NCBI GenBank assembly: GCA_027484825.1
Contig: JAIXSE010000001.1
Location: forward strand, 1-64,000
Direction of reading: 5' to 3'
Length of the DNA: 64,000 bases
Source of the DNA: Rubrivivax sp.
GTDB lineage: Bacteria; Pseudomonadota; Gammaproteobacteria; Burkholderiales; Burkholderiaceae_C
Both the position numbers and the translations under genes were made by a program. Below, piece by piece: positions 1 through 64,000 of the stretch; the stretch's first letter is position 1; each line of letters starts with the position of its first letter. A model generated the notes under the pieces. It was given only the letters and a program-made list of their open reading frames with translations. It was not told the origin of the DNA and searched no databases.

Positions 1-1
1 C

Positions 2-661
2 AAGGAAAACACCACCATCATCGACGGCAACGGCGCTGCTGCTGACATCGAAGCCCGCGTCAAGCAAATCCGCGTGCAGATCGAAGAAGCGACCAGCGAC
101 TACGACCGTGAAAAGCTGCAAGAGCGCGTGGCCAAGCTGGCCGGCGGTGTTGCCGTGATCAAGGTCGGCGCTGCCACCGAAGTCGAGATGAAGGAAAAGA
201 AGGCACGCGTGGAAGACGCGCTGCACGCCACCCGCGCTGCCGTGGAAGAAGGCATAGTGGCTGGTGGTGGCGTGGCCCTGCTGCGCGCCCGTCAGTCCGC
301 TGGCACCATCAAGGGTGACAACCCCGACCAGGACGCCGGCATCAAGCTGGTCCTGAAGGCCATCGAAGCGCCGCTGCGCGAAATCGTGGCCAACGCCGGT
401 GGCGAACCGTCGGTGGTGATCAACACCGTGCTGGCCGGCAACGGCAACCACGGCTTCAACGCTGCCAACGACACCTACGGCGACATGATCGAAATGGGCA
501 TCCTGGATCCCACGAAGGTCACCCGCACCGCCCTGCAGAACGCCGCTTCCGTGGCTTCGCTGATGCTGACGACCGAGTGCATGGTCGCCGAATCGCCGAA
601 GGACGAAGGCGCCGCTCCCGCCATGCCCGGTGGCATGGGCGGCATGGGCATGGACATGTAA
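2..661 (+). CDS. groL: Chaperonin GroEL, C-terminal part (5' end outside window)
   Basis: The reading frame is open from base 2 and matches the last 220 or so residues of the 60-kDa chaperonin, the cytosolic ATP-driven folding ring. Visible landmarks are a start resembling KENTTIIDG, the GGVAVIKVG segment, the [13 protein letters not shown] segment, and the Gly-Met-rich tail ending [10 protein letters not shown] that is typical of group I GroEL. The upstream part, including the ATP-binding equatorial segment, lies before the window, as presumably does groES. The ORF runs into a strong terminator at 708-737, so groL is the last gene of its transcript. Nothing suggests truncation other than the window edge. 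Confidence 0.98.
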
Positions 662-668
662 TGTCCCC

Positions 669-689
669 GGACAGGGCCTGGCCCTGTCC
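669..689 (+). terminator. 9-bp hairpin just after groL
   Basis: GGACAGGGC (669-677) and GCCCTGTCC (681-689) are perfect inverted arms with a 3-nt loop, 7 bases after the groL stop codon. No U-tract follows, so this is more likely an mRNA 3'-end stabilising hairpin in front of the true terminator at 708-737 than a terminator itself. Confidence 0.55.
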
Positions 690-707
690 ACGCAGTCCCG
701 CTGCATG

Positions 708-737
708 AAAGGGTCGCTTCGGCGACCCTTTTCTTTT
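708..737 (+). terminator. Rho-independent terminator of groL
   Basis: The stem GGGTCGC (711-717) / GCGACCC (722-728) closes a TTCG tetraloop. It is flanked by AAA before and TTTTCTTTT after, so the stem can extend to 10 bp. A very stable tetraloop hairpin followed by a U-rich tract is the classic intrinsic terminator. Confidence 0.93.
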
Positions 738-840
738 GGGCCCTCGATGGCGCGGCAGTTACAAATCACGTCGGCAGAACCTGACGCTCCGGGTTGCCAC
801 GCCCGCTTTCCCAGGGGATGCACGCCCAACGGCAAGGCCC

Positions 841-846
841 GATAAT
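841..846 (+). promoter_or_regulatory. Possible -10 element (GATAAT) upstream of DUF1631 gene
   Basis: GATAAT followed by GCGG lies 20 bp before the start at 867. The same GATAAT-N-CGCGG/CACGG arrangement occurs before the genes at 15336 and 18711, suggesting a shared promoter style in this genome. No convincing -35 hexamer is visible at the usual distance. Confidence 0.4.
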
Positions 847-866
847 GCGGGGGCACTTACATATTC

Positions 867-2882
867 ATGATGGTCCAAGCGCCTTCGCAGCAATCCCTGG
901 TCCTGGAGACCCTGGCTCACGTTCCCTCCCTGGCCCATGCCGTCTATGGCGGCATCCAGGATGAACTCAAGAGCCGACTGGAGCACCACCAGCTGATGGC
1001 GGGCTGGTCCAAGCGCCGGGCGCATTTTTCGGCGGATCTGGAAGCCTCGCTCAGCCGGCTGCTGAACCTGGCCGCCGAAGGCAAGGACCCGCTGGCGCGG
1101 GACCGTCAGGTCGTTCATAGCGACAGCCTGAGCTTGAGCCTGGTGGACGAAAACCAGGCGCTCAAGGACGTGGCCATCGCCCACGTCATCACCACCATCG
1201 AAGACAACACCCGGGCTGAGCTGCATCAGCTGGGCAACTTCTTCGGCGCGCTGCGCGGCATTGCCCGCCCGCTCAAGAGTGACAACCCGCTGCGGGCGGC
1301 CGTTTTTGCCCATGCGCTCTCCCGCGCGATCGAAGGCGTGGACCTGGACGCCGACGGCCGCTACAAGCTGATGCGCATCGCGGCGGTGCCGCTGGCGCGT
1401 CAGCTCCAGCCCATCTTCACCCTGCTCTGCCGCGAACTGCGCCAGGCCCAACTGAGCGGCATGCTGCAAAGCCATGCCTCGGCGGTGAAGGAATCCGACC
1501 TGCGCATGCGCCAGTTCAAGGCGCTGAACCAGAATCCGCAAGCCCCCAACACGACGCTGGACGAAGTGGCGCTGCTGCTGGACGCCGTCACCCGGCCCCA
1601 TCAACTCGATGACGTGGTCAGCCCACGCCTGGGTCCGGGCGCGCCTGGCAGCGCCAAGGGGGGCGATCTGCTGTCCCGGCTCTATGACCAGATCCTGGCG
1701 GACACCAGCCTGCAGCCACAGCTCAAGGTGCTGATGGGCCGGCTGCAGGTGGCCATCGTGCGCCTGTCCCGACTGGACGTGACCCTGCTCAAGCGCCAAG
1801 ACCATCCCACCTGGCTGCTGCTCAACCGCATCGCCGCGCATGGCGCCGGCTACCGCAATGCCGACGACCCGGGCCTCAAGGCCTTCCTGCAGCTGGTTGA
1901 TCGCAGCATCCAGCCGTTGATCGCAGCCGAGCAACCGGCCGCCAGCCAGTTCAAGCAGGCCCTGGTCGAGGTGGAGCAATACATCCGGGAACAGGCGGAA
2001 CAGCACAGCCAGCCCAGCACCGGCGCCCTGGAGCGCCTGGACCGGGAGCAGCAGCGACAGGAATGGCAGCGCCTGCTGCGCGAGCAGTTGCAGCATCAAC
2101 TGGACGATGCCAACGCCGGCAAGCTGATGCGGCGCTTCCTGCTGGGCCCCTGGGTGGAAGTGATCGCGCAGGCCATGGTGCAGTTCGGTCGGGAATCCGA
2201 AGAAGCCGGCACCTATGTCGACCTGGTGGACGGGCTGCTCAACAGCGTCCAGCCGCATGCGGACGAGGTGGCCCGGCAACGCCTGCGGGCCCGTTTGCCT
2301 CAACTGGTGAAGGCCCTGGAGCAAGGCATGGACAGCATCTCCCTGCCCCCGCTGCAGCGCCAGGCCTTCATGAACGAATTGATGCGCCAGCATGGCCGTG
2401 TGCTGCGCGGGCTGCCGGCGGACGAGACCGTGGCCGCCGAAGGCGCTCCGCGTCGGCCGGCCCTCACGCCGGAAGAGGTGTTGCAGCAACTGCTGGCCGA
2501 GCGTGAATCGCAGTTGCCCTCGCGCTGGGCGCATGAGCGGGTGGACCGCGGCCAACTGCCGACGGTGCCCATCGGCCTGTTTGCCGACCAGCGCTCGCCC
2601 GATGCGCAGGTGGCCCTGCAGCAGTGGATCAACGGCATGGAGATCGGCAACTGGTACCACCTGTTCATCAAGAGCGAATGGGTGACGGCGCAGCTTGCCT
2701 GGACCAGCGACAGCGCCCAGTTGTTCCTCTTCGTGAGCCAGTTGCCGGACGACCGCCATTCGCTGACGCGCGGCGCGCTGGAGCAACTGGTGGTCAATGG
2801 CTTGATCACCATGCTGGAGCCCGAGCCTTTGCTGCAACGTGCCATCGGCACGCTGATGCAAGACCTGGAACAGCAGCGCTGA
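867..2882 (+). CDS. DUF1631 family protein
   Basis: A 671-residue, mostly helical, soluble-looking protein resembling the DUF1631 family (often mis-called thymidine phosphorylase). Family-like segments include the mid-protein LLSRLYDQIL block near residues 269-278, the HPTWLLLNRIA segment, and a C-terminal PilZ-like stretch with WYHLF and WVTAQLAW near residues 595-615. No signal peptide or membrane helix is visible. Two adjacent ATG codons (867, 870) are possible starts. It is followed after 5 nt by the patatin gene and may be co-transcribed with it. Molecular function is unknown; DUF1631 members are common in beta- and gammaproteobacteria. The family call is by recognition of characteristic segments only. 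Confidence 0.85.
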   Translation: MMVQAPSQQSLVLETLAHVPSLAHAVYGGIQDELKSRLEHHQLMAGWSKRRAHFSADLEASLSRLLNLAAEGKDPLARDRQVVHSDSLSLSLVDENQALKDVAIAHVITTIEDNTRAELHQLGNFFGALRGIARPLKSDNPLRAAVFAHALSRAIEGVDLDADGRYKLMRIAAVPLARQLQPIFTLLCRELRQAQLSGMLQSHASAVKESDLRMRQFKALNQNPQAPNTTLDEVALLLDAVTRPHQLDDVVSPRLGPGAPGSAKGGDLLSRLYDQILADTSLQPQLKVLMGRLQVAIVRLSRLDVTLLKRQDHPTWLLLNRIAAHGAGYRNADDPGLKAFLQLVDRSIQPLIAAEQPAASQFKQALVEVEQYIREQAEQHSQPSTGALERLDREQQRQEWQRLLREQLQHQLDDANAGKLMRRFLLGPWVEVIAQAMVQFGRESEEAGTYVDLVDGLLNSVQPHADEVARQRLRARLPQLVKALEQGMDSISLPPLQRQAFMNELMRQHGRVLRGLPADETVAAEGAPRRPALTPEEVLQQLLAERESQLPSRWAHERVDRGQLPTVPIGLFADQRSPDAQVALQQWINGMEIGNWYHLFIKSEWVTAQLAWTSDSAQLFLFVSQLPDDRHSLTRGALEQLVVNGLITMLEPEPLLQRAIGTLMQDLEQQR

Positions 2883-2887
2883 GGGGC

Positions 2888-5266
2888 ATGCCGGTGTTCT
2901 CCCGCCCATGGATGGTGCGGGCGGCGGCCTGCTTGATGGCCGCCTGCCTGTTCGCCCACACTGCCCCCGCATCAGCGAGTCCGGACACCACGCCCACCGG
3001 GACCGAGCGGCTGCTGTCCGATGCGCGGAGTGAGGTCCCGACCCCACTGCTGCAAGGCGGCCTCGCCACCACCCCTCGCACGACCCCGGTCGGCCCCCGG
3101 GCCCGACTGGGCCTGGTGCTGTCCGGCGGCGGCGCACGCGGCCTGGCCCACGTCGGTGTGCTCAAGGTGCTGGAGCGGGAGCACATCCCGGTGGATGTGA
3201 TCACCGGCACCTCCATGGGCGCCATCATCGGCGGCCTGTATGCCAGCGGCATGACCGCCGAGAGCCTGGACCGCGAACTGCGGCGCATCGCCTGGGACCG
3301 ACTGTTTGCCAGCCGGGTGGATCGCCAGGATTTGTCCCAGCGCCGCAAGGAAGAGGACTTCGAGTTCTCGGCCACGATTGAATTCGGGCTGCGCAACGGC
3401 GAGGTCCGCGTGCCGACCGGCACCCTGTCCAGCCGTGGCCTGGAAGCGCTGCTGCGCCGCCTGACCTTGCCGGTGCGGGACGTGACCGATTTTGACCGCC
3501 TGCCCACGCCTTTCCGCGCAGTCGCCACCGACATGGAAAGCGGCGCAGAGCGGGTGCTGTCGCAGGGCGACCTGGCCCTGGCCCTGCGCTCCAGCATGAG
3601 CGTGCCCGGCGTGTTCGCGCCGGTGGAGTGGGAAGACCGCATCCTGGGTGACGGCGGCCTGGTCAACAACCTGCCCATCGATGTGGCCCGCGGACTGGGT
3701 GCCGAGCGGGTGATCGCGATCAACGTCGGCACGCCGGTGGCCGGCCGTGAATCCCTCAATTCGCTGCTGGGGCTGACCTCCCAGATGATCACCATCCTGA
3801 CCGAGCAGAATGTGCAGCGCTCACTGGCCTCGATGGCGGCCGGCGAAGATCTGCTGATCACGCCCAGACTGGGCAAGCTCACCTCCGCCGACTTCGACAA
3901 GGCGCCGGATTTCATCCGCCTGGGCGAAGAAGCGGCCGAGGCCATGCTGCCCCAGTTGCGGGCCTTTGCGGTCAATCCCGACCTGTATGCGCAATGGCAG
4001 ATGGCCCGCAGCGGACTCAAGCCGCCCGCGCCGCTGGTGGCGGCGATTCAGCTGGAAGGCAGTGAGCTGACCAATCCGGAGCGGCTGCGCAGCCAGCTGG
4101 AATCCAGGCCCGGTGTGCCCTTTGACAACAGCAAGGCCGAGCGCGACATGCGCTTCCTCTCCTCCAGCGGAGACTACGAGCGGGTGGACTATCACGTTGA
4201 AAAGCGCGATGACGGCGAGACGCTGGTCTTCAATCTGGAAGACAAGCCCTGGGGCCCGAACTATTTCCGGGTGGGCATGGACCTGTCGACCGATTCCGCC
4301 GGCGACAGCTTCTTCAACCTGCGCATCAGCCACAACCGTCACTGGCTGACGAACACCGGCACCGAGTGGCGCAACCAGGTCACCATTGGCGAGACGCCGC
4401 GGCTCTACACCGAGCTCTACCACCCGCTGGGCCTGCGCATCGGGCTGGCGGACGACTGGTTCGTCGCCGGCTGGGGCGAGGCCAATCAGCGCAAGCAGAT
4501 CGTCTACAACGACAACGACCCGGACAACGCCACCCTCGGGCAGGCGCGGGTCGTGCGCCGCGATGCCAGCGTGGGTGTGGATGTGGGCCAGCCGTGGGGG
4601 CGCTGGGGGGAGGTGCGACTGGGCGTGGTGCGCCAGATTCGCTACGCCAAACCTGACCTCATCACCCTCGTCAACCCGGAATTCGGCAAACTGCGCTGGA
4701 CCAGCAACGAGTCGGGGCTGCGCCTCAAGACGGTAGTGGACCAGCTGGATTACGCCAACTTCCCGCAGCATGGGTATCGCTTCACCGCCGAGGCGGAAGC
4801 CGGCCGGCAGGACAACAAGAACCTCAACAGCGGCCGCTTTGTGCGTGTGAATGCCGATGGCACCCTGGTGCAGAGCTTTGGTGGCCACACCCTGAGCTTC
4901 TACATGCGCGGGGTGGCGGTGCAGCAGCCCGATGACTCAGGGCTGGGCGGCTACACGCTGGGCGGGTTCCACCAGTTGTCGGGCTACCAGCCCAATCAGC
5001 TCAGCGGCAATGCGCTGCTGTTCACCCGGGCGACCTATTACCGGCGACTCAACGACTCGCCGTTCCTGTCTCGCGGGTTCTTTGTCGGCGGCACCCTGGA
5101 AGCAGGCAACACCTGGACCAGCCGGCGCGACATCAACCCCAAGGACCTGCGGTATGCGAGCAGCCTCTTTCTGGGGTCGGACACGGGGCTGGGTCCCTTG
5201 TATGTGGGGCTGGGCTATGCGCCCAAGGCGGGGACGTCGCTGTACGTGTTCATCGGCCGGCCGTGA
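2888..5266 (+). CDS. Patatin-like phospholipase with Omp85-type barrel (PlpD/type Vd-like)
   Basis: A 792-residue protein with an N-terminal signal peptide (residues 1-31), then a patatin domain with oxyanion loop GGGARG (80-85), nucleophile Ser109 in GTSMG and catalytic Asp255 in DGG. A POTRA-like segment follows (about 383-460), then a C-terminal barrel of the surface-antigen/Omp85 type (about 465-792). This order is that of PlpD of Pseudomonas aeruginosa, a type Vd autotransported phospholipase A. It should be exported by Sec, inserted in the outer membrane and display or release a lipase. The ATG at 2888 is chosen because it gives an intact signal peptide and follows the upstream stop by 5 nt; an internal ATG at 2912 also gives one. 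All catalytic residues are present. Confidence 0.92.
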   Translation: MPVFSRPWMVRAAACLMAACLFAHTAPASASPDTTPTGTERLLSDARSEVPTPLLQGGLATTPRTTPVGPRARLGLVLSGGGARGLAHVGVLKVLEREHIPVDVITGTSMGAIIGGLYASGMTAESLDRELRRIAWDRLFASRVDRQDLSQRRKEEDFEFSATIEFGLRNGEVRVPTGTLSSRGLEALLRRLTLPVRDVTDFDRLPTPFRAVATDMESGAERVLSQGDLALALRSSMSVPGVFAPVEWEDRILGDGGLVNNLPIDVARGLGAERVIAINVGTPVAGRESLNSLLGLTSQMITILTEQNVQRSLASMAAGEDLLITPRLGKLTSADFDKAPDFIRLGEEAAEAMLPQLRAFAVNPDLYAQWQMARSGLKPPAPLVAAIQLEGSELTNPERLRSQLESRPGVPFDNSKAERDMRFLSSSGDYERVDYHVEKRDDGETLVFNLEDKPWGPNYFRVGMDLSTDSAGDSFFNLRISHNRHWLTNTGTEWRNQVTIGETPRLYTELYHPLGLRIGLADDWFVAGWGEANQRKQIVYNDNDPDNATLGQARVVRRDASVGVDVGQPWGRWGEVRLGVVRQIRYAKPDLITLVNPEFGKLRWTSNESGLRLKTVVDQLDYANFPQHGYRFTAEAEAGRQDNKNLNSGRFVRVNADGTLVQSFGGHTLSFYMRGVAVQQPDDSGLGGYTLGGFHQLSGYQPNQLSGNALLFTRATYYRRLNDSPFLSRGFFVGGTLEAGNTWTSRRDINPKDLRYASSLFLGSDTGLGPLYVGLGYAPKAGTSLYVFIGRP

Positions 5267-5299
5267 TCACGGGCGGTCCGGTCCGCGCCTGAGAGCGCC

Positions 5300-5337
5300 C
5301 CAAAGAAAACGCCGCCTCGCGGGAGCGAAGGCGGCGT
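5300..5337 (-). terminator. Intrinsic terminator of engB (minus strand)
   Basis: Inverted arms at 5309-5317 and 5329-5337 form a 9-bp GC-rich stem. On the minus strand the stem is followed by GTTTTCTTT, a U-tract. It lies 55 bp beyond the engB stop codon, between two convergent genes, and could also help end the patatin transcript. Confidence 0.8.
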
Positions 5338-5391
5338 GATGGACTCGCAGCGATGGGTGCTCGATCGATGGGTGCTTGAGCGTTCTGCGCC

Positions 5392-6768
5392 TCAGCGCTT
5401 GCCGGCGGCGTCCGCATCATCGGCGGCGTCCGGCTGGTCTGCCGCATCGGCATCGGCATCCGCGGCGTCAGCATCCTCGTCGCCGGTCCACACATCGTCA
5501 TCTTCATCCGACGACAGCACCCGCGGCTCACGGTGCGCCCATTCATAGATCAGCTCTGCCGCATCGTCCAGGCCCTGCTTGTTCAAGGCCGAGAACAGAC
5601 TGACGGCGATGTCGGAGTCTTCGGTGGCCAGCACCGCCAGCTCCTTCTGCACCTGCGCCAGCGCGGCTGCGCCTTCCTTGCGGTTGAGCTTGTCCGCCTT
5701 GGTGAGCAGCACCAGCAGGCTGACTTCGCCCGCCGTCACGCGGTCAGAGACGAATTCCAGCAGTTGCTTGTCGAGGTCGGTCAGGCCATGGCGGGAGTCC
5801 ACCATCAGCACCACGCCGGACAGGGTCTCGCGCTGGCTCAGGTAGTCCGCCATCACCCGCTGCCAGCGCAGCTTGGCGTCACGGGCCACCGCGGCGTAGC
5901 CATAACCGGGCAGGTCGGCGAACAGCGCGTCCGGTGCATCCTTGGGACCCAGCACAAACAGGTTGATGTGCTGCGTGCGTCCCGGCGTCTTCGATGCGAA
6001 GGCCAGGCGCTTTTGCTGGGCCAGCGTGTTGATGGCCGTGGACTTGCCCGCATTGGAGCGGCCCACGAAGGCGATCTCCGGCAGCGGACGGGGCGGCAGG
6101 GTCTCCGGCTCGCTTGCTTCGCGGCTGTCACCCTCGCCGTCGATGTCATCGTCGGCAAGGCCGTCATCGGCCAAGGCGTCCGCCGCTTCCGTGTCGTCCC
6201 ATGTCGCGTCTTCAGCGGCCACTGCAGCCTGCAGCTCGTCGTCCAGCGCTGGCTCCTGGCCCGGCAGCACGCCGTTCTGCGGCAGATGATGCAACTGGCT
6301 CGCTGTGGTCAGGAAGCGGGCCGTGTGGGTCCATGCCAGGGCGCGCTTGGCCGGCGTCACGGTGTCGGTGATCTCGGGGACTGCAGCGGCGACAGGCGCG
6401 TCACGGCGCTTGGGGGCAGCCGCCTGCTGGCCAGGCCCGCCGGCCTTGGCGCCAAGTGTTGCCCCTGCTTTGCCGCTGGTTGCGAACGGTCCTTTGCCAC
6501 CCGGCCTGCCCGATGCTTTGGCGCCGGACTTCCTGCCGGACTTCCCGCCCGACTTGGCGCTTTTGCTCGCCTTGGCGGCCTTCGCCGCCTTGGCCGCCGC
6601 CACAGCTGCGGAGACTTTCAGGCCCTTGGGGCCGGAACGCGTCGTCCCCGGCGCCCGTTCGGGAGCAGTTGCGCCCTCGGAACGGGTCCCGGCACTTGTT
6701 CCATCACTTGTGCGGCCTGCGGGTTTCCCTGGGGTCGCCGAAGCGGGTTTCTTGTTGGAATCGGTCAT
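5392..6768 (-). CDS. engB: Ribosome-biogenesis GTPase EngB/YsxC with basic and acidic extensions
   Basis: The GTPase core is clearly EngB: P-loop GRSNAGKST with Lys242, a G2/G3 region with KTPGRTQHIN and DLPGYGY, and the TKAD base-recognition motif. EngB acts late in 50S subunit assembly and is usually about 200 residues; this one is 458. The extra length has three parts: a 140-residue Ala/Lys/Gly-rich basic N-terminal arm (densest at 50-110, histone H1/AlgP-like), an acidic insertion (about 165-228) between the ARF-TTA helix and the P-loop, and a very acidic C-terminal tail (about 415-458). The ATG at 6768 is 70 bp from the divergent cytochrome c4 start. An in-frame extension to 6921 would run into that gene and is rejected. 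Confidence 0.93.
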   Translation of the reverse strand: MTDSNKKPASATPGKPAGRTSDGTSAGTRSEGATAPERAPGTTRSGPKGLKVSAAVAAAKAAKAAKASKSAKSGGKSGRKSGAKASGRPGGKGPFATSGKAGATLGAKAGGPGQQAAAPKRRDAPVAAAVPEITDTVTPAKRALAWTHTARFLTTASQLHHLPQNGVLPGQEPALDDELQAAVAAEDATWDDTEAADALADDGLADDDIDGEGDSREASEPETLPPRPLPEIAFVGRSNAGKSTAINTLAQQKRLAFASKTPGRTQHINLFVLGPKDAPDALFADLPGYGYAAVARDAKLRWQRVMADYLSQRETLSGVVLMVDSRHGLTDLDKQLLEFVSDRVTAGEVSLLVLLTKADKLNRKEGAAALAQVQKELAVLATEDSDIAVSLFSALNKQGLDDAAELIYEWAHREPRVLSSDEDDDVWTGDEDADAADADADAADQPDAADDADAAGKR

Positions 6769-6838
6769 CGCGCTTCGGGTGTCAAAGAGACCCCATTGTA
6801 AGATTTCTCGGTTGCGCTCATCCAACCCCTCAACATTC

Positions 6839-7459
6839 ATGAAGACTGTCTCTTTCTTGTTGTCGAGCTTGGTTCTGTTGTCCGGCGCTGCGTGGGCGGC
6901 GGACAACCAACCCGCTGCCAAACCCGACCTGGTCCAAGGTCAGGCCAAGGCCACCCAGATCTGCGCGGCCTGTCATACGGCCGACGGCTCCCGGGGCCTG
7001 CCCACCAATCCCATCCTCCAAGGCCAGCATGCGGACTATCTGGCCAAACAATTGCACGAGTTCAAGGCCGGCAAGCGCGTCAATGCCGTGATGAACGGCA
7101 TGGCCGCCGCCCTCACCGATGACGACATCCGCAACGTCGCCGCCTTCTATGCCAGTAAGCAGGCCAAACCCGGTTCTTCCAAGAACAAGGAACTGGTGAC
7201 GCTGGGCGAGAAGATCTACCGCGGCGGCATTGCGGACAAGCAGGTGCCCGCCTGCGCCGGCTGTCACAGCCCCAACGGTGCCGGCATCCCAGCGCAATAT
7301 CCGCGCCTGGCAGGCCAGCATAGCGACTACACCGAAGCGCAATTGACAAGCTTCCGTGCCGGTGCTCGCGCCAACAACGCGGCCATGGCGGCCATCGCCG
7401 CCAAGCTGAGCGACCGCGAAATCAAGGCCGTGGCCGACTACGTCGCCGGCCTGCGCTGA
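6839..7459 (+). CDS. Di-haem cytochrome c4
   Basis: A 206-residue periplasmic electron carrier with a 20-residue signal peptide cleaved after AWA and two c-type haem motifs, CAACH (42-46) and CAGCH (139-143), each with a downstream Met-containing axial-ligand region. Size and two-domain symmetry fit cytochrome c4, which feeds electrons to terminal oxidases. It is immediately upstream of resB and ccsB, the haem-ligation machinery it needs, a common Burkholderiales order. The start at 6839 is set by the signal peptide; longer in-frame starts would encode antisense engB sequence. Confidence 0.95.
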   Translation: MKTVSFLLSSLVLLSGAAWAADNQPAAKPDLVQGQAKATQICAACHTADGSRGLPTNPILQGQHADYLAKQLHEFKAGKRVNAVMNGMAAALTDDDIRNVAAFYASKQAKPGSSKNKELVTLGEKIYRGGIADKQVPACAGCHSPNGAGIPAQYPRLAGQHSDYTEAQLTSFRAGARANNAAMAAIAAKLSDREIKAVADYVAGLR

Positions 7460-7593
7460 CCTCGGGGCCCTGGCCCCAGCCCTCGACATCCGCACCGGTG
7501 CTCGCACCGGTGTGGGTCTCTCTGCGGATCCATGCACCCGCTTGTTACATGGGCGTCTGGCACGGCGCGCGGATGCCCGCGACAATCGCCTCC

Positions 7594-9768
7594 ATGATGG
7601 CCCCCATGACCGAGAAGTCTTCCGTCCCTCCTGCTGATAGCGCCCCGACTAACGGCCCATCCCCCGCTCGAGCCGCCCTGGCCGACGCCATGGAGCTGCT
7701 GGCGTCGATGCGATTCGCCATCTCCCTGCTGGTGGTCATCTGCATCACGGCGGTGATCGGCACGGTGGTCAAGCAGAACGAGCCGCTGAACAACTACGTC
7801 AACCAGTTTGGTCCTTTCTGGTCCGAGCTGTTTGGCCGGATGAACCTCTACACCGTCTACAGCGCCTGGTGGTTCCTGCTGATGATGGGCTTCCTGGTGG
7901 TCTCCACCAGCCTGTGCGTCGCCCGTCACACGCCCAAGATCCTGCGGGACTTCCGCAACTACAAGGAATCGGTGCGGGAGCAGTCCCTGCAAGCCTTCCG
8001 CCTCAAGGGCCTGGGTTATCTGCATCTGGGCCCCGAGGCCTCGCTGCAGCAGCTCAATGCCTGGCTGTCCGCCCACGGCTGGCGGGCCCGCGCCCAGGTG
8101 CGCAATACCGGGGTGATGATCGGCGCCAAGAAGGGGTCCGCCCACAAGGTGGGCTATCTGGCGGCCCACTCCGCCATTGTGCTGATCTGCCTGGGTGGCC
8201 TGTTCGACGGTGACCTGCTGGTGCGGGTGGTCATGTGGGCCCAGGGCAAGTCCATCTACCAGGGCGCCGACCTCAACCTGATGGCGCCGGAGAACCGGCT
8301 CGGCCCGGGCAACCCGAGCTTCCGCGGCAATCTCTTCGTGCCCGAAGGCAGCCGCAGCGCCGCGGCCATTCTGAACATGCCCTCCGGCGTCGTGCTGCAG
8401 GAGCTGCCGTTCGAGGTGGAGCTCAAGAAGTTCAAGGTCGAGTATTACGAGACCGGCATGCCCAAGCTGTTTGCCAGCGACATCGTCATCCACGACCGGG
8501 AAACGGGCGCCACCCAGGCCGCCACCGTCAAGGTCAATGAGCCGGTGACCTATCGCGGCATGACGCTCTATCAAAGCAGCTTTGAGGACGGCGGCTCCGA
8601 GCTCAAGCTGCGCATGCGCAACCTCTCCGGCAATGACGAAGTCGATCTCACCGGCAAGATCGGTGGCGCCATCCAGATGGGACAGGGCGCCGACAAGTCC
8701 ACCCTGGAGTTCTCCGACCTGCGGGTGATCAACGTGGAAAACCTCGGCGGTGCGGCCGCGGGAGGCGCCGGTGCCAGCGACGCCGCCACCGATGTGCGCC
8801 GCGTCGATCTGGTTGGCCGCCTGGAGCAGCATCTGGGTGCGGGCGTGAGCGTGGGCGCCAAGAAGACGCTGCGCAATGTCGGCCCCTCCTTCAGCTACAA
8901 GATCCGCGACGCCAGCGGGCAGGCCCGCGAATACAACAACTACATGCTGCCGCTGGAACTGGAAGGCCAGCGGGTGTTCCTGCTGGGCGTGCGCGAGGCC
9001 ACCAGCGAAGGCTTCCGCTATCTGCGGGTGCCGGTGGATGCGCAGGACAGCATGGAGGCCTGGCTGTCGATGCGACGGGCCCTGGCCGACCCGGCCCAGC
9101 GCAGCCGTGCCGCCCGCCGCTATGCCGAAGCCGCCGCGCCCAGCGACAACGCCCGGACCCGCGAACAGCTCGAAGCCACCAGCCTGCGGGTGCTGACGCT
9201 GTTCGCCGGCGCGGAAGGCCTGCAGGTCAACAGCCCGGCCCAAGGCGCCTCGATCGGCGGTCTGCCCGCCCTGTCGGACTTCGTCGAGAAGGAAGTGCCG
9301 CAGGCCGAACGCCCCCGGGTGTCCGAAGTGCTGCTGCGCATCCTCAACGGCAGCCTGTTCGAGCTCTACAAGCAGGCCCAGCAGCAGCAGGGTCAGCCCG
9401 TGCCCGAACCCGGCCCGCAGACCCAGGCCTTCATGACGCAGGCGGTGCTGTCGCTGTCGGACGCCATGTTCTATCCCTCTCCGATGGTGCTGCAGCTGCA
9501 GGACTTCAAACAGGTGCAGGCCAGTGTGTTCCAGGTGACCCGTGCGCCGGGCCGAACCCTGGTCTATGCCGGCGCCGTCTTGCTCATCATCGGCGTGTTT
9601 GCGATGCTCTACATTCGGGAACGCAGGCTCTGGATCTGGCTGGAATCGGCGCCGGGCCGAGCCGAACAGACCCGCGTTCGCATGGCCATGTCCAGCAACC
9701 GGGACACGCCTGATCTGCCCACGGAATTTGAAGCGCTCAAGCGGCAGTTGCTGCATGAGGAGGCCTGA
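7594..9768 (+). CDS. resB: Cytochrome c biogenesis protein ResB
   Basis: System II cytochrome c maturation protein (Ccs1/ResB), which with CcsA/CcsB moves haem across the membrane and joins it to apocytochrome CxxCH motifs. Recognisable parts are the first membrane helix after MELLASMRFAISLLVV, a second helix near AWWFLLMMGFLVV, a third near GYLAAHSAIVLICLGG, a long periplasmic domain, and a final helix near residues 660-680. Candidate ATG starts at 7594, 7597 and 7606 all give the short cytoplasmic leader typical of the family; no start has a strong ribosome-binding site, and an in-frame start at 7498 seems too long. It is followed by ccsB after 3 nt. Confidence 0.94.
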   Translation: MMAPMTEKSSVPPADSAPTNGPSPARAALADAMELLASMRFAISLLVVICITAVIGTVVKQNEPLNNYVNQFGPFWSELFGRMNLYTVYSAWWFLLMMGFLVVSTSLCVARHTPKILRDFRNYKESVREQSLQAFRLKGLGYLHLGPEASLQQLNAWLSAHGWRARAQVRNTGVMIGAKKGSAHKVGYLAAHSAIVLICLGGLFDGDLLVRVVMWAQGKSIYQGADLNLMAPENRLGPGNPSFRGNLFVPEGSRSAAAILNMPSGVVLQELPFEVELKKFKVEYYETGMPKLFASDIVIHDRETGATQAATVKVNEPVTYRGMTLYQSSFEDGGSELKLRMRNLSGNDEVDLTGKIGGAIQMGQGADKSTLEFSDLRVINVENLGGAAAGGAGASDAATDVRRVDLVGRLEQHLGAGVSVGAKKTLRNVGPSFSYKIRDASGQAREYNNYMLPLELEGQRVFLLGVREATSEGFRYLRVPVDAQDSMEAWLSMRRALADPAQRSRAARRYAEAAAPSDNARTREQLEATSLRVLTLFAGAEGLQVNSPAQGASIGGLPALSDFVEKEVPQAERPRVSEVLLRILNGSLFELYKQAQQQQGQPVPEPGPQTQAFMTQAVLSLSDAMFYPSPMVLQLQDFKQVQASVFQVTRAPGRTLVYAGAVLLIIGVFAMLYIRERRLWIWLESAPGRAEQTRVRMAMSSNRDTPDLPTEFEALKRQLLHEEA

Positions 9769-9771
9769 CCC

Positions 9772-11193
9772 ATGACCACCACCACCTCCACCGTCGAGAG
9801 CCGGCTGCATGCCGACACCTCCACGCTTGAATCCACCCTGGCTGCCTCCTCCCGCTCGCTCGTGGTGGGCAAGCGCGGCTGGTGGGCCGGGCGCGATCTG
9901 ACCGACTGGCTGTTCGCCGCTGTCGTGCTGCTCGGCGCCGTCTTCGCCTTCACCCGATATCAGGGCTCGATGGATGTCTACGAAAAAGGCATCTTGCTGG
10001 GCGCCACGCCGGCCCTGATCGCGCTGGGCTGGTTCTGGCGGCCGCTGCGATTGCTGTGTGTGGTGGTGGGCGCGGTCAGCCTGCTGGCCATCCAGCTGTA
10101 CCTGCGCCAGACCGACACCTTCGGCGCCGACCTCGCCGCGGCGGACAAGGTCTTCCTGCTCAAGTACATGATCTCCAGCCAGAGCGCCATCTTGTGGATG
10201 AGCGTGCTGGTGTTCATGAGCACGCTGTTCTACTGGCTGGGCTTCTTCAAGCGGGCCGGCGGCCACAGCGCCGCAGAAGCCATCGGCAGCCGGCTGGCCT
10301 GGGGCGCGGTCGGCATGGCGCTGATCGGCACCATGGTGCGCTGGTTCGAAAGCCATCAGATCGGCCCGGACATCGGCCACATTCCGGTGAGCAACCTCTA
10401 TGAGGTGTTTGTGCTGTTCACCTGGCTGACGACGCTGATGTATCTCTACTACGAGCAGCGCTTCAAAACCCGGGCACTGGGCGCCTACGTGATGCTGGTG
10501 GTCAGCGCGGCGGTGAGTTTCCTGCTCTGGTATACGGTTGCGCGCGACGCCCATGAGATCCAGCCGCTGGTCCCCGCCCTGCAGAGCTGGTGGATGAAGA
10601 TCCATGTGCCGGCGAATTTCATCGGCTATGGCAGCTTCTCGCTGGCGGCCATGGTGGCCCTGGCCACCTTACTCAAGACGGCCCCGCCGCGCAGCCTCTT
10701 CATCGGCCTGATCGGCGTGCCGGTGGGCCTGGTGCTGGTGCTGCTGGCCTTCCGCGCCGGCGCCACGCTCACCCCCGAGACAGTCGCCGGCCTGGACGGC
10801 TGGGCCGGCAAGATGGCCGGTGTGGCGGTGTTCCTGGCGCTGTGCGTGGCCCTGCGCGGCCCGCTGACCGCCCGGCTGCCTTCGCTCGAGTCCCTGGATG
10901 ACCTGATGTACAAGGCCATCGCGCTGGGTTTTGCCTTCTTCACCGTCGCCACCATCCTGGGCGCCTTCTGGGCTGCGGAAGCCTGGGGCGGCTACTGGAG
11001 CTGGGACCCGAAGGAAACCTGGGCCCTGATCGTCTGGCTGAACTATGCCGCCTGGCTGCACATGCGCCTGATGAAGGGCCTGCGCGGGGTGATCTCCGCC
11101 TGGTGGGCCCTGATCGGCCTGCTGGTCACCACCTTCGCCTTCCTCGGCGTGAACATGTTCCTCTCCGGCCTGCATTCCTACGGAACGCTGTGA
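9772..11193 (+). CDS. ccsB: Cytochrome c biogenesis protein CcsB/CcsA (haem handling)
   Basis: Polytopic membrane protein of 473 residues and partner of ResB in System II cytochrome c maturation. The tryptophan-rich WWD-type haem-handling motif is present near the C-terminus (WGGYWSWDPKETWALIVW, about residues 402-420), and conserved His residues lie in flanking helices. The first 35 residues are hydrophilic and Ser/Thr-rich, making it longer than the roughly 400 residues common in the family. The start is 3 nt after resB, so the pair is surely co-translated. A stretch of about 100 bp without a gene separates it from msrP. Confidence 0.95.
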   Translation: MTTTTSTVESRLHADTSTLESTLAASSRSLVVGKRGWWAGRDLTDWLFAAVVLLGAVFAFTRYQGSMDVYEKGILLGATPALIALGWFWRPLRLLCVVVGAVSLLAIQLYLRQTDTFGADLAAADKVFLLKYMISSQSAILWMSVLVFMSTLFYWLGFFKRAGGHSAAEAIGSRLAWGAVGMALIGTMVRWFESHQIGPDIGHIPVSNLYEVFVLFTWLTTLMYLYYEQRFKTRALGAYVMLVVSAAVSFLLWYTVARDAHEIQPLVPALQSWWMKIHVPANFIGYGSFSLAAMVALATLLKTAPPRSLFIGLIGVPVGLVLVLLAFRAGATLTPETVAGLDGWAGKMAGVAVFLALCVALRGPLTARLPSLESLDDLMYKAIALGFAFFTVATILGAFWAAEAWGGYWSWDPKETWALIVWLNYAAWLHMRLMKGLRGVISAWWALIGLLVTTFAFLGVNMFLSGLHSYGTL

Positions 11194-11289
11194 TTTCGGT
11201 CGGATTTAAGGCCCGGCTCAGGCATCTCGGGGGCGGATGACGTAAGGTGCGGGCATCCGCCCATCCCGGGCGAGCTGGAGAGCTTGGCC

Positions 11290-12279
11290 ATGCATTTTCT
11301 GCGTCAGCGACACGGACCGCACATCCCGTCATCCGAGATCACCCCGCGTGCTGTCCATGACAGCCGCCGCGACTGGCTCAAGTCTGCGGGCGCGCTTGGC
11401 ATCGCCGGCCTGGGCGCTGGTCTCGGCCTGGACGCTGCGGCGCAGACCGCCGGCCCTGGCAAGCTGGCCAAGCTGCCGGGGGCACGCAGCAACGTGGCAG
11501 GCGCCATGGCCATGGACAAGCTGACGCGCTATGAGGACGTCACCTCCTACAACAACTACTACGAATTCGGCACCGACAAGAGCGATCCGGCCCAGAACGC
11601 GCATACGCTGAAGACGCGCCCCTGGACGGTCGCCATCGAAGGTGAATGCGCCAAACCGGGCCGCTTCGGCATTGAAGACCTGCTCAAGCTGGCGCCGATG
11701 GAAGAGCGCATCTACCGGCTTCGCTGCGTGGAAGGCTGGTCCATGGTCATCCCCTGGGAAGGCTATTCACTGGCCGAGCTGCTGAAGAAGGCGGAACCCA
11801 CCAGCAAGGCCAAGTATGTGGAGTTCACCACCCTGGCCGACAAGGCCCAGATGCCTGGCGTGCGCTCCGGCGTGCTGGACTGGCCCTACATCGAAGGCCT
11901 GCGCATCGACGAAGCCATGCATCCGCTGACGCTGATGGCCTTTGGCCTCTACGGCGAGGTGCTGCCCAACCAGAACGGGGCCCCGCTGCGCCTCGTCGTG
12001 CCCTGGAAATACGGCTTCAAGTCGGCCAAGTCGATTGTCAAGATCCGCTTCACCGAGCAGCAGCCGGTGAGCAGCTGGACCAAGGCGGCCCAGCAGGAAT
12101 ACGGCTTCTTCTCCAACGTGAATCCCAAGGTGGACCATCCGCGCTGGAGCCAGGCCACTGAGCGGCGCATCGGCGAAGACGGCTTCTTTGCGAAGAAGCG
12201 ACCGACGCTGATGTTCAACGGCTATGAATCGCAGGTGGGCCAGCTCTACGCCGGCATGGACCTGAAGAAGTTCTACTGA
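11290..12279 (+). CDS. msrP: Protein-methionine-sulfoxide reductase catalytic subunit MsrP
   Basis: Periplasmic molybdoenzyme (formerly YedY) that reduces oxidised methionine in envelope proteins. A twin-arginine signal ([10 protein letters not shown]) begins near residue 25, and the molybdenum-coordinating Cys146 sits in LRCVEGWSM. The mature part is complete and ends with the family-typical [10 protein letters not shown]. The ATG at 11290 is preferred because GGAG (11277-11280) lies 9 nt upstream; a TTG two codons earlier is possible but too close to the ribosome-binding site. It forms an operon with msrQ, its membrane electron donor. Confidence 0.96.
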
Positions 12280-12295
12280 GCGGACGGAGCCGATC

Positions 12296-12946
12296 TTGAC
12301 GATGTCCGCGCCTGCGCGCCCGGCCCGCGCCGCCCGTCATCCGCTGCTGCATCCGTTGGCCAAGCCGCTGCTCTTTGTACTGTGCCTGCTGCCGCTGGCC
12401 TGGTACACCTATGGCGTGATCACCTATCAGCTGGGTGCCAATCCGGCCGAGGCGGTCATCCGCGGCCTGGGCGACTGGACCCTGCGCCTGCTGTGGATCA
12501 CGCTGGCGGTCACGCCGCTGCGGCAGTGGACCGGCCAGCCAGCGCTGGCCCGCTTCCGACGCATGCTGGGGGTGTTCACCTTCTTCTATGCGTCGCTGCA
12601 CCTGGTGGCCTACGCCTTCCTGGACATGGGGCTGGACCTGCCCGAGATCCTCAAGGACATCGCCAAGCGCCCCTTCATCCTGATGGGATTCGCCGCCTGG
12701 CTGATGCTGCTGCCGCTGGCCGCCACGTCCTTCAACCGGGCCATCAAGGCACTGGGCGCCAAGCGCTGGCAGTGGCTGCACAAGCTGGTCTACCTCATCG
12801 CCATCGTGGGCCTGATGCACTTCATCTGGATGCGGGCGGGCAAGAACAACTTTGCCGAGCCCGCGGTGTACGGTGGGATCCTCGCGGTGCTGCTCGGATG
12901 GCGGCTGTGGAAGCGGATGGGCGCAGCGAGGGCGCCCGCCCGCTAA
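12296..12946 (+). CDS. msrQ: MsrQ, haem-binding membrane subunit of the MsrPQ system
   Basis: Integral membrane b-type cytochrome (formerly YedZ, ferric-reductase-like transmembrane domain) that passes quinol electrons to MsrP. About six hydrophobic helices are visible, with conserved His residues in the FYASLHLVAY, WQWLHKLVYL and GLMHFIW segments, as expected for haem ligation. TTG at 12296 has GGAG 6 nt upstream and is annotated; ATG at 12302 is two codons later and equally possible. It starts 16 nt after msrP. Confidence 0.94.
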   Translation: MTMSAPARPARAARHPLLHPLAKPLLFVLCLLPLAWYTYGVITYQLGANPAEAVIRGLGDWTLRLLWITLAVTPLRQWTGQPALARFRRMLGVFTFFYASLHLVAYAFLDMGLDLPEILKDIAKRPFILMGFAAWLMLLPLAATSFNRAIKALGAKRWQWLHKLVYLIAIVGLMHFIWMRAGKNNFAEPAVYGGILAVLLGWRLWKRMGAARAPAR

Positions 12947-12948
12947 TC

Positions 12949-12976
12949 CACACCGCTCATCCACACCGCTCATCTG
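12949..12976. repeat. Short tandem repeat after msrQ
   Basis: Two direct copies of CCACACCGCTCAT (13 bp) followed by a degenerate third start sit between the msrQ stop and the convergent peptidase gene. This is probably simple slippage. Confidence 0.5.
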
Positions 12977-12988
12977 CACCCGTCGGCC

Positions 12989-15097
12989 TCACGGCTTGTC
13001 GGCCGGCTTGTCCGTTGGCGTGGGCCCCACGCCGATGTGGCGCTCCAGGAACTTCAGCATCTCGGTGTAGAGCTCCACCTCGTTCTCCATCGTGCCGAAG
13101 CCATGTCCCTCGGTGGGCTTGATGATCAGCACTTCCGGCGGACGGTTGGCGCGCTCCAGCGCCCGCACCATCAGCCGCGTCTGCTCCACCGGCACCCGCT
13201 GGTCCCGTGCACCGGCATACATGAACAGCGGAATGCGGGAGCGCTCCGCATGCCGTGCAGGCGCCACCTCGTCAGCCGGGCTCCAGTCGTCGCCCTTCAC
13301 CCCCAGGATCTGTTTCCATTGCTCCACCGCCGACTTCGAATACACGTAGTCCGTGGCGAGCGAGGTGTTCTGGATCTGGGGGTCACTCGGTGCCATGCCC
13401 GCGATGGCGCAGGCAAACACATCCGCCGACTTGATGGTGGCCCACAGTGCTGCCGCGCCCCCATAACTGCCGCCACTGATGCAGATACGCTTGGGATCGG
13501 CAAAGCCCTGGGCCACCGCCCACAGCGCCGCATCCTCATGATCCTCCGACATCTTCCGGCCGTACTGGCCGAAGCCGGCGTGATGGATCTTGCGCCCGAA
13601 CCCCGGGGTGATGCGGAAGTTGGGCAGCACCACCGCATACCCGCGCGAGGCCAGCAACTGCGCCTCGCGGACGCCATATCCGGCATTCGGTCCCCAGTGG
13701 TCGGCGCGCACCATCGGTCCGCCGTGAATGTGCACCACCACCGGCAACTTCTGGCCTGGCTGGTAGCTGGCGGGCAGGAAGTAGTAGGACGGAATCTCCA
13801 GCCCGTCCCGTGTCTTGAGCAGGAAGGGACGCATGGCCACCAGGGACTTCTCCCCCAGCACCGTGTTGCTCTGCACCAGTTCACGCAGGGTGCCCTTGCC
13901 GCTGTCGTAGAGGTACCAGGTGTAGGGCGAGCGGTCGCTGTAGGTGGTCACCAGCATCAGGTCGGATCGTGTTCTCTGCACGTTGACCTTCTTGCCGGGA
14001 AAGGACTTCTCCAGCTTGAGCTGCAGCCGTGCCATGCCTTCGTCGAAGAAGACATCTTCCGGCGTCTCCGCCTCGAACTGCAGGCCCAGCAGGCGATCGC
14101 TGGCGTCCCGATACATCGTACTGGCGACGCCGCCTTCATCGTCCAGGCCCAGGTCGTAGCGAGGATGACCGACCAGGATGTCCGCCAGCTTGCCGTCCGC
14201 CACGCTGTAGCGGTAGAGCGCCGACGTGTCCCGTTCCCCGCGATAGCTGACGATCAGGTCCTGGTTGTCATCGGTGAAGAAGAGCGGAGACCAGGTGTCC
14301 CGCTGGCGGCCGGTGAAACGCGCAATTTCGCGCCACGGCGCTTCGGCGGAATCGCGCAGCATCACCCGGCGGCCCTGGTCCGCATAGGGCTTGTCCTTGT
14401 CGGCCTTGTCGGCCAGCACCACCAGGCGCGGCACGCCCTTGCGGTCCTGCAGCCATTGCACCACCTCGCCCGGATGGTCCGGCGTCAGCAATTCCTGACG
14501 GCCGGTCTCGAGGTTGATGCGATAGAGGTCCTGCGCATCCACTGACCGGATGTTGCCGGCGGCGTAGATGTCGGTGTCCGAGCCCTGGACCCCGCCGCGG
14601 AAGGAGAAGCCGCGGTAGACCAGCTGCCCCCGGTTGACCTGCTCGCGGAAGGTGCCGGACAGCACGCGGGTGCGGCTGCCGTCGGCCTTGATGGCGTACA
14701 GGCCGCCGCCGTCGCCCGACTCCGGCCCGGTGGGCGCATTCAGCCGCCCCAGGGAGAACACCAGCCAGTCCGGGCCGACCCAGCGGAACCAGTAGACATC
14801 GAAGTCGCGGAAGTCGGTCAGCGGCAAAGGCTTGAGGGTGGCGTTGTCCAGCACCACCAGGTTGCGCTTCTCCCCGATGGGTGCCAGCACCGCCAGCCGC
14901 TTGCCGTCCGGCGACAAGGACGCGTTGGAATACTGGCTGTTTTGCAGATAGGCCGACACCGGCAGGGGCTGGGACTGAGTGCTTGCGGCCGCGGCGCCTG
15001 CCCAAGACGGCCCCGCCCAAGCCAGCGCAGCCCCAGCGACCGCCCAACATGCCGCAGCCCGCACGGCGCGCTGCGCCACCCAACGATCCAAGCTCAT
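12989..15097 (-). CDS. S9 family prolyl-oligopeptidase-like peptidase (exported)
   Basis: A 702-residue protein with a signal peptide (about residues 1-34), an N-terminal beta-propeller with repeated YSNASLSPDGKRLAV-type blades, and a C-terminal alpha/beta-hydrolase domain. The catalytic triad is visible: Ser544 in GGSYGG, Asp632 in GARDQRVP and His665 in EGHGF. It therefore looks like an active dipeptidyl/acylaminoacyl-type serine peptidase acting in the periplasm on short peptides. A second, longer S9 enzyme is at 25085-27790. Upstream (15098-15335) is a divergent promoter region shared with the oxidoreductase/FolB gene. Confidence 0.92.
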   Translation of the reverse strand: MSLDRWVAQRAVRAAACWAVAGAALAWAGPSWAGAAAASTQSQPLPVSAYLQNSQYSNASLSPDGKRLAVLAPIGEKRNLVVLDNATLKPLPLTDFRDFDVYWFRWVGPDWLVFSLGRLNAPTGPESGDGGGLYAIKADGSRTRVLSGTFREQVNRGQLVYRGFSFRGGVQGSDTDIYAAGNIRSVDAQDLYRINLETGRQELLTPDHPGEVVQWLQDRKGVPRLVVLADKADKDKPYADQGRRVMLRDSAEAPWREIARFTGRQRDTWSPLFFTDDNQDLIVSYRGERDTSALYRYSVADGKLADILVGHPRYDLGLDDEGGVASTMYRDASDRLLGLQFEAETPEDVFFDEGMARLQLKLEKSFPGKKVNVQRTRSDLMLVTTYSDRSPYTWYLYDSGKGTLRELVQSNTVLGEKSLVAMRPFLLKTRDGLEIPSYYFLPASYQPGQKLPVVVHIHGGPMVRADHWGPNAGYGVREAQLLASRGYAVVLPNFRITPGFGRKIHHAGFGQYGRKMSEDHEDAALWAVAQGFADPKRICISGGSYGGAAALWATIKSADVFACAIAGMAPSDPQIQNTSLATDYVYSKSAVEQWKQILGVKGDDWSPADEVAPARHAERSRIPLFMYAGARDQRVPVEQTRLMVRALERANRPPEVLIIKPTEGHGFGTMENEVELYTEMLKFLERHIGVGPTPTDKPADKP

Positions 15098-15298
15098 TCC
15101 AAACGTCCTCTCAAGTTGGCGTCCGGTTCAGCCCGGAACCGGTGAACGCGCTGGCCTGAGATTGTGGGAAGCTTGCAGGCCGGGCGCCATGCAGACAACC
15201 CCCATCGACCCACCGTGGGTAGACGTGACAGAAATCCCGGAAATCCCCCCGTCCTGGCCGCCAAAGACCGGGGCTGGTCGCATCCGCGCCTGTTCCCG

Positions 15299-15304
15299 GA
15301 TAAT
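15299..15304 (+). promoter_or_regulatory. Possible -10 element upstream of the oxidoreductase-FolB gene
   Basis: GATAAT followed by CACGG occurs 32 bp before the ATG at 15336, in the same arrangement as at 841 and 18674. The -35 region is not obvious. Confidence 0.4.
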
Positions 15305-15335
15305 CACGGGTTTTCCCCGCCGGCCACCGCCCGCC

Positions 15336-16784
15336 ATGACCGACGCTCTCCACGGTTCCAACGGCTCCAACGGTTCCCCAGTCCTCGCACCGGATCCGCT
15401 CGCCCCGCTGCCCTCACTTCCCGCCGTTCTGGACGCCGTCATCATCGGTGGCGGGCCGGCCGGCTGCAGTGCGGCCAGTTGGCTCGCCCAGCTGGGCCTG
15501 AGCGTGGCCGTGATCGAACGCGGGCCGCGCCTGTGCGGAAGTTTGCAAGCCCTCACCTATCACCAAGACTGGCTGCTGGGTCAGCCCGGTGAGAGCCTGG
15601 CGGCCCTGGGAGACCGCTACGCCGGTCATGTGCAGACCCTGCCCGGCGTGCATGTGCTGCTGCACCGCAGTGCCCACCATCTGGACTGGCAGGCCGAGCA
15701 AGGCTGGCAGATTCATCTGGACGGCGACACACCCGGCGCGGCCGCCGCCGACCATGCCTTGCGCGAGCCGCTGCGGGCCCGTGCGCTGGTGCTGGCCACC
15801 GGCCTGACGCCGCGCCACCCCGCCCCGCTCTACCCCGCCTCCGCCCGCCACGGCCGCGTGCTGGACGCCATCGAGCTGACCGCACGACGGGAGCAGTTGC
15901 CCCCGGGACGCATCCTGCTGCTGGGCGGCGGCGACAACGCGGTGGAAAACGCCCTCTTCCTGCAAGCCCACGGTCATGAGGTGACGATCTGGTCGCGCTC
16001 GGAATGGCGGGCCCAGACGCATCTGCTGCAGCAGATGGATGCGCAGCCCGGCATCCGCCGTCGCCCGGCGCAGGCCATGCCCACCGCCGTGACCGCGCAG
16101 CCGACCGGCGTGCAGGTCACGTCCAAAGCCTATGGCGACGAGTCCTTCGACCATGTGGCCGTGATGCTGGGTTACGAACCGGAGCCCTCGGCCTGGCTGC
16201 TGGTGGCCGATGCCTTGCAGCGGGCCGGTGTCACCGCCCCGTCCCAACCGTTCCGCGACGAACCCCGCTTCGGCGTGCTGGGGCTGTTCGTGGCGGGGGA
16301 TGCCAGCGCCCGCCAACATCCCTGCGTCCAGACGGCGCTGGGCGACGGCGTGGTGGCCGCCAAGCAGGTCGAGGCCTTCCTGCGCCCGCTGCGCGAAGCC
16401 CAGCCGCCGGCCAGCCTGCGTCGCAACAACCGCCAGGTGATCCACATCACCGGGCTGCGCTTCGGCGCCAATCTCGGCGTGCTGGACTTCGAACGCGAAG
16501 GCCCGCAACCGATCCAGGTGGATGCCGAAGTCAACCTCGGTGCGCAGATGATCGTCTCGCGCGACGCCGACATCGGCCATGTGCTGGACTACCGGCGGGT
16601 GCGCCTGATCATCATCGATGAATGCACCGCCGAACACACCGACCTGCTGGAAGCCCTGCTGGGCAAGCTCTGCACCCGGCTGATGAAGCTGCCGGGCGTG
16701 GTGGGCGTGCGCATCAAGGTGACCAAGCTGGAAATCTTCCCCGACTGCCAGGTGGCCATCAGCGCCGAATGCGGGCAGTGGTGA
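15336..16784 (+). CDS. Thioredoxin-reductase-like FAD oxidoreductase fused to a FolB (dihydroneopterin aldolase) domain
   Basis: One uninterrupted 482-residue frame carrying two families. Residues about 30-355 are a two-dinucleotide-fold flavoprotein: FAD loop GGGPAG (38-43), an NAD(P) loop LGGGDNAVENAL, and the C-terminal LFVAGDASARQHP FAD contact. No CxxC redox pair is present where thioredoxin reductase has one, so it resembles NAD(P)/FAD oxidoreductases of the ferredoxin-reductase-like subgroup. Residues about 365-482 match FolB of folate synthesis: GVLDFERE (Glu), LDYRRV (Tyr) and a Lys in IKVTKLEIF occupy the expected active-site positions. ttcA follows, and in other Burkholderiales a separate folB often precedes ttcA, so a gene fusion is inferred. 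The ATG start is preceded by GATAAT. Confidence 0.85.
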   Translation: MTDALHGSNGSNGSPVLAPDPLAPLPSLPAVLDAVIIGGGPAGCSAASWLAQLGLSVAVIERGPRLCGSLQALTYHQDWLLGQPGESLAALGDRYAGHVQTLPGVHVLLHRSAHHLDWQAEQGWQIHLDGDTPGAAAADHALREPLRARALVLATGLTPRHPAPLYPASARHGRVLDAIELTARREQLPPGRILLLGGGDNAVENALFLQAHGHEVTIWSRSEWRAQTHLLQQMDAQPGIRRRPAQAMPTAVTAQPTGVQVTSKAYGDESFDHVAVMLGYEPEPSAWLLVADALQRAGVTAPSQPFRDEPRFGVLGLFVAGDASARQHPCVQTALGDGVVAAKQVEAFLRPLREAQPPASLRRNNRQVIHITGLRFGANLGVLDFEREGPQPIQVDAEVNLGAQMIVSRDADIGHVLDYRRVRLIIIDECTAEHTDLLEALLGKLCTRLMKLPGVVGVRIKVTKLEIFPDCQVAISAECGQW

Positions 16785-16856
16785 CCGGAACCCGGCGCTG
16801 ACCGCGAACGGCGGCGGCGCCCCATCGGCCCGACCGATACAGAGATAGGACTGACC

Positions 16857-17813
16857 ATGATTGAGACCACGACCGCTGTTGTTGAGAGCGCCGATGCCGG
16901 CGCCGCGGAGGCCGCCGCCAAGAAGCATGCGCATGAGATGAACAAGCTCTCCAAGCGCCTGCACCGCCAGGTCGGCCAGGCCATTGCCGACTTCAACATG
17001 ATCGAGGACGGCGACAAGGTCATGGTCTGCCTGTCCGGCGGCAAGGACAGCTATTCGCTGCTGGACATCCTGATCAACCTGAAGGAGCGGGCGCCGATCA
17101 AGTTCGACATCGTGGCGGTGAACCTCGACCAGAAGCAGCCCGGTTTCCCCGAAGACGTGTTGCCGGCCTATCTCAAGTCGCGCGGCGTGGACTTCCACAT
17201 CGAGGAGCAGGACACCTACTCCATCGTCAAGCGCCTGGTGCCCGAGGGCAAGACCACCTGCAGCCTGTGCTCGCGCCTGCGCCGCGGCATCCTGTACCGG
17301 GTGGCCGGTGAGCTGGGCGCCACCAAGATCGCGCTGGGCCACCATCGGGACGACATCGTCACCACCTTGATGCTCAACATGTTCTTCGGCAGCCGCATGA
17401 AGGGCATGCCGCCCAAGCTGGTCAGCGACGACGGCAAGAACGTGGTCATCCGTCCGCTGGCCTATGTGCGGGAGTCCGACCTGCAGCGCTGGGCCGACCA
17501 CCGCGAATTCCCCATCATTCCCTGCAACCTCTGCGGCAGCCAGCCCAACCTGCAGCGCGCCACGGTCAAGGCCATGCTGCAGGACTGGGACCGCCGTTTC
17601 CCCGGCCGCGTGGACAACATGTTCACCGCCATGGGCAACATCGTGACCTCGCACATGATGGACCGGTCGCTGTTCCCCTTCGAGACCATCAAGGCCACAG
17701 GCGCTCCGGTGCAGGACGGTGACATCGCCTTTGACGAGGAAGAGAACTGCGGCACCAGTGCCGCGGCCCCCGCCTCGGTCATCCGACTGGTGCGCGACGA
17801 CGACCAGGAATGA
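16857..17813 (+). CDS. ttcA: tRNA 2-thiocytidine(32) synthetase TtcA
   Basis: A 318-residue ATP- and iron-sulfur-dependent enzyme that thiolates C32 of tRNA anticodon loops. The PP-loop ATP-binding motif SGGKDS is at 60-65, and the cluster-binding cysteine pairs are Cys135/Cys138 (CSLC) and Cys223/Cys226 (CNLC). The N-terminal 25 residues are a variable Ala/Glu-rich leader. It lies 72 bp after the FolB fusion gene and may share its transcript. Full length, with no missing catalytic residues. Confidence 0.97.
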
Positions 17814-18006
17814 GCGGTGTGCGCCAGGGCTGAAGTCAGGGTTGAAGTCGGGGCGGAAACCTGACCGAAACCGGACCCTTACCTGGCCCCAACAGACAGG
17901 GTCAACCAGACACGGTCACAATCGTTGTCATGCACATGAGGCACCTGCGCAGGCGCGCGGACTGCCCCGAATGACATCGACACGGCATCGACCTCTGGAG
18001 GCCCGT

Positions 18007-18648
18007 ATGTATTCTTTGACTCGTCGGCTGGCGCTGGCCAGCTTTGGCGCCGCAGCAGTGCTGGCCCTGACCGGCTGCGCGGCGCTCAACACCGTCTCGG
18101 CCGAGGTGCAGACCTTCGGCAGTTGGCCGGCCGGCCGCCAGCCCGGCACCTATGCCTTCGAGCGCATGCCCTCGCAGCAGCAGAACGAGCAGGCGCAGGC
18201 CCGCCTGGAAGACGCTGCCCGGGCCGCCCTGGAGAAGGTCGGCTTCACGGCCGCCGCCGATGCGAAGTCGGCCGACGTGCTGGTGACCCTGGGCGCGCGC
18301 ATCACCCGCAGCTCGCCCGCACCGTGGGACGACCCGCTGTGGTGGCGCTGGAACGGCAACTACTTCCAGTGGCGCTATGGCCCGGCCTGGCGGCCGTATT
18401 ACAACCGCTGGGGCTTCGCCTACCCGATGGATCCGATGATGGAGCGTCGCTACGACCGGGAGGTGGCGCTGCTGCTGCGCGACCGCAAGACCAACGAGCC
18501 GCTGTATGAAGCGCGCGCCAGCAATGACGGTCTGACCGAAGGCGATGCGCGCCTGCTGGCGGCCCTGTTCGAGTCCTCGATGGCCGACTTCCCGCAGACC
18601 CGGCCGGAGCCGCATTCGGTGTCCGTGATGCTGCCACCGGCGCCCTGA
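18007..18648 (+). CDS. DUF4136 domain lipoprotein
   Basis: A 213-residue protein with a lipoprotein signal peptide: a positive N-terminus, a hydrophobic core and lipobox LTGC with Cys24. The mature part contains the DUF4136 pattern: an early YAFERMP segment, a DVLVTLGARIT strand, a central Trp/Tyr-rich WWRWNGNYFQWRYG block and a late FPQTRPE segment. These proteins are predicted to sit on the inner leaflet of the outer membrane, or the inner membrane; function unknown. The ATG at 18007 is supported by GGAGG about 6 nt upstream. Longer in-frame starts lack a signal peptide. Confidence 0.9.
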   Translation: MYSLTRRLALASFGAAAVLALTGCAALNTVSAEVQTFGSWPAGRQPGTYAFERMPSQQQNEQAQARLEDAARAALEKVGFTAAADAKSADVLVTLGARITRSSPAPWDDPLWWRWNGNYFQWRYGPAWRPYYNRWGFAYPMDPMMERRYDREVALLLRDRKTNEPLYEARASNDGLTEGDARLLAALFESSMADFPQTRPEPHSVSVMLPPAP

Positions 18649-18675
18649 GCGGCCAGGGGCGCAGCGCCCAACGAT

Positions 18676-18710
18676 AATCGCGGTTTTCCACTGGAAGCCG
18701 CGATTTTTTT
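18676..18710 (+). promoter_or_regulatory. Hairpin with T7 tract abutting the glmU start codon
   Basis: AATCGCGG (18676-18683) and CCGCGATT (18698-18705) are perfect 8-bp arms. Inner TTCC/GGAA pairing is possible, and seven T residues run directly into the glmU ATG at 18711. It looks like a bidirectional intrinsic terminator for the lipoprotein gene, or an attenuator for glmU. GATAAT at 18674-18679 overlaps its left arm and may instead be the glmU -10 box, in which case glmU mRNA would be nearly leaderless. No Shine-Dalgarno other than GGAAG inside the hairpin is seen. Confidence 0.65.
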
Positions 18711-20084
18711 ATGTCGCTCAACATCGTTGTCATGGCTGCGGGCAAGGGCACCCGCATGAAGTCGTCCCTGCCGAAGGTGCTGCACAAACTGGCCGGCCGC
18801 CCGCTGCTCAAGCATGTGCTGTCCAGCACGACGGCCCTGCAGGCGCAGGCCCGCATCGTGATCACCGGCCATGGCGCGGACCAGGTGGAAGCCGCGGTCG
18901 CCGCGGACGGCGTGCGCTTCGTGCGCCAGGAACCGCAGCTCGGGACCGGCCATGCCATCCAGCAGGCCGTCCCGGCCCTGGAGAGCGGCGGCACCACCCT
19001 CATCCTCAGCGGCGACACCCCCCTCATCAGCACCGCCACCACCCAGGCCATGGTCGAGGCGAGCCAGGGCAACCGGCTGGTGCTGCTGACCATTCACTAT
19101 GCCGACCCGACCGGCTACGGCCGCATCGTCCGCGACGGCGAATCAGTCCAGGCCATCGTGGAGCACAAGGACGCCACGCCCGAGCAGCGCCTGATCCGTG
19201 AGTGCTACACCGGCATCATGGCCGCCCCCACCGAAGCGCTCAAGCGCTGGGTGGGCCAGCTGAGCAACCAGAATGCGCAGGGTGAGTACTACCTGACCGA
19301 CATCGTGGCCATGGCCGTGTCGGAGGGGGTGCCGGTCGTGGCGGTCAGCACCGCCGACGAAACCGAAGTGCTGGGCGTCAACAGCCCGTCGCAGCTGGCC
19401 CATCTGGAGCGCCGTTTCCAGCGCCAGCAGGCCGAGGCGCTGATGGACGCCGGGGTCCGGCTGGGCGATCCGTCGCGTCTGGACGTGCGGGGCACGCTGA
19501 CCTGCGGGCGCGATGTGGAGATCGACGTCAACTGCGTCTTCGAAGGCACGGTCAGCCTGGGGGACGGCGTGCGCATCGGCGCCAACTGCGTGATCCGCAA
19601 TGCCACCATTGCGGCCGGCGCGCGCATCCACGAATTCACCCATATCGATGGTGAAGCGGCGGGGGCCAGCGTCGGTGAAGGCGCCCTCATCGGCCCGTTC
19701 GCCCGGCTGCGCCCCGGTGCCCAGCTCGGGGCGGAGGTGCACATCGGCAACTTCGTGGAGGTCAAGAACTCCACCCTGGCCAAGGGCGCCAAGGCCAATC
19801 ATCTGGCCTACCTGGGCGATGCCACGGTCGGTGAGCGCGTCAATTACGGCGCCGGATCGATTACCGCAAACTATGACGGCGCCAACAAGCACCGCACCAC
19901 CATCGGGGCGGATGTGCATGTGGGCTCCAACTGCGTGCTGGTCGCCCCGGTGACGCTGGGGGACGGCGCCACCATCGGCGGCGGCTCCACCATCACCAAG
20001 GATGTGGCGCCCGGGCAGCTGGCCGTGGCGCGCGGTCGACAAACCGTGATATCTGAATGGGTTAGACCTGTCAAAAAGAAGTGA
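18711..20084 (+). CDS. glmU: Bifunctional UDP-GlcNAc pyrophosphorylase / GlcN-1-P acetyltransferase
   Basis: A 457-residue cytosolic enzyme making UDP-N-acetylglucosamine for peptidoglycan and LPS. The N-terminal half has the uridylyltransferase signature AAGKGTRMKS (about 9-18) and the GDTPL metal site. The C-terminal half is a left-handed beta-helix of hexapeptide repeats with the acetyltransferase residues around NFVEVKN, HLAYLGD and the NYGAGSITANYDG block. Full length compared with the family. The start codon directly follows a T-tract hairpin. Downstream is a weak hairpin (GGGGTT/AATCCC near 20086) followed by TTTAA. Confidence 0.98.
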   Translation: MSLNIVVMAAGKGTRMKSSLPKVLHKLAGRPLLKHVLSSTTALQAQARIVITGHGADQVEAAVAADGVRFVRQEPQLGTGHAIQQAVPALESGGTTLILSGDTPLISTATTQAMVEASQGNRLVLLTIHYADPTGYGRIVRDGESVQAIVEHKDATPEQRLIRECYTGIMAAPTEALKRWVGQLSNQNAQGEYYLTDIVAMAVSEGVPVVAVSTADETEVLGVNSPSQLAHLERRFQRQQAEALMDAGVRLGDPSRLDVRGTLTCGRDVEIDVNCVFEGTVSLGDGVRIGANCVIRNATIAAGARIHEFTHIDGEAAGASVGEGALIGPFARLRPGAQLGAEVHIGNFVEVKNSTLAKGAKANHLAYLGDATVGERVNYGAGSITANYDGANKHRTTIGADVHVGSNCVLVAPVTLGDGATIGGGSTITKDVAPGQLAVARGRQTVISEWVRPVKKK

Positions 20085-20257
20085 GGGGTTCAGAATCCCT
20101 TTAAGCTGGCTTTGCGTTCGGGCGGTCTGTGGCATGTTGACCGTGACATGTGCATCAAATGGCCCGTTGCGATGCGGCTTGCCCCCCGGACCACGGGAGG
20201 CGACCGGGGCCAGGCGTCTCTAGCATTGGCCCTGTTGTAGATCCACCTGGGTGTTCC

Positions 20258-20755
20258 ATGGCGATCCGTACTGCTGACACGACCGAGCTGCTGACCCTGC
20301 GGGATGACGAAGTCGCCCTGCCGGAGACGGCTGCACTGGACGGGCTGATGAAGTCTCTGGAAGCGGAGGCGGACACGCCCGAGGACCAGGCCGCCCGCAG
20401 CGAAGCGCTGGAGCGCCTGGCCCTGTCGCACGCCATGTGCGACGACGCCGCCCAGGCCTGCTTCTATCTGTGCCGCAGCCTGGGTCTGGCCCGCCAGCAG
20501 ACTCCCACGCAGGATGGCCAGTCCGGCCCCGACCTGGATCTGCTGTTCCAGCTGCTGGGCGCCCTGGCCGACCTGCCGGCGGAAGTCAGCGCCCTGCCCA
20601 TGCCGGAAGGCGAAGCCGACGGTCTGGGGGTGGCGGAACTCTGCCATCAGCTCAGCGCGGCCCGTGACATGACCACCGCGGCCTGGAATGAAGCGGCCGA
20701 GATGAATCTGAGCGTCACCACCTGCCCGGCGGCGCCCGCCCACGCACTGCACTGA
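20258..20755 (+). CDS. Hypothetical protein
   Basis: A 165-residue acidic, helix-rich, soluble protein with no signal peptide and a middle region rich in Asp, Ala and Leu. Strong third-position GC bias supports real coding. The ATG at 20258 is the first that gives a protein-like N-terminus; the in-frame ATG at 20150 lies in a less biased stretch. No ribosome-binding site is evident. Not recognised as any family; the antisense frame of similar length is judged a shadow. It lies alone between glmU and the convergent RAYT-like gene. Confidence 0.6.
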   Translation: MAIRTADTTELLTLRDDEVALPETAALDGLMKSLEAEADTPEDQAARSEALERLALSHAMCDDAAQACFYLCRSLGLARQQTPTQDGQSGPDLDLLFQLLGALADLPAEVSALPMPEGEADGLGVAELCHQLSAARDMTTAAWNEAAEMNLSVTTCPAAPAHALH

Positions 20756-20774
20756 TTGCCGCCGATGAGCGGCC

Positions 20775-20824
20775 TGGGCTCAATGGATCGGGCTCAGCAG
20801 CTTGGGCTCAATGGCTCGGGCTGA
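20775..20824. repeat. Two direct copies of a 22-bp unit at the 3' end of the RAYT-like gene
   Basis: TGGGCTCAATGG-A-TCGGGCT (from 20775) recurs with two changes from 20803, period 28 bp. The second copy overlaps the stop codon of the gene at 20808. RAYT genes usually lie beside the repeats they mobilise, but no clear REP hairpin is visible in these units. Confidence 0.6.
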
Positions 20825-21659
20825 CCGAGCGGTGCCCGCGCTCATGACCGGCAATCAGCCGGCTCACCCGCGACACGGACAAGCCCAACTCCCTCGCCAG
20901 CGCGGTCATTGACTGACCGCCTTCGGTGTGAGCGCGGTAGAGCGCTTCTTCCCGCGAGCTGCTGTTTCTCAGCCATTCCCGCAAGGCGCGCGGACGCTGC
21001 GCACGAGGGGCCCGTTCGCTGAGGTTCACCGTCCGCTGCACAAAGGCGGCATCGCCCAGGAAGATCTGGTGGCGCAGTTGGCTCCAGATGTCCAGTTGCG
21101 GATCGGATTCCACCAGACCGTAATAACGCTGGGCGGCCCGGCGACGGTCGGACGCCGTCTGAGGCAGTCGCCCCAGCACATGGCTCCACAGGCCTTCCAC
21201 CTCCAGCCACGGCGGCGAGTCGGCCATGCCGGAGTGCGCCGGGAAACTGCTCCAGGGCCACCGCGCGGGATCGTCCACCAGCGCGTCCCGCACGCCCACC
21301 AGCTCCACATACCGGCAGGCATCCAGCAGCAGATGCTCGCGGTCCACCAGCACCGCCTTGAAGCGGCCCTGGAAGACATGACCGGTCCGGCCGTGACGCC
21401 GGTTGTAGGCCTGGGTGTAGACGCCGTTGAGGTGGCGCATCAGTCGCGACAGATTGGCCTGTCGGGTGAAGATCAGCAGCTCGTAGTGCAGGCTGCCCAG
21501 CCCGTAGGCCAGCACCTGCGCATCAAACCGCTTCGCGGCTTGATCGACCAGCTCCAGCATCAGGCGACGATCTTCGTCGTCGGCGAACACAGGCTGCTCC
21601 CCCCGTGTGGCCACGTGGTAGACAGCGCCTGGAAACTCGATGCGAAGGGGCCTTGCCAT
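20808..21659 (-). CDS. REP-associated tyrosine transposase (RAYT)-like protein with altered HUH motif
   Basis: A 283-residue protein with the Y1-transposase/RAYT fold signature: the N-terminal MARPLRIEFPGAVYHV stretch, the NRRHGRTGHVFQGRFK block (about 86-101) and a tyrosine at 81 or 85 in the catalytic-Tyr region. At the metal-binding HUH site the sequence is LHYELL (His58, Glu60) where the family normally has His-x-His. A C-terminal DnaA-like helix-turn-helix is present (MTALARELGLSVSRVSRLI, about 248-266). The usual role is single-strand DNA nicking at REP hairpins. The His-to-Glu change suggests changed metal use or domestication as a DNA-binding protein. Single copy in the window, with no terminal repeats. 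Confidence 0.85.
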   Translation of the reverse strand: MARPLRIEFPGAVYHVATRGEQPVFADDEDRRLMLELVDQAAKRFDAQVLAYGLGSLHYELLIFTRQANLSRLMRHLNGVYTQAYNRRHGRTGHVFQGRFKAVLVDREHLLLDACRYVELVGVRDALVDDPARWPWSSFPAHSGMADSPPWLEVEGLWSHVLGRLPQTASDRRRAAQRYYGLVESDPQLDIWSQLRHQIFLGDAAFVQRTVNLSERAPRAQRPRALREWLRNSSSREEALYRAHTEGGQSMTALARELGLSVSRVSRLIAGHERGHRSVSPSH

Positions 21660-21738
21660 GGCAACAAGCTAGGCGACGGCTGCCCAAAAAACAAGGCGCC
21701 CGCCCGCTCAATAGGGCGGCTGCGGGCCCCAGCCGGGA

Positions 21739-22218
21739 TCAGCTCTTGCCAAGCTTGGCCAGCACCTGCAACACGGCGTCTTCGCCCATGTTGCGGGCGT
21801 CGGCGAGCTCGCCGCCCAGGGTGGCGCCCAAGACCTGACCCTCCTGGCTCAGGACCGCCACGGTCGGGATGCCCTTCTTGAGGGTCACCCCCATCTGGTT
21901 GGCCACGTCGACGTTGCGATCAAATCGACCGACATTGACCTTCACGACGACAAAGCGCTTGTTCACCTCATGCGACAGCGACCCTTGGCCCAGGCCGCGG
22001 TTCAGCGCCAGGCAGTCCTTGCACCAGTTGGCGCCGTAGATCACCAGCACCTGCTTGCGATCGGCGGCGGCCTTGGCCACCGCTTCGTTGATATCTACCC
22101 GAGCGTCCGCCTGCTCGTTGTAGGGGCCTTCGCTCAGGGCGTCTGCCGCGTGGACGGCCGGCAGGGCCGTCATGGCCCACACCGCGGCCATCAGCAAGGT
22201 CGTGGTACGTCGTTTCAT
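21739..22218 (-). CDS. Exported thioredoxin-fold protein
   Basis: A 159-residue protein with a signal peptide ending near VHAAD (residue 25) and a thioredoxin-like domain with active-site WCKDC. Later GIPTVAVL supplies the conserved cis-Pro. It resembles the DsbD-gamma/thioredoxin-like (thioredoxin_7) exported reductases. Likely a periplasmic thiol oxidoreductase; the partner is not identifiable here. The ATG at 22218 is chosen over the GTG one codon upstream. It is divergent from the DUF808 gene. Confidence 0.88.
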
Positions 22219-22351
22219 CACGTCAGTGTGCCATCACGAGCAAGCGCTTGCACACCAGCCCCGCCTATCGGAAATACCGATGGGCGCATGCGGTACAAAC
22301 GCAGCTTCCCAAACTTCCTTTTTTCAGCGGTCCACAGCCGCCCATCACACC

Positions 22352-23260
<909 letters not shown>

Positions 23261-23316
23261 GCCGCCGAGGCTGGTAACGTGCACCTGCGGGCATCGGCAT
23301 CGCGGAGAATCACGGC

Positions 23317-23544
23317 ATGAAGACGCATCAGATTGAAATCCAGAAGTTCAAGGCCGCCTCCAACTCCAGCCACGGCACGGTCAGCTTCAAGGTGGACGCG
23401 CTCATCAGCGCCCGGCAACCGGTGGAAGGCATCGAGCCTTCCAGCCTCGTCACCATGAGCGAAGCCAATGCGCGGGTGCTGATGGCCCTGCTCAAGACCC
23501 AGCTGGCTGAGTTTGATGGCCGCAAAGCGCGCAGCCAGCGCTGA
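23317..23544 (+). CDS. Small conserved-type hypothetical protein
   Basis: A 75-residue basic soluble protein with a good ribosome-binding site (GGAG about 9 nt before ATG). The codon bias is that of its neighbours. It has no signal peptide or Cys pair, and ends with a Lys/Arg-rich tail. It lies between the DUF808 and UPF0149 genes on the same strand and is probably a real gene of unknown role. Confidence 0.7.
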   Translation: MKTHQIEIQKFKAASNSSHGTVSFKVDALISARQPVEGIEPSSLVTMSEANARVLMALLKTQLAEFDGRKARSQR

Positions 23545-23626
23545 GCGCGCACGCTACCCAGACTGAACCTTCTTTGGCCGGGACGAACTGAACCGGCAAC
23601 ACGATCTCCGAAAGCACCGAACCACC

Positions 23627-24238
23627 ATGGAATTGCCGCAGTACCAACCCGACAAGGCGGACTATCTGCCCCTGACCGACGACGAGCTCCAGGACCTGGA
23701 TGACTGGTTGTCCGAGCTGCCCACCGATGCCGCGATGAACATCGAGGCCATCGACGGCTACCTGAGCGCCCTGCTGCTGAGCCCCGTGTCGCTGAGCGAC
23801 AAGGCTGGCGCCGACTGGATGGCGCCGGTGTGGGGCGGCGGTGATCCCTTCGCCAGCGGCAAGCAGCGCAAGCGGGTGGCCCTGCTGCTGCTGCGTCATG
23901 TGCACAGTCTGTCGGTGCAGTGGACCTCCAAGCAGGACGAGTGGGAACCGATCTTCAGCATTGCAGAAGATGGCGAACAGCAACTGGTGGACGCCGAAGA
24001 CTGGTGCACCGGCTTCATGATCGGCGTGGACCAGGACAGCGACGCCTGGGGCCCTCTGTTCGAGCACACCAAGACCGCAGCGGCGCTGGCCCCCATCGCC
24101 CTGCTCGGGGGCGATGAGGAACAGCTGTCCGCCGACGATGCCGAGAAGCTGACCGACCTGCACTGGCGCGATGCGCTGAGCCGCGAAGTGCCGGAGGGTG
24201 TGCTGACGATGTGGACGCTGCGGCAAGCCGCGGACTGA
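23627..24238 (+). CDS. UPF0149 (YgfB/YecA) family protein
   Basis: A 203-residue acidic protein with UPF0149 features: an N-terminal LTDDELQDLDDWLSEL helix, AIDGYLSALLLSP near residues 44-56, and the EDWCTGFMIGVDQD segment near 125-138. No C-terminal SEC-C zinc motif is visible. Family function is poorly defined. It is convergent with the gene at 24246, only 7 bp away. Confidence 0.88.
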   Translation: MELPQYQPDKADYLPLTDDELQDLDDWLSELPTDAAMNIEAIDGYLSALLLSPVSLSDKAGADWMAPVWGGGDPFASGKQRKRVALLLLRHVHSLSVQWTSKQDEWEPIFSIAEDGEQQLVDAEDWCTGFMIGVDQDSDAWGPLFEHTKTAAALAPIALLGGDEEQLSADDAEKLTDLHWRDALSREVPEGVLTMWTLRQAAD

Positions 24239-24245
24239 CCAGGCC

Positions 24246-24854
24246 TCAGGCCGCCAGGGCCAGCACTTCGTAGTGCCCCAGCGCTTCTTCGACCGTCTGG
24301 GGCGCTGCCTCTCTCCGCTCCCGGCCTTCGCGGCCTTCGCGGCCCTCGCTGCTTTCGCGGCTTTCACGCCCCCAGGGCCCCAGCTCATACCGCCCACCCT
24401 GGGCGGCCCGCTGCAGCCCCACCTCCACCACCCCCAGCATGCCGAGCGCCTCCCGCAGGTTGTCTCGCACGGCGGAGGCGACGATCAGGGCTTCGTCGTC
24501 GTCTGACAGGGTGTCTTCGTCCATGTAGTCCCGCTCCAGCCGGGCCACCAGCTCAGCGCAGGCGGTGGCCTGCTGCATGCGCTCACGCACGGTCTCCAGC
24601 GCGACGCGGACGGTGATGTCGCGACGTGGGGTGAGCCATTCCGCATTGCCGGGCATGAAGCGACTGCGGGTGGGGCACATGCGGGATCGGTAGAGAAAGC
24701 CTTCCAGCTCCGCGTCGCTGAGGTCCGACAGCGGACGCAGGTCCAGCAAGGCGCTGACGACGGCGGATGCGTCGTCTTCCTCCGAGGGAAGTGACGCTGC
24801 GCTGAGCGCGCCAGCGAAGGCATGGGGGAAGGGAATGCAGGAAGGGTTCGTCAT
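24246..24854 (-). CDS. Hypothetical protein with Arg/Glu low-complexity segment
   Basis: A 202-residue soluble protein with a helical middle (about 90-160) and, near residues 165-190, a low-complexity run of Ser/Arg/Glu/Gly triplets (REGRE units) encoded by repeated CGGCCTTCG-like 9-mers. The ATG at 24854 has GGAG 8 nt upstream and is preferred over an in-frame start at 24893. No family recognised. Confidence 0.65.
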   Translation of the reverse strand: MTNPSCIPFPHAFAGALSAASLPSEEDDASAVVSALLDLRPLSDLSDAELEGFLYRSRMCPTRSRFMPGNAEWLTPRRDITVRVALETVRERMQQATACAELVARLERDYMDEDTLSDDDEALIVASAVRDNLREALGMLGVVEVGLQRAAQGGRYELGPWGRESRESSEGREGREGRERREAAPQTVEEALGHYEVLALAA

Positions 24855-24937
24855 GGGGCTACTCCGGGTCTGGCCATCAAAGGGATGGCTCATGATTCAC
24901 GGACTGACGACGCATTTCCTTGAAGAAGATCAAAGCC

Positions 24938-25052
24938 AAGGCCCACTCCTTTCACACCATTCATCTTGACTGGCGGAAGGCAGTGGGCCTTGTGCTGTGA
25001 ACGCGGGAGCGGCTCACCAGATTTGAGTGGCCATCGGGAGCGGTGTCCCGAT
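24938..25052 (-). terminator. Two inverted repeats downstream of the S9 peptidase gene
   Basis: Reading on the minus strand from the peptidase stop, ATCGGGA/TCCCGAT (25033-25052, 6-nt loop) comes first, then a 10-bp pair AAGGCCCACT/AGTGGGCCTT (24938-24947 and 24982-24991, 34-nt loop), followed by a modestly T-rich stretch. Together they may end the peptidase transcript, but neither has a strong U-tract. No gene is seen in 24855-25084. Confidence 0.4.
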
Positions 25053-25084
25053 AGCCCCTGAAGGAAGCCCTGGGGGTGCCGCGC

Positions 25085-27790
25085 TCAGCGTGCGGCCGTG
25101 CCCAGATGCTGAAGCCAGAAGGCTTCGTACTTGCGATGCTGTCCGACCGGCTTCACCGCACCGCCCAGCGCATGCACGCCGTCCGGATCCAGGTAGAGCT
25201 CGACCAGCCCGTCCTTGCCCGACTCCAGCAGCGCCCGGTAGACATTCACCGTGTCCTGATAGAGCACGTTGGGGTCCTGCATGCCGTGCACCAGCAGCAG
25301 CGGCTTCTTGAGCTGGCGGGCCAGCGGCAGCAGCGAATACTTGCGCAGCACGGGCTTGGTCCGGTCCACCGGGCCGATGGTGCGGCCGCTGTACCAGGAG
25401 TTGTAGTTCTCCCATTCGGTCGGGCCAGCGCCGGCAATGCCTGCGGCGAACAGGTCGGGCTTGGCGTAGAGCGTGTACTGGGTCTGGAAGCCGCCGAAGC
25501 TCCAGCCGTTCAGACCGAGCCGGCTGCTGTCCACGCCGAAGTTCGCCTTCATGTAGCCCACCAGGTCTTCCAGGTCTTCCGCCTGCGGCTGACCCGGCTG
25601 CTGCCAGTTGGCATCCGCGAAACGCTCCCCGTAGTTGGAGTGACCGCGCGGGTCCACCGTCACCGTCACATAGCCCCACTTGGCGGCCATGTACATGGCA
25701 AACAGATAGCCGGTGTTCTGGAAGCTGTCGGTCTCCACCAGATGGCGGTCGTTCAGCGGCCCGCCGTAGACATACACGATGCCGGGACGTTGATCACCCG
25801 CCTGCCAGCCCTTGGGCTTGAAGACATAGCCCTGGATCTGGTCGCCATGACGGTTCGCATAGCTGAAGCGTTCAGGCTGGGCCACGTTGACCTGCGCCCA
25901 TGCCGGGTCGTGGCTGCTGGTCAGCACACGGCCGGGCTCGGCAGGGCGGGTCGAAGACTGGCCCTTGATGAGCTTGAGCTCCGGCAGGTGCGCCCAGTCC
26001 CCGGCCACCGCAGCCAGCCACTGGCCATTGCGGGAGACGCTGGCATTGCGGTGATATTCGGGGGCGCGGCCCAGGGCGGTCATGGTCCCGTCCTTCAGCT
26101 CCACCCGCCACAGGTTCATGGCCGCGTAGTCGTCCTTGTTGGACACCACAAACATCGTGCGGCTGTCGGGCGTGAAGCCCAGCACCTGGTAGGCCTCAAA
26201 ATCCCCCTGCACCAGCGGCCGGACGGCACGGTCACCACCTTGCAGCCGCATCGCATAGGGTTGGCGCCAGCCCTTGTCGGCGAGGATCACCACCAGCTCG
26301 CGGCTGTCCGGGGTGAATTGAGGGGTCATCACATTGACCAGCTCATGATGGATGGGCGCACGGCGCTCAACCACCACCGCCGGCTTGCCAGTCGGCTGGC
26401 CCAGGTAGACGCGATACAGCCCCTTCTCCCGCTCGAAGGTGGCGAATGCGTAGTAGCTGCCGTCACGGGCCCACACCACCGGGGACATCTCGAACCAGAC
26501 GTCGCCGCCGGGGTGGGTGAACACTGGCTCGGGCTGGCGGGACTGCTTCTCCCCGGCCACCGGCACCGGGCGGATGAACAGGGCCACAGCCGGCAGGCCG
26601 CGCTTGTCGTCGGAGACTTCGCGGTCCACCTTCTTGGCGGTGGCGAAGCGCTCGCTGTAATTCATGATCTCGACCTGGCGGCCCGGCTTGGGCGCCGGCT
26701 TGCCGTCCGCCGTCGTCAGCGGCGCTTCGGCCATCAAGGCCATCCAGCGACCGTTCTCACTCAGCGTCGTCTGCGCGATCTTGAACTTGCGGTCTTCATC
26801 GTCCGGATTGAAGATCTCGCGATTGATGACTTCCACCCCGCTGCTGGCCAGTTGCACCCGCAGCACGCGGGCCTCGTCCTGGACGATCACGGCGCGGTCG
26901 TCGGGGGTGTAGGCCACCGGCTTGAGCATGCGGTCAATCGCCAGCAGCGGCTGGGGCCGGTCGGCACCCGCTGTCCAGCGGAGCAATTGGCCGCGGTAGC
27001 TGAAAGTCAGCTCATCGGCCTTGCTGGCCCAGACAAACTGGGTCACGCCCGGATAGAGGTCTTCCGGCTTGAGCTTGTTGCGGGCCTGCTGCTTCTTCAG
27101 CTCGTCGCGCAGTTCCCACAGCTCCATGTCCTTGGGATCTTTGGGGGCCTTGCGGGCATCTGCCGCCGCACCGGAGGCTGCACCCGAGGCGACACCAGAG
27201 GCTGCAGCCGCCGACGATGCCGCAGCATCGCCCCAGGCCGCCTTCTCCGCCGCCTTGCGGGCGTCATCCCGGGCCTTGCGCTGGGTGAGTTCCACCTTCA
27301 GCGCTTCCAGGGCCTTGCGCTCCCACTGGTCCAGATCGACCTTCTCGCCGCGCAGGTAAGCCGCCTGGGCTTCTTCACGGGCCTGGCGCTCGGCCTGCTC
27401 GTCGCGTTTTTGCTGGAGCTTGCGGGCGAAGCGCTCCAGGTTTTCCGGCGTTTCCACCATCGCCATCAGCGTGGGCGAAGTGACCCGCACCGTCTTGCCG
27501 GTCTGCGTGTCGTGCACATACAGGTCGCTGCCCGGTTCCCCGAATGGGTTCCACAGGTAGGCCAGATAACGCCCGTCGGCGCTGAACCGGGCCTCTTTGG
27601 CCGGTTCACCCCGGTAGGACTCGGCACGGAACAGCCGCTCCAGCGTCAAGGTCGAGGGGGTGGCCGCTGTTGCTGCTGCCGTTGCCGCCGCCGGGGTCGG
27701 TGCGGCTGCATGGGCCGCGGTGCCATCCCCCAGAGCCAGCCCGGACGCCAGGGTCGCCAGCGCCACGGTGCTCAGAATCCAATGCTTCAA
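25085..27790 (-). CDS. Large exported S9 family peptidase with charged insertion
   Basis: A 901-residue exported serine peptidase: signal peptide (about 1-28), beta-propeller, then an alpha/beta-hydrolase domain with Ser764 in GWSFGG, Asp839 in GMQDPNV and His873 in DGVHAL. It is about 200 residues longer than the S9 enzyme at 12989. The excess is largely an insertion near residues 115-235: a charged coiled-coil-like stretch (QQKRDEQAERQAREE and following), an Ala/Ser/Gly repeat run, then a second charged helix. Likely periplasmic or outer-membrane associated; substrate unknown. Confidence 0.92.
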   Translation of the reverse strand: MKHWILSTVALATLASGLALGDGTAAHAAAPTPAAATAAATAATPSTLTLERLFRAESYRGEPAKEARFSADGRYLAYLWNPFGEPGSDLYVHDTQTGKTVRVTSPTLMAMVETPENLERFARKLQQKRDEQAERQAREEAQAAYLRGEKVDLDQWERKALEALKVELTQRKARDDARKAAEKAAWGDAAASSAAAASGVASGAASGAAADARKAPKDPKDMELWELRDELKKQQARNKLKPEDLYPGVTQFVWASKADELTFSYRGQLLRWTAGADRPQPLLAIDRMLKPVAYTPDDRAVIVQDEARVLRVQLASSGVEVINREIFNPDDEDRKFKIAQTTLSENGRWMALMAEAPLTTADGKPAPKPGRQVEIMNYSERFATAKKVDREVSDDKRGLPAVALFIRPVPVAGEKQSRQPEPVFTHPGGDVWFEMSPVVWARDGSYYAFATFEREKGLYRVYLGQPTGKPAVVVERRAPIHHELVNVMTPQFTPDSRELVVILADKGWRQPYAMRLQGGDRAVRPLVQGDFEAYQVLGFTPDSRTMFVVSNKDDYAAMNLWRVELKDGTMTALGRAPEYHRNASVSRNGQWLAAVAGDWAHLPELKLIKGQSSTRPAEPGRVLTSSHDPAWAQVNVAQPERFSYANRHGDQIQGYVFKPKGWQAGDQRPGIVYVYGGPLNDRHLVETDSFQNTGYLFAMYMAAKWGYVTVTVDPRGHSNYGERFADANWQQPGQPQAEDLEDLVGYMKANFGVDSSRLGLNGWSFGGFQTQYTLYAKPDLFAAGIAGAGPTEWENYNSWYSGRTIGPVDRTKPVLRKYSLLPLARQLKKPLLLVHGMQDPNVLYQDTVNVYRALLESGKDGLVELYLDPDGVHALGGAVKPVGQHRKYEAFWLQHLGTAAR

Positions 27791-27947
27791 GTTCGCTCTC
27801 CACCCCCCAAGTTGTCGGGGGAGCGCAGATTCTAGAAATGTTGGCTACACCTGCTTACCGCGAGCCCGTACACCGCGGACGGTGACCGCGCGTTAGACAC
27901 CCAGGCTTTCCCTGACTCGTGGGGAAATCTGTTCGCAAAAGGAACCG

Positions 27948-28523
27948 ATGATGAAGTCCCTGCTGATCGCATCCACCCTGGCCCTGGCCGCCCTGACGGC
28001 CCCGGCGGCGCATGCCGGAGACGTCGGCGTCTCCATCAGCGTCGGTCAACCCGGTTTTTATGGGCAGATCCAACTGGGTGGCGGTTATCCGCCCCCGTCG
28101 GTGATCTACACCGAGCCGGTGCTGGTGCAGCGGGTCTACGCGCCGCCCCCGCCCGTCTACCTGCGTGTGCCGCCGGACCATTACCGGGATTGGACTCGCC
28201 ACTGCGGGTTCTACAGGGCCTGCGGACGTCCGGTGTACTTTGTGAGGGAGGACTGGTATGCGCGGACCTATGCCCCCGCGTATTACGGGCCCGCTTACCG
28301 GCCAGGCTTTGTGCCGGGACCGCCGCACGGCTATCCGGTCGTCGCCCCGCCGCCGCGCTGGGAGGGCCGATGGGAGGATCGCCGCGACTGGGAACGCCGT
28401 GAGTGGCAGCACCGCGAATGGGAACGCCGGGGTGAAGACCGCCGCGACTGGGAGCGCCGGGACCGGGACCGTCGCGACTGGGACGACCGCCGAGGCGGCG
28501 ACGACCACCATCACCATCACTGA
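27948..28523 (+). CDS. Exported Pro/Tyr-rich protein with DWERR repeats and natural His5 tail
   Basis: A 191-residue protein with a signal peptide (1-23), a Pro/Tyr-rich middle with two Cys (CGFYRAC), and a C-terminal third of about five repeats around RRDWERR, ending in Gly-Asp-Asp and five consecutive His codons before the stop. It resembles the YXWGXW/PXPV-type small envelope proteins, but no defined domain is recognised. AAGGA 4-7 nt upstream supports ATG 27948 or 27951. The His-rich tail suggests metal binding. Confidence 0.8.
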   Translation: MMKSLLIASTLALAALTAPAAHAGDVGVSISVGQPGFYGQIQLGGGYPPPSVIYTEPVLVQRVYAPPPPVYLRVPPDHYRDWTRHCGFYRACGRPVYFVREDWYARTYAPAYYGPAYRPGFVPGPPHGYPVVAPPPRWEGRWEDRRDWERREWQHREWERRGEDRRDWERRDRDRRDWDDRRGGDDHHHHH

Positions 28524-28543
28524 GACCGCTGACGGCCTGTCGC

Positions 28544-28549
28544 GTATAG
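28544..28549 (+). promoter_or_regulatory. Possible -10 (TATAGT) upstream of small membrane protein gene
   Basis: TATAGT sits 35-47 bp before the candidate starts of the gene at 28584. No good -35 is apparent. Confidence 0.35.
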
Positions 28550-28583
28550 TGGGTGCATCCGCGTGCCGCTGCGGCGCGCTTCG

Positions 28584-28907
28584 ATGCAGCCCACCATGTT
28601 CACCAAAGTCATCGCTGCCCTGGGTCTCCTGATCTGCGTGCTGCTGGCCGTGGACATGGCCCTGCCCTGGCGTTACCAGCAAGCCTGGCGCGCCGGCCTG
28701 CGACGGGCTTTCGGCCCCTCCACAGGCGCCCTCTCGGAACGTCTGTCCGCCCTGGGCCTTCGCTTCAGCTCCAGAGAGCGCCGCCGCGCCGCCCATGACG
28801 CTGCTCGCGATGCCATCGCCCGCGCCAAGCAGCGCGCCGCCAAATGGGACGGCAACGTCTACCACAGCGACGAATTCGAGCGACGGCAGCGGCGCAAGCC
28901 GCATTAA
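28584..28907 (+). CDS. Small single-span membrane protein
   Basis: About 107 residues: a single hydrophobic helix near the N-terminus (VIAALGLLICVLLAVDMAL) followed by a strongly basic, Arg/Ala-rich cytoplasmic helix region and a Tyr/His-containing tail. ATG 28584 or 28596 could start it; neither has a clear ribosome-binding site. Unknown function; codon bias supports coding. Confidence 0.65.
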   Translation: MQPTMFTKVIAALGLLICVLLAVDMALPWRYQQAWRAGLRRAFGPSTGALSERLSALGLRFSSRERRRAAHDAARDAIARAKQRAAKWDGNVYHSDEFERRQRRKPH

Positions 28908-28948
28908 GCGGCTCACGCCTGCTGCCTCACCCGGCCTGGTCTCTGGTC

Positions 28949-31900
28949 TCAGGTCCGCGCCAGCACCGGCGCCAGTGCCCGCCCGGTGTGCGTGCCGCGC
29001 GCCACCAGCATCTCCGGCTGCCCCTGCGCCACCACCTGACCGCCGGCCGAGCCACCTTCCGGCCCCAGGTCCAGCACCCAGTCCGCTTCGGCGATCACAT
29101 CCAGGTCGTGCTCGATCACCACCACGCTGTGACCCCCGTTCACCAGCCGGTGCAACACGCGGATGAGCTTTTCCACGTCCGCCATGTGCAGCCCGACCGT
29201 CGGTTCATCCAGCACATACAGCGTGTGCGGCGGCTTCTGTCCTCGACGGGTCACATCGTCCCGCACCTTGACCAGCTCGGACACCAGCTTGATACGCTGC
29301 GCCTCACCGCCCGACAGGGTCGGGCTCGGCTGCCCCAGCGTCAGGTAGCCCAGCCCCACGTCCTGCAGCAGCTTGAGCGGATGCGAAATGTTGGTCATGG
29401 CCGCGAAGAACTCCACCGCCTCATCCACTTCCATCTGCAGCACTTCGCCAATGCTCTTGCCGCGCCAGCTCACCGCCAGCGTCTCGGGGTTGAAGCGCTG
29501 GCCGTGGCACTGGTCACACAGCACCTTCACATCCGGCAGGAAGCTCATGGCGATGGTGCGCATGCCCTGGCCCTCGCAGGCCGGGCAGCGGCCTTCCCCG
29601 GTGTTGAAGCTGAACCGGCCGGGGCCGTAGCCGCGGGCCTTGGCTTCCAGCGTTTCGGCAAACAGGCGGCGGATCGCATCCCAGAAACCGACATAGGTGG
29701 CGGGACAGCTGCGCGGCGTCTTGCCGATCGGCGTCTGGTCCACCTCCAGCACCCGGTCCACCTGCTGATGGCCCTCGATGCCGACGCATCCCTGCCAGCG
29801 TGACGGCGCCTTGCGCAGCGGCACGGCGGCGGCCATGTTGGACAGCAGCACGTCCCGCGCCAGCGTGCTCTTGCCGGAGCCGGACACGCCGGTGATGGCC
29901 ACCAGTCGATGCAGCGGCACTTCCACCGTCACCGAGCGCAGGTTGTGCAGCGAGGCGTCCAGGATCTTCAGGCGAGGCTGATCCGCCTGCGACAAGTCCA
30001 CCTCACGACGCGGCTGCACCGGATGGACCAACGGGTGGGACAGGAAGCGGCCCGTCAAGGAATCGGGATGACGGGCCAGCTCTTCGGCCGTGCCCTGGGC
30101 CACCACATGGCCGCCACGTTTGCCGGCGCCCGGTCCGATGTCGATGATGTGATCGGCGCGGCGGATGGTGTCTTCGTCATGCTCCACCACGACCAGGGTG
30201 TTGCCCTTGTCTCCCAGCGTCGACAGCGCCTTCAGCAGGATCTGGTTGTCGCGCGGATGCAGGCCGATGGTCGGCTCGTCCAGCACATAACAGACGCCCT
30301 GCAGATTGCTGCCCAGTTGGGCCGCCAGCCGGATGCGCTGGGCTTCGCCGCCGGACAGCGTGGGAGCCGCCCGGTCCAGCGTCAAATACCCCAGGCCCAC
30401 TTCCTCGAGGAACTCGAGTCGGCTTCGGATTTCGGACACCACGTCGCGCGCAATCTCCGCATCCCGTCCCGTCAGCGCCAGACCGGCGACCCATTCACGG
30501 GCCTCAGTCACGCTCCAACCGGCGACCGTGCCAATGGTCTCTTCCTCGAAGGTCACGGCGCGCGCCACCGGATTCAGCCGGGTGCCGCAGCAGTCCGGGC
30601 AGGGCTGGTCACTCAGGCCTTCCACCTCCGCCTCTTCGGCCGGGAAACTCTGCTCCCGGCCGCGGTTGTCCTTGTCCTGCTGGCTGTCGTCCAGCGCCTT
30701 GCGCTGTTCACGGGTCAGCGCCAAGCCAGTGCCCACGCAGGTGGTACACCAGCCGTGCTTGGAGTTGTAGCTGAACAGGCGCGGGTCCAGTTCGGGATAG
30801 CTGGTGCCGCAGCTCGGACAGGCCCGCTTGGTGCTGAAGACCCGCAGCTCGCCGATGCCCGTGGTGGGCCGGGCATTGCGGATGGCGTCCTGCAAACCGT
30901 CCAGCGGCGCCAACAGGTGGACCACGCCCTTGCCCTGGTCCAGCGCCTTGGCCAGCAGCTCGCGCAGCTCCGCCTCCGATTCCGGGCTCACCACCAGGTC
31001 GCCAACCGGCAGCTCGATGGTGTGTTCCTTGAACCGGTCCAGGCGCGGCCAGGGGCTGGTGGACAGGAATTCACCGTCCACCCGCAGATGGGTATGGCCG
31101 CGGCCCTTGGCCCATTTGGCCAGGTCGGTGTAGACGCCCTTGCGGTTGACCACCAACGGCGCCAGCAGACCGACATGGCGGCCCTTGTAATCGCGCATCA
31201 GCTGGGCGGCGATGGCCTCCACGCTTTGCGGACGCACTGGCGTGCCGTCGATGGCGCAATGCTGCACCCCCAGCTTCACATACAGCAGACGCAGGAAGTG
31301 CCAGACCTCGGTGGTCGTGGCCACCGTGCTCTTGCGACCGCCGCGCGACAGCCGCTGCTCGATGGCCACGGTGGGCGGAATGCCCCACACCGCATCCACC
31401 TCGGGCCGACCGGCCGGCTGCACGATGGACCGTGCATAGGCATTGAGGGATTCGAGATACCGGCGCTGGCCTTCATTGAACAGGATGTCGAAGGCCAGCG
31501 TGCTCTTGCCCGACCCGGACACACCGGTGATCACATTGAAGCGTCCGCGCGGAATGCTCACATCCACCGACTTCAGGTTGTGCTCACGGGCATTGACGAT
31601 GCGGATCGCCTCGTCCGCCTTGCGACGCTCGCGCACCAGCGACTGCAGCGGCCGGCCCTCGGCCGCGATCGGCACCGGGGCGCGGTCCATGTCCAGCGCA
31701 TACTCGCGCAGGGCCTTGGCGGTGTGGGAGGTCGGATGGTCCTTGATCTGCTCCGGCGTGCCCACGGCCACCACATGGCCGCCGCCCTCGCCGCCTTCCG
31801 GCCCCAGATCGATCACCCAGTCGGCCGCCCGGATCACGTCCAGGTTGTGCTCGATCAGGATCAGCGAATGGCCCGCCTGCAGCAGCTTGCGCATGGCGCG

Positions 31901-34615
31901 CATCAGCTTGGCGATGTCATCGAAATGCAGGCCGGTAGTGGGTTCGTCAAACAGGAACAGCGTGCCCTTGGTGGCTGTGGCCTGGCGGGGCCGCGAGGCC
32001 GCCTCCGCCAGGAAGCCCGCCAGCTTCAGGCGCTGGGCCTCACCGCCGGAGAGTGTGGGCACCGGCTGGCCGAGCGTCAGGTAGTCCAGGCCCACATCGG
32101 ACAGCGGCTGCAGCTTGTTCACCACCTCGCGGTCCTCGCGGAACACGTCCAGGGCTTCGGCCACCGTCAGGTCCAGCACATCCGACACGCTGAGCTGACG
32201 TCCCGCACGCTCCAGCTTGACCTCCAGGATCTCCGCACGGAAGCGCTTGCCGTCGCAGTCCGGGCAGCGCAGGTAGACGTCCGACAGGAACTGCATCTCC
32301 ACATGCTCGAAGCCGGAGCCGCCGCAGGTGGGGCAACGGCCATCACCCGCATTGAAGCTGAACATGCCGGCGCCATAGCTGCGCTCCTTGGACAGCGGCG
32401 CCTCGGCAAAGCGCTTGCGGATCTCGTCGAACACGCCGACATAACTGGCCGGATTGGAGCGGGCGGTCTTGCCGATCGGGGATTGGTCCACAAACACCGC
32501 ATCGGCCAGCCAGTCGGCGCCCAGCAGCCGGTCATGCGCACCCGGGGTTTCGGTGGCCTGGCCGAACCAGCGAGCCAAGGCCGGATACAGCACGTCCTGC
32601 ATCAGCGTGCTCTTGCCGGAGCCGGACACACCGGTCACCGCCACCATGCGCTGCAGCGGGAAGTCCACGTCCACATTGCGCAGGTTGTGCTCGCGGGCGC
32701 CTTCCAGGATGAGACGCGGCGTGTGCTCGTCCACCACCCGCTTCAGGCCCATGCCCACATGCTTGCGGGCGCCCAGGTAGGCGCCGGTCAGCGTGTCCGC
32801 CGCACGGATCTCCTCGGGCGTGCCGTCAAAGACGATCTGCCCGCCCTGCTGACCCGGGCCGGGGCCCATGTCGATCAGGCGATCGGCGGCCAGCATCACG
32901 GCGGGGTCATGCTCCACCACCACCAGCGTGTTGCCGGCATCGCGCAGACGCCCCATGGCTTCGACGATGCGGTTCATGTCCCGCGGATGCAGGCCGATGC
33001 TGGGCTCATCCAGCACGAACAGCGTGTTGACCAGCGAGGTGCCCAGGGCGGTGGTCAGGTTGATCCGCTGCACTTCGCCGCCCGACAGGGTGCGGCTTTG
33101 GCGGTCCAGCGTCAGGTAGCCGATGCCAACGTCCACCAGATACTTCAGCCGGTTGCGGATCTCGTCCAGCAGCAGCTTCAGCGCATCGTCCAGCATCGAG
33201 CCGGGCAACTGCAGATGGTCCATGAACTGCCGCAGCCGGTGGATGGGCAGCAGCATCAGATCGTGCACGGACAGACCCGGCAACTGCTGCAGCTGCTCAT
33301 GCGTCCAGCGCACGCCCTCGGGCATGAAGCGCTGGTAGTGCGTGCCGCCGTCGTCCGGCGCCAGTGCCGCATCCGCCAATGCCTTGGAGCCGATGCGCCA
33401 CAGCATGGCTTCGGTCTTGAGGCGGGCGCCGCGGCAGGTCGGGCATTCGGTGTAGCTGCGATATTTGCTCAGCAACACCCGGATGTGCATCTTGTAGGCC
33501 TTGCTCTCCAGATAGTCGAAGAACCGGCGGACGCCATACCACTGCTTGTTCCAGTTGCCGTTCCAGTTGGGGCTGCCTTCGATGACCCAGTCCCGCTGGG
33601 CCTGCGTCATCTGGTTCCAGGCCGTGTCCCGCGGAATGCCGGCCTCGCCGGCGTACTTGAGCAGGTCGTCCTGGCATTCCTTCCAGGCCGGGGTCTGCAT
33701 CGGCTTGATGGCGCCGCCGCGCAGGGTCTTGCGCTCATCGGGAATCACCAGGCCCAGGTCCACGCCGATCACACGGCCAAAGCCGCGGCAGCTGTCGCAG
33801 GCGCCCATGGCGGAGTTGAAGGAGAACAGCGCCGGCTGAGGATCCGCATAACGGATGTCACTGTCCGGGCAGTGCAGGCCAGTGGAATAACGCCATAGCA
33901 GCGGCTCGGCCCCCTCTTCGGCCGGCAGCACATAGACCGACAGGCGGCCGCTGCCCCGCTTCAGGCCCAGCTCGATGGCTTCCAGCGCACGCGCCTGCTC
34001 CACCCCCTGGACCCGGAAACGGTCGGCCACCACATCCAGCACCTTGCGGCCGTCCTTGACGCGTTCGGCCTGCACCCGGGTGAAGCCGGACGCGGACAGC
34101 CACTGCTGCACTTCCTCCGGGCTCACCGACTCCGGCAACTCGACCGGGAAGGTCAGCACCAGACGCGGGTCGGTGTCGCGGGTGCGGGCCAGCAGGTCGG
34201 CGTAAATCGTCTGCGGCGTGTCGTGGCGCACCGGCTGCGCGGTGTCGCGGTCAAAGAGCTCGGCCCCGCGCGCAAACAGCAGCTTCAGGTGGTCGTTGAG
34301 CTCCGTCATCGTGCCAACGGTGGACCGGCTGGTCCGCACCGGGTTGGTCTGGTCGATGGCGATGGCCGGCGGCACGCCGTCCACCTTGTCCACTGCCGGA
34401 CGGTCCATCCGGTCCAGGAACTGGCGGGCATAGGCGGAGAACGTCTCCACATAACGACGCTGGCCCTCCGCATACAAGGTGTCGAAGACCAGGCTGGACT
34501 TGCCTGATCCACTGGGCCCGGTGACGACCGTGAGTTCCCCCGTCCGGAGGTCCAGGTCGAGGTTCTTCAGGTTGTGCTGGCGGGCACCGCGAATGCGGAT
34601 ATCGGCGTCTGACAT
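28949..34615 (-). CDS. uvrA: Tandem-duplicated excinuclease ABC subunit A
   Basis: An uninterrupted 1,888-residue protein, twice the usual UvrA length of about 940. It contains four ABC ATPase Walker A motifs of the GxSGSGKS type with lysines at 39, 668, 1037 and 1582, four LSGGE signatures, and zinc-module CxxC pairs in both halves (CDSC, CPTC, CPDC and CPAC among them). Each half reads as a complete UvrA: ATPase I with insertion and UvrB-binding domains, then ATPase II. The halves are joined near residues 975-1000. UvrA detects bulky DNA lesions and loads UvrB in nucleotide-excision repair. The halves have diverged considerably, so the duplication is old; similarly long UvrA proteins are, to my knowledge, annotated in other Burkholderiales. 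ATG 34615 is where similarity begins. A normal-length uvrA may exist elsewhere in the genome. Confidence 0.93.
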
Positions 34616-35012
34616 GCTGTAGGCAGCCTCAATGCGGGTAGAGGCCAAAGATTCTAGGGAGGGGTACTGACAGGAACTGACAGCAGCGGAATTGGCCTTG
34701 ATCAAGTCGGCCCATCATGTCGCGGATCGCCCTTTGGGGGGATGACACAACATTTCCGGGGGTGGCCCCGTAGCGCAGACCTGTGGGCTTCGCGCATGAT
34801 TTCGTCATCAATTGAAAACCGGCGCCGGATGGCGCATGGTCTGGTTACGGTTGTCAAGGCCCGGCAAGGATGGACTGCGCCGTACTTGCTACTCTTGCAT
34901 GGCTGAGGCAACAATCAGACCTGCCTGCCGAGGCTGGTTTTGCACACTTTGGCCACTTTGGCGGCATCTATCAGGGATTACCCCACGTCACCCATGACAG
35001 GGGCTACAGCAC
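34616..35012. other. Divergent intergenic region, uvrA / receiver gene
   Basis: 397 bp with no supportable gene. It holds a direct repeat ACTGACAG at 34666-34673 and 34676-34683 (10-bp period, 50-68 bp from uvrA), a G-run palindrome GGGGGTGGCCCC near 34757, and a tandem ACTTTGGC pair near 34946. No LexA-type CTG-N10-CAG site was found in front of uvrA. Confidence 0.5.
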
Positions 35013-35537
35013 ATGGACAGACAAGACGGCCATCTTTTTCCCGAGACCTCGCTGGTCTTGATGGCGTCTGACGCCTCCACATCCGCCAGCCCCGTCTCCG
35101 GTCCGGCTGCGGATGCCGGCACCTCGGGCCAGCGGCCCGAGCCGGGGGAGAGCTTCGTGTTGCTGGTGGAAGACAACCCGATCAACCAGGTGGTGGCGCT
35201 GGAGTTCCTGGCGCTGATGGGCCTGAAGACGCAGCTCGCGCGCAACGGCCAGGAAGCGCTGGACCTGTGCGAGCGGGACGCCCCCAGCCTCGTGCTGATG
35301 GACATCCAGATGCCGGGCATGGATGGGCTGGAATGTGCCCGCCGACTGCGCGAGCAGCAGGCCCAGGGACGTCTGCCCCGCTTCCCCATCCTGGCCCTGA
35401 CCGCCCATGCGCTGGACAGCGACGTGGCGGACAGCCTCAAGGCCGGTATGGACGAGCACCTGACCAAACCGCTGGACTTCCTCACCCTGCGTCGGCGCCT
35501 GGCGCGCTGGCTGGACCTGCCGCAGCTCAACGACTGA
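35013..35537 (+). CDS. Stand-alone response-regulator receiver protein
   Basis: A 174-residue protein: a Ser/Ala/Pro-rich leader (1-45), then a CheY-like receiver domain with acidic pair and Asn (VEDNPIN), phospho-acceptor Asp in LMDIQMPGMDG (about residue 93), Thr in LALTAHA and Lys in TKPLD. No output domain follows, so it should work by protein-protein contact or phosphotransfer. The VEDNPINQ signature is typical of receivers in hybrid histidine kinases. It is convergent with the Fis-type regulator; no histidine kinase is nearby. Confidence 0.92.
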   Translation: MDRQDGHLFPETSLVLMASDASTSASPVSGPAADAGTSGQRPEPGESFVLLVEDNPINQVVALEFLALMGLKTQLARNGQEALDLCERDAPSLVLMDIQMPGMDGLECARRLREQQAQGRLPRFPILALTAHALDSDVADSLKAGMDEHLTKPLDFLTLRRRLARWLDLPQLND

Positions 35538-35572
35538 GCGCGGCTGCGGCCCTTCGGTCCCGGCCGCTGATC

Positions 35573-36880
<1,308 letters not shown>

Positions 36881-37387
36881 GATGTCTCCTGGTGGGCTCT
36901 GGACCCACTGCCTCGTGGCGGGCAGCTTTTCAGACCAATGTAGCAGTGTGCGGAGGGAACGGACTGCGGGTTAGGGAGCAGCCACAACCGAGCCGAATCG
37001 CTCTATAAACCGCGCCATGGCTGGTTCCTGGAATTCCTCGCGCGCGACACGCCAGTGGCTGGTGGAGGCGCGCTTCCATCTGGACAACGCGCCCGGTTGG
37101 AGCGTCTCAATTTCGCCGGTGACTCCTCGGTCAAAGGCATGAAACAGTCCGATGGTCTGATGGTCAATGACCTCGATGACCTGGGCCGCATCGAAGCCCA
37201 TCATGAGGCCTTCACCCGGGGGGAGATTGCCTGATCAAGGGCAGTGAGCGCCTGCCTCTGAGCGCCCCCGCCTTCCATTCCCATCCCCCCACCGCATCCG
37301 GCCTGCAAGGACCCATCATCCCGGTCCGCGGGTCACCCAGGCGCCCCGCTCACCCGGCGCGCCCAATGACAACAATGGAGAGATGTC
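36881..37387. other. 507-bp interval between regulator and TctC genes
   Basis: Mostly non-coding divergent control region. It contains the weak minus-strand ORF 36971-37204. A plus-strand frame open across about 36962-37234, without a clear start, also shows coding-like bias, so a decayed gene is possible. No operator palindrome stands out. Confidence 0.4.
36971..37204 (-). CDS. Possible small hypothetical protein
   Basis: A 77-codon frame with two Met codons at its start and an AAGG-type ribosome-binding site about 5 nt upstream. No recognisable domain. Its GC bias at third positions is weaker than in neighbouring genes, and the opposite strand is also open, so coding status is uncertain. 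Confidence 0.3.
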   Translation of the reverse strand: MMGFDAAQVIEVIDHQTIGLFHAFDRGVTGEIETLQPGALSRWKRASTSHWRVAREEFQEPAMARFIERFGSVVAAP

Positions 37388-38401
37388 ATGACTGAAGATC
37401 AAGCCCGTTCACGCCGCCAGGTTCTGCGTCAGGCCGCCGGCACTTCCCTGGGCCTGCTGGCTGGGTCGGCGGGCTGGCCGGGCCTGGCCCGCGCCGAAGC
37501 CGGATGGCCCAACAAACCGGTGACCTGGGTCGTGCCCTTCCCCGCCGGCGGCGGCACCGACACCTTTGCGCGCCCCCTGTGTGCCCAGTTGACCAAACAG
37601 ACCGGACGCCAGTTCATCATCGACAACAAGGGCGGCGCTGGCGGCACCGTCGGCGCGACGCTGGCCTCCAAGGCATCGCCGGATGGCTACACCTTCTTCA
37701 TGGGCGCGGTGCACCATGCCATTGCGCCGGCCATGTATCCGAAGCTGGAATACCGGTTGGAAGAAGACTTCATTCCGGTGGGCCTGCTGTCCAGCGTGCC
37801 ACAGGTCATCGTGGTGAATCCGGCCAAGGTGCCGGTGAAGGATGTGGCCGGCCTGCTGGACCTGCTGCGCAAGAACCCGGGCAAGCTCAACTACGGCTCC
37901 GCCGGCAACGGCACCTCGCACCATCTGGCCGGTGAGCTGTTCAAGATCCAGACCAAGACCTTCATCACCCACATTCCCTACCGCGGTGCCGGCCCGGCGC
38001 TGCAGGACCTGATCGCCGGCCAGGTGGACCTGATGTTCGATGGTCTGGCCTCGTCGGCCACCCACATCAAGAGCGGCCGCATCAAGGCCCTGGCTGTGGG
38101 CGCAGCCAAGCGCGCACCCGGCTTCCCGGACATCCCGTCCGCCGTGGAGGCTGGCATTCCCAACTATCAGGTCGCCACCTGGTATGGGTTGTGGGCGCCC
38201 AAGGGCACGCCGAAAGACGTGATCGCCGCCATGCAGGCCGAGCTGAAGAAGGCGTTCGCGACCGAGGAACTGCGCACCATCTGGAACGGCCTGGGCACCG
38301 ACACCCCCAACATGTATGGGGACGCCTTCGGCAAGTTCGTTCATGGCGAAATCGTCCGGTGGGCTGAGGTGGTCAAGACCAGCGGAGCCAAGCTGGACTG
38401 A
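37388..38401 (+). CDS. Tripartite tricarboxylate transporter substrate-binding protein (Bug/TctC)
   Basis: A 337-residue periplasmic binding protein with a twin-arginine-like signal (SRRQVLRQAAG) and the Bug-family hallmarks WPNKPVTWVVPFPAGGGTD, the NKGGAGGTVGA loop and PYRGAGPALQDLIAGQVD. Bug proteins bind carboxylates and similar small acids for TctAB-type or other uptake. The neighbouring malonyl-CoA synthetase (5 nt downstream) suggests malonate or a related dicarboxylate as ligand, but this is inference. GGAG lies 7 nt before ATG. No tctA or tctB gene is in the window. Confidence 0.94.
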   Translation: MTEDQARSRRQVLRQAAGTSLGLLAGSAGWPGLARAEAGWPNKPVTWVVPFPAGGGTDTFARPLCAQLTKQTGRQFIIDNKGGAGGTVGATLASKASPDGYTFFMGAVHHAIAPAMYPKLEYRLEEDFIPVGLLSSVPQVIVVNPAKVPVKDVAGLLDLLRKNPGKLNYGSAGNGTSHHLAGELFKIQTKTFITHIPYRGAGPALQDLIAGQVDLMFDGLASSATHIKSGRIKALAVGAAKRAPGFPDIPSAVEAGIPNYQVATWYGLWAPKGTPKDVIAAMQAELKKAFATEELRTIWNGLGTDTPNMYGDAFGKFVHGEIVRWAEVVKTSGAKLD

Positions 38402-38406
38402 GGACA

Positions 38407-39975
38407 ATGCAGGTCATGAGCACTTCTTCCTCTTCCCGCCGCAGCGCCAACCTGTTCGAGGCCCTGCGGGCGTCCTTCCCTCAGGACCTGGACCGCTGGG
38501 CCATCGAATGCGCGGACGGCCCGGATGCCGGTCAGCGCTACACCTGGCGTGACCTGGACCGCGCCACCGCCATGATGGCCAACCTGCTGGCCTCGCTGGA
38601 CCTGCCGCCGGCCAGTCGCATTGCGGTGCAGGTGGACAAGAGCGTGGAAGCGCTCATGCTGTACCTGGCCGTGCTGCGCGCCGGCCATGTCTACCTGCCA
38701 CTGAACAATGCCTACCAGGCGGCCGAGCTGGCGTACTTCATCGGCAATGCCGAGCCGGCCGTGGTGGTGTGCGCCGGCAAGACCTTCGGCTGGGTCAGCA
38801 AGCTGGCCTTCCAGTCGGGCGTGCCCTGGGTCTTCAGCCTGAATGACGACCGCACCGGCACGCTGCTGGACCGGGCGCTGCAGATGAGCGACGTGTTCGA
38901 GACGGTGCCGCGCAAGGCCGACGATCTGGCCGCCATCCTCTACACCAGCGGCACCACCGGGCGCAGCAAGGGGGCGATGCTGAGTCACAGCAATCTGCTG
39001 TCCAACGCCCAGGTGCTCAACGACTACTGGGGCTGGAGCGCGGACGATGTGCTGATCCACGCCCTGCCGATCTTCCATGTGCACGGCCTGTTCGTGGCGT
39101 CGCATGGGGCCTTGCTGGCCGGCGCCCGCATGCTGTGGTTCAACCGCTTCGATCCGGCGGCGGTGGTCGAACGCCTGCCGCAGGCCTCGATGTTCATGGG
39201 CGTGCCGACGCTGTATGTCCGCCTGCTGGAGCAATCGGGGCTGACGCGGCAGGCCTGCGCCGGCATGCGGCTGTTCATCAGCGGGTCCGCGCCGCTGCTG
39301 ATCGACACCTTCAAGGCCTGGCAACAGCGCACCGGACACACCATCCTGGAGCGCTACGGCATGAGCGAGACCGTGATGCTCACCTCCAATCCCTATCATC
39401 CCGACGACGGGGACCGGGTGGGCGGCACGGTGGGACGTCCGCTGCCGGGTGTGGGCCTGCGCATCCTTGATGACGCGGGGAGCCCCTGCGGCCCCGACGA
39501 CATCGGTCACATCCAGGTCAAGGGCCCGAACGTCTTCGGCGGCTATTGGCGCATGCCGGAGAAGACCCGCGAGGAATTCACCGAGGACGGCTGGTTCAAG
39601 ACCGGTGACGTCGGGCGGGCGGATGCCAGAGGCTACGTCACCATCGTGGGTCGGAGCAAGGACCTGATCATCTCGGGCGGCTACAACGTCTATCCTGCCG
39701 AAATCGAAGGCTGGCTCAATGAGTTGCCGGGGGTGTCGGAATCCGCCGTGGTCGGGGTGCCGCATCCGGACTTCGGTGAAGGCGTCATCGCGGTGGTGGT
39801 GCCGAGGTCCGGTGCCACGCTGCAGGGCGAGGTGCTGATCGCGGCACTGAAAGACCGCATCGCCAACTTCAAGGTGCCCAAGCACATCTTCATCCAGCCG
39901 GAGTTGCCCCGCAATGCGATGGGCAAGGTGCAGAAGAATGTGCTGCGGGAGCAGTTGGGGAAGACCTTTGCCTGA
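38407..39975 (+). CDS. matB: Malonyl-CoA synthetase-like acyl-CoA ligase
   Basis: A 522-residue adenylate-forming enzyme with phosphate loop YTSGTTGRSKG (from residue 179), RYGMSET, TGDVG, the hinge GRSKDLIISGGYNVYPAEIE and the C-terminal catalytic-Lys region NAMGKVQKN. Overall pattern and length match MatB, which makes malonyl-CoA from malonate, CoA and ATP. The preceding Bug protein would supply the substrate. It starts 5 nt after the TctC stop; an alternative ATG is three codons later. A related short-chain acyl-CoA ligase cannot be excluded. Confidence 0.88.
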   Translation: MQVMSTSSSSRRSANLFEALRASFPQDLDRWAIECADGPDAGQRYTWRDLDRATAMMANLLASLDLPPASRIAVQVDKSVEALMLYLAVLRAGHVYLPLNNAYQAAELAYFIGNAEPAVVVCAGKTFGWVSKLAFQSGVPWVFSLNDDRTGTLLDRALQMSDVFETVPRKADDLAAILYTSGTTGRSKGAMLSHSNLLSNAQVLNDYWGWSADDVLIHALPIFHVHGLFVASHGALLAGARMLWFNRFDPAAVVERLPQASMFMGVPTLYVRLLEQSGLTRQACAGMRLFISGSAPLLIDTFKAWQQRTGHTILERYGMSETVMLTSNPYHPDDGDRVGGTVGRPLPGVGLRILDDAGSPCGPDDIGHIQVKGPNVFGGYWRMPEKTREEFTEDGWFKTGDVGRADARGYVTIVGRSKDLIISGGYNVYPAEIEGWLNELPGVSESAVVGVPHPDFGEGVIAVVVPRSGATLQGEVLIAALKDRIANFKVPKHIFIQPELPRNAMGKVQKNVLREQLGKTFA

Positions 39976-40216
39976 TGGCCGCACCGTGGACGCAGCGGGC
40001 CCGGCGCCCGCGGCGTCCGGCCTGGACAACAGCGCCTGCCCGCGCTGCGGCGGCGGTTTTCACTGCGGCGTGGCGGACGGCCACTGCGCCTGCTTCGGCC
40101 TTCAGCTCACCGATGCGCTCAAGGCACGGCTGAGCCGGGACTATCCCGCTCAGTGCCTGTGCCTGCGCTGCCTGTCCGCGCTGGCCGCGCTTCCTGAGGA
40201 CCTGCCAGCGCCCTGA
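39968..40216 (+). CDS. Cysteine-rich CWC family protein
   Basis: A small protein of about 80 residues with the CWC-type cysteine pattern CPRC, FHC, HCAC and CLRC, likely binding zinc. The start is uncertain: TTG at 39968 overlaps the matB stop by 8 nt and has GGGGAAG just upstream; GTG at 39986 is the alternative. The overlap suggests translational coupling with matB. Function of the family is unknown. Confidence 0.75.
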   Translation: MPDGRTVDAAGPAPAASGLDNSACPRCGGGFHCGVADGHCACFGLQLTDALKARLSRDYPAQCLCLRCLSALAALPEDLPAP

Positions 40217-40292
40217 GCGGGGACGGTTCAGCCAGGCCCGCACCGCCTCAGCACCCGCCTGCCGGGCGCATCGCAGCGGTGCCGGGCGAGAA

Positions 40293-40335
40293 ATAGTCCT
40301 TCACAACGTCGTAAAAGCCCACGACATCGGACTAT
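40293..40335. promoter_or_regulatory. Inverted repeat in front of the diguanylate cyclase gene
   Basis: ATAGTCC (40293-40299) and GGACTAT (40329-40335) are perfect inverted arms, with inner TCGT/ACGA complementarity. They lie 33-75 bp before the start at 40368. This could be an operator overlapping the promoter, or a leader hairpin. Confidence 0.4.
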
Positions 40336-40367
40336 GACACTTCCCCAGAGGCGGGGAGAATCACCGT

Positions 40368-43022
40368 ATGCCGTCCGCTGTCCCGCCTCGGTCTTCGGAG
40401 AACGCTCCTGTGGTCCAGCGCCTGCTGGTCCTGGGCCCCTTCCTGTCCCTGGGGCTGGTGCTGGTGGTGCTGTGGAGTCTGGTGGGCTGGTTCTCGCTGA
40501 TCTATCCGCGCTCCCTGATCCTGGACGTGCAGTCGGAACTGCAAAGCACGGCCGACAACGCCGCCGGCGAAACCGATGCACTCTTGCGGGAGGCCGAAGG
40601 CAACCTGCGCACCATGGACCTGCTGCTGCTGACGCGCAGGACCAAGGAAGAAGGCCGTGACGCCACCGTCAGTCTGCTGGCCGACACGCTGCGGGAAGGC
40701 TCCCGCGGCGTCACCGACTTCATGCTGGCCCACACCGATGGCCGGCTGTGGCGCATTCCGTCGGGTGACGTGCCGCTCGTCAATCTGGGGCCCGACAGTT
40801 TTCTGCAGGAACTCAAGGACGCGCGGGCGCAAACCGTGGTGGTCGGCACGCCGCTGCGCTTGCGCCAGGGCGCTCGCCTGGTGCTGCCCCTGTCCACCCG
40901 CTTGAGCGGCGACCGGGGCCAGTTCCAGGCCGCCGTGGCCCTGATCGACCTGGACACGCTGCTCAAGCTCTACCGCGCGCGACTGCAGCGTCCCGGGCAG
41001 GCGATTTTTCTGGAGCGGGCGGATGGTGTTGCCCTGGCGCGTGTGCCTGAGCTGCCCAACCTGCTGGGCCGCAACATCCGCGAGGATCGGCCCGATCGCC
41101 AGTTGCCAGCCAGTGCACCGCCGACGGGCCGCTTCGAGATGGGCAACGAATCCCTGGACGGCAAAGACCGGGTGGTGGCGTATCAGACGCTGCAGAATTT
41201 TCCGCTGCGGGTCTTTGCCTCGCTGGAAGAAGACCGGGTGCTGGGCGGTTACCTGGCCCAGCGGCGGGCGGTGCTGGGCTTTTCGATGCTGGTGAGCCTG
41301 ACGGCGATCGGGCTCATGGTCTGGCTCACCCGGATGCAGGCCCGTGCCCGGCTGGCCGAAGCCGAGCGGCAAGCCACTGCCGATGCATCGCCGATGGGTC
41401 TGTTCCGGGCAGCCCTGGACGGACGCACCGTCTATGCCAACGAAACCTATCTGCAGCTGATGGAGCTGGACCGGGCGCACCTGGCCTGGGGCTGGCTGGA
41501 GCGCCTGCCCGCGCATGAGCGTGAGAAGGCGCGGGAGGACTGGATCAAGCGGGTGACGGAGGGCCAGGCCATGGACCGGCTGCGGCATGTCCGCCGGTCC
41601 GATGGCACCGAGATGGTGCTGTCCGTGCGCACCCGGCCGATGCGGGTCCATGGCCGCATCGTGGCCTATGCCGGTACCGTGCTGGACGTCACCGAGCCGG
41701 TGCGCCGGCAGGAGGCCGCCCGCATGCTCAGCGCCATCATCGACAGCTCGCCGGACTACATCGTGCAGACCTCGCCGGAAGGGCACATCGTCTACCTCAA
41801 TCCGGCGGTGCGTCGCCGCCTGGGCATGGACAGGGACGCCCCGCCGCCCCACCTGCATCAGCGCCAGTTCTTCGTGGACGGCGGCGAGCACCGCTTCGAG
41901 CAGGAGATCCTGCCCGCCGTGATGCGCGACGGGCACTGGCACGGCCGCTGGGCGGTGCGCATGCGGTCCGGCGGGGAGTTGCCGGTGGACTGCACCTTGA
42001 TCCTGCACCGTGACGAGAGCGCCACCGTGCGCAATTTCTCCTGGATGCTGCGCGACATCACCGATGAGCTGGCGGTGGAGCGGGAACGGGAACGCAGCCA
42101 GGCGGTGATGAGCGCGCTGGCTCACAGCAGCGCGGTGGAAGTGCTGGCGGTGGACACCGAGCAGCGGGTGATTTTTTGCAACCGCACGATGGAGCAGAGC
42201 CTGGGCCTGTCGCCGCGGGCCTGGGACGGACTCACCGCCGAGCAGTTGCTGGGCGGGCAGCGCTACGGCCAGGCCCAGCCCTTGATGGAGCGGGCCTTGC
42301 AGGGCGAGACCAGCGTCGAGGAATGGCGCGACGAAGCCGCCCAGGACCGGGATGCGCCGCGCTACATCGAATGGAGCTACGGCCCGCTGCTGGGCGAGAC
42401 CGGCCAGCCGATCGGGGCCTATGGCGTCGGCCGGGATGTGACCGACACCAAGGAAGAGCAGATCCGGTTGCTGAAGGCCTCCAACACCGATCCGCTGACC
42501 GAGCTGCTCAACCGCGCAGGTTTTGCCAGCCATATCGACACCGCGCTGGAGCGGGCGCGGGACCGCGGGGAGCTGGTGGCCCTGCTCTACCTGGACCTGG
42601 ACCGCTTCAAGCCGGTGAACGACGAATACGGCCATCCGGTCGGGGATGCGCTGCTCAAGGCCGTGGCCGGACGCCTGCGCCATGCGCTGCGTCCGCAGGA
42701 CCTGGTAGCGCGGCTGGGCGGGGATGAGTTTGCGGTCTTCCTGCACCAGGTGGCCAAGGTGGAAGACGCCCAGGTGGTGGCCGACAAACTGGTCCACGCC
42801 TTGCGCATGCCGTTCCGCATCGGCGCGCTGGAGCTGCATATCGGCACCAGCGTGGGCTTTTGCGTGCAGTGGGCGCGGCAGGCCGACATCAATGCGCTGG
42901 TCACCCAGGCCGATGCGCAGCTCTATCGCGCCAAGCGGGCCGGTCGGGGCCAGGCCTGCGGCAGCGTGTGCTCAGCCGCGCCCGCCCCGGAGCCTCCCGC
43001 GGGCCTTACGCCGGCTGCTTGA
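40368..43022 (+). CDS. Membrane PAS-GGDEF diguanylate cyclase
   Basis: An 884-residue sensor enzyme making cyclic-di-GMP. Order: membrane helix (19-46), periplasmic sensor region (about 47-298, dCache/CHASE-like), second membrane helix (about 301-322), three PAS-like domains (about 335-450, 455-575, 580-700), then GGDEF (about 703-860). The active motif GGDEF is intact at 784-788 and the product-inhibition I-site RPQD at 775-778. No EAL domain follows. A GGGGAGA ribosome-binding site precedes the ATG. Its last 17 bp overlap the convergent exonuclease gene. Confidence 0.95.
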   Translation: MPSAVPPRSSENAPVVQRLLVLGPFLSLGLVLVVLWSLVGWFSLIYPRSLILDVQSELQSTADNAAGETDALLREAEGNLRTMDLLLLTRRTKEEGRDATVSLLADTLREGSRGVTDFMLAHTDGRLWRIPSGDVPLVNLGPDSFLQELKDARAQTVVVGTPLRLRQGARLVLPLSTRLSGDRGQFQAAVALIDLDTLLKLYRARLQRPGQAIFLERADGVALARVPELPNLLGRNIREDRPDRQLPASAPPTGRFEMGNESLDGKDRVVAYQTLQNFPLRVFASLEEDRVLGGYLAQRRAVLGFSMLVSLTAIGLMVWLTRMQARARLAEAERQATADASPMGLFRAALDGRTVYANETYLQLMELDRAHLAWGWLERLPAHEREKAREDWIKRVTEGQAMDRLRHVRRSDGTEMVLSVRTRPMRVHGRIVAYAGTVLDVTEPVRRQEAARMLSAIIDSSPDYIVQTSPEGHIVYLNPAVRRRLGMDRDAPPPHLHQRQFFVDGGEHRFEQEILPAVMRDGHWHGRWAVRMRSGGELPVDCTLILHRDESATVRNFSWMLRDITDELAVERERERSQAVMSALAHSSAVEVLAVDTEQRVIFCNRTMEQSLGLSPRAWDGLTAEQLLGGQRYGQAQPLMERALQGETSVEEWRDEAAQDRDAPRYIEWSYGPLLGETGQPIGAYGVGRDVTDTKEEQIRLLKASNTDPLTELLNRAGFASHIDTALERARDRGELVALLYLDLDRFKPVNDEYGHPVGDALLKAVAGRLRHALRPQDLVARLGGDEFAVFLHQVAKVEDAQVVADKLVHALRMPFRIGALELHIGTSVGFCVQWARQADINALVTQADAQLYRAKRAGRGQACGSVCSAAPAPEPPAGLTPAA

Positions 43023-43497
43023 CCCGCATCAGGGTCAACTGCAGCAACTTGGCATCGGCGCTGGCGCGGTGCCGTCGCAATTGCACCTCGGCGCGGATCT
43101 GCTGCTTGACGTCGCCAAAGCGCAGCGCCTCGTCTTCACTGAGCAGGCGGCGCAGGTCGTCCAGCTTGAAGCCGGGCTGCATGCCCACGCTGTCATACAG
43201 CCGGGCCAGCCAGGAGTAGTCGTAGGCCCAGCTGTCGCTGTAGACCGTCTGGCCGGACAGGCGGCTGTTCAGCTCCTGGGCCACCCATTCCCGCGGACGG
43301 CCGTGGCGCTGGAGCAGCTCGCGGGAGATGCCGTGCAGCGCTTGCGCCTGCGGGTCCCAGTGGTCCCAGTCCGGTGCGGGCTGGATGAGCGAGCAAAAGG
43401 GCAGGCCCTGCCCCTCCACAAAGCCGATCTCGATCGGGTAACTGCCGCGGCCAAAGCCGGAGGCTTCCAGATCCAGGATGGTGGGCATGCACTGCAT
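43006..43497 (-). CDS. DEDD-type 3'-5' exonuclease domain protein
   Basis: A 163-residue exonuclease-fold protein: the Exo I motif DLEAS with the acidic pair near residues 9-11, HGIS in the middle, the Exo II segment YSDSWAYDYSW, and Exo III-like HRASADA near the C-terminus. Comparable small proteins are called 3'-5' exonucleases; polynucleotide substrate unknown. ATG 43497 (GGAGG very close upstream) or 43488 may be the start. The 3' end overlaps the diguanylate cyclase gene by 17 bp. Confidence 0.85.
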   Translation of the reverse strand: MQCMPTILDLEASGFGRGSYPIEIGFVEGQGLPFCSLIQPAPDWDHWDPQAQALHGISRELLQRHGRPREWVAQELNSRLSGQTVYSDSWAYDYSWLARLYDSVGMQPGFKLDDLRRLLSEDEALRFGDVKQQIRAEVQLRRHRASADAKLLQLTLMRVKQPA

Positions 43498-43570
43498 GAC
43501 CTCCAGTATGCAAGTGCCGGGCCAGCCCGGGCGGGCAAGGCCTCCTCGAAACGAGGGACGTCAGCCGGCC

Positions 43571-44533
43571 TCAGGCCAGCGATTCGCTGGTGGGCGGTGC
43601 ACTCGCTGCGCGACGACGCTCGATCACCTCCCACGCGTCCAGGCCCCCTTCCAGCGCCAGCACCCGCGCATGACCCCGGTCCAGCAGTTGACGGGCACCG
43701 GTGACGGCGGAGATTTCGTTGGGGCAGTTGCAGTAGAGCACCAGCAACCGGTCCTTGGGCAGCTCATCGGCCTGATCGGCCAGGCGGGCCAGCGGAATGT
43801 GCAGCGCCTGCGGCAGACCGCGCGGGTCGGCAGCACGGCCAGTGTCGCTGCGCACGTCGATGAAGACCGGCGTCATGTCCTGGTCCAGCAGCGCCGCAGC
43901 GTCTTCCACACTGATGCGTTCGATCTCGCCTTGCAGACGGGCCATGCTGTGGCGCCGCCACCAGCGCCAGGCCACCACCACCGCCAGCACCACGCCCAGC
44001 GTGATCAGCGCCCACTTGCCGGCATTGGCCAGCACGTCCAGCACGTCCTGGATCTGATCGCTGAAGACCAGGCCCAGGCCAAGAAAACACAGGGTCCAGA
44101 CCAGGCCGGCCACGGCGTCGTAAGCGATGAAACGCCGCCAACCCATGCCCAGCGCACCGGCCATCGGTGCGGCCACGACCGAGATGCCGGGCAGGAACTT
44201 GGCCGCCAGCAGGGAACTGCCGCCCCAGCGGGCGATCAGGCTTTCGCTCTGGCGCACGCACACATCGGGCGACAGGGACACGCGGCAGAGCAGGCGCAGC
44301 ACGCGATGCCCGTGGATCCGGCCCGCCACGAACCAGAGCGCGTCGCCCAGCACATTGGCCAGCACGGCCGCCGCCACCAGGCTGACGCCGGACAGGCGCC
44401 CGGCCGCGGCCAAGCCGCCCGCCACCACCAGCAAGGGCGCTGCCGGCAAGGGAGCCCCGATGCGCGCAGCCAAGGTCACCAGGAAGATGAGGAGGAAGTC
44501 GTGCTGGATCAGCAGTTCGATAAGGGCGCGCAT
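43571..44533 (-). CDS. DedA-family membrane protein fused to a rhodanese domain
   Basis: A 320-residue fusion. Residues about 1-195 are a DedA/SNARE-associated (VTT) membrane domain with the typical GAPLPAAPLL and FLPGISVVAAPMAG motifs, Arg in the re-entrant loops and several hydrophobic helices. Residues about 212-310 form a rhodanese domain with VFIDVRS and the active-site loop YCNCPNE (Cys268, Cys270). DedA proteins are linked to lipid-carrier recycling and proton-motive-force maintenance; the rhodanese could handle sulfur or sense thiols at the membrane. The ATG at 44533 gives the canonical DedA N-terminus. Confidence 0.92.
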   Translation of the reverse strand: MRALIELLIQHDFLLIFLVTLAARIGAPLPAAPLLVVAGGLAAAGRLSGVSLVAAAVLANVLGDALWFVAGRIHGHRVLRLLCRVSLSPDVCVRQSESLIARWGGSSLLAAKFLPGISVVAAPMAGALGMGWRRFIAYDAVAGLVWTLCFLGLGLVFSDQIQDVLDVLANAGKWALITLGVVLAVVVAWRWWRRHSMARLQGEIERISVEDAAALLDQDMTPVFIDVRSDTGRAADPRGLPQALHIPLARLADQADELPKDRLLVLYCNCPNEISAVTGARQLLDRGHARVLALEGGLDAWEVIERRRAASAPPTSESLA

Positions 44534-44663
44534 GGGCGTGATTGTGGCGGCAGACGGACAGACCCATGGCGGGTGGGGCGATCCGGCGGCGTTGCATCGG
44601 CGCGACCGCGGCGCGCAGGCCCATGGCACACTCATCGCTCCCATCCGCTTCCCCACCCTTGCC

Positions 44664-45590
44664 GTGCCCCTCCACGCTGCCACGCCGCTGATCGAGTCCC
44701 TGAGCCTGAAGGCCGGGGGCACCACTCGCATTCACCTCAAGATGGAGGCGCTGCAGGTGCCGGGCTCCTTCAAGATCCGCGGGGTGGGTCACGCCTGCCA
44801 GACCTATGCGCAGGGCGGCGCGCGGCGTTTCATCACCTCCAGCGGCGGCAATGCCGGTCTGGCCGTTGCCTATGCCGGCCAGCGGCTGGGGCTGCCGGTG
44901 CTGGTGGTCGTGCCGGAGACCACGTCCGAGCGGGCGAAGTCGCTGCTGTCGCTGTTCGGCGCCGACGTGCGGGTGCACGGCCGCACCTGGCAGGAAGCCA
45001 ATGAGCTGGCGACCGGCCTGCTCACCCCGGATGCCGCCTTCGTGCATCCCTTCGACGACCCGCTGCTGTGGGAAGGCCATGCCAGCATGATCGACGAGGT
45101 CGTGGCCACCGGGCTGCGGCCGGATGTGGTGGTGGTGGCGGTGGGCGGCGGGGGCCTGCTGTCCGGCGTGATGGCCGGTCTGGTGCGCAACGGACTGGCG
45201 GACATCCCGGTACTGGCGGCGGAAACCACCGGCGCCGCGTCGCTGAAGGCGGCCATGGACGCCGGGGAACCGGTCACCCTGCCGGCCATCACCAGCATCG
45301 CCACGTCGCTGGGCGCCAAGCGCGTGGCCGACCATGCCGTGGCCCTGACGCAGACCCATGACATCCGCAGCGCCTTGGTGTCCGATGCCGATGCCGTGCG
45401 GGCCTGCCTGCGCTTCCTGGACGATCACCGGGTGCTGGTGGAGCCGGCCTGCGGCGCCGCACTGGCGGTGGTGTATGACCAGCCCGAGCGGCTGGCGCCG
45501 TTCAAGAATGCCCTGGTGATCGTCTGCGGCGGCGCGACGGCGACGCTGTCGCAGTTGCAGCAGTGGGGCCGGGAGTTGCCGGCCCATTGA
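44664..45590 (+). CDS. L-serine/threonine dehydratase-like PLP enzyme
   Basis: A 308-residue fold-type II PLP enzyme. Lys37 in GSFKIRG should carry the cofactor, SSGGNAGLA binds the phosphate and GGGGLLSG follows. The sequence closely follows the eukaryote-type serine dehydratase pattern (LHAATPLIES start, EGHASMIDE, TSIATSLGAK and VEPACGAALA). The likely reaction is L-serine to pyruvate and ammonia. A GTG start at 44664 is chosen because family similarity begins there; no ATG is available nearby. It is divergent from the DedA-rhodanese gene and convergent with the MocR gene. Confidence 0.88.
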   Translation: MPLHAATPLIESLSLKAGGTTRIHLKMEALQVPGSFKIRGVGHACQTYAQGGARRFITSSGGNAGLAVAYAGQRLGLPVLVVVPETTSERAKSLLSLFGADVRVHGRTWQEANELATGLLTPDAAFVHPFDDPLLWEGHASMIDEVVATGLRPDVVVVAVGGGGLLSGVMAGLVRNGLADIPVLAAETTGAASLKAAMDAGEPVTLPAITSIATSLGAKRVADHAVALTQTHDIRSALVSDADAVRACLRFLDDHRVLVEPACGAALAVVYDQPERLAPFKNALVIVCGGATATLSQLQQWGRELPAH

Positions 45591-45624
45591 ACAAGGCCGC
45601 GCCTCGCGCGCAGGCCCTGCGCGG

Positions 45625-47073
45625 TCACAGGGCTGCGATCCGCTCGCGCGCCAGGTGGCCCACCAGCGCCAAGGCGGCGCGACGTGTTGAATCCAGCGCA
45701 TGGGCGGCGGTCAGTCGCAGGCAGTTTTCATAGGCGCGCCCCTGTGTGAACACCGTGCCGGGCACGAAGCTGATGCCATGCAGCCGGGCCTCGGCCAGCA
45801 GGTGCTGAGCGCTGAGTCCCTGCGGCAGCGTCACCCAGAGCGGATGCCCCGCATGGCTGCGTTGCACGCGGGTTCCCGCCGGAAAGTCCTCCAGCACGGC
45901 GGCGGTCCACCGGTCGATGCGCCGCAGCAGTTCGCGCCGTAGTCGCCGCAGATGGCGATCCGCATCCTCGCTGCCCAGAAAGTCCGCCAACACCTGGTCG
46001 TGCAGCCCCGGGAGCAATTCGCCGTGCACTGCACGCGCCGCCATCAGCTGCACCCGATGCCGTCCGCTGGCCACCCATCCCACCTGCAGGCCGATGCCCG
46101 TCACACAGGCGGTGCTGCCGCAATGCAGCACGCGGTCGGCCTCGTCCAGGGCCTTGAGCAGCGGTGGTGCATCGGGGCGCAGGGTCAGCGCGCCGAGGAG
46201 ATCGCATTCCATCAGCGGCAGCGCCTCCCGGGTGCATAGCGCCACCAAGGAACGGCAGGCCGCTTCGTCCCACTGCACGCCTCGCAGCGCGGAGGTAGCC
46301 AGATCCACGATGCAGCAGACCGGACGATCCGCCTGGATGCGAGCGTCCAGGTCCGCAACGATCTGCGCGGCGGTGATCGCAGCGTCGGAATGGCCGTCCG
46401 TCAGACCCAGTTCCAGCACCCGATGACCGCGCGCTTGCAGCAGTTCCAGCAGCCGCAGGGGCACCGGGGTTGTCACCGCCACGGCATCCCCGGGTTGGGT
46501 CAGCGCCTCCAGGCACAGCGCCAGCGCCTCCCCTTCGCCACTGGTGGCGACCAGGTCGGTCTCCTGCACCTCACAGCCTCGGCGTCGCAGACTTTGGGCC
46601 AGTTGTTGCCTCAAGCGGCTGGACCCGGCCACCCATCCGCGCCCCAGCGCGGCGTCATCGCGCAGATGGTGGCGGGTCCATCGGCGCAGAGCCGGCAGCG
46701 GCAGCAGATCATCCGGCAGGCCCAGATGCCCCAGTGACAGTTGACCGTCCCGAAGGGCCGCAAGCGCCATGAGCCGCTCCCGCCGTGCATCCAGCGCCTC
46801 CGGCGTGACCGGCGATCCGCTGGGCACGATCGCCTCGGGACGCGCGCAGGAGAAGAAGCCGAGCCTGGCCCGCGCCTCGATCAGGCCCGCGTCTTCGAGC
46901 CGATGCAAGGCATGGGTCACCGTTGACAGGCTGGCGGCATGCGTCTGGCAGAGCTCACGCACCGAGGGCAGTCGCGAGCCGGGAGGGAAGCATCCGTCAC
47001 GAAGGGATTGCGCCAGGTGCTCGGCCAGCGCCTGATAGCGGAAGGAGGCAGGGACGCGATCGGAGGGGCGCAA
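45625..47073 (-). CDS. MocR-type GntR regulator with degenerate aminotransferase domain
   Basis: A 482-residue protein: an N-terminal GntR winged helix (about 10-75, SRLPSVRELCQTH and STVTHALHRLEDAGLI) and a large fold-type I aminotransferase-like domain. At the position of the PLP Schiff-base lysine in the SFSK motif this protein reads GSTACVTG, with Cys323 in place of Lys. The Asp-Tyr/Asn cofactor contacts also look altered (MECDLLGAL). It should not bind PLP covalently and may sense another ligand. It is divergent from the MFS gene across a region with repeated CGATAC boxes, so the transporter is its probable target. Confidence 0.88.
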   Translation of the reverse strand: MRPSDRVPASFRYQALAEHLAQSLRDGCFPPGSRLPSVRELCQTHAASLSTVTHALHRLEDAGLIEARARLGFFSCARPEAIVPSGSPVTPEALDARRERLMALAALRDGQLSLGHLGLPDDLLPLPALRRWTRHHLRDDAALGRGWVAGSSRLRQQLAQSLRRRGCEVQETDLVATSGEGEALALCLEALTQPGDAVAVTTPVPLRLLELLQARGHRVLELGLTDGHSDAAITAAQIVADLDARIQADRPVCCIVDLATSALRGVQWDEAACRSLVALCTREALPLMECDLLGALTLRPDAPPLLKALDEADRVLHCGSTACVTGIGLQVGWVASGRHRVQLMAARAVHGELLPGLHDQVLADFLGSEDADRHLRRLRRELLRRIDRWTAAVLEDFPAGTRVQRSHAGHPLWVTLPQGLSAQHLLAEARLHGISFVPGTVFTQGRAYENCLRLTAAHALDSTRRAALALVGHLARERIAAL

Positions 47074-47104
47074 GAGAAATGGGCAGGGGTCGAGAGGTCC
47101 GCAA

Positions 47105-47239
47105 CGATACCGCGTCGGCCCGTGTCTGGATCGATACAGAGACGCTCGGTGCGGAGCGATACAGCGAGTCGAAGGGCTGCTGATGCGAGTGAAGTGTGAA
47201 TCCGAAGCGTGAGTCCGAACCGCGGCTTCTGTATCGATC
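47105..47239. promoter_or_regulatory. Repeated CGATACAG boxes, putative MocR operators
   Basis: CGATAC occurs at 47105, CGATACAG at 47133 and 47157, and the reverse complement lies at 47229-47239. GATCGATACAG (47129-47139) and CTGTATCGATC (47229-47239) are a perfect 11-bp inverted pair. The boxes fill the divergent region between the MocR gene and the MFS gene. Direct repeats a few turns apart are typical MocR/GabR targets. Confidence 0.65.
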
Positions 47240-47318
47240 GGAGCGGGGGGCGTCTGGCTCTGCCGCCTCGGCGCACCCGTCCCTAGAGTGGCTGTTCGTT
47301 CCCTTCGAGGCCTTCACG

Positions 47319-48746
47319 ATGCCCCTCGCACCTGCCCTGTCCGCCGCGTGGCGGTCCTTCCGTTCCCTCCCCCGCTCCGCCCGGGCGCTGCTGACGCTTG
47401 AACTGTTCAGCGCCAGCGCCTCGGGCCTTGGACAGACCGCCGTGCTTGCCTGGTTGGCCGCGCGGGGTGGACCCGGGGCGCTGGTGACCTTCAGTGCCTG
47501 GCTGGCCGTGACCACCCTCGTGGGCCTGCCGGCCTTGTCCCCGCTCGGGGACCGCTTCGCCAAGGCTCGGTTGATGCGCTGGGGATACCTCGGCCTGATG
47601 CTGCTCGCGCTGGCGCAGGGGCTGCTGGCCTGGGTCGGGCTGCTCAGCCTGAGGACGCTGGTGCTCACGGGCGCACTGGGCGCGGTGGCACAGGCCGTCA
47701 TCCAACCCGCGCAGGCAGCGCTGCTGCCGGAGCGGGTGCCGCCGGATGAGCTGTCGCGGGCCATCCGTCTGCGGCGGGGTTGGCAAGCCGTGGGCGGGCT
47801 GAGCGGACCGCTGCTGACCGGGCTTGCCTTGGCCTGCGGTCCGATGGAAGCGGCGATGGTGCTGCATGCCGCCGTAGCCGCCATGGCGGCGGTTGCGTCA
47901 TTGGCGGTCCTTGCGGCCATTGCTGCCCTGGCGCCCGACGGCGCGGTGGCGAGCACCTCAGGCGCTACGTCCTCGACCGGCCTCACGACCACTGGCCTCA
48001 CGCCCACCGGCCACCGGCGGCGCTGGCTCGACCTCGTCCGGGCGGGTTGGCGCGCCAAGTGGCGCGTGCGGGTGGACCGCTGGTGGACGATCTGCGGTGC
48101 GCTGATGATGGTGTTCTACGGCCCGGCGGTCGGATTACTGCTGCCCTTGCGACTGCAGGCCCTGCACGCTTCGACGGCATGGTTGGGCCTGTGTCAGGCG
48201 GCGCTTGCGGTGGGGGTGCTGATCGGTGTGCTGGGGGCCGCCGAGCGCCTGATCCAGCGCCTGGGGCGTCACCGCGCCATGATGGCGGCCGTGGTCGTCT
48301 GTGGCCTGTGCCTGTGCGCCCTGTCGGCCTGCGGCCATCCTGCCCTGATGGCAGGCCTGCTGGCACTGGTCGGGGCCTGCACCTCCATCACCCAGTTGAC
48401 CGGCCAGACCCTGCGGGCCCTGGCCATCCCGGAGGACTTCCGTTCCCGCATGGCCGCAGCCCAGCTCACCATCACGTCGTTGGCGGCCACTGCCGCGCCG
48501 ATGCTGGCCGGCGGTATGCTGCTGCAGTGGCGGGTGGAGACGGTCTATGCGCTGCAGGGGGCGGCATTCCTGGGCGCCGGCCTGATGCTGTTGGCCGTGC
48601 CTGGCCTGCGGCGCTTGCTGGGCCTCTCTCCCGCCGATGCGGTGGGCTGGTATGAGCGCCAGTATCCGCAGGCCTTCCATCGCCCGGCCACGGAGCCGAC
48701 GGCTTCACGAAACCGTCACCCGGCCCCTGAATCATCGGCCGTTTGA
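47319..48746 (+). CDS. Major facilitator superfamily transporter
   Basis: A 475-residue polytopic protein with about 10-12 hydrophobic helices, the MFS loop 2-3 region SPLGDRFAKARLMRW and a central hydrophilic Ser/Thr/Gly-rich linker (about 215-245). It resembles drug- or metabolite-efflux MFS proteins of the EntS/enterobactin-exporter-like type (ALLPERVPPDELSRA motif). Substrate unknown. The ATG at 47319 has GAGG about 9 nt upstream; an in-frame start at 47196 would cover the operator boxes. Probably controlled by the divergent MocR protein. Confidence 0.88.
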   Translation: MPLAPALSAAWRSFRSLPRSARALLTLELFSASASGLGQTAVLAWLAARGGPGALVTFSAWLAVTTLVGLPALSPLGDRFAKARLMRWGYLGLMLLALAQGLLAWVGLLSLRTLVLTGALGAVAQAVIQPAQAALLPERVPPDELSRAIRLRRGWQAVGGLSGPLLTGLALACGPMEAAMVLHAAVAAMAAVASLAVLAAIAALAPDGAVASTSGATSSTGLTTTGLTPTGHRRRWLDLVRAGWRAKWRVRVDRWWTICGALMMVFYGPAVGLLLPLRLQALHASTAWLGLCQAALAVGVLIGVLGAAERLIQRLGRHRAMMAAVVVCGLCLCALSACGHPALMAGLLALVGACTSITQLTGQTLRALAIPEDFRSRMAAAQLTITSLAATAAPMLAGGMLLQWRVETVYALQGAAFLGAGLMLLAVPGLRRLLGLSPADAVGWYERQYPQAFHRPATEPTASRNRHPAPESSAV

Positions 48747-48768
48747 CACACAGGACCAAGGCGGGACC

Positions 48769-49752
48769 ATGAGCGGCAGTTCAAAGGAAGATCGGGGCGA
48801 GGCGCCCACCAGTCAAGCGGCAGAGCCCCCCACCAACCGGCTGGAGCGGGACGAACAGGACCTGGTCGCCCGCATCCGTCGCGACCTGCTGGACGGCTAT
48901 GACGAAGAGCTGGAACTTGAGATCGAGGACCGCGCCGTCGATCAAGCACTGCTCTCACTCGACGCGCATGGCGAAGAAGCCAGCGAACGCCTGTCGTATT
49001 TCAAGCATCTCTTCCGCCTGCAGCGCGAGCTGGTCAAGCTGCAGGACTGGGTGCAGCACACCGGCGAAAAGGTGGTGATCTTGTTCGAGGGGCGCGATGC
49101 CGCCGGCAAGGGGGGCGCCATCAAGCGCATCACCCAGCGGCTCAACCCGCGCGTCTGCCGCGTGGTGGCGCTGCCCGCTCCCAACGACCGCGAGCGCACT
49201 CAGTGGTACTTCCAGCGCTATGTGCCGCACCTGCCCGCAGCCGGAGAGATCGTGCTGTTCGACCGCAGTTGGTACAACCGCGCCGGCGTGGAGCGGGTGA
49301 TGGGTTTTTGCACCGAGAGCGACGTTGAAGAATTCTTCCGTTCCGTGCCCGAGTTTGAACGCATGCTGGTGCGGTCCGGCATCCGGCTGATCAAGTACTG
49401 GTTCTCCATCAGCGATGAAGAGCAGCACCTGCGCTTTCTCGGCCGTATCCACGACCCGCTCAAGCAGTGGAAGCTCTCACCGATGGACCTGGAATCACGC
49501 CGACGCTGGGAGGACTACACCCGCGCGAAGGAGCTGATGCTGGAGCGCACCCACATTCCCGAAGCGCCCTGGTGGGTGGTGGCGGCGGACGACAAGAAGC
49601 GCGCCCGGCTCAATTGCATCCAGCATCTGCTGGACCATTTTGAGTATCAGGAGGTGATGCGGCCCGAGGTGCACCTGCCCGAACGGGAGCGGCATGCCGA
49701 CTACTCGCGGCAGCCGGTGGCGCCGTCGATGTTCGTGCCGGAGCGGTTCTAG
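48769..49752 (+). CDS. ppk2: Polyphosphate kinase 2
   Basis: A 327-residue PPK2 family enzyme transferring phosphate between polyphosphate and nucleoside di- or triphosphates. Walker A is GRDAAGKGG with Lys114, Walker B-like FDRSWYNRAG begins at 164, and a lid region ERTQWYFQRYVPHLP follows Walker A. Length and an acidic N-terminal extension (1-70) fit the single-domain class I type. It begins 22 bp after the MFS gene and may be co-transcribed. All key residues are present. Confidence 0.95.
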   Translation: MSGSSKEDRGEAPTSQAAEPPTNRLERDEQDLVARIRRDLLDGYDEELELEIEDRAVDQALLSLDAHGEEASERLSYFKHLFRLQRELVKLQDWVQHTGEKVVILFEGRDAAGKGGAIKRITQRLNPRVCRVVALPAPNDRERTQWYFQRYVPHLPAAGEIVLFDRSWYNRAGVERVMGFCTESDVEEFFRSVPEFERMLVRSGIRLIKYWFSISDEEQHLRFLGRIHDPLKQWKLSPMDLESRRRWEDYTRAKELMLERTHIPEAPWWVVAADDKKRARLNCIQHLLDHFEYQEVMRPEVHLPERERHADYSRQPVAPSMFVPERF

Positions 49753-49810
49753 ACCGGCCCGTCGTCCGCTCGCCGTTTCAGGTGCGCCCTGGAGCCCCGG
49801 TCCGCCCGTT

Positions 49811-50023
49811 TCAGGCCCGGGCTTCAAGCGCCATCTGGCGCTCCAGTACCGCGCCCAGCAGACGGGCGGCACCGGCGCCATGGTCCAGCCCGGTGCGGGC
49901 CAGCGCAGCCTTGAGTTCATCCAGCAGCGGCTGGGATGCGCAGTGCTCAATCATGCCGAGGGCGCCGTCGAAGTCGCCGTTCTCCACATGCGCGATGACT
50001 TGGGTACTCCAGTTCTTGTCCAT
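49811..50023 (-). CDS. Small hypothetical protein
   Basis: A 70-residue, helical, Ala/Leu-rich protein. It has no signal peptide, and its single Cys is in EHCAS. The ATG at 50023 is the natural start; the longer frame to 50248 is Arg/Pro-rich and not protein-like. It lies in convergent position to ppk2 and divergent to the TPR gene. No family recognised. Confidence 0.55.
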   Translation of the reverse strand: MDKNWSTQVIAHVENGDFDGALGMIEHCASQPLLDELKAALARTGLDHGAGAARLLGAVLERQMALEARA

Positions 50024-50172
50024 GGTGATTCGCTTTCTGTTGAGGGGATCCGGTCGGGAACGCGACCGCCTCCCAGGCGGGCCTTTGGGCAAACGGCGTG
50101 CCGCAGGGCCTCGGTGCATCCAGTCTGCGGGCCTGGGGGACTGCGCCTGCGCCTGACTGGCCGCACTTCCTC

Positions 50173-50188
50173 TTGTCCTACAAGACAA
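50173..50188. promoter_or_regulatory. Small palindrome in a divergent promoter region
   Basis: TTGTC (50173-50177) and GACAA (50184-50188) flank a 6-nt centre, 78 bp before the TPR gene. The symmetry suggests a possible operator; the binding protein is unknown. Confidence 0.3.
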
Positions 50189-50265
50189 CACCGCCTTCGC
50201 TGGCAGTCCAGGTGGACGCGGCCAGATACCGTCTGGGCAATTCCACACGACCTCAAAGCCGCATC

Positions 50266-50880
50266 ATGAACGCCCAAGCCCGCGCCGATCACCCTTCCTC
50301 CGCTTCGACGTCCGCTCATGCTGGCACTCATGCTGGCGTCCATGCGGCCAATGCCGACGACGTGGCTGCGGGACGGGTGCTGATGCCAGTGTGCTTCCGA
50401 GCCGAGGATGTGCAGGCCATGGGGCTGGCCCGTCGCTGGAGCGACGCGGCGATGCAGGAACTGCAAGACCTGGCTCGCCTGACCGATCCGGTGGATGAGG
50501 AAGCGGCGGAAGCTGCGCTGCGTCAGGCGATTGCAGAGAATCCGTGCGAGGTGCAGGCCTTCTCCGACCTGACCGCGCTGCTCAGCCGCCAAGGGCGGCA
50601 TGACGACGCCCTGGAAGTCGTTGATCAGGCACTGGGCTGGTGCAGCGACGTGGCGGTGCTGCAATTGCAGGCCGGTCGCGTGTTGTCCGCTGCCGGACGC
50701 AGTGCGCAGGCCATCGAGGCTTATCACCGCGCGTTGGCGCTGGAGCCGACACTGGTCGATGCGCACTATGCGCTGGGCCTGCTGTATGAGGACATCGGGG
50801 AGCCGCGCCGCTCGGCACGTCACTTCCGCGCTTGCAGCGGGGCGATGCAAGCGCCGGTGGGGGCGAGTCGGGTCAGCTGA
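50266..50880 (+). CDS. Tetratricopeptide-repeat protein
   Basis: A 204-residue protein: a His/Ala/Ser-rich leader (about 1-35), then helical repeats of TPR character near residues 80-190 (for example AIEAYHRALALEPTLVDAHYALGLLYED). No signal peptide or membrane helix, so a cytosolic scaffold is expected. The ATG at 50266 is where the sequence becomes protein-like; no clear ribosome-binding site. Its 3' end is 6 bp from the convergent DUF4130 gene. Confidence 0.75.
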   Translation: MNAQARADHPSSASTSAHAGTHAGVHAANADDVAAGRVLMPVCFRAEDVQAMGLARRWSDAAMQELQDLARLTDPVDEEAAEAALRQAIAENPCEVQAFSDLTALLSRQGRHDDALEVVDQALGWCSDVAVLQLQAGRVLSAAGRSAQAIEAYHRALALEPTLVDAHYALGLLYEDIGEPRRSARHFRACSGAMQAPVGASRVS

Positions 50881-50886
50881 TCGCGC

Positions 50887-51738
50887 TCACCCGCCGTCGC
50901 GCTCCACAGGACGCATCGGCCGGATCCTGCGAGGCTCCGTCGCCTCCGCCGCCAGCATGCCGCTCGTGCGCTCATTGGCTTGTGCAATCAGCGGCTCGAT
51001 CAGCGCCGCTTCCGGCAGATTGGCCCAGTATCGACGCGGCATTTCCTTCTCCATCATCGCCACCTTCAGCCGCGCCGGATTGAAGATGCTGCGGTAGTAG
51101 GTGAGCCAGAGCTCGGCCCCGGCATCCATCGGCGGCACGTCCTCGCGCCGACCGGCCGGTCCGGTGCTGAGCGACTGCCCATCCCAGGACAAGGTGCAGC
51201 GCGGCGTCAGGATGGCCCAGCGCATGTTGGCGAAGCGTCGCGCAAAGAAGGGGGCCGCTGCCTCCTCGACAAAGTGGGCCGGCTCGAACCAGGCGAGGTA
51301 CTGCTCCCCTTGATCGTCCTGCACCGGGAAAAAGCGCACGAAGGCATGCATCTTGTGGATGGCCCGGCGCACGTCGCGGGCCATGTGATCGGCCCGACGG
51401 CGCTCGGGATCGAGCGTGTCCATCCACACCGAGGGTGACTGCTTCAGTCGCCACAGCAGGCGGTACATCAGCGCAAAACGCTGGGGGTCGGTGTGCAGCA
51501 GGGCGGCATCGCACAGCCGCACAAAGCCGGCGGGGACGGTGAAGCGCGGCGCAGCCGCCGTGGCGGGGGTCGCTGGCGTGGTTATGTCCTCCGTCTGCGT
51601 GCCGCTGAACAGGTCGTCCGCCTGCTCGTCCGTGGCCCAGACCACCTGGTCGGGCGGGACTTCGGCCGCCACCAGTGCCCGCGCCTGGCGACGAAAGCCG
51701 GCCACGTCGGCCGGCCCTTGCAGGACCACGCGCCTCAT
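50887..51738 (-). CDS. DUF4130 / TIGR03915-type putative DNA-repair protein
   Basis: A 283-residue protein matching the DUF4130 domain, which in UdgX-type proteins precedes a uracil-DNA glycosylase domain. Diagnostic stretches are MRWAILTPRCTLSWDG, LWLTYYRSIFNPARLKV and MPRRYWANLPEA near the C-terminus. The glycosylase half is absent: the protein stops shortly after the linker. The ATG overlaps the stop codon of the upstream radical SAM gene by 4 nt, indicating coupled translation. The pair is a known partnership in bacteria, predicted to act in DNA repair or modification; the reaction is unknown. Confidence 0.88.
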   Translation of the reverse strand: MRRVVLQGPADVAGFRRQARALVAAEVPPDQVVWATDEQADDLFSGTQTEDITTPATPATAAAPRFTVPAGFVRLCDAALLHTDPQRFALMYRLLWRLKQSPSVWMDTLDPERRRADHMARDVRRAIHKMHAFVRFFPVQDDQGEQYLAWFEPAHFVEEAAAPFFARRFANMRWAILTPRCTLSWDGQSLSTGPAGRREDVPPMDAGAELWLTYYRSIFNPARLKVAMMEKEMPRRYWANLPEAALIEPLIAQANERTSGMLAAEATEPRRIRPMRPVERDGG

Positions 51739-53069
51739 GCGAAGAGGCCCAGTTGGACCGGTGCCTGGGCCTGGGCCTGGGCTTGGACTCGAACTTGAAC
51801 TTGTGGCTGAGGCTGTGCCTGGATCGCCGGAGCCGCCCACTGCCGCAGCAGATGCTCCCCCACGTCGCCGCGTGGCCGGTGGCCATCCACTTCCACAAAC
51901 GGCAGCACCTTGCGCAGCCCCACCTTCATCTGCTGCAGGTCTTCGGCACGGATGCGGCGCAGACGCCGCGCCTGCAGCAGCTTGCCCACCGACTCCACCC
52001 CCAGGCCCGGCACGCGCAGCAGCAACTCCTTGGGCGCCGCATTCAGGTCCACCGGGAACCGCTCCGGATGCGCGAGCGCCCAAGCGAGTTTGGGGTCCAC
52101 ATCCAGGCGCAGCAGGCCGGTCCCGTCGTCCACGATTTCCTCGTGGCCGAAGCCGTAGAAGCGCATCAGCCAGTCCGCCTGATAGAGCCGGTGCTCCCGC
52201 ACCAGCGGTGGCGCCTGCAACGGCAAGGCCCGGGACGCATCCGGAATGGGACTGAAGGCCGAGTAGTAGACACGCCGCATGCGGTAGGTGCTGTAGAGCG
52301 TGGAGCTGCTGCGGAGAATGCTGCGGTCATCGCTCCCATCGGCGCCCACGATCATCTGGGTGCTCTGCCCCGCTGGCGCAAAGCGCGGCGGCTTGGCGGG
52401 CCGAGCGGCCGCGCCGGGAATGACGCGGATGGGCACGGCGGCGGCAGACTTGCGCGCCTCCTTGGCATCGTCGATGTGCAGCTTGAGCCGGCCCATTGAG
52501 CGGCGGATGGCCACCCCGTCTTTCTCCGGGGCCAGTTGTTGCAGACCCTGCTCGGTCGGTAGTTCGACATTGATGCTCAGGCGGTCCGCATACCGGCCGG
52601 CGCGCTGCAGCAATTCCTCGCTGGCGTCAGGAATGGTCTTGAGGTGGATGTAGCCGCGAAAGTCGTGCTCTTCCCGAAGCACCCGGGCCACCTCGACCAC
52701 CTGCTCCATCGTGTAATCCGGGCTCTTGACGATGCCGCTGCTGAGGAACAGTCCTTCGATGTAGTTGCGGCGATAGAAATCCAGCGTCAGCGCCACCACT
52801 TCCTCCACCCGGAAGCGGGCCCGGGCCACATTGCTGGAGGCCCGGTTCACGCAATAGAGGCAGTCGTACTGACAGTGATTGGTCAGCAGAATCTTGAGCA
52901 GCGAAATGCAGCGGCCATCCGGCGCATAGCTGTGGCAGATGCCCATGCCTTCGGTGGATCCGATGCCCTTGCCCTTGGACGAATCGCGTTTGTCGGTGCC
53001 GCTGGAGGCACAGGAAGCGTCGTACTTGGCGGCGTCGGCCAGGATGGCCAGCTTGCGTTGGGTGTCCAT
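51735..53069 (-). CDS. Putative DNA modification/repair radical SAM protein with HhH
   Basis: A 444-residue protein of the TIGR03916 type. The radical SAM cluster motif CQYDCLYC has Cys66, Cys70 and Cys73, preceded by a Lys/Ser/Gly-rich leader with two further Cys (20, 45). A SAM-barrel follows, then a helix-hairpin-helix DNA-binding motif near LLLRVPGLGVESVGKLLQAR (about 350-370). The last 30 residues are a Gln/Ala/Val/Pro repeat tail. It is the first gene of the operon with the DUF4130 protein, and a LexA-like site lies 19 bp upstream of its ATG. A DNA-repair role is inferred from these features; substrate unknown. Confidence 0.9.
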   Translation of the reverse strand: MDTQRKLAILADAAKYDASCASSGTDKRDSSKGKGIGSTEGMGICHSYAPDGRCISLLKILLTNHCQYDCLYCVNRASSNVARARFRVEEVVALTLDFYRRNYIEGLFLSSGIVKSPDYTMEQVVEVARVLREEHDFRGYIHLKTIPDASEELLQRAGRYADRLSINVELPTEQGLQQLAPEKDGVAIRRSMGRLKLHIDDAKEARKSAAAVPIRVIPGAAARPAKPPRFAPAGQSTQMIVGADGSDDRSILRSSSTLYSTYRMRRVYYSAFSPIPDASRALPLQAPPLVREHRLYQADWLMRFYGFGHEEIVDDGTGLLRLDVDPKLAWALAHPERFPVDLNAAPKELLLRVPGLGVESVGKLLQARRLRRIRAEDLQQMKVGLRKVLPFVEVDGHRPRGDVGEHLLRQWAAPAIQAQPQPQVQVRVQAQAQAQAPVQLGLFA

Positions 53070-53088
53070 GGGAGTGTTGTCAAAACTG

Positions 53089-53104
53089 CTGGATGAATAT
53101 ACAG
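53089..53104. promoter_or_regulatory. LexA-like SOS box upstream of the radical SAM operon
   Basis: On the minus strand the site reads CTGTATATTCATCCAG, agreeing with the proteobacterial LexA consensus CTGT(AT)4ACAG at 13 of 16 positions and with both CTG/CAG half-sites intact at the correct 10-nt spacing. TATATT inside it could be the -10 hexamer, so repressor and polymerase would compete. It lies 19 bp from the start codon at 53069. Confidence 0.7.
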
Positions 53105-53250
53105 GCTTTGTCAGCTTGTTTGTGGCAGCAGCCCCCGGCGATGTGGGGATTCATCCGCATGTCTCCGCAATGACTCAGCATTCGCGCTGGCAGGCGTGGC
53201 GGTTGCCTGTGCAGAGCTCCCTCATTCCGCTCAACGGTCCCGGTGCCCTC

Positions 53251-54417
53251 ATGACGTCCACGCTGGCTCGAAATTACCAGTGCAGTTGCAGCAAGCCTGT
53301 GTTCTTCCGCAACTCTTCCTGCCTGTCCTGCGGATCGGCGCTGGGCTATGTGGCGGATGAAGGGGCGCTGCGGGCCTTGCGGCCTGCGCAGGCACCCGAC
53401 CGTTTTCATGTGGACGGACGACCGGCGGTGACCTACCGCCGCTGCCAGAACTTTTCCAGCGCCATTGGCTGCAACTGGCTGGTGCGCGATGACGGGAGCA
53501 CCACGGCACCGCTGTGCCTGAGCTGCCGCTTGAGCCGAACGATTCCCGATCTGTCCTACCCGGGCAATGGCGAGCTGTGGCGGCGTGTGGAGGCGGCCAA
53601 GCGTCGGCTGGTGTCCCATCTGCTGGGGCTGGGGCTTCCAGTGGTGCCCAAGGCGGATGACCCGCAGCGCGGTCTGGCCTTCGACCTTTTGCATTCGGAT
53701 CCGGGACGGCCCGTGATGACCGGTCATGCGGCTGGCGTCATCACCCTCAACATCGAAGAAGCAGACGATGCTTACCGGGAGCGGGCCCGCGCCCAGTTCG
53801 GGGAGCCCTACCGGACCCTGCTGGGGCATCTGCGTCACGAAGTCGGTCACTATTACTGGGACCGTCTGGTGGCGGACACCGAATGGCTGGCACCTTGCCG
53901 GGCGCTGTTTGGTGATGACCGCCAGGACTATGCCGCCGCTTTGAAGCGCCACTACCAGCACGGGCCGGTGGCCGGCTGGCAGCAGCGCTACATCTCCGCG
54001 TATGCGGGCGCGCATCCCTGGGAAGACTGGGCAGAGACCTGGGGGCACTACCTGCACCTGCGCGATACGCTGGACACCGCCCAGAGCTTCGGCCTGGTGC
54101 CGGATGCCCAGTGGCTGGAAGGTCATGAGGGCCCCGAGCGCCATGGGCCGAATGTCTCGCCCTTCAAGTTGGGTGACCTGTGGCAGGCTGATCACCGAAC
54201 GAGTGCGGAGTTCCTGGCGCTGCTGCACGACTGGGTTGCGGTGACCTGCGTGATGAATGAGATGTCCCGCGCGATGGGGCAGCCGGACTTTTATCCCTTC
54301 GTGCTGCCGGCCGCGGCAGTGGCCAAGCTGCATTTCATCCACTGCCTGATCGATGCGCAGGCGACTCACGCGGCGGGAACGGCGCCGGAGACGATGTCGG
54401 CGGGGGTGGCCGCATGA
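53251..54417 (+). CDS. Putative zinc-binding metallopeptidase with N-terminal zinc ribbon
   Basis: A 388-residue protein matching the zinc peptidase family PF15887. An N-terminal zinc ribbon has paired cysteines (CSC then CLSC near residues 11-29, further Cys near 72-93). A metallopeptidase domain has HEVGH (His196, Glu197, His200) and a downstream Glu/His-bearing DWAETWGHYLHLRD segment. The gene overlaps the transglutaminase start by 4 nt. This pair is often found with alpha-E and ATP-grasp proteins of a putative peptide-modification system, which are absent here. The ATG at 53251 starts the ribbon; upstream in-frame codons lie in the promoter region. Confidence 0.9.
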   Translation: MTSTLARNYQCSCSKPVFFRNSSCLSCGSALGYVADEGALRALRPAQAPDRFHVDGRPAVTYRRCQNFSSAIGCNWLVRDDGSTTAPLCLSCRLSRTIPDLSYPGNGELWRRVEAAKRRLVSHLLGLGLPVVPKADDPQRGLAFDLLHSDPGRPVMTGHAAGVITLNIEEADDAYRERARAQFGEPYRTLLGHLRHEVGHYYWDRLVADTEWLAPCRALFGDDRQDYAAALKRHYQHGPVAGWQQRYISAYAGAHPWEDWAETWGHYLHLRDTLDTAQSFGLVPDAQWLEGHEGPERHGPNVSPFKLGDLWQADHRTSAEFLALLHDWVAVTCVMNEMSRAMGQPDFYPFVLPAAAVAKLHFIHCLIDAQATHAAGTAPETMSAGVAA

Positions 54418-55268
54418 TCCGGATGCAACTGCATTTCGAGCTGGACTACCTGGTCCATGACGCCCGGGCCAGCCTGCTGTTCAACGTGCAGCCGGCGGTG
54501 ACGGCGCTCCAGCAGGTCTCGGAAGAGCGCATGGAACTCACGCCCGGCGCGGCCTGGCATGAGCGGGCGATGCCCGGCTCGCCGAACCGGCTGATCAGCG
54601 TGAAGGCGCCTGCGGGTCGGTTCCATCTGACCTACGACGCGGAGGTGACGGCCCAGCCGCTGGTGGAGCCGGCATCGGCCCTGATGGAGGCGGATGTGGC
54701 CGGACTGCCGCACGAGGTGCTGGGGTATTTGATGCCCAGCCGCTATTGCGAGTCGGACCGACTGATCAACTTCGCAGAAGCGACCTTCGGCCATCTGCCA
54801 TCGGGCTATGCACGCGTGGTGGCGGTGCGGGACTGGGTGCGCAAGAAGCTGCGGTATGCCAGCAGCGGCTCCACCACCCGGACCTCCGCGGTGGAGACGC
54901 TGACCGACCGGATCGGGGTGTGCCGGGACTTTGCGCACGTGATGATCGCTCTGTGCCGCGCCTTGAGCATTCCGGCGCGTTACGTCACCGGGACGGATTT
55001 CGGGGCGGATGCAGGCAAGCCGATGGACTTTCACGCCTATGTGGAAGTGTGGCTGGGCCAGCGCTGGTATGTGTTCGACCCGTCCGGGCTGGGGATTCCG
55101 ATGGGCTATCTGCGGATCGGCACCGGACGCGACGCAGCCGATGTGCCCTACGCCATGCTGTTTGGCGATGTGACGTCGGACTATGCGCCCTTGGTGCGCG
55201 TGACGGCGATGGAGGGCGCTGGGCTGGAGTTGCCACGGCATGTGGAGGAGGCGTTGTCGACGGTGTGA
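54414..55268 (+). CDS. Transglutaminase-like cysteine peptidase family protein
   Basis: A 284-residue protein with an N-terminal beta-rich domain (about 1-95) and a transglutaminase core with a complete Cys170-His207-Asp222 triad (GVCRDFAH, DFHAYVEVW, FDPSG). Such bacterial proteins act as proteases or amide-bond-modifying enzymes in the cytosol. Its ATG overlaps the metallopeptidase stop (ATGA), so the two are co-translated and probably act in one pathway. Confidence 0.92.
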   Translation: MIRMQLHFELDYLVHDARASLLFNVQPAVTALQQVSEERMELTPGAAWHERAMPGSPNRLISVKAPAGRFHLTYDAEVTAQPLVEPASALMEADVAGLPHEVLGYLMPSRYCESDRLINFAEATFGHLPSGYARVVAVRDWVRKKLRYASSGSTTRTSAVETLTDRIGVCRDFAHVMIALCRALSIPARYVTGTDFGADAGKPMDFHAYVEVWLGQRWYVFDPSGLGIPMGYLRIGTGRDAADVPYAMLFGDVTSDYAPLVRVTAMEGAGLELPRHVEEALSTV

Positions 55269-55355
55269 AGCGACAGGGTCTGACCTTGACGCACTACATC
55301 TGCCATCCCCCCAATGAGCTCACAGGCGTGATGCACCGGCCGGGAGAATTCGCAG

Positions 55356-55856
55356 ATGCCTGCGAAGCCGCTTCTCCTCGTTGTTGACACCAACTGCTTC
55401 ATACGGCTTCTTTTCTCTGCGGTACGCCCCATCTTGGGGTCCAGCATCGCCGGCTATCGCCTGATGAGCCTGAGCGATCTTGCCAAGGAATGCAGCGCTG
55501 GCAGCGATGTCACACGGCGTCATCCATGGTTGCTGGATTCAGCGGTTCAAACCGAGCTGTCCCAGAACTGCCTGCGCCTGCGAGAGCCAAAATCAAGTGC
55601 CGTGAGGCATTGGGCCGTCCGCATGAGAGAGCAAGGTAATCGCCTCCTTCGAGAGGAATGCAAGCGGCGACACCTCAAGGCGATTCGTGAACTCTCTTGG
55701 GCAGACACCTGCGCGCTTGCGACTGCACAAGTGATGGGCGGAGCGCTTGCGACGGACGAGTGGCCATTGCGGTGGGCGGCAGGTCAGGCAGATCCCAGAG
55801 CACCTTGCTCAGCTCAATCGCGTCGCCCAGCGGGATGTTCAAGGCACCGGCGATGA
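55356..55856 (+). CDS. PIN-domain nuclease-like protein with abnormal C-terminus
   Basis: A 166-residue frame with a PIN fold signature: LLLVVDTNCF with Asp11 at the start, an acidic segment in the middle, Asp117 in WADTCALA and Asp134 in ATDEWPL near the end. PIN toxins cleave RNA. After about residue 141 the sequence turns Arg/Pro/Ser-rich and overlaps the 3' end of the minus-strand ImmA-type gene by 182 bp, so the natural C-terminal helices appear replaced or lost. It lies convergent to an XRE-ImmA protein, a family often paired with PIN toxins as antitoxin. Start chosen as the first ATG before the PIN strand; no strong ribosome-binding site. Confidence 0.7.
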   Translation: MPAKPLLLVVDTNCFIRLLFSAVRPILGSSIAGYRLMSLSDLAKECSAGSDVTRRHPWLLDSAVQTELSQNCLRLREPKSSAVRHWAVRMREQGNRLLREECKRRHLKAIRELSWADTCALATAQVMGGALATDEWPLRWAAGQADPRAPCSAQSRRPAGCSRHRR

Positions 55857-56766
55857 ACGAAGGAGATGGCGCTCCGTTCTCCCTCTGCCAACGGGCCATG
55901 GCAAGGAATGCCTCGCTGCCAAACGTCGCAGCGCCGATCGAGACCAGGTCCAGCATGGAGGGGCGAAGGCGCTCCCCGGCCCGCCCGATCGACGGGTCCC
56001 CCCCAGCGGGGGAGCCGGGCCGCTGAGCGAAGTCTTCAGGCTCACCAACCTCCCCCCGAGGGGGCCCCAGCAAATGCGTGGCAAACAGCTCCGCGAAGGC
56101 TTCTCCATCAGCGCCCTGCAGTGCGTGCAAGGTCAGGCTATGGGCCAGCTCGTGCGCAAGCCAGTAGGGACGCTCCAACGGGTCACTGCCGACATTCAGA
56201 AGCACCCAGGAGGTCTGACTGTCGGGAAGATAGATGCTCAGAGCATTCTCGTGTCCCACGCGGTCCCCGCCCCAGTACACGGGAACGAGCAGGGCACCGA
56301 AGGCACGATGCGCCTGAATGAGGTGGTGCGTCGTGGCGGCTTCAGTGTCGTCAAGACCGAGCGCTCTGCGCGTTGCCATCGCTGCGTCATGGATGAAGAG
56401 CGGGTCAAGCGACGGTTGCAGCAAGCGCCTCGACGTCAGCCGCAGGTCCAGGAAGGGAACCAATTGTCGAAGATGGCGCCCGACTTCTTCACCGACCTGT
56501 TGCTCCTCCGGGGACGGCAACTCACCGTTGCGGGTGCGGAATGCCACGATGGGTTCAGGAGGGGCCGATGCATCCGGCTCAATCAGTGCGTCCACCGACA
56601 ATTGAAGCGCTCGGGCCAGCGCTGCGAGCTTGGCAGGACGCGGCAGGGATTCGCCGCTGAGCCAGTTGGAGACCGCCTCTTTGCTGACTGAGCACAGTTG
56701 TGCCAATTGCGATCCGGACAGTCCGAGACGCGACATCGAAGACTTGATGAGCGGGACACGAAGCAT
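55675..56766 (-). CDS. XRE helix-turn-helix / ImmA-IrrE metallopeptidase fusion
   Basis: A 363-residue protein: an N-terminal XRE helix-turn-helix (about 14-60, LSGSQLAQLCSVSKEAVSNWLSGES) and an ImmA/IrrE-type zinc peptidase domain with HELAH (His205, Glu206, His209) and a later EAFAELFATHLL glutamate. Such proteins cleave repressors or act as antitoxins. An unusual Gly/Pro/Arg-rich segment of about 30 residues follows HLLGPP and is encoded by G/C-run palindromes. The last 35 or so residues overlap the PIN gene on the other strand and are not family-like. The ATG at 56766 is preferred to a TTG at 56796. Confidence 0.82.
   Translation of the reverse strand: MLRVPLIKSSMSRLGLSGSQLAQLCSVSKEAVSNWLSGESLPRPAKLAALARALQLSVDALIEPDASAPPEPIVAFRTRNGELPSPEEQQVGEEVGRHLRQLVPFLDLRLTSRRLLQPSLDPLFIHDAAMATRRALGLDDTEAATTHHLIQAHRAFGALLVPVYWGGDRVGHENALSIYLPDSQTSWVLLNVGSDPLERPYWLAHELAHSLTLHALQGADGEAFAELFATHLLGPPRGEVGEPEDFAQRPGSPAGGDPSIGRAGERLRPSMLDLVSIGAATFGSEAFLAMARWQRENGAPSPSFIAGALNIPLGDAIELSKVLWDLPDLPPTAMATRPSQALRPSLVQSQARRCLPKRVHESP
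55990..56072. repeat. Palindromic G/C-run element inside the ImmA-type gene
   Basis: Two hairpin-forming units are 45 bp apart: CCCCCCC-AGC-GGGGG (55998-56012) and CCCCCC-GA-GGGGG (56052-56064). The intervening DNA encodes the Gly/Pro-rich segment. They resemble the dispersed REP-like palindromes of Burkholderiales intergenic regions, here in frame within a coding sequence. Confidence 0.5.
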
Positions 56767-56915
56767 GATGCAAGGAAGTCTAGCCTTCAGCGTCAAGTTG
56801 GGTCAAGTTTTCATCGCACTTTGTCCGCGTGCCGAGGCGGGTCGCGTCGGCTCGATACTTGCTCCCTGAATGCCCCAACAGCCATACAGGCCAGCCGGGC
56901 CACAGGAGGGAAACA

Positions 56916-59144
56916 GTGCTGAGTGCAGGCGAAGTACGGGGATGGGGACAGTGGATCTATCAGCTATGGCAGCGCGAAGCCGTGTCCGGCAGCTTGCGCG
57001 CCTTGCTGGCCCTGGCCTGCGTCATGGCCGGCTGCTGGTGGGCGGGCCGGATGTCCGCTGCCCTGCCCCTGCTGCTGGGCGTGATCGCCAGCGCCCTGGC
57101 GGAGACCGATGACAGCTGGCGCGGGCGCTTGCGCGTGCAGGGGATCACCCTGGTGTGCTTCGCCGTCATGGCCCTGGCCGTGCAGGCCAGCCTGGGCCAT
57201 CCGTGGATGCTGGGGGGGCTGCTGGCAGTCGCCGCCGTCGGCCTGAGCCTGCTCGGCGCCCTGGGCGAACGCTACCGCACCATGGCGTTTGCGACCCTGG
57301 TGCTGGCCATCTACGCCTCGCTTTCGTCCAAACCCCATGCCGTCGAGGCCATCGCCTTCCTGCTGCTGGGGGCCGCCTGGTATGGGGCCATCTCGGTGCT
57401 GTGGGCGGCACTGTTGCCTACGCCGCCGGTGCGGCAGCAACTGGCCGCCGTCTACGACAGCCTGGGCGAATACCTGCGACTCAAGTCCGGCCTGCTCGAA
57501 CCCGTGCGCGGCGCCGATCTAGAAGGGCGTCGTGTGGCGCTCGCCCTGCAAAGCGGCCGGGTGGTGGACGCCCTGAGCCGCTGCAAGGAAGCGCTGTTCA
57601 GCCGCAGCGGGTCCGGCACGCCCGCGCCCTGGCTGCGGGAAGCCCTGCAGGCCTATCTGGTGGCCCAGGACGTGCACGAACGCACCAGTTCCTCCCATGA
57701 GCATTACGAAGTGCTGTCCCAGCAGTTCTTCCACAGCGACGTGCTCTACCGCTGCCAGCGACTGCTGGCCCTGCTCGGTCGTGACTGCCGCGGCCTGGCC
57801 CGCCACATCCGGAGGCAGCCGCCCTGGAAGCGCCACGGCACAACCGCTCACGCCATCGAAGATCTGCATGAGGCGCTGCGGCATGTGGAGGAAACCCCCG
57901 GTCCGCGGACGGAGGCCTGGGCGCGAGGTCTGGCAGCCCTGCGCGGCCTGGCGGCCAACCTGAGTGCGCTGGACCGCGCCCTGTCCTCCGCCTTGCAACC
58001 GCCCGAACAGTCGACCGACACCACGCTGCTGGACCGCGACCCGCGCAGCCTGAGCGAAGCCTGGCAACGCCTGCGCGCCCAGTGGAACTGGCGTGCCCCG
58101 CTGCTGCGCCACGCGCTGCGACTGGCGGTGGCGTTGACCGCCGGTTATGCGGTCATGCTCAGCACCGGAGACAGCCATGGCTTCTGGATCCTACTGACCA
58201 TCGTGTTTGTCTGCCAGCCGCAGTACGGCGCCACGTTGACGCGGCTGGCGCAGCGCATCAGCGGCACCGTTCTTGGGCTGGTGGTGGGATGGGCGCTGCT
58301 GCGCCTGTTCCCCGATCTTCTGCTGCAAGCGGGCTTCACCGTTGCGGCTGGCGTGGTGTTCTTTGCCACCCGCCACACCCGCTACACGCTGGCCACCGCG
58401 GCCATCACTTCGCTGGTGCTGTTGTCCTTCAACCAGGCCGGCGACGGATTCGGACTGATCCTGCCGCGCTTGCTGGACACGCTGGCGGGCAGCGTGATCG
58501 CGGGGCTGGCCGTGTGGCTGATCCTGCCGAGCTGGCAGTCGCATCAGCTGCACCGCCTGGCTGGTCAGGCTGCGCGCGCCCAGGCCCAGTATCTGCGCGA
58601 GATCATGGCCCAGTACCAGTCGGGCAAACGGGACCATCTGGCGTACCGCCTGGCACGCCGCAATGCCCATCTGGCGGACGGAGCGCTCTCCCGCGCCCTG
58701 GCGGCCATGCGGCTGGAACCGGCCCGGGCGCGGACCCTGGCACCACAAGGCATGCGGTTCCTGGTGCTGTCGCACACGCTGCTGAACTATCTCTCCGCGC
58801 TGGGGGCCCATCGCAACCAGCGACTGGACCTGTCGGAAGAGGCAGCACCGTCCCGCGCTGCGCACCTGCTGGTCGGCACGCTCGAGTCGATGGCGAATGC
58901 GCTGGAAACACTGCCCCCGGTGGTGCCGGACGATCTGGCGGTGCCGCAGGACCTGATGCCGGCGCTGATGACACCGACCGCCGCCGCCCCAGGCGCGGAC
59001 ACGCTGCGTCTGGTCCAGGCCCAATTGGCCCTGAGCCTGCGACTGCTGCCTGAACTGCATGCGCAGGCGGTCGCCTTGGTCGAGCCGCCGCAGGAGGACA
59101 CTGACGGCACAGGGGCGGAGCTGCGGCTCAGCCGGTTTCGCTGA
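56916..59144 (+). CDS. yccS: YccS/FUSC family membrane protein
   Basis: A 742-residue protein with two blocks of hydrophobic helices (about 20-170 and 400-540) separated and followed by soluble helical regions, the architecture of YccS/YhfK and the fusaric-acid-resistance-like FUSC family. The FWILLTIVFVCQPQYGAT and ISGTVLGLVVGW segments are typical. Possible inner-membrane efflux component; function unproven. The GTG start at 56916 is well supported by GGAGG 6-7 nt upstream, better than the in-frame codon at 56829. Confidence 0.88.
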   Translation: MLSAGEVRGWGQWIYQLWQREAVSGSLRALLALACVMAGCWWAGRMSAALPLLLGVIASALAETDDSWRGRLRVQGITLVCFAVMALAVQASLGHPWMLGGLLAVAAVGLSLLGALGERYRTMAFATLVLAIYASLSSKPHAVEAIAFLLLGAAWYGAISVLWAALLPTPPVRQQLAAVYDSLGEYLRLKSGLLEPVRGADLEGRRVALALQSGRVVDALSRCKEALFSRSGSGTPAPWLREALQAYLVAQDVHERTSSSHEHYEVLSQQFFHSDVLYRCQRLLALLGRDCRGLARHIRRQPPWKRHGTTAHAIEDLHEALRHVEETPGPRTEAWARGLAALRGLAANLSALDRALSSALQPPEQSTDTTLLDRDPRSLSEAWQRLRAQWNWRAPLLRHALRLAVALTAGYAVMLSTGDSHGFWILLTIVFVCQPQYGATLTRLAQRISGTVLGLVVGWALLRLFPDLLLQAGFTVAAGVVFFATRHTRYTLATAAITSLVLLSFNQAGDGFGLILPRLLDTLAGSVIAGLAVWLILPSWQSHQLHRLAGQAARAQAQYLREIMAQYQSGKRDHLAYRLARRNAHLADGALSRALAAMRLEPARARTLAPQGMRFLVLSHTLLNYLSALGAHRNQRLDLSEEAAPSRAAHLLVGTLESMANALETLPPVVPDDLAVPQDLMPALMTPTAAAPGADTLRLVQAQLALSLRLLPELHAQAVALVEPPQEDTDGTGAELRLSRFR

Positions 59145-59179
59145 ACGGACCGGGTTGTGGAGGTGATGAGACCGGGGCG

Positions 59180-59250
59180 GCGCTGATTGGCGCTGACTGG
59201 CGCTGACTGGCGATGCATTGGCGATGACGCGCGCTGACTCGCGTTGATCC
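59180..59250. repeat. 10-bp tandem repeat, about seven copies
   Basis: Imperfect copies of GCGCTGACTG run head to tail (GCGCTGATTG, two exact copies, then diverged copies ending GCGTTGATCC). The period is close to one helical turn. It lies 35 bp after the YccS stop codon. Confidence 0.8.
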
Positions 59251-59418
59251 CCGCTCACCGGCTGCCGCCGCCCCGCCGCCCCAAATACTTCCTGGCGGCT
59301 CGGTGCAAGGCGTACCATGCCCGCATCAACCGTGAGCTTGTCAACCCGACGTCCTCGCGCACTCAACACCCTTGAATGCCCGAGCGTCTTCGCCTTGATC
59401 GCTTGGCGCTTCTGTTGT

Positions 59419-59434
59419 GTCCCGATGTCGGGAC
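59419..59434. promoter_or_regulatory. Perfect palindrome upstream of small ORF
   Basis: GTCCCGA and TCGGGAC are inverted arms around TG, 58 bp before the ATG at 59492. A further half-site TCGGGACAT occurs at 59450-59458. This arrangement fits a dimeric repressor operator. Confidence 0.45.
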
Positions 59435-59491
59435 CAGCCACACGAGGAATCGGGACATGCCCTCACTCTCTCACCGCCGCGCGAGGCCAGC

Positions 59492-59755
59492 ATGCTGATC
59501 CGAATGCATCTGTCCAGCCTTTGCGGGCTCCGCATCACCTCCTTCGACGTGGTGACCGTGGGGCTTGCCGCCCAGCGTGTCGGTGCCATCATCTTCAGCA
59601 GGCCGGAGCCCTCCCAGCGGCGTGAGCTCTACGTGCACGCGTCCGCGCAGGACCTAGCCGGCGCAGCCCTCACCATCCAACATGCGCTCGATCCGGAACG
59701 GCGCGCCAGCGGCTGGATCGCGCATGGCGCGACGCCGCCCCCGCTGCCGACTTGA
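59492..59755 (+). CDS. Hypothetical small protein
   Basis: An 87-residue frame with GAGG 6 nt before ATG and neighbour-like codon bias. It is predicted to be a small alpha/beta soluble protein with one Cys near the N-terminus. No family recognised. It is preceded by a palindrome that may be an operator. Confidence 0.55.
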   Translation: MLIRMHLSSLCGLRITSFDVVTVGLAAQRVGAIIFSRPEPSQRRELYVHASAQDLAGAALTIQHALDPERRASGWIAHGATPPPLPT

Positions 59756-59799
59756 GTGCCCAGCCGTGGCATTGCACCGGCAATGGCCCTTTTCACAAA

Positions 59800-60021
59800 A
59801 GGTCACCCGCTGTATGGAATGAGCGTGTTAGAGTCGGCCCCATAGATTCGCCCAAGACCTTTCCTCTGAGGTCTTTTTCTGCGGCCCCGCTGGTCTCCCC
59901 AAGACCCCTTCTTGCGAGCGGCTCGCTTCAGCATCACCCCCCGCTGTCAGTTCTTGCGTGTGTCTTTACCCTGCGTGCATCCGCATGCCGGGAACTTCCG
60001 TTCATCCTTCAAGGACACATC
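59800..60021 (+). promoter_or_regulatory. Long leader of the cold-shock gene
   Basis: About 200 bp without a gene precede cspA. TTCACA near 59789 with TGGAAT-like or TTAGAGT elements downstream could form the promoter. AGACCT (59855-59860) / AGGTCT (59869-59874) followed by TTTTT is an intrinsic-terminator-like hairpin inside the leader. Long structured leaders are typical of cold-shock mRNAs. Confidence 0.5.
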
Positions 60022-60240
60022 ATGGCAACGAACAAACAAACCGGCATCGTGAAATGGTTCAGCGACGAAAAGGGCTTCGGCTTCATCAGCCCCTCTGACG
60101 GCTCCAAGGACCTTTTCGCCCACCACACCGAAATCCTCAGCGACTCTCCCCGTCGCAGCCTCGCCGAAGGCGCGCAGGTGGAATTCGAAACGAAGATGGG
60201 CCCCAAGGGCCTGCAAGCGACCAACATTCGCGCGCTGTAA
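60022..60240 (+). CDS. cspA: Cold-shock protein CspA family
   Basis: A 72-residue single OB-fold RNA chaperone with RNP1 KGFGFI (17-22) and RNP2 LFAHH (31-35, variant of VFVHF). AAGGA lies about 8 nt before the ATG. It has a long structured leader and is followed 66 bp later by a small gene. It likely destabilises RNA secondary structure; whether it is cold-induced cannot be read from the sequence. Confidence 0.96.
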   Translation: MATNKQTGIVKWFSDEKGFGFISPSDGSKDLFAHHTEILSDSPRRSLAEGAQVEFETKMGPKGLQATNIRAL

Positions 60241-60306
60241 TCGCGCTGGAGTGCTCGGGCCGCTGGTCGGCCCCGCTCTCTCTCTTTTTTCCCCAACAAG
60301 AACAAT

Positions 60307-60522
60307 ATGCAACACAAGAACCTTGCCGTGGGACGCTACACCGTCTCCCCCATGAGCCATGCCGCCAGCGAAGGTCACTTCGTGGCCTCGGTCTCGATCC
60401 GTTCCGGCTCTGGCGCGTCCAGCACCGACCGGGTCTGGCGTTTCACCCATCAATTCCCGTCGTCGGCTTCGGCCCTGCGTTACGCCACCACCGAAGGGGC
60501 GAACTGGGCGCGCCGTCACTGA
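60307..60522 (+). CDS. Small conserved-type protein downstream of cspA
   Basis: A 71-residue protein with a beta-rich pattern, a central SVSIRSGSG segment and a C-terminal helix. Similar small proteins follow or accompany csp genes in Burkholderiales as I recall them; function unknown. Its 3' end overlaps the convergent PepSY gene by 7 bp. A T-rich stretch (60283-60292) lies between it and cspA. Confidence 0.75.
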   Translation: MQHKNLAVGRYTVSPMSHAASEGHFVASVSIRSGSGASSTDRVWRFTHQFPSSASALRYATTEGANWARRH

Positions 60523-61706
60523 TGGGGTTGAAGACGGGCCACGGCCCGTCGGCGTCGCCACCACAGCCACAGGCCGGTCCCCAGCAACAGCGCCGGGACC
60601 AGCCCGAACACACTCCACACCACCCGTAGCGCCCAGCCGAAGGCTTCGGCGCTGTGCAGCGGGAACAGCCAGTTCAGCAGCACATTGCCGGCCGGTGCGT
60701 TCAACGGGTCGTAGCGGTTCAGCACGGCGCCTTGCGGGCTGAGCCTCACGCGCGTGTTGCCGGTGTCGGCACGCGGCTCTCCGGGCTGCAGCAACCGCAC
60801 TTCCACTGGCCCCTTGCCCACGGGCATCGTCACCCGACTCCAGCGAGCTGCAGGGAACTGCTGCTGCGCCACGGCGACCCACTCGTCCGGCGACAAGGCC
60901 GCTGCGCGGGTGTCGATGGGATCCTTCGATGCAGCCTCGCTTCGCTCGTCATTCGCGGCAGCGGGTTTGGCACGTGCCATGCGGGCATCCGCCTGCATCG
61001 GCAACACGGCCGAGACCCAGGCCCGTGCCGTGTTGCCAAACACCAGCGCAGCACCGGTCAGGCTGATGAGCAGCAATCCCGGCAGCAGCCAGAGTCCCAC
61101 CGTGCGATGGACGTCGTACCAGCGACGGGCAGGCGCAGCCTCCCACCGGATCGTCAACACCCGGCGCCATGACGCAATGCGCAGTGCCTGCCGGGGCCAT
61201 GCCAGCACGAGGCCGGTGAGGCCGAGTCCGAACAGCACCAGTCCTCCCGTGCCCGCCACGGTGGCACCGCTCTCTCCGCTCCAGAAGTAGCGGTGCAATT
61301 CATAGAACGTTGGCACGACGTGAGCCGCGTCCCAGCGCACCACACCGCGGTCGCGAAAACCCAGATAACGGCCGCAGGCGGCGTCGATGAAATGCTCGCG
61401 GCGAACACCCTGCCCGTCACGACGCTCCCACACCTGATAGGCCGCGCCCGCTTCATGCGGCGCCACCACGATGCCGGCCTGACGCCCGGGTGCTGCACGC
61501 TCCAGCACCGCGAGTACGCGCGCCACAGGCTGCTCCGGAGCCGGTGCGTCACACGACGGCAAGGCCCGGAACCAGCCCGGATTGAGCGCCGCGTCCAGTT
61601 CCGCCTGCCAGACCAGCAAGCTCCCGCTCAGGCCCAGCACCACCAGCACCAGCCCTGCCATCAGCGACACCCAGCGATGCAGCCCGCTCAAGCCCTTGCG
61701 CAACAC
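60516..61706 (-). CDS. PepSY-associated transmembrane protein
   Basis: A 396-residue membrane protein with four hydrophobic helices (about 10-35, 145-170, 195-222, 350-385) and two PepSY-type periplasmic segments, with conserved His residues in LHRWV, ELHRYFW, DVHRTVG and FPLHSAEAFGW. Such proteins accompany TonB receptors and are suspected siderophore or ferric reductases. The GTG start has AGGA 9 nt upstream. It lies 12 bp downstream of the TonB receptor gene and is surely in the same operon. Confidence 0.92.
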   Translation of the reverse strand: MLRKGLSGLHRWVSLMAGLVLVVLGLSGSLLVWQAELDAALNPGWFRALPSCDAPAPEQPVARVLAVLERAAPGRQAGIVVAPHEAGAAYQVWERRDGQGVRREHFIDAACGRYLGFRDRGVVRWDAAHVVPTFYELHRYFWSGESGATVAGTGGLVLFGLGLTGLVLAWPRQALRIASWRRVLTIRWEAAPARRWYDVHRTVGLWLLPGLLLISLTGAALVFGNTARAWVSAVLPMQADARMARAKPAAANDERSEAASKDPIDTRAAALSPDEWVAVAQQQFPAARWSRVTMPVGKGPVEVRLLQPGEPRADTGNTRVRLSPQGAVLNRYDPLNAPAGNVLLNWLFPLHSAEAFGWALRVVWSVFGLVPALLLGTGLWLWWRRRRAVARLQPHQ

Positions 61707-61718
61707 GCCGTTGTTTCC

Positions 61719-63938
61719 TTAGAAGCTTCGACGCCAGCTCAGCGTCAGCGAGCGCCCGCGACCCGCGTAGTAGTCGTCGTTGGTGCCCGAATAGTTGGCC
61801 TGCGAGTAGTAGGTCAGATAACGGCGGTTGAACAGGTTCTCCATGCCGGCGCCCAGTTGTCCCCATGGGGACTCCCAGGTCACCGACACATCGGACACGG
61901 TGTAGCCCTTGAAGTGTTCCTCCAGCGAGGTCTTGCCGGAGAACTTGCCCACATTCGCATCCCGCGAGAAATACACCGACTGCGTCCAATGCGCCTGCCA
62001 GCCCGGTGCCAGACGCCACAGCGCGCCCAGCACCAGTTTGTCCGGGCCTTGCGAGCGTGCGCCCAGGTCCAGGTCCAGCGCGCCGCCGGCGGTGCTGGCG
62101 GTGCGGCCGCGGGTCAGCGCGTAGCTCCCGCTGAGTTGCCAGTCGCGGGTGGGGCGCCATTCACCGCTGATCTCGAAGCCCCGCACGGTGATCGGCACCC
62201 GCTGCACCGAGCCGATGCCGTTGCTCACCACCAGCTGACTGCCCAGGTCCGAATGCGAGCGGTAGACCGACGCGGAGACACTGCCCTGAGCCCCGCGCCA
62301 GGCCAGTCCCGCCTCGACGTTGTCGATCAGGATGGGCTGCAGATCCACCAGCGTGCTGACCGAGCGTCCGGCGGTGTTGACCGCCCGCAGGATCAGCCCC
62401 ACGTCCGGCGACCCAAAGCCTTCGTTGTAGGACACGAAACTCGACCAGCCGCTCTGACCGAAGCGCCACACCGCGCCCAGGTTCTTCACCAGCTTGCTGG
62501 CGCTGCGCTCGCCGCCTTCCACCGCACGGCTGCCGTAATAGGCGAGCGTGCTGTAGTCGTCCACGCGCAGGCGGCTGTGTTCATCGCGCAGGCCGCCCCG
62601 CACGGTGATCGGGCCCCATTCATATTCGAGCTGACCAAAGGGCGCCAGGCTGCGATAGGCCATCGGCGGCACCCAGACGCGTCCGGTCTGCGTGAGTCGC
62701 TGCTGGGACTCATCGTCCAGGTAGTCGGTGCCCAGGGTCAGCTCCAGGCCCGGGGTCCACAGGTCCGGGCGGACCCAGCTGGCGCGCAGGCCCCATTTGT
62801 CGGCCTTGATCTCGCTTTGGTCCACCAGCGTGCCGACGGGCGCGATGCTGGCGTCCTGGAAGGTGGTGATCACGCCGCCGCTGTAGCGGGCGCTGAAGTT
62901 CTGCTTGAAGAGCTGGACGGACGCTGAACCCTGGGCCAGGTCCGAATGGGTCCATTCCAGGCTGGCGGACCGCACTTCATTGCGCGGCGCCTCATAGGGC
63001 AAGGTGCCGCGGGCGGAGGTCGTGGGCTGGCCGGTGGCCCGGTTGCCGGGCACGTCCACCCGGTCGTCGAAGCCGTCGGCGTGGTAGCGGTTGAGCATCA
63101 ACTGCACCCGCTGGGGCCCGAAGTCCTTGCCGATCTTGATGAAACCATCAGCCGACTGGTGCAACGACTCGGTGGCCAGTGCGCGACCCGCGCCGTCCAC
63201 CCCGATGTCCTGGGTGCGTGCGCCGACATAGGCCACCACGTCGAAGTCGCTCTTGTGCTCGACCATGTAGCCGGCCTTCCAGCTGGCGGTGTCGCCGTGG
63301 AACTGGGTGCCGTACTTGAGCTCGACCGTCTGGCGGGTCCCCGGCTCGGTGGGGCGACGGGTGATGGTGTTGATGATGCCGCCGGTCGCGCCCATGCCCT
63401 GGGCCGCGGAGGCTCCGGAGACCACCTCGATGCGGCTCACGATCATCGGATCCGCAAAGTAGCCTTCCCGCCCGCCCAGACGCAGCGGATTGGTTTGCGG
63501 AATGCCGTCCAGCAGCAGCAGCGCATTGCGGCCGCGCAGGCCTTCCCCGAAGTTGCTCAGCTTCTGGCGCGAGGGGGCGTAGCCGGGAATCTGCAGGGCG
63601 AGCAAGGCGCTGGGGTCCTCGCTGACCAGGCCCTGGGATTCGATCTCCTGCCGGCTGATGACGCTGACGGCGCCGGGGATTTTGTCCAGCGCCTTGGCGC
63701 CTCGGGTGGCGGTGACCACGACCTGGCCCAGGGTCTGGGGCGCTTGGGCGCTCGCCGCAGCGGGTCCGGATGGCGCGTCTGCGGCCGTCGGGGCCGCTGA
63801 GGTCGCTGGTGATTGAGGATCGCTGGAGGACCCGGTCGAAGACGACGCTTCGGCCGCGGGCGCCGTCTGCGCCTGGGTGGAAGACAGACCAAAAAGACAA
63901 ACGCTGGCCCAGGCCAGCGCATGGAAACGCAACTGCAT
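61719..63938 (-). CDS. TonB-dependent outer-membrane receptor (siderophore type)
   Basis: A 739-residue receptor: signal peptide (1-23), a Ser/Ala/Pro-rich linker (25-68), a TonB-box-like GQVVVTATR segment (71-79), a plug domain to about 200 with the GLRGRNALLLLDGIP and GATGGIINTITRRP motifs, and a 22-strand-type barrel ending in a terminal Phe. The pattern suits ferric siderophore uptake, though the ligand cannot be read. The PepSY protein that follows supports an iron role. No Fur box is visible in the 62 bp of upstream sequence present. Confidence 0.94.
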   Translation of the reverse strand: MQLRFHALAWASVCLFGLSSTQAQTAPAAEASSSTGSSSDPQSPATSAAPTAADAPSGPAAASAQAPQTLGQVVVTATRGAKALDKIPGAVSVISRQEIESQGLVSEDPSALLALQIPGYAPSRQKLSNFGEGLRGRNALLLLDGIPQTNPLRLGGREGYFADPMIVSRIEVVSGASAAQGMGATGGIINTITRRPTEPGTRQTVELKYGTQFHGDTASWKAGYMVEHKSDFDVVAYVGARTQDIGVDGAGRALATESLHQSADGFIKIGKDFGPQRVQLMLNRYHADGFDDRVDVPGNRATGQPTTSARGTLPYEAPRNEVRSASLEWTHSDLAQGSASVQLFKQNFSARYSGGVITTFQDASIAPVGTLVDQSEIKADKWGLRASWVRPDLWTPGLELTLGTDYLDDESQQRLTQTGRVWVPPMAYRSLAPFGQLEYEWGPITVRGGLRDEHSRLRVDDYSTLAYYGSRAVEGGERSASKLVKNLGAVWRFGQSGWSSFVSYNEGFGSPDVGLILRAVNTAGRSVSTLVDLQPILIDNVEAGLAWRGAQGSVSASVYRSHSDLGSQLVVSNGIGSVQRVPITVRGFEISGEWRPTRDWQLSGSYALTRGRTASTAGGALDLDLGARSQGPDKLVLGALWRLAPGWQAHWTQSVYFSRDANVGKFSGKTSLEEHFKGYTVSDVSVTWESPWGQLGAGMENLFNRRYLTYYSQANYSGTNDDYYAGRGRSLTLSWRRSF

Positions 63939-64000
63939 GCAGGACTCTCGAAGAGCAGATTCGGTGGGGTGGACAGGGCCACCGGCTAGTCCGCCACAAC

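What the first reader, a model, noticed from the sequence alone, without database searches (positions are those of the whole stretch)
53070..53110. LexA-type SOS box directly in front of a radical SAM/DUF4130 operon of unknown function
The 16-mer CTGTATATTCATCCAG (minus strand, 53104-53089) keeps both CTG/CAG half-sites and 13 of 16 consensus LexA positions, and lies 19 bp from the start codon. The operon encodes a radical SAM protein with helix-hairpin-helix and a DUF4130 protein overlapping by 4 nt. SOS control would be direct support for a DNA-damage role of this poorly understood pair, so far named only as putative DNA modification/repair.
Basis: partly seen in the sequence, partly recalled or inferred. 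Interest (0 to 1): 0.75.

Follow-up and report, generated by a model that had tools for sequence, protein, structure and literature searches.

The report
SOS-controlled, clamp-docking radical SAM repair pair
A two-gene bacterial operon of unknown function carries a conserved LexA-type DNA-damage switch in front of it, and its radical SAM enzyme ends in a peptide predicted to dock on the replication sliding clamp, so the pair is likely a DNA-damage repair system that works at the replication machinery.

Summary
The box is real: best LexA-type site in the window (24.0 bits, next 11.2) and second in the genome after lexA's own. It is conserved before this operon in 21 of 22 family genomes, 32 of 36 named beta loci and 12 of 14 further order genomes with canonical LexA. 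Five of six genomes without canonical LexA lack it; the sixth and two of the five carry their divergent LexA's motif instead. Alphaproteobacterial orthologues carry the alphaproteobacterial motif (27 of 28). SOS control is well supported by sequence, untested by experiment, and not wholly new: a 2021 paper reports it for what I take to be the same pair (COG1573-COG4277) in Bacteroidetes.

New here: a Q-x-x-L-F-type sliding-clamp motif near the C-terminus of the radical SAM protein (94 of 94 in one set, 19 of 19 and 20 of 22 in two others; QLGLF in the window); three extra cysteines kept in 93 of 94; and UdgX-type (self-crosslinking) glycosylases fused to DUF4130 in 59 of 80 named relatives, though not in the window. 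In Xanthomonadales the operon sits behind a non-LexA palindrome shared with uvrA and other repair genes. Lesion and chemistry remain unknown.

The parts
53089..53104 (-). LexA-type operator (SOS box) CTGTATATTCATCCAG, 19 bp before the rSAM start codon
51735..53069 (-). radical SAM protein, TIGR03916 family, 444 aa (stop included in coordinates)
52851..52874 (-). codons of CX3CX2C (C66, C70, C73), the SAM-binding iron-sulfur cluster motif
   Evidence: conserved in 94 of 94
52908..53012 (-). stretch holding the codons of C20, C45 and C54, proposed ligands of an auxiliary iron-sulfur cluster (inferred)
   Evidence: each kept in 93 of 94
51963..52046 (-). helix-hairpin-helix-like segment (residues 342-369), predicted DNA contact
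   Evidence: sequence; Pfam HhH domains on some relatives; no Pfam HhH hit on the window protein
51741..51755 (-). codons of C-terminal QLGLF (residues 439-443), predicted sliding-clamp-binding motif on a tail modelled with low confidence (probably disordered)
   Evidence: consensus
50887..51738 (-). DUF4130 / TIGR03915 protein, 283 aa, form without UDG domain; its start overlaps the rSAM stop by 4 nt
53251..54417 (+). divergent zinc-ribbon + Peptidase_Mx gene (start codon chosen by me); judged not part of the system: no match in the flanks held for the 101 other loci

Best explanation
The box is a conserved LexA-type operator, and the two-gene operon behind it is predicted to be repressed by LexA and likely induced by DNA damage, after which its radical SAM enzyme would dock on the replication sliding clamp through its C-terminal QLGLF peptide and likely process damaged bases together with DUF4130. 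Steps shown by sequence: the box; its conservation and co-variation with the type of LexA; the rSAM-DUF4130 order; the clamp-type motif; CX3CX2C plus three further conserved cysteines; UdgX-type glycosylases fused in 59 of 80 named relatives. Steps inferred: LexA binds the box and blocks transcription; RecA-driven LexA cleavage induces the operon; the QLGLF tail binds DnaN and brings the enzyme to stalled forks or gaps; the HhH-like segment holds DNA; the three extra cysteines hold a second iron-sulfur cluster; the radical chemistry acts on a damaged or modified base; DUF4130 is its obligate partner; where present, UdgX caps or removes uracil-type products. In the window's organism the UdgX step is absent or supplied by another protein.
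For: Box: 24.0 bits, next in the window 11.2; second among the genome's listed sites. Conservation, at least 13 bits: 21 of 22 family genomes and 32 of 36 named beta loci, against 2 of 1867 background windows; 12 of 14 further order genomes with canonical LexA. Co-variation with LexA: the one family genome without the box, G086, is the one of 22 without a lexA match; two more genomes without LexA over the cut-off lack it; three genomes of one family with a divergent LexA carry TGTACRTTCGTACA before that lexA and TGTACGWTCGTWCA before the operon. Alphaproteobacteria carry GTTC-N7-GTTC or its complement in 27 of 28, against 1 of 1079 background windows and 0 of 58 beta regions. Caballeronia and Cupriavidus carry CTGT-N8-ACAG, Paracoccus and Azospirillum GAAC-N7-GAAC. 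The box goes with this operon: 102 of 102 loci have rSAM and DUF4130 on one strand; only the window has the divergent peptidase in the flanks held. Clamp motif in the last 60 residues: 94 of 94 against 4.4% of shuffles, among them 13 distant copies; 19 of 19 further order genomes; 20 of 22 family genomes. Tail modelled at pLDDT under 50. QLGLF is the published E. coli Pol II clamp motif, QxxLF the general consensus. UdgX: GEQPG plus RGxxRxH loop fused to DUF4130 in 59 of 80 named loci; best solved match UdgX 6ail, E 7e-67.
Against: No binding, expression or phenotype data for this organism. Four of 36 named beta loci score below 13 (L037 6.6, L040 8.7, L059 10.9, L064 12.8; L040 still fits CTGT-N8-ACAG, L059 has a divergent-type LexA). 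Two of 14 order genomes with LexA lack the box (G188; G203, a split gene). Among six genomes without canonical LexA one, G202, reaches 14.2 bits, and three others reach 10.8-11.7. In the 15 gammaproteobacterial loci with upstream sequence no LexA box of the kinds sought is found. No sigma-70-like promoter was found around the box. The clamp motif is short; its pattern was set after I had seen the tails; two of 22 family proteins lack it (L012; L021, a split gene); no clamp complex was modelled; PMC12309361 notes that glycine at the third position, as in QLGLF, weakens binding in E. coli (passage). The DUF4130 fold has no significant match, and the rSAM model is of moderate confidence. No substrate is known. 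The genomes compared are related and the sets overlap.
Confidence: 0.68

Rival explanations
1. The operon is LexA-controlled but acts as a plain base-excision accessory: DUF4130 and UdgX-type glycosylases handle uracil put into DNA during SOS, and the radical SAM protein only matures or modifies that partner protein rather than DNA.
For: UdgX-type UDG fused to DUF4130 in 59 of 80 named loci; PMC8565304 proposes a UDG-based excision system (passage). Foldseek's top solved matches include maturases and protein or tRNA modifiers (MgmA, HydE, MiaB).
Against: The HhH-like segment and the conserved clamp-type motif point to DNA at the replisome. The pair persists without the UDG motifs in 21 of 80 named loci, the window's close relatives among them.
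Confidence: 0.2
2. A spore-photoproduct-lyase-like enzyme that reverses a UV photoproduct directly, as the SplB-like label in the literature suggests.
For: PMC3765255 describes DUF4130 as associated with SplB-like radical SAM photolyases (passage); SplB-type genes are reported under SOS in several groups (passages).
Against: NCBIfam gives TIGR03916 and only a weak HydE match, no lyase model. Three extra conserved cysteines. A fixed DUF4130 partner is not known for SplB (recalled).
Confidence: 0.12
3. The box serves the divergent Peptidase_Mx gene, or is a chance palindrome.
For: It lies in the intergenic region of two divergent genes.
Against: The peptidase was found beside the operon only in the window, while the box stays with the operon elsewhere. 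Chance is contradicted by the background.
Confidence: 0.03

Closest known systems
COG1573-COG4277 SOS operon of Bacteroidetes (PMC8565304), with earlier reports cited there for Verrucomicrobia and Alphaproteobacteria
   Same: A two-gene operon with a UDG and COG4277 (its identity with TIGR03916 recalled) under LexA-type motifs.
   Different: The window's copy has the canonical betaproteobacterial box and lacks the UDG domain. The passages that I read do not mention a clamp motif, and the word DUF4130 is not in that paper.
UdgX, self-crosslinking uracil-DNA glycosylase of Mycobacterium smegmatis (PMC10359453, PMC10776899)
   Same: The UDG fused to DUF4130 in relatives has GEQPG and an R-loop-type RGxxRxH motif; best solved match UdgX.
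   Different: The window protein has no UDG domain, and its genome has no TIGR03914 match over the cut-off, only a 153-bit match elsewhere.
SplB / spore photoproduct lyase and SplB-like SOS genes (PMC3323433, PMC3765255)
   Same: Radical SAM protein under reported SOS control, linked with DNA repair.
   Different: Different NCBIfam family, extra cysteines, fixed DUF4130 partner.
Clamp-docked polymerases (Pol II QLGLF, UmuC QLNLF; PMC3716654)
   Same: A clamp-binding peptide; QLGLF is the same peptide as in Pol II. That Pol II and UmuC are SOS-induced is recalled.
   Different: The protein is a radical SAM enzyme, not a polymerase; docking is predicted only.

Membership tests
LexA (SOS) regulon member | operator that fits the family's own LexA matrix | tested here: met
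   24.0 bits; second among the genome's listed sites
LexA (SOS) regulon member | operator conserved upstream of orthologues and tracking presence or type of LexA | tested here: met
   21 of 22, 32 of 36, and 12 of 14 with LexA; below 13 bits in 5 of 6 without canonical LexA
LexA (SOS) regulon member | LexA binding and induction by DNA damage | not testable with these tools
   needs gel shift and expression data
TIGR03916 / TIGR03915 pair | both proteins over curated cut-offs and adjacent | tested here: met
   565 and 208 bits; both on one strand in 102 of 102 loci
UdgX family | UDG domain with GEQPG and R-loop in the operon | tested here: not met
   window DUF4130 protein ends without UDG; the motifs are fused in 59 of 80 named relatives
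Spore photoproduct lyase (SplB) | match to a lyase family model | tested here: not met
   only TIGR03916 and a weak HydE match in NCBIfam at E 0.001 or better
Sliding-clamp (DnaN) clients | conserved QxxLF-type motif in an exposed or disordered segment | tested here: met
   94 of 94, 19 of 19, 20 of 22; tail 413-444 pLDDT under 50
Sliding-clamp (DnaN) clients | measured binding to DnaN | not testable with these tools
   no complex modelling or assay available
Radical SAM enzymes | CX3CX2C and Radical_SAM domain | tested here: met
   PF04055 34.8 bits, cut-off 29.5; CX3CX2C in 94 of 94
RecJ/DHH-Cdc45 fold for DUF4130 | shared fold | tested here: inconclusive

The most novel reading that the evidence does not exclude
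A radical SAM enzyme that rides the replication clamp: under SOS it is delivered by its C-terminal Q-x-x-L-F peptide to stalled forks or gaps and, with a second iron-sulfur cluster and DUF4130, chemically rewrites a blocking base in place, while fused UdgX caps uracil or abasic products. It would be a repair class distinct from excision, photolyases and translesion polymerases, wired again and again into each lineage's own damage regulon.
Probability: 0.42. Interest if true: 0.88.

Novelty: new variant of a known kind. Interest (0 to 1): 0.7.

Why it matters
The TIGR03916/DUF4130 pair has no known function, and the physiological role of UdgX is stated in print to be largely unknown (PMC10359453, passage). 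Operators that follow the type of LexA, together with a near-universal clamp-type peptide, place the pair in the SOS response and, by prediction, at the replisome. That turns an open annotation into tests that can be done: damage sensitivity of a deletion, DnaN binding, and a substrate hunt on clamp-loaded damaged DNA.

Tried and rejected

Literature: ten searches were answered. For a clamp motif in a radical SAM protein, one search found 27 papers with three of its five terms and listed 15; of these only PMC3765255 holds 'radical SAM'. DUF4130 occurs in one held paper, COG4277 in one. Three papers are not held and I saw nothing of them: Sanchez-Alberola 2015 (known from reference lists), Erill 2016 and Paes da Rocha 2008, the last two cited through PMC8565304.

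Full report
WHAT IS THERE. The minus-strand 16-mer CTGTATATTCATCCAG sits at 53104-53089, 19 bp before the ATG at 53069 of a 444-residue radical SAM protein. That gene's stop overlaps the start of a 283-residue DUF4130 protein by 4 nt. NCBIfam names them TIGR03916 (565 bits) and TIGR03915 (208 bits), both over their cut-offs. On the other side, in divergent orientation, lie a zinc-ribbon/Peptidase_Mx gene and a transglutaminase-type gene.

IS THE BOX MORE THAN CHANCE. I trained a matrix only on the best sites upstream of lexA (21) and recA (21) in 22 family genomes; all 42 sites were kept, the weakest being recA of the LexA-less G086 (9.4). The window box scores 24.0; the next best position in the 64-kb window scores 11.2. 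Among the own-genome places listed it ranks second: lexA's box (24.8) is above it and recA's (21.3) below, both training sites. The own lexA lies at C35:227697-228347 with its box in front.

CONSERVATION IN BETAPROTEOBACTERIA. The rSAM gene is patchy: 22 of 120 family genomes have it, and 22 of 399 order genomes exceed the family cut-off. Upstream of it a site of at least 13 bits is present in 21 of 22 family genomes and 32 of 36 named beta loci. The rate in background windows of the same loci is 2 of 1867, and in shuffles 5 of 1160. I assigned the 80 named loci to classes from their record titles (36 beta, 28 alpha, 16 gamma); L043 is titled only 'Proteobacteria bacterium'. The family and named sets overlap (some contigs have the same length, for example L026 with G077 and L051 with G105). 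The misses are L037, L040 (which still fits CTGT-N8-ACAG), L059 and L064.

THE BOX FOLLOWS LexA. The one family genome without the box, G086, is the only one of 22 without a lexA match. In 19 further order genomes, 12 of 14 with LexA over the cut-off have the box; the exceptions are G188 and a split gene, G203. Of the five others, G389 has no lexA match and G418 only a 22-bit one; they score 11.7 and 4.6. Three genomes of one family have a divergent LexA of 98-100 bits, under the cut-off. That lexA's own promoter carries TGTACRTTCGTACA, and the operon in the same genomes carries TGTACGWTCGTWCA. One of them, G202, reaches 14.2 bits with the canonical matrix and was counted against the hypothesis. 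The pooled Fisher test (33 of 35 against 1 of 6) still gives P = 1.6e-4, without correction for kinship.

OTHER CLASSES. In 28 alphaproteobacterial loci none has the beta box, but 27 have GTTC-N7-GTTC or its complement within 150 bp upstream, against 1 of 1079 background windows and 0 of 58 beta upstream regions. Paracoccus and Azospirillum plasmid copies have GAAC-N7-GAAC; Caballeronia and Cupriavidus copies have perfect CTGT-N8-ACAG. Two unrelated LexA motifs, and a third in the divergent group, before the same operon are the strongest sequence argument for SOS control.

XANTHOMONADALES. Of 16 gammaproteobacterial loci, 15 have upstream sequence, and none shows a LexA motif of the kinds sought. 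Nine carry an exact GTCTCA-N5-TGAGAC, 13 within two mismatches; no beta or alpha region has it. In 12 such genomes the exact pattern occurs at 27 places against 0 for the reversed control. Of 18 read loci with exact sites, by eye 7 face this operon, 5 a DEAD/DEAH-type helicase, 1 uvrA, 1 a PA0069-type radical SAM gene and 4 other genes. Profile scans of five proteins confirmed UvrA, RadA, NrdA and a PA0069-type fragment, and gave TIGR03817 as best match of a partial helicase, under its full-length cut-off; radA and nrdA have one-mismatch sites, of which each genome has several. lexA genes there mostly have other motifs (TTAGTAGT(A/T)(A/T)TACTACTAA or GGTGTACAAATGTACACC). One lexA-like gene of a Lysobacter MAG, L200, has a near match (GTCTCCATCCATGAGAC), so a link to a LexA paralogue is not excluded. 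This looks like a separate DNA-repair regulon; its regulator is unknown.

PROTEIN ANATOMY. In 102 of 102 loci the rSAM gene and DUF4130 lie on one strand; only the window has the divergent peptidase in the flanks held. The rSAM proteins end in Q-x-x-L-F (beta, gamma) or in QLGFGF, QMQLPF and QLSLL types (alpha) after a linker of variable length. With one pattern, set after I had seen the tails, the motif lies in the last 60 residues of 94 of 94 proteins (window, 80 named, 13 distant), against 4.4% of shuffled tails. It is in 19 of 19 order genomes and 20 of 22 family genomes (misses L012 and the split gene L021). The 13 distant copies come from Bacteroidota, Bacillota, Fusobacteriota, Gemmatimonadota and Pseudomonadota and from three fecal contigs labelled phage; identity to the window is 35-64%. 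The tail (413-444) is modelled with pLDDT under 50. Published consensus: QL[S/D]LF, more generally QxxLF (PMC12309361, passages). E. coli Pol II uses QLGLF (PMC3716654, passages), the same five residues as in the window.

CYSTEINES AND PARTNER. C66, C70 and C73 (CX3CX2C) are kept in 94 of 94. C20, C45 and C54 are each kept in 93 of 94. The exception was not named by the script; I take it to be the Gemmatirosa copy, the most distant. I infer a three-cysteine auxiliary iron-sulfur cluster, as in MiaB and LipA type enzymes (recalled). DUF4130 is modelled well (pLDDT 84.8) but matches no solved fold significantly. Counted by the GEQPG and RGxxRxH motifs, a UDG is fused to DUF4130 in 59 of 80 named loci (18 of 36 beta, 27 of 28 alpha, 14 of 16 gamma). 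These are UdgX marks (abstract start of PMC10359453 in the listing). The best solved match of that region is UdgX 6ail. The window's protein lacks the domain, and its genome has no TIGR03914 match over the cut-off.

MECHANISM. Shown by sequence: operator, conservation, motif, operon order. Inferred: repression by LexA, induction on damage, docking on DnaN, DNA contact by the HhH-like segment, radical chemistry on a damaged base with DUF4130. I cannot name the lesion.

WHAT IS KNOWN. PMC8565304 (passages) reports the COG1573-COG4277 operon in the SOS networks of Bacteroidetes and cites Verrucomicrobia and Alphaproteobacteria. [quoted passage not shown] PMC6595937 (passage) mentions, as data not shown, SOS boxes before DNA modification/repair and radical SAM genes in Acidovorax citrulli. 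PMC3323433 (passages) predicts splB under SOS in alpha- and betaproteobacteria. PMC9380542 (passages) lists a LexA-bound, mitomycin-induced radical SAM gene of Streptomyces whose family I did not test. PMC7739468 (passages) lists a radical SAM protein in LexA regulons of Gram-positive bacteria and Balneolaeota. So SOS control of the pair is not new as an idea. What these calls add is its broad betaproteobacterial support, the co-variation with LexA type, the clamp-type motif, the cysteine set and the UdgX link under SOS; apart from the searches named above I did not establish that each is unpublished.

Noticed in passing
L182-L199, L222-L231 (Xanthomonadales genomes): A palindrome GTCTCA-N5-TGAGAC fronts uvrA, a PA0069-type radical SAM gene, a DEAD/DEAH-type helicase and the rSAM-DUF4130 operon, and with one mismatch radA and nrdA; 27 exact places in 12 genomes against 0 for the reversed control. 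Possibly an undescribed DNA-repair regulon, with a regulator other than the usual LexA.
   Followed up: partly
L278-L280 and L247, L248, L250: A divergent LexA in a betaproteobacterial family that includes Methylovorus has TGTACRTTCGTACA before its own gene and a near-identical element before the operon.
   Followed up: partly
own genome G000 C32:147534, C35:82482, C35:132637, C6:28088: Other high-scoring LexA-type sites of the own genome (21-24 bits) near genes that I did not identify.
   Followed up: no
L232 (CAKLQH020000003.1): A record labelled Acinetobacter phage carries glyS and glyQ near the rSAM pair and looks like bacterial chromosome.
   Followed up: no
window 53251-55268: Divergent zinc-ribbon/Peptidase_Mx gene followed by a transglutaminase-type gene that overlaps it by a few bases; the peptidase was not found beside the operon in other loci.
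   Followed up: partly
L184 and L194: The same palindrome precedes a related protein of unknown family in two Lysobacter-type genomes.
   Followed up: no
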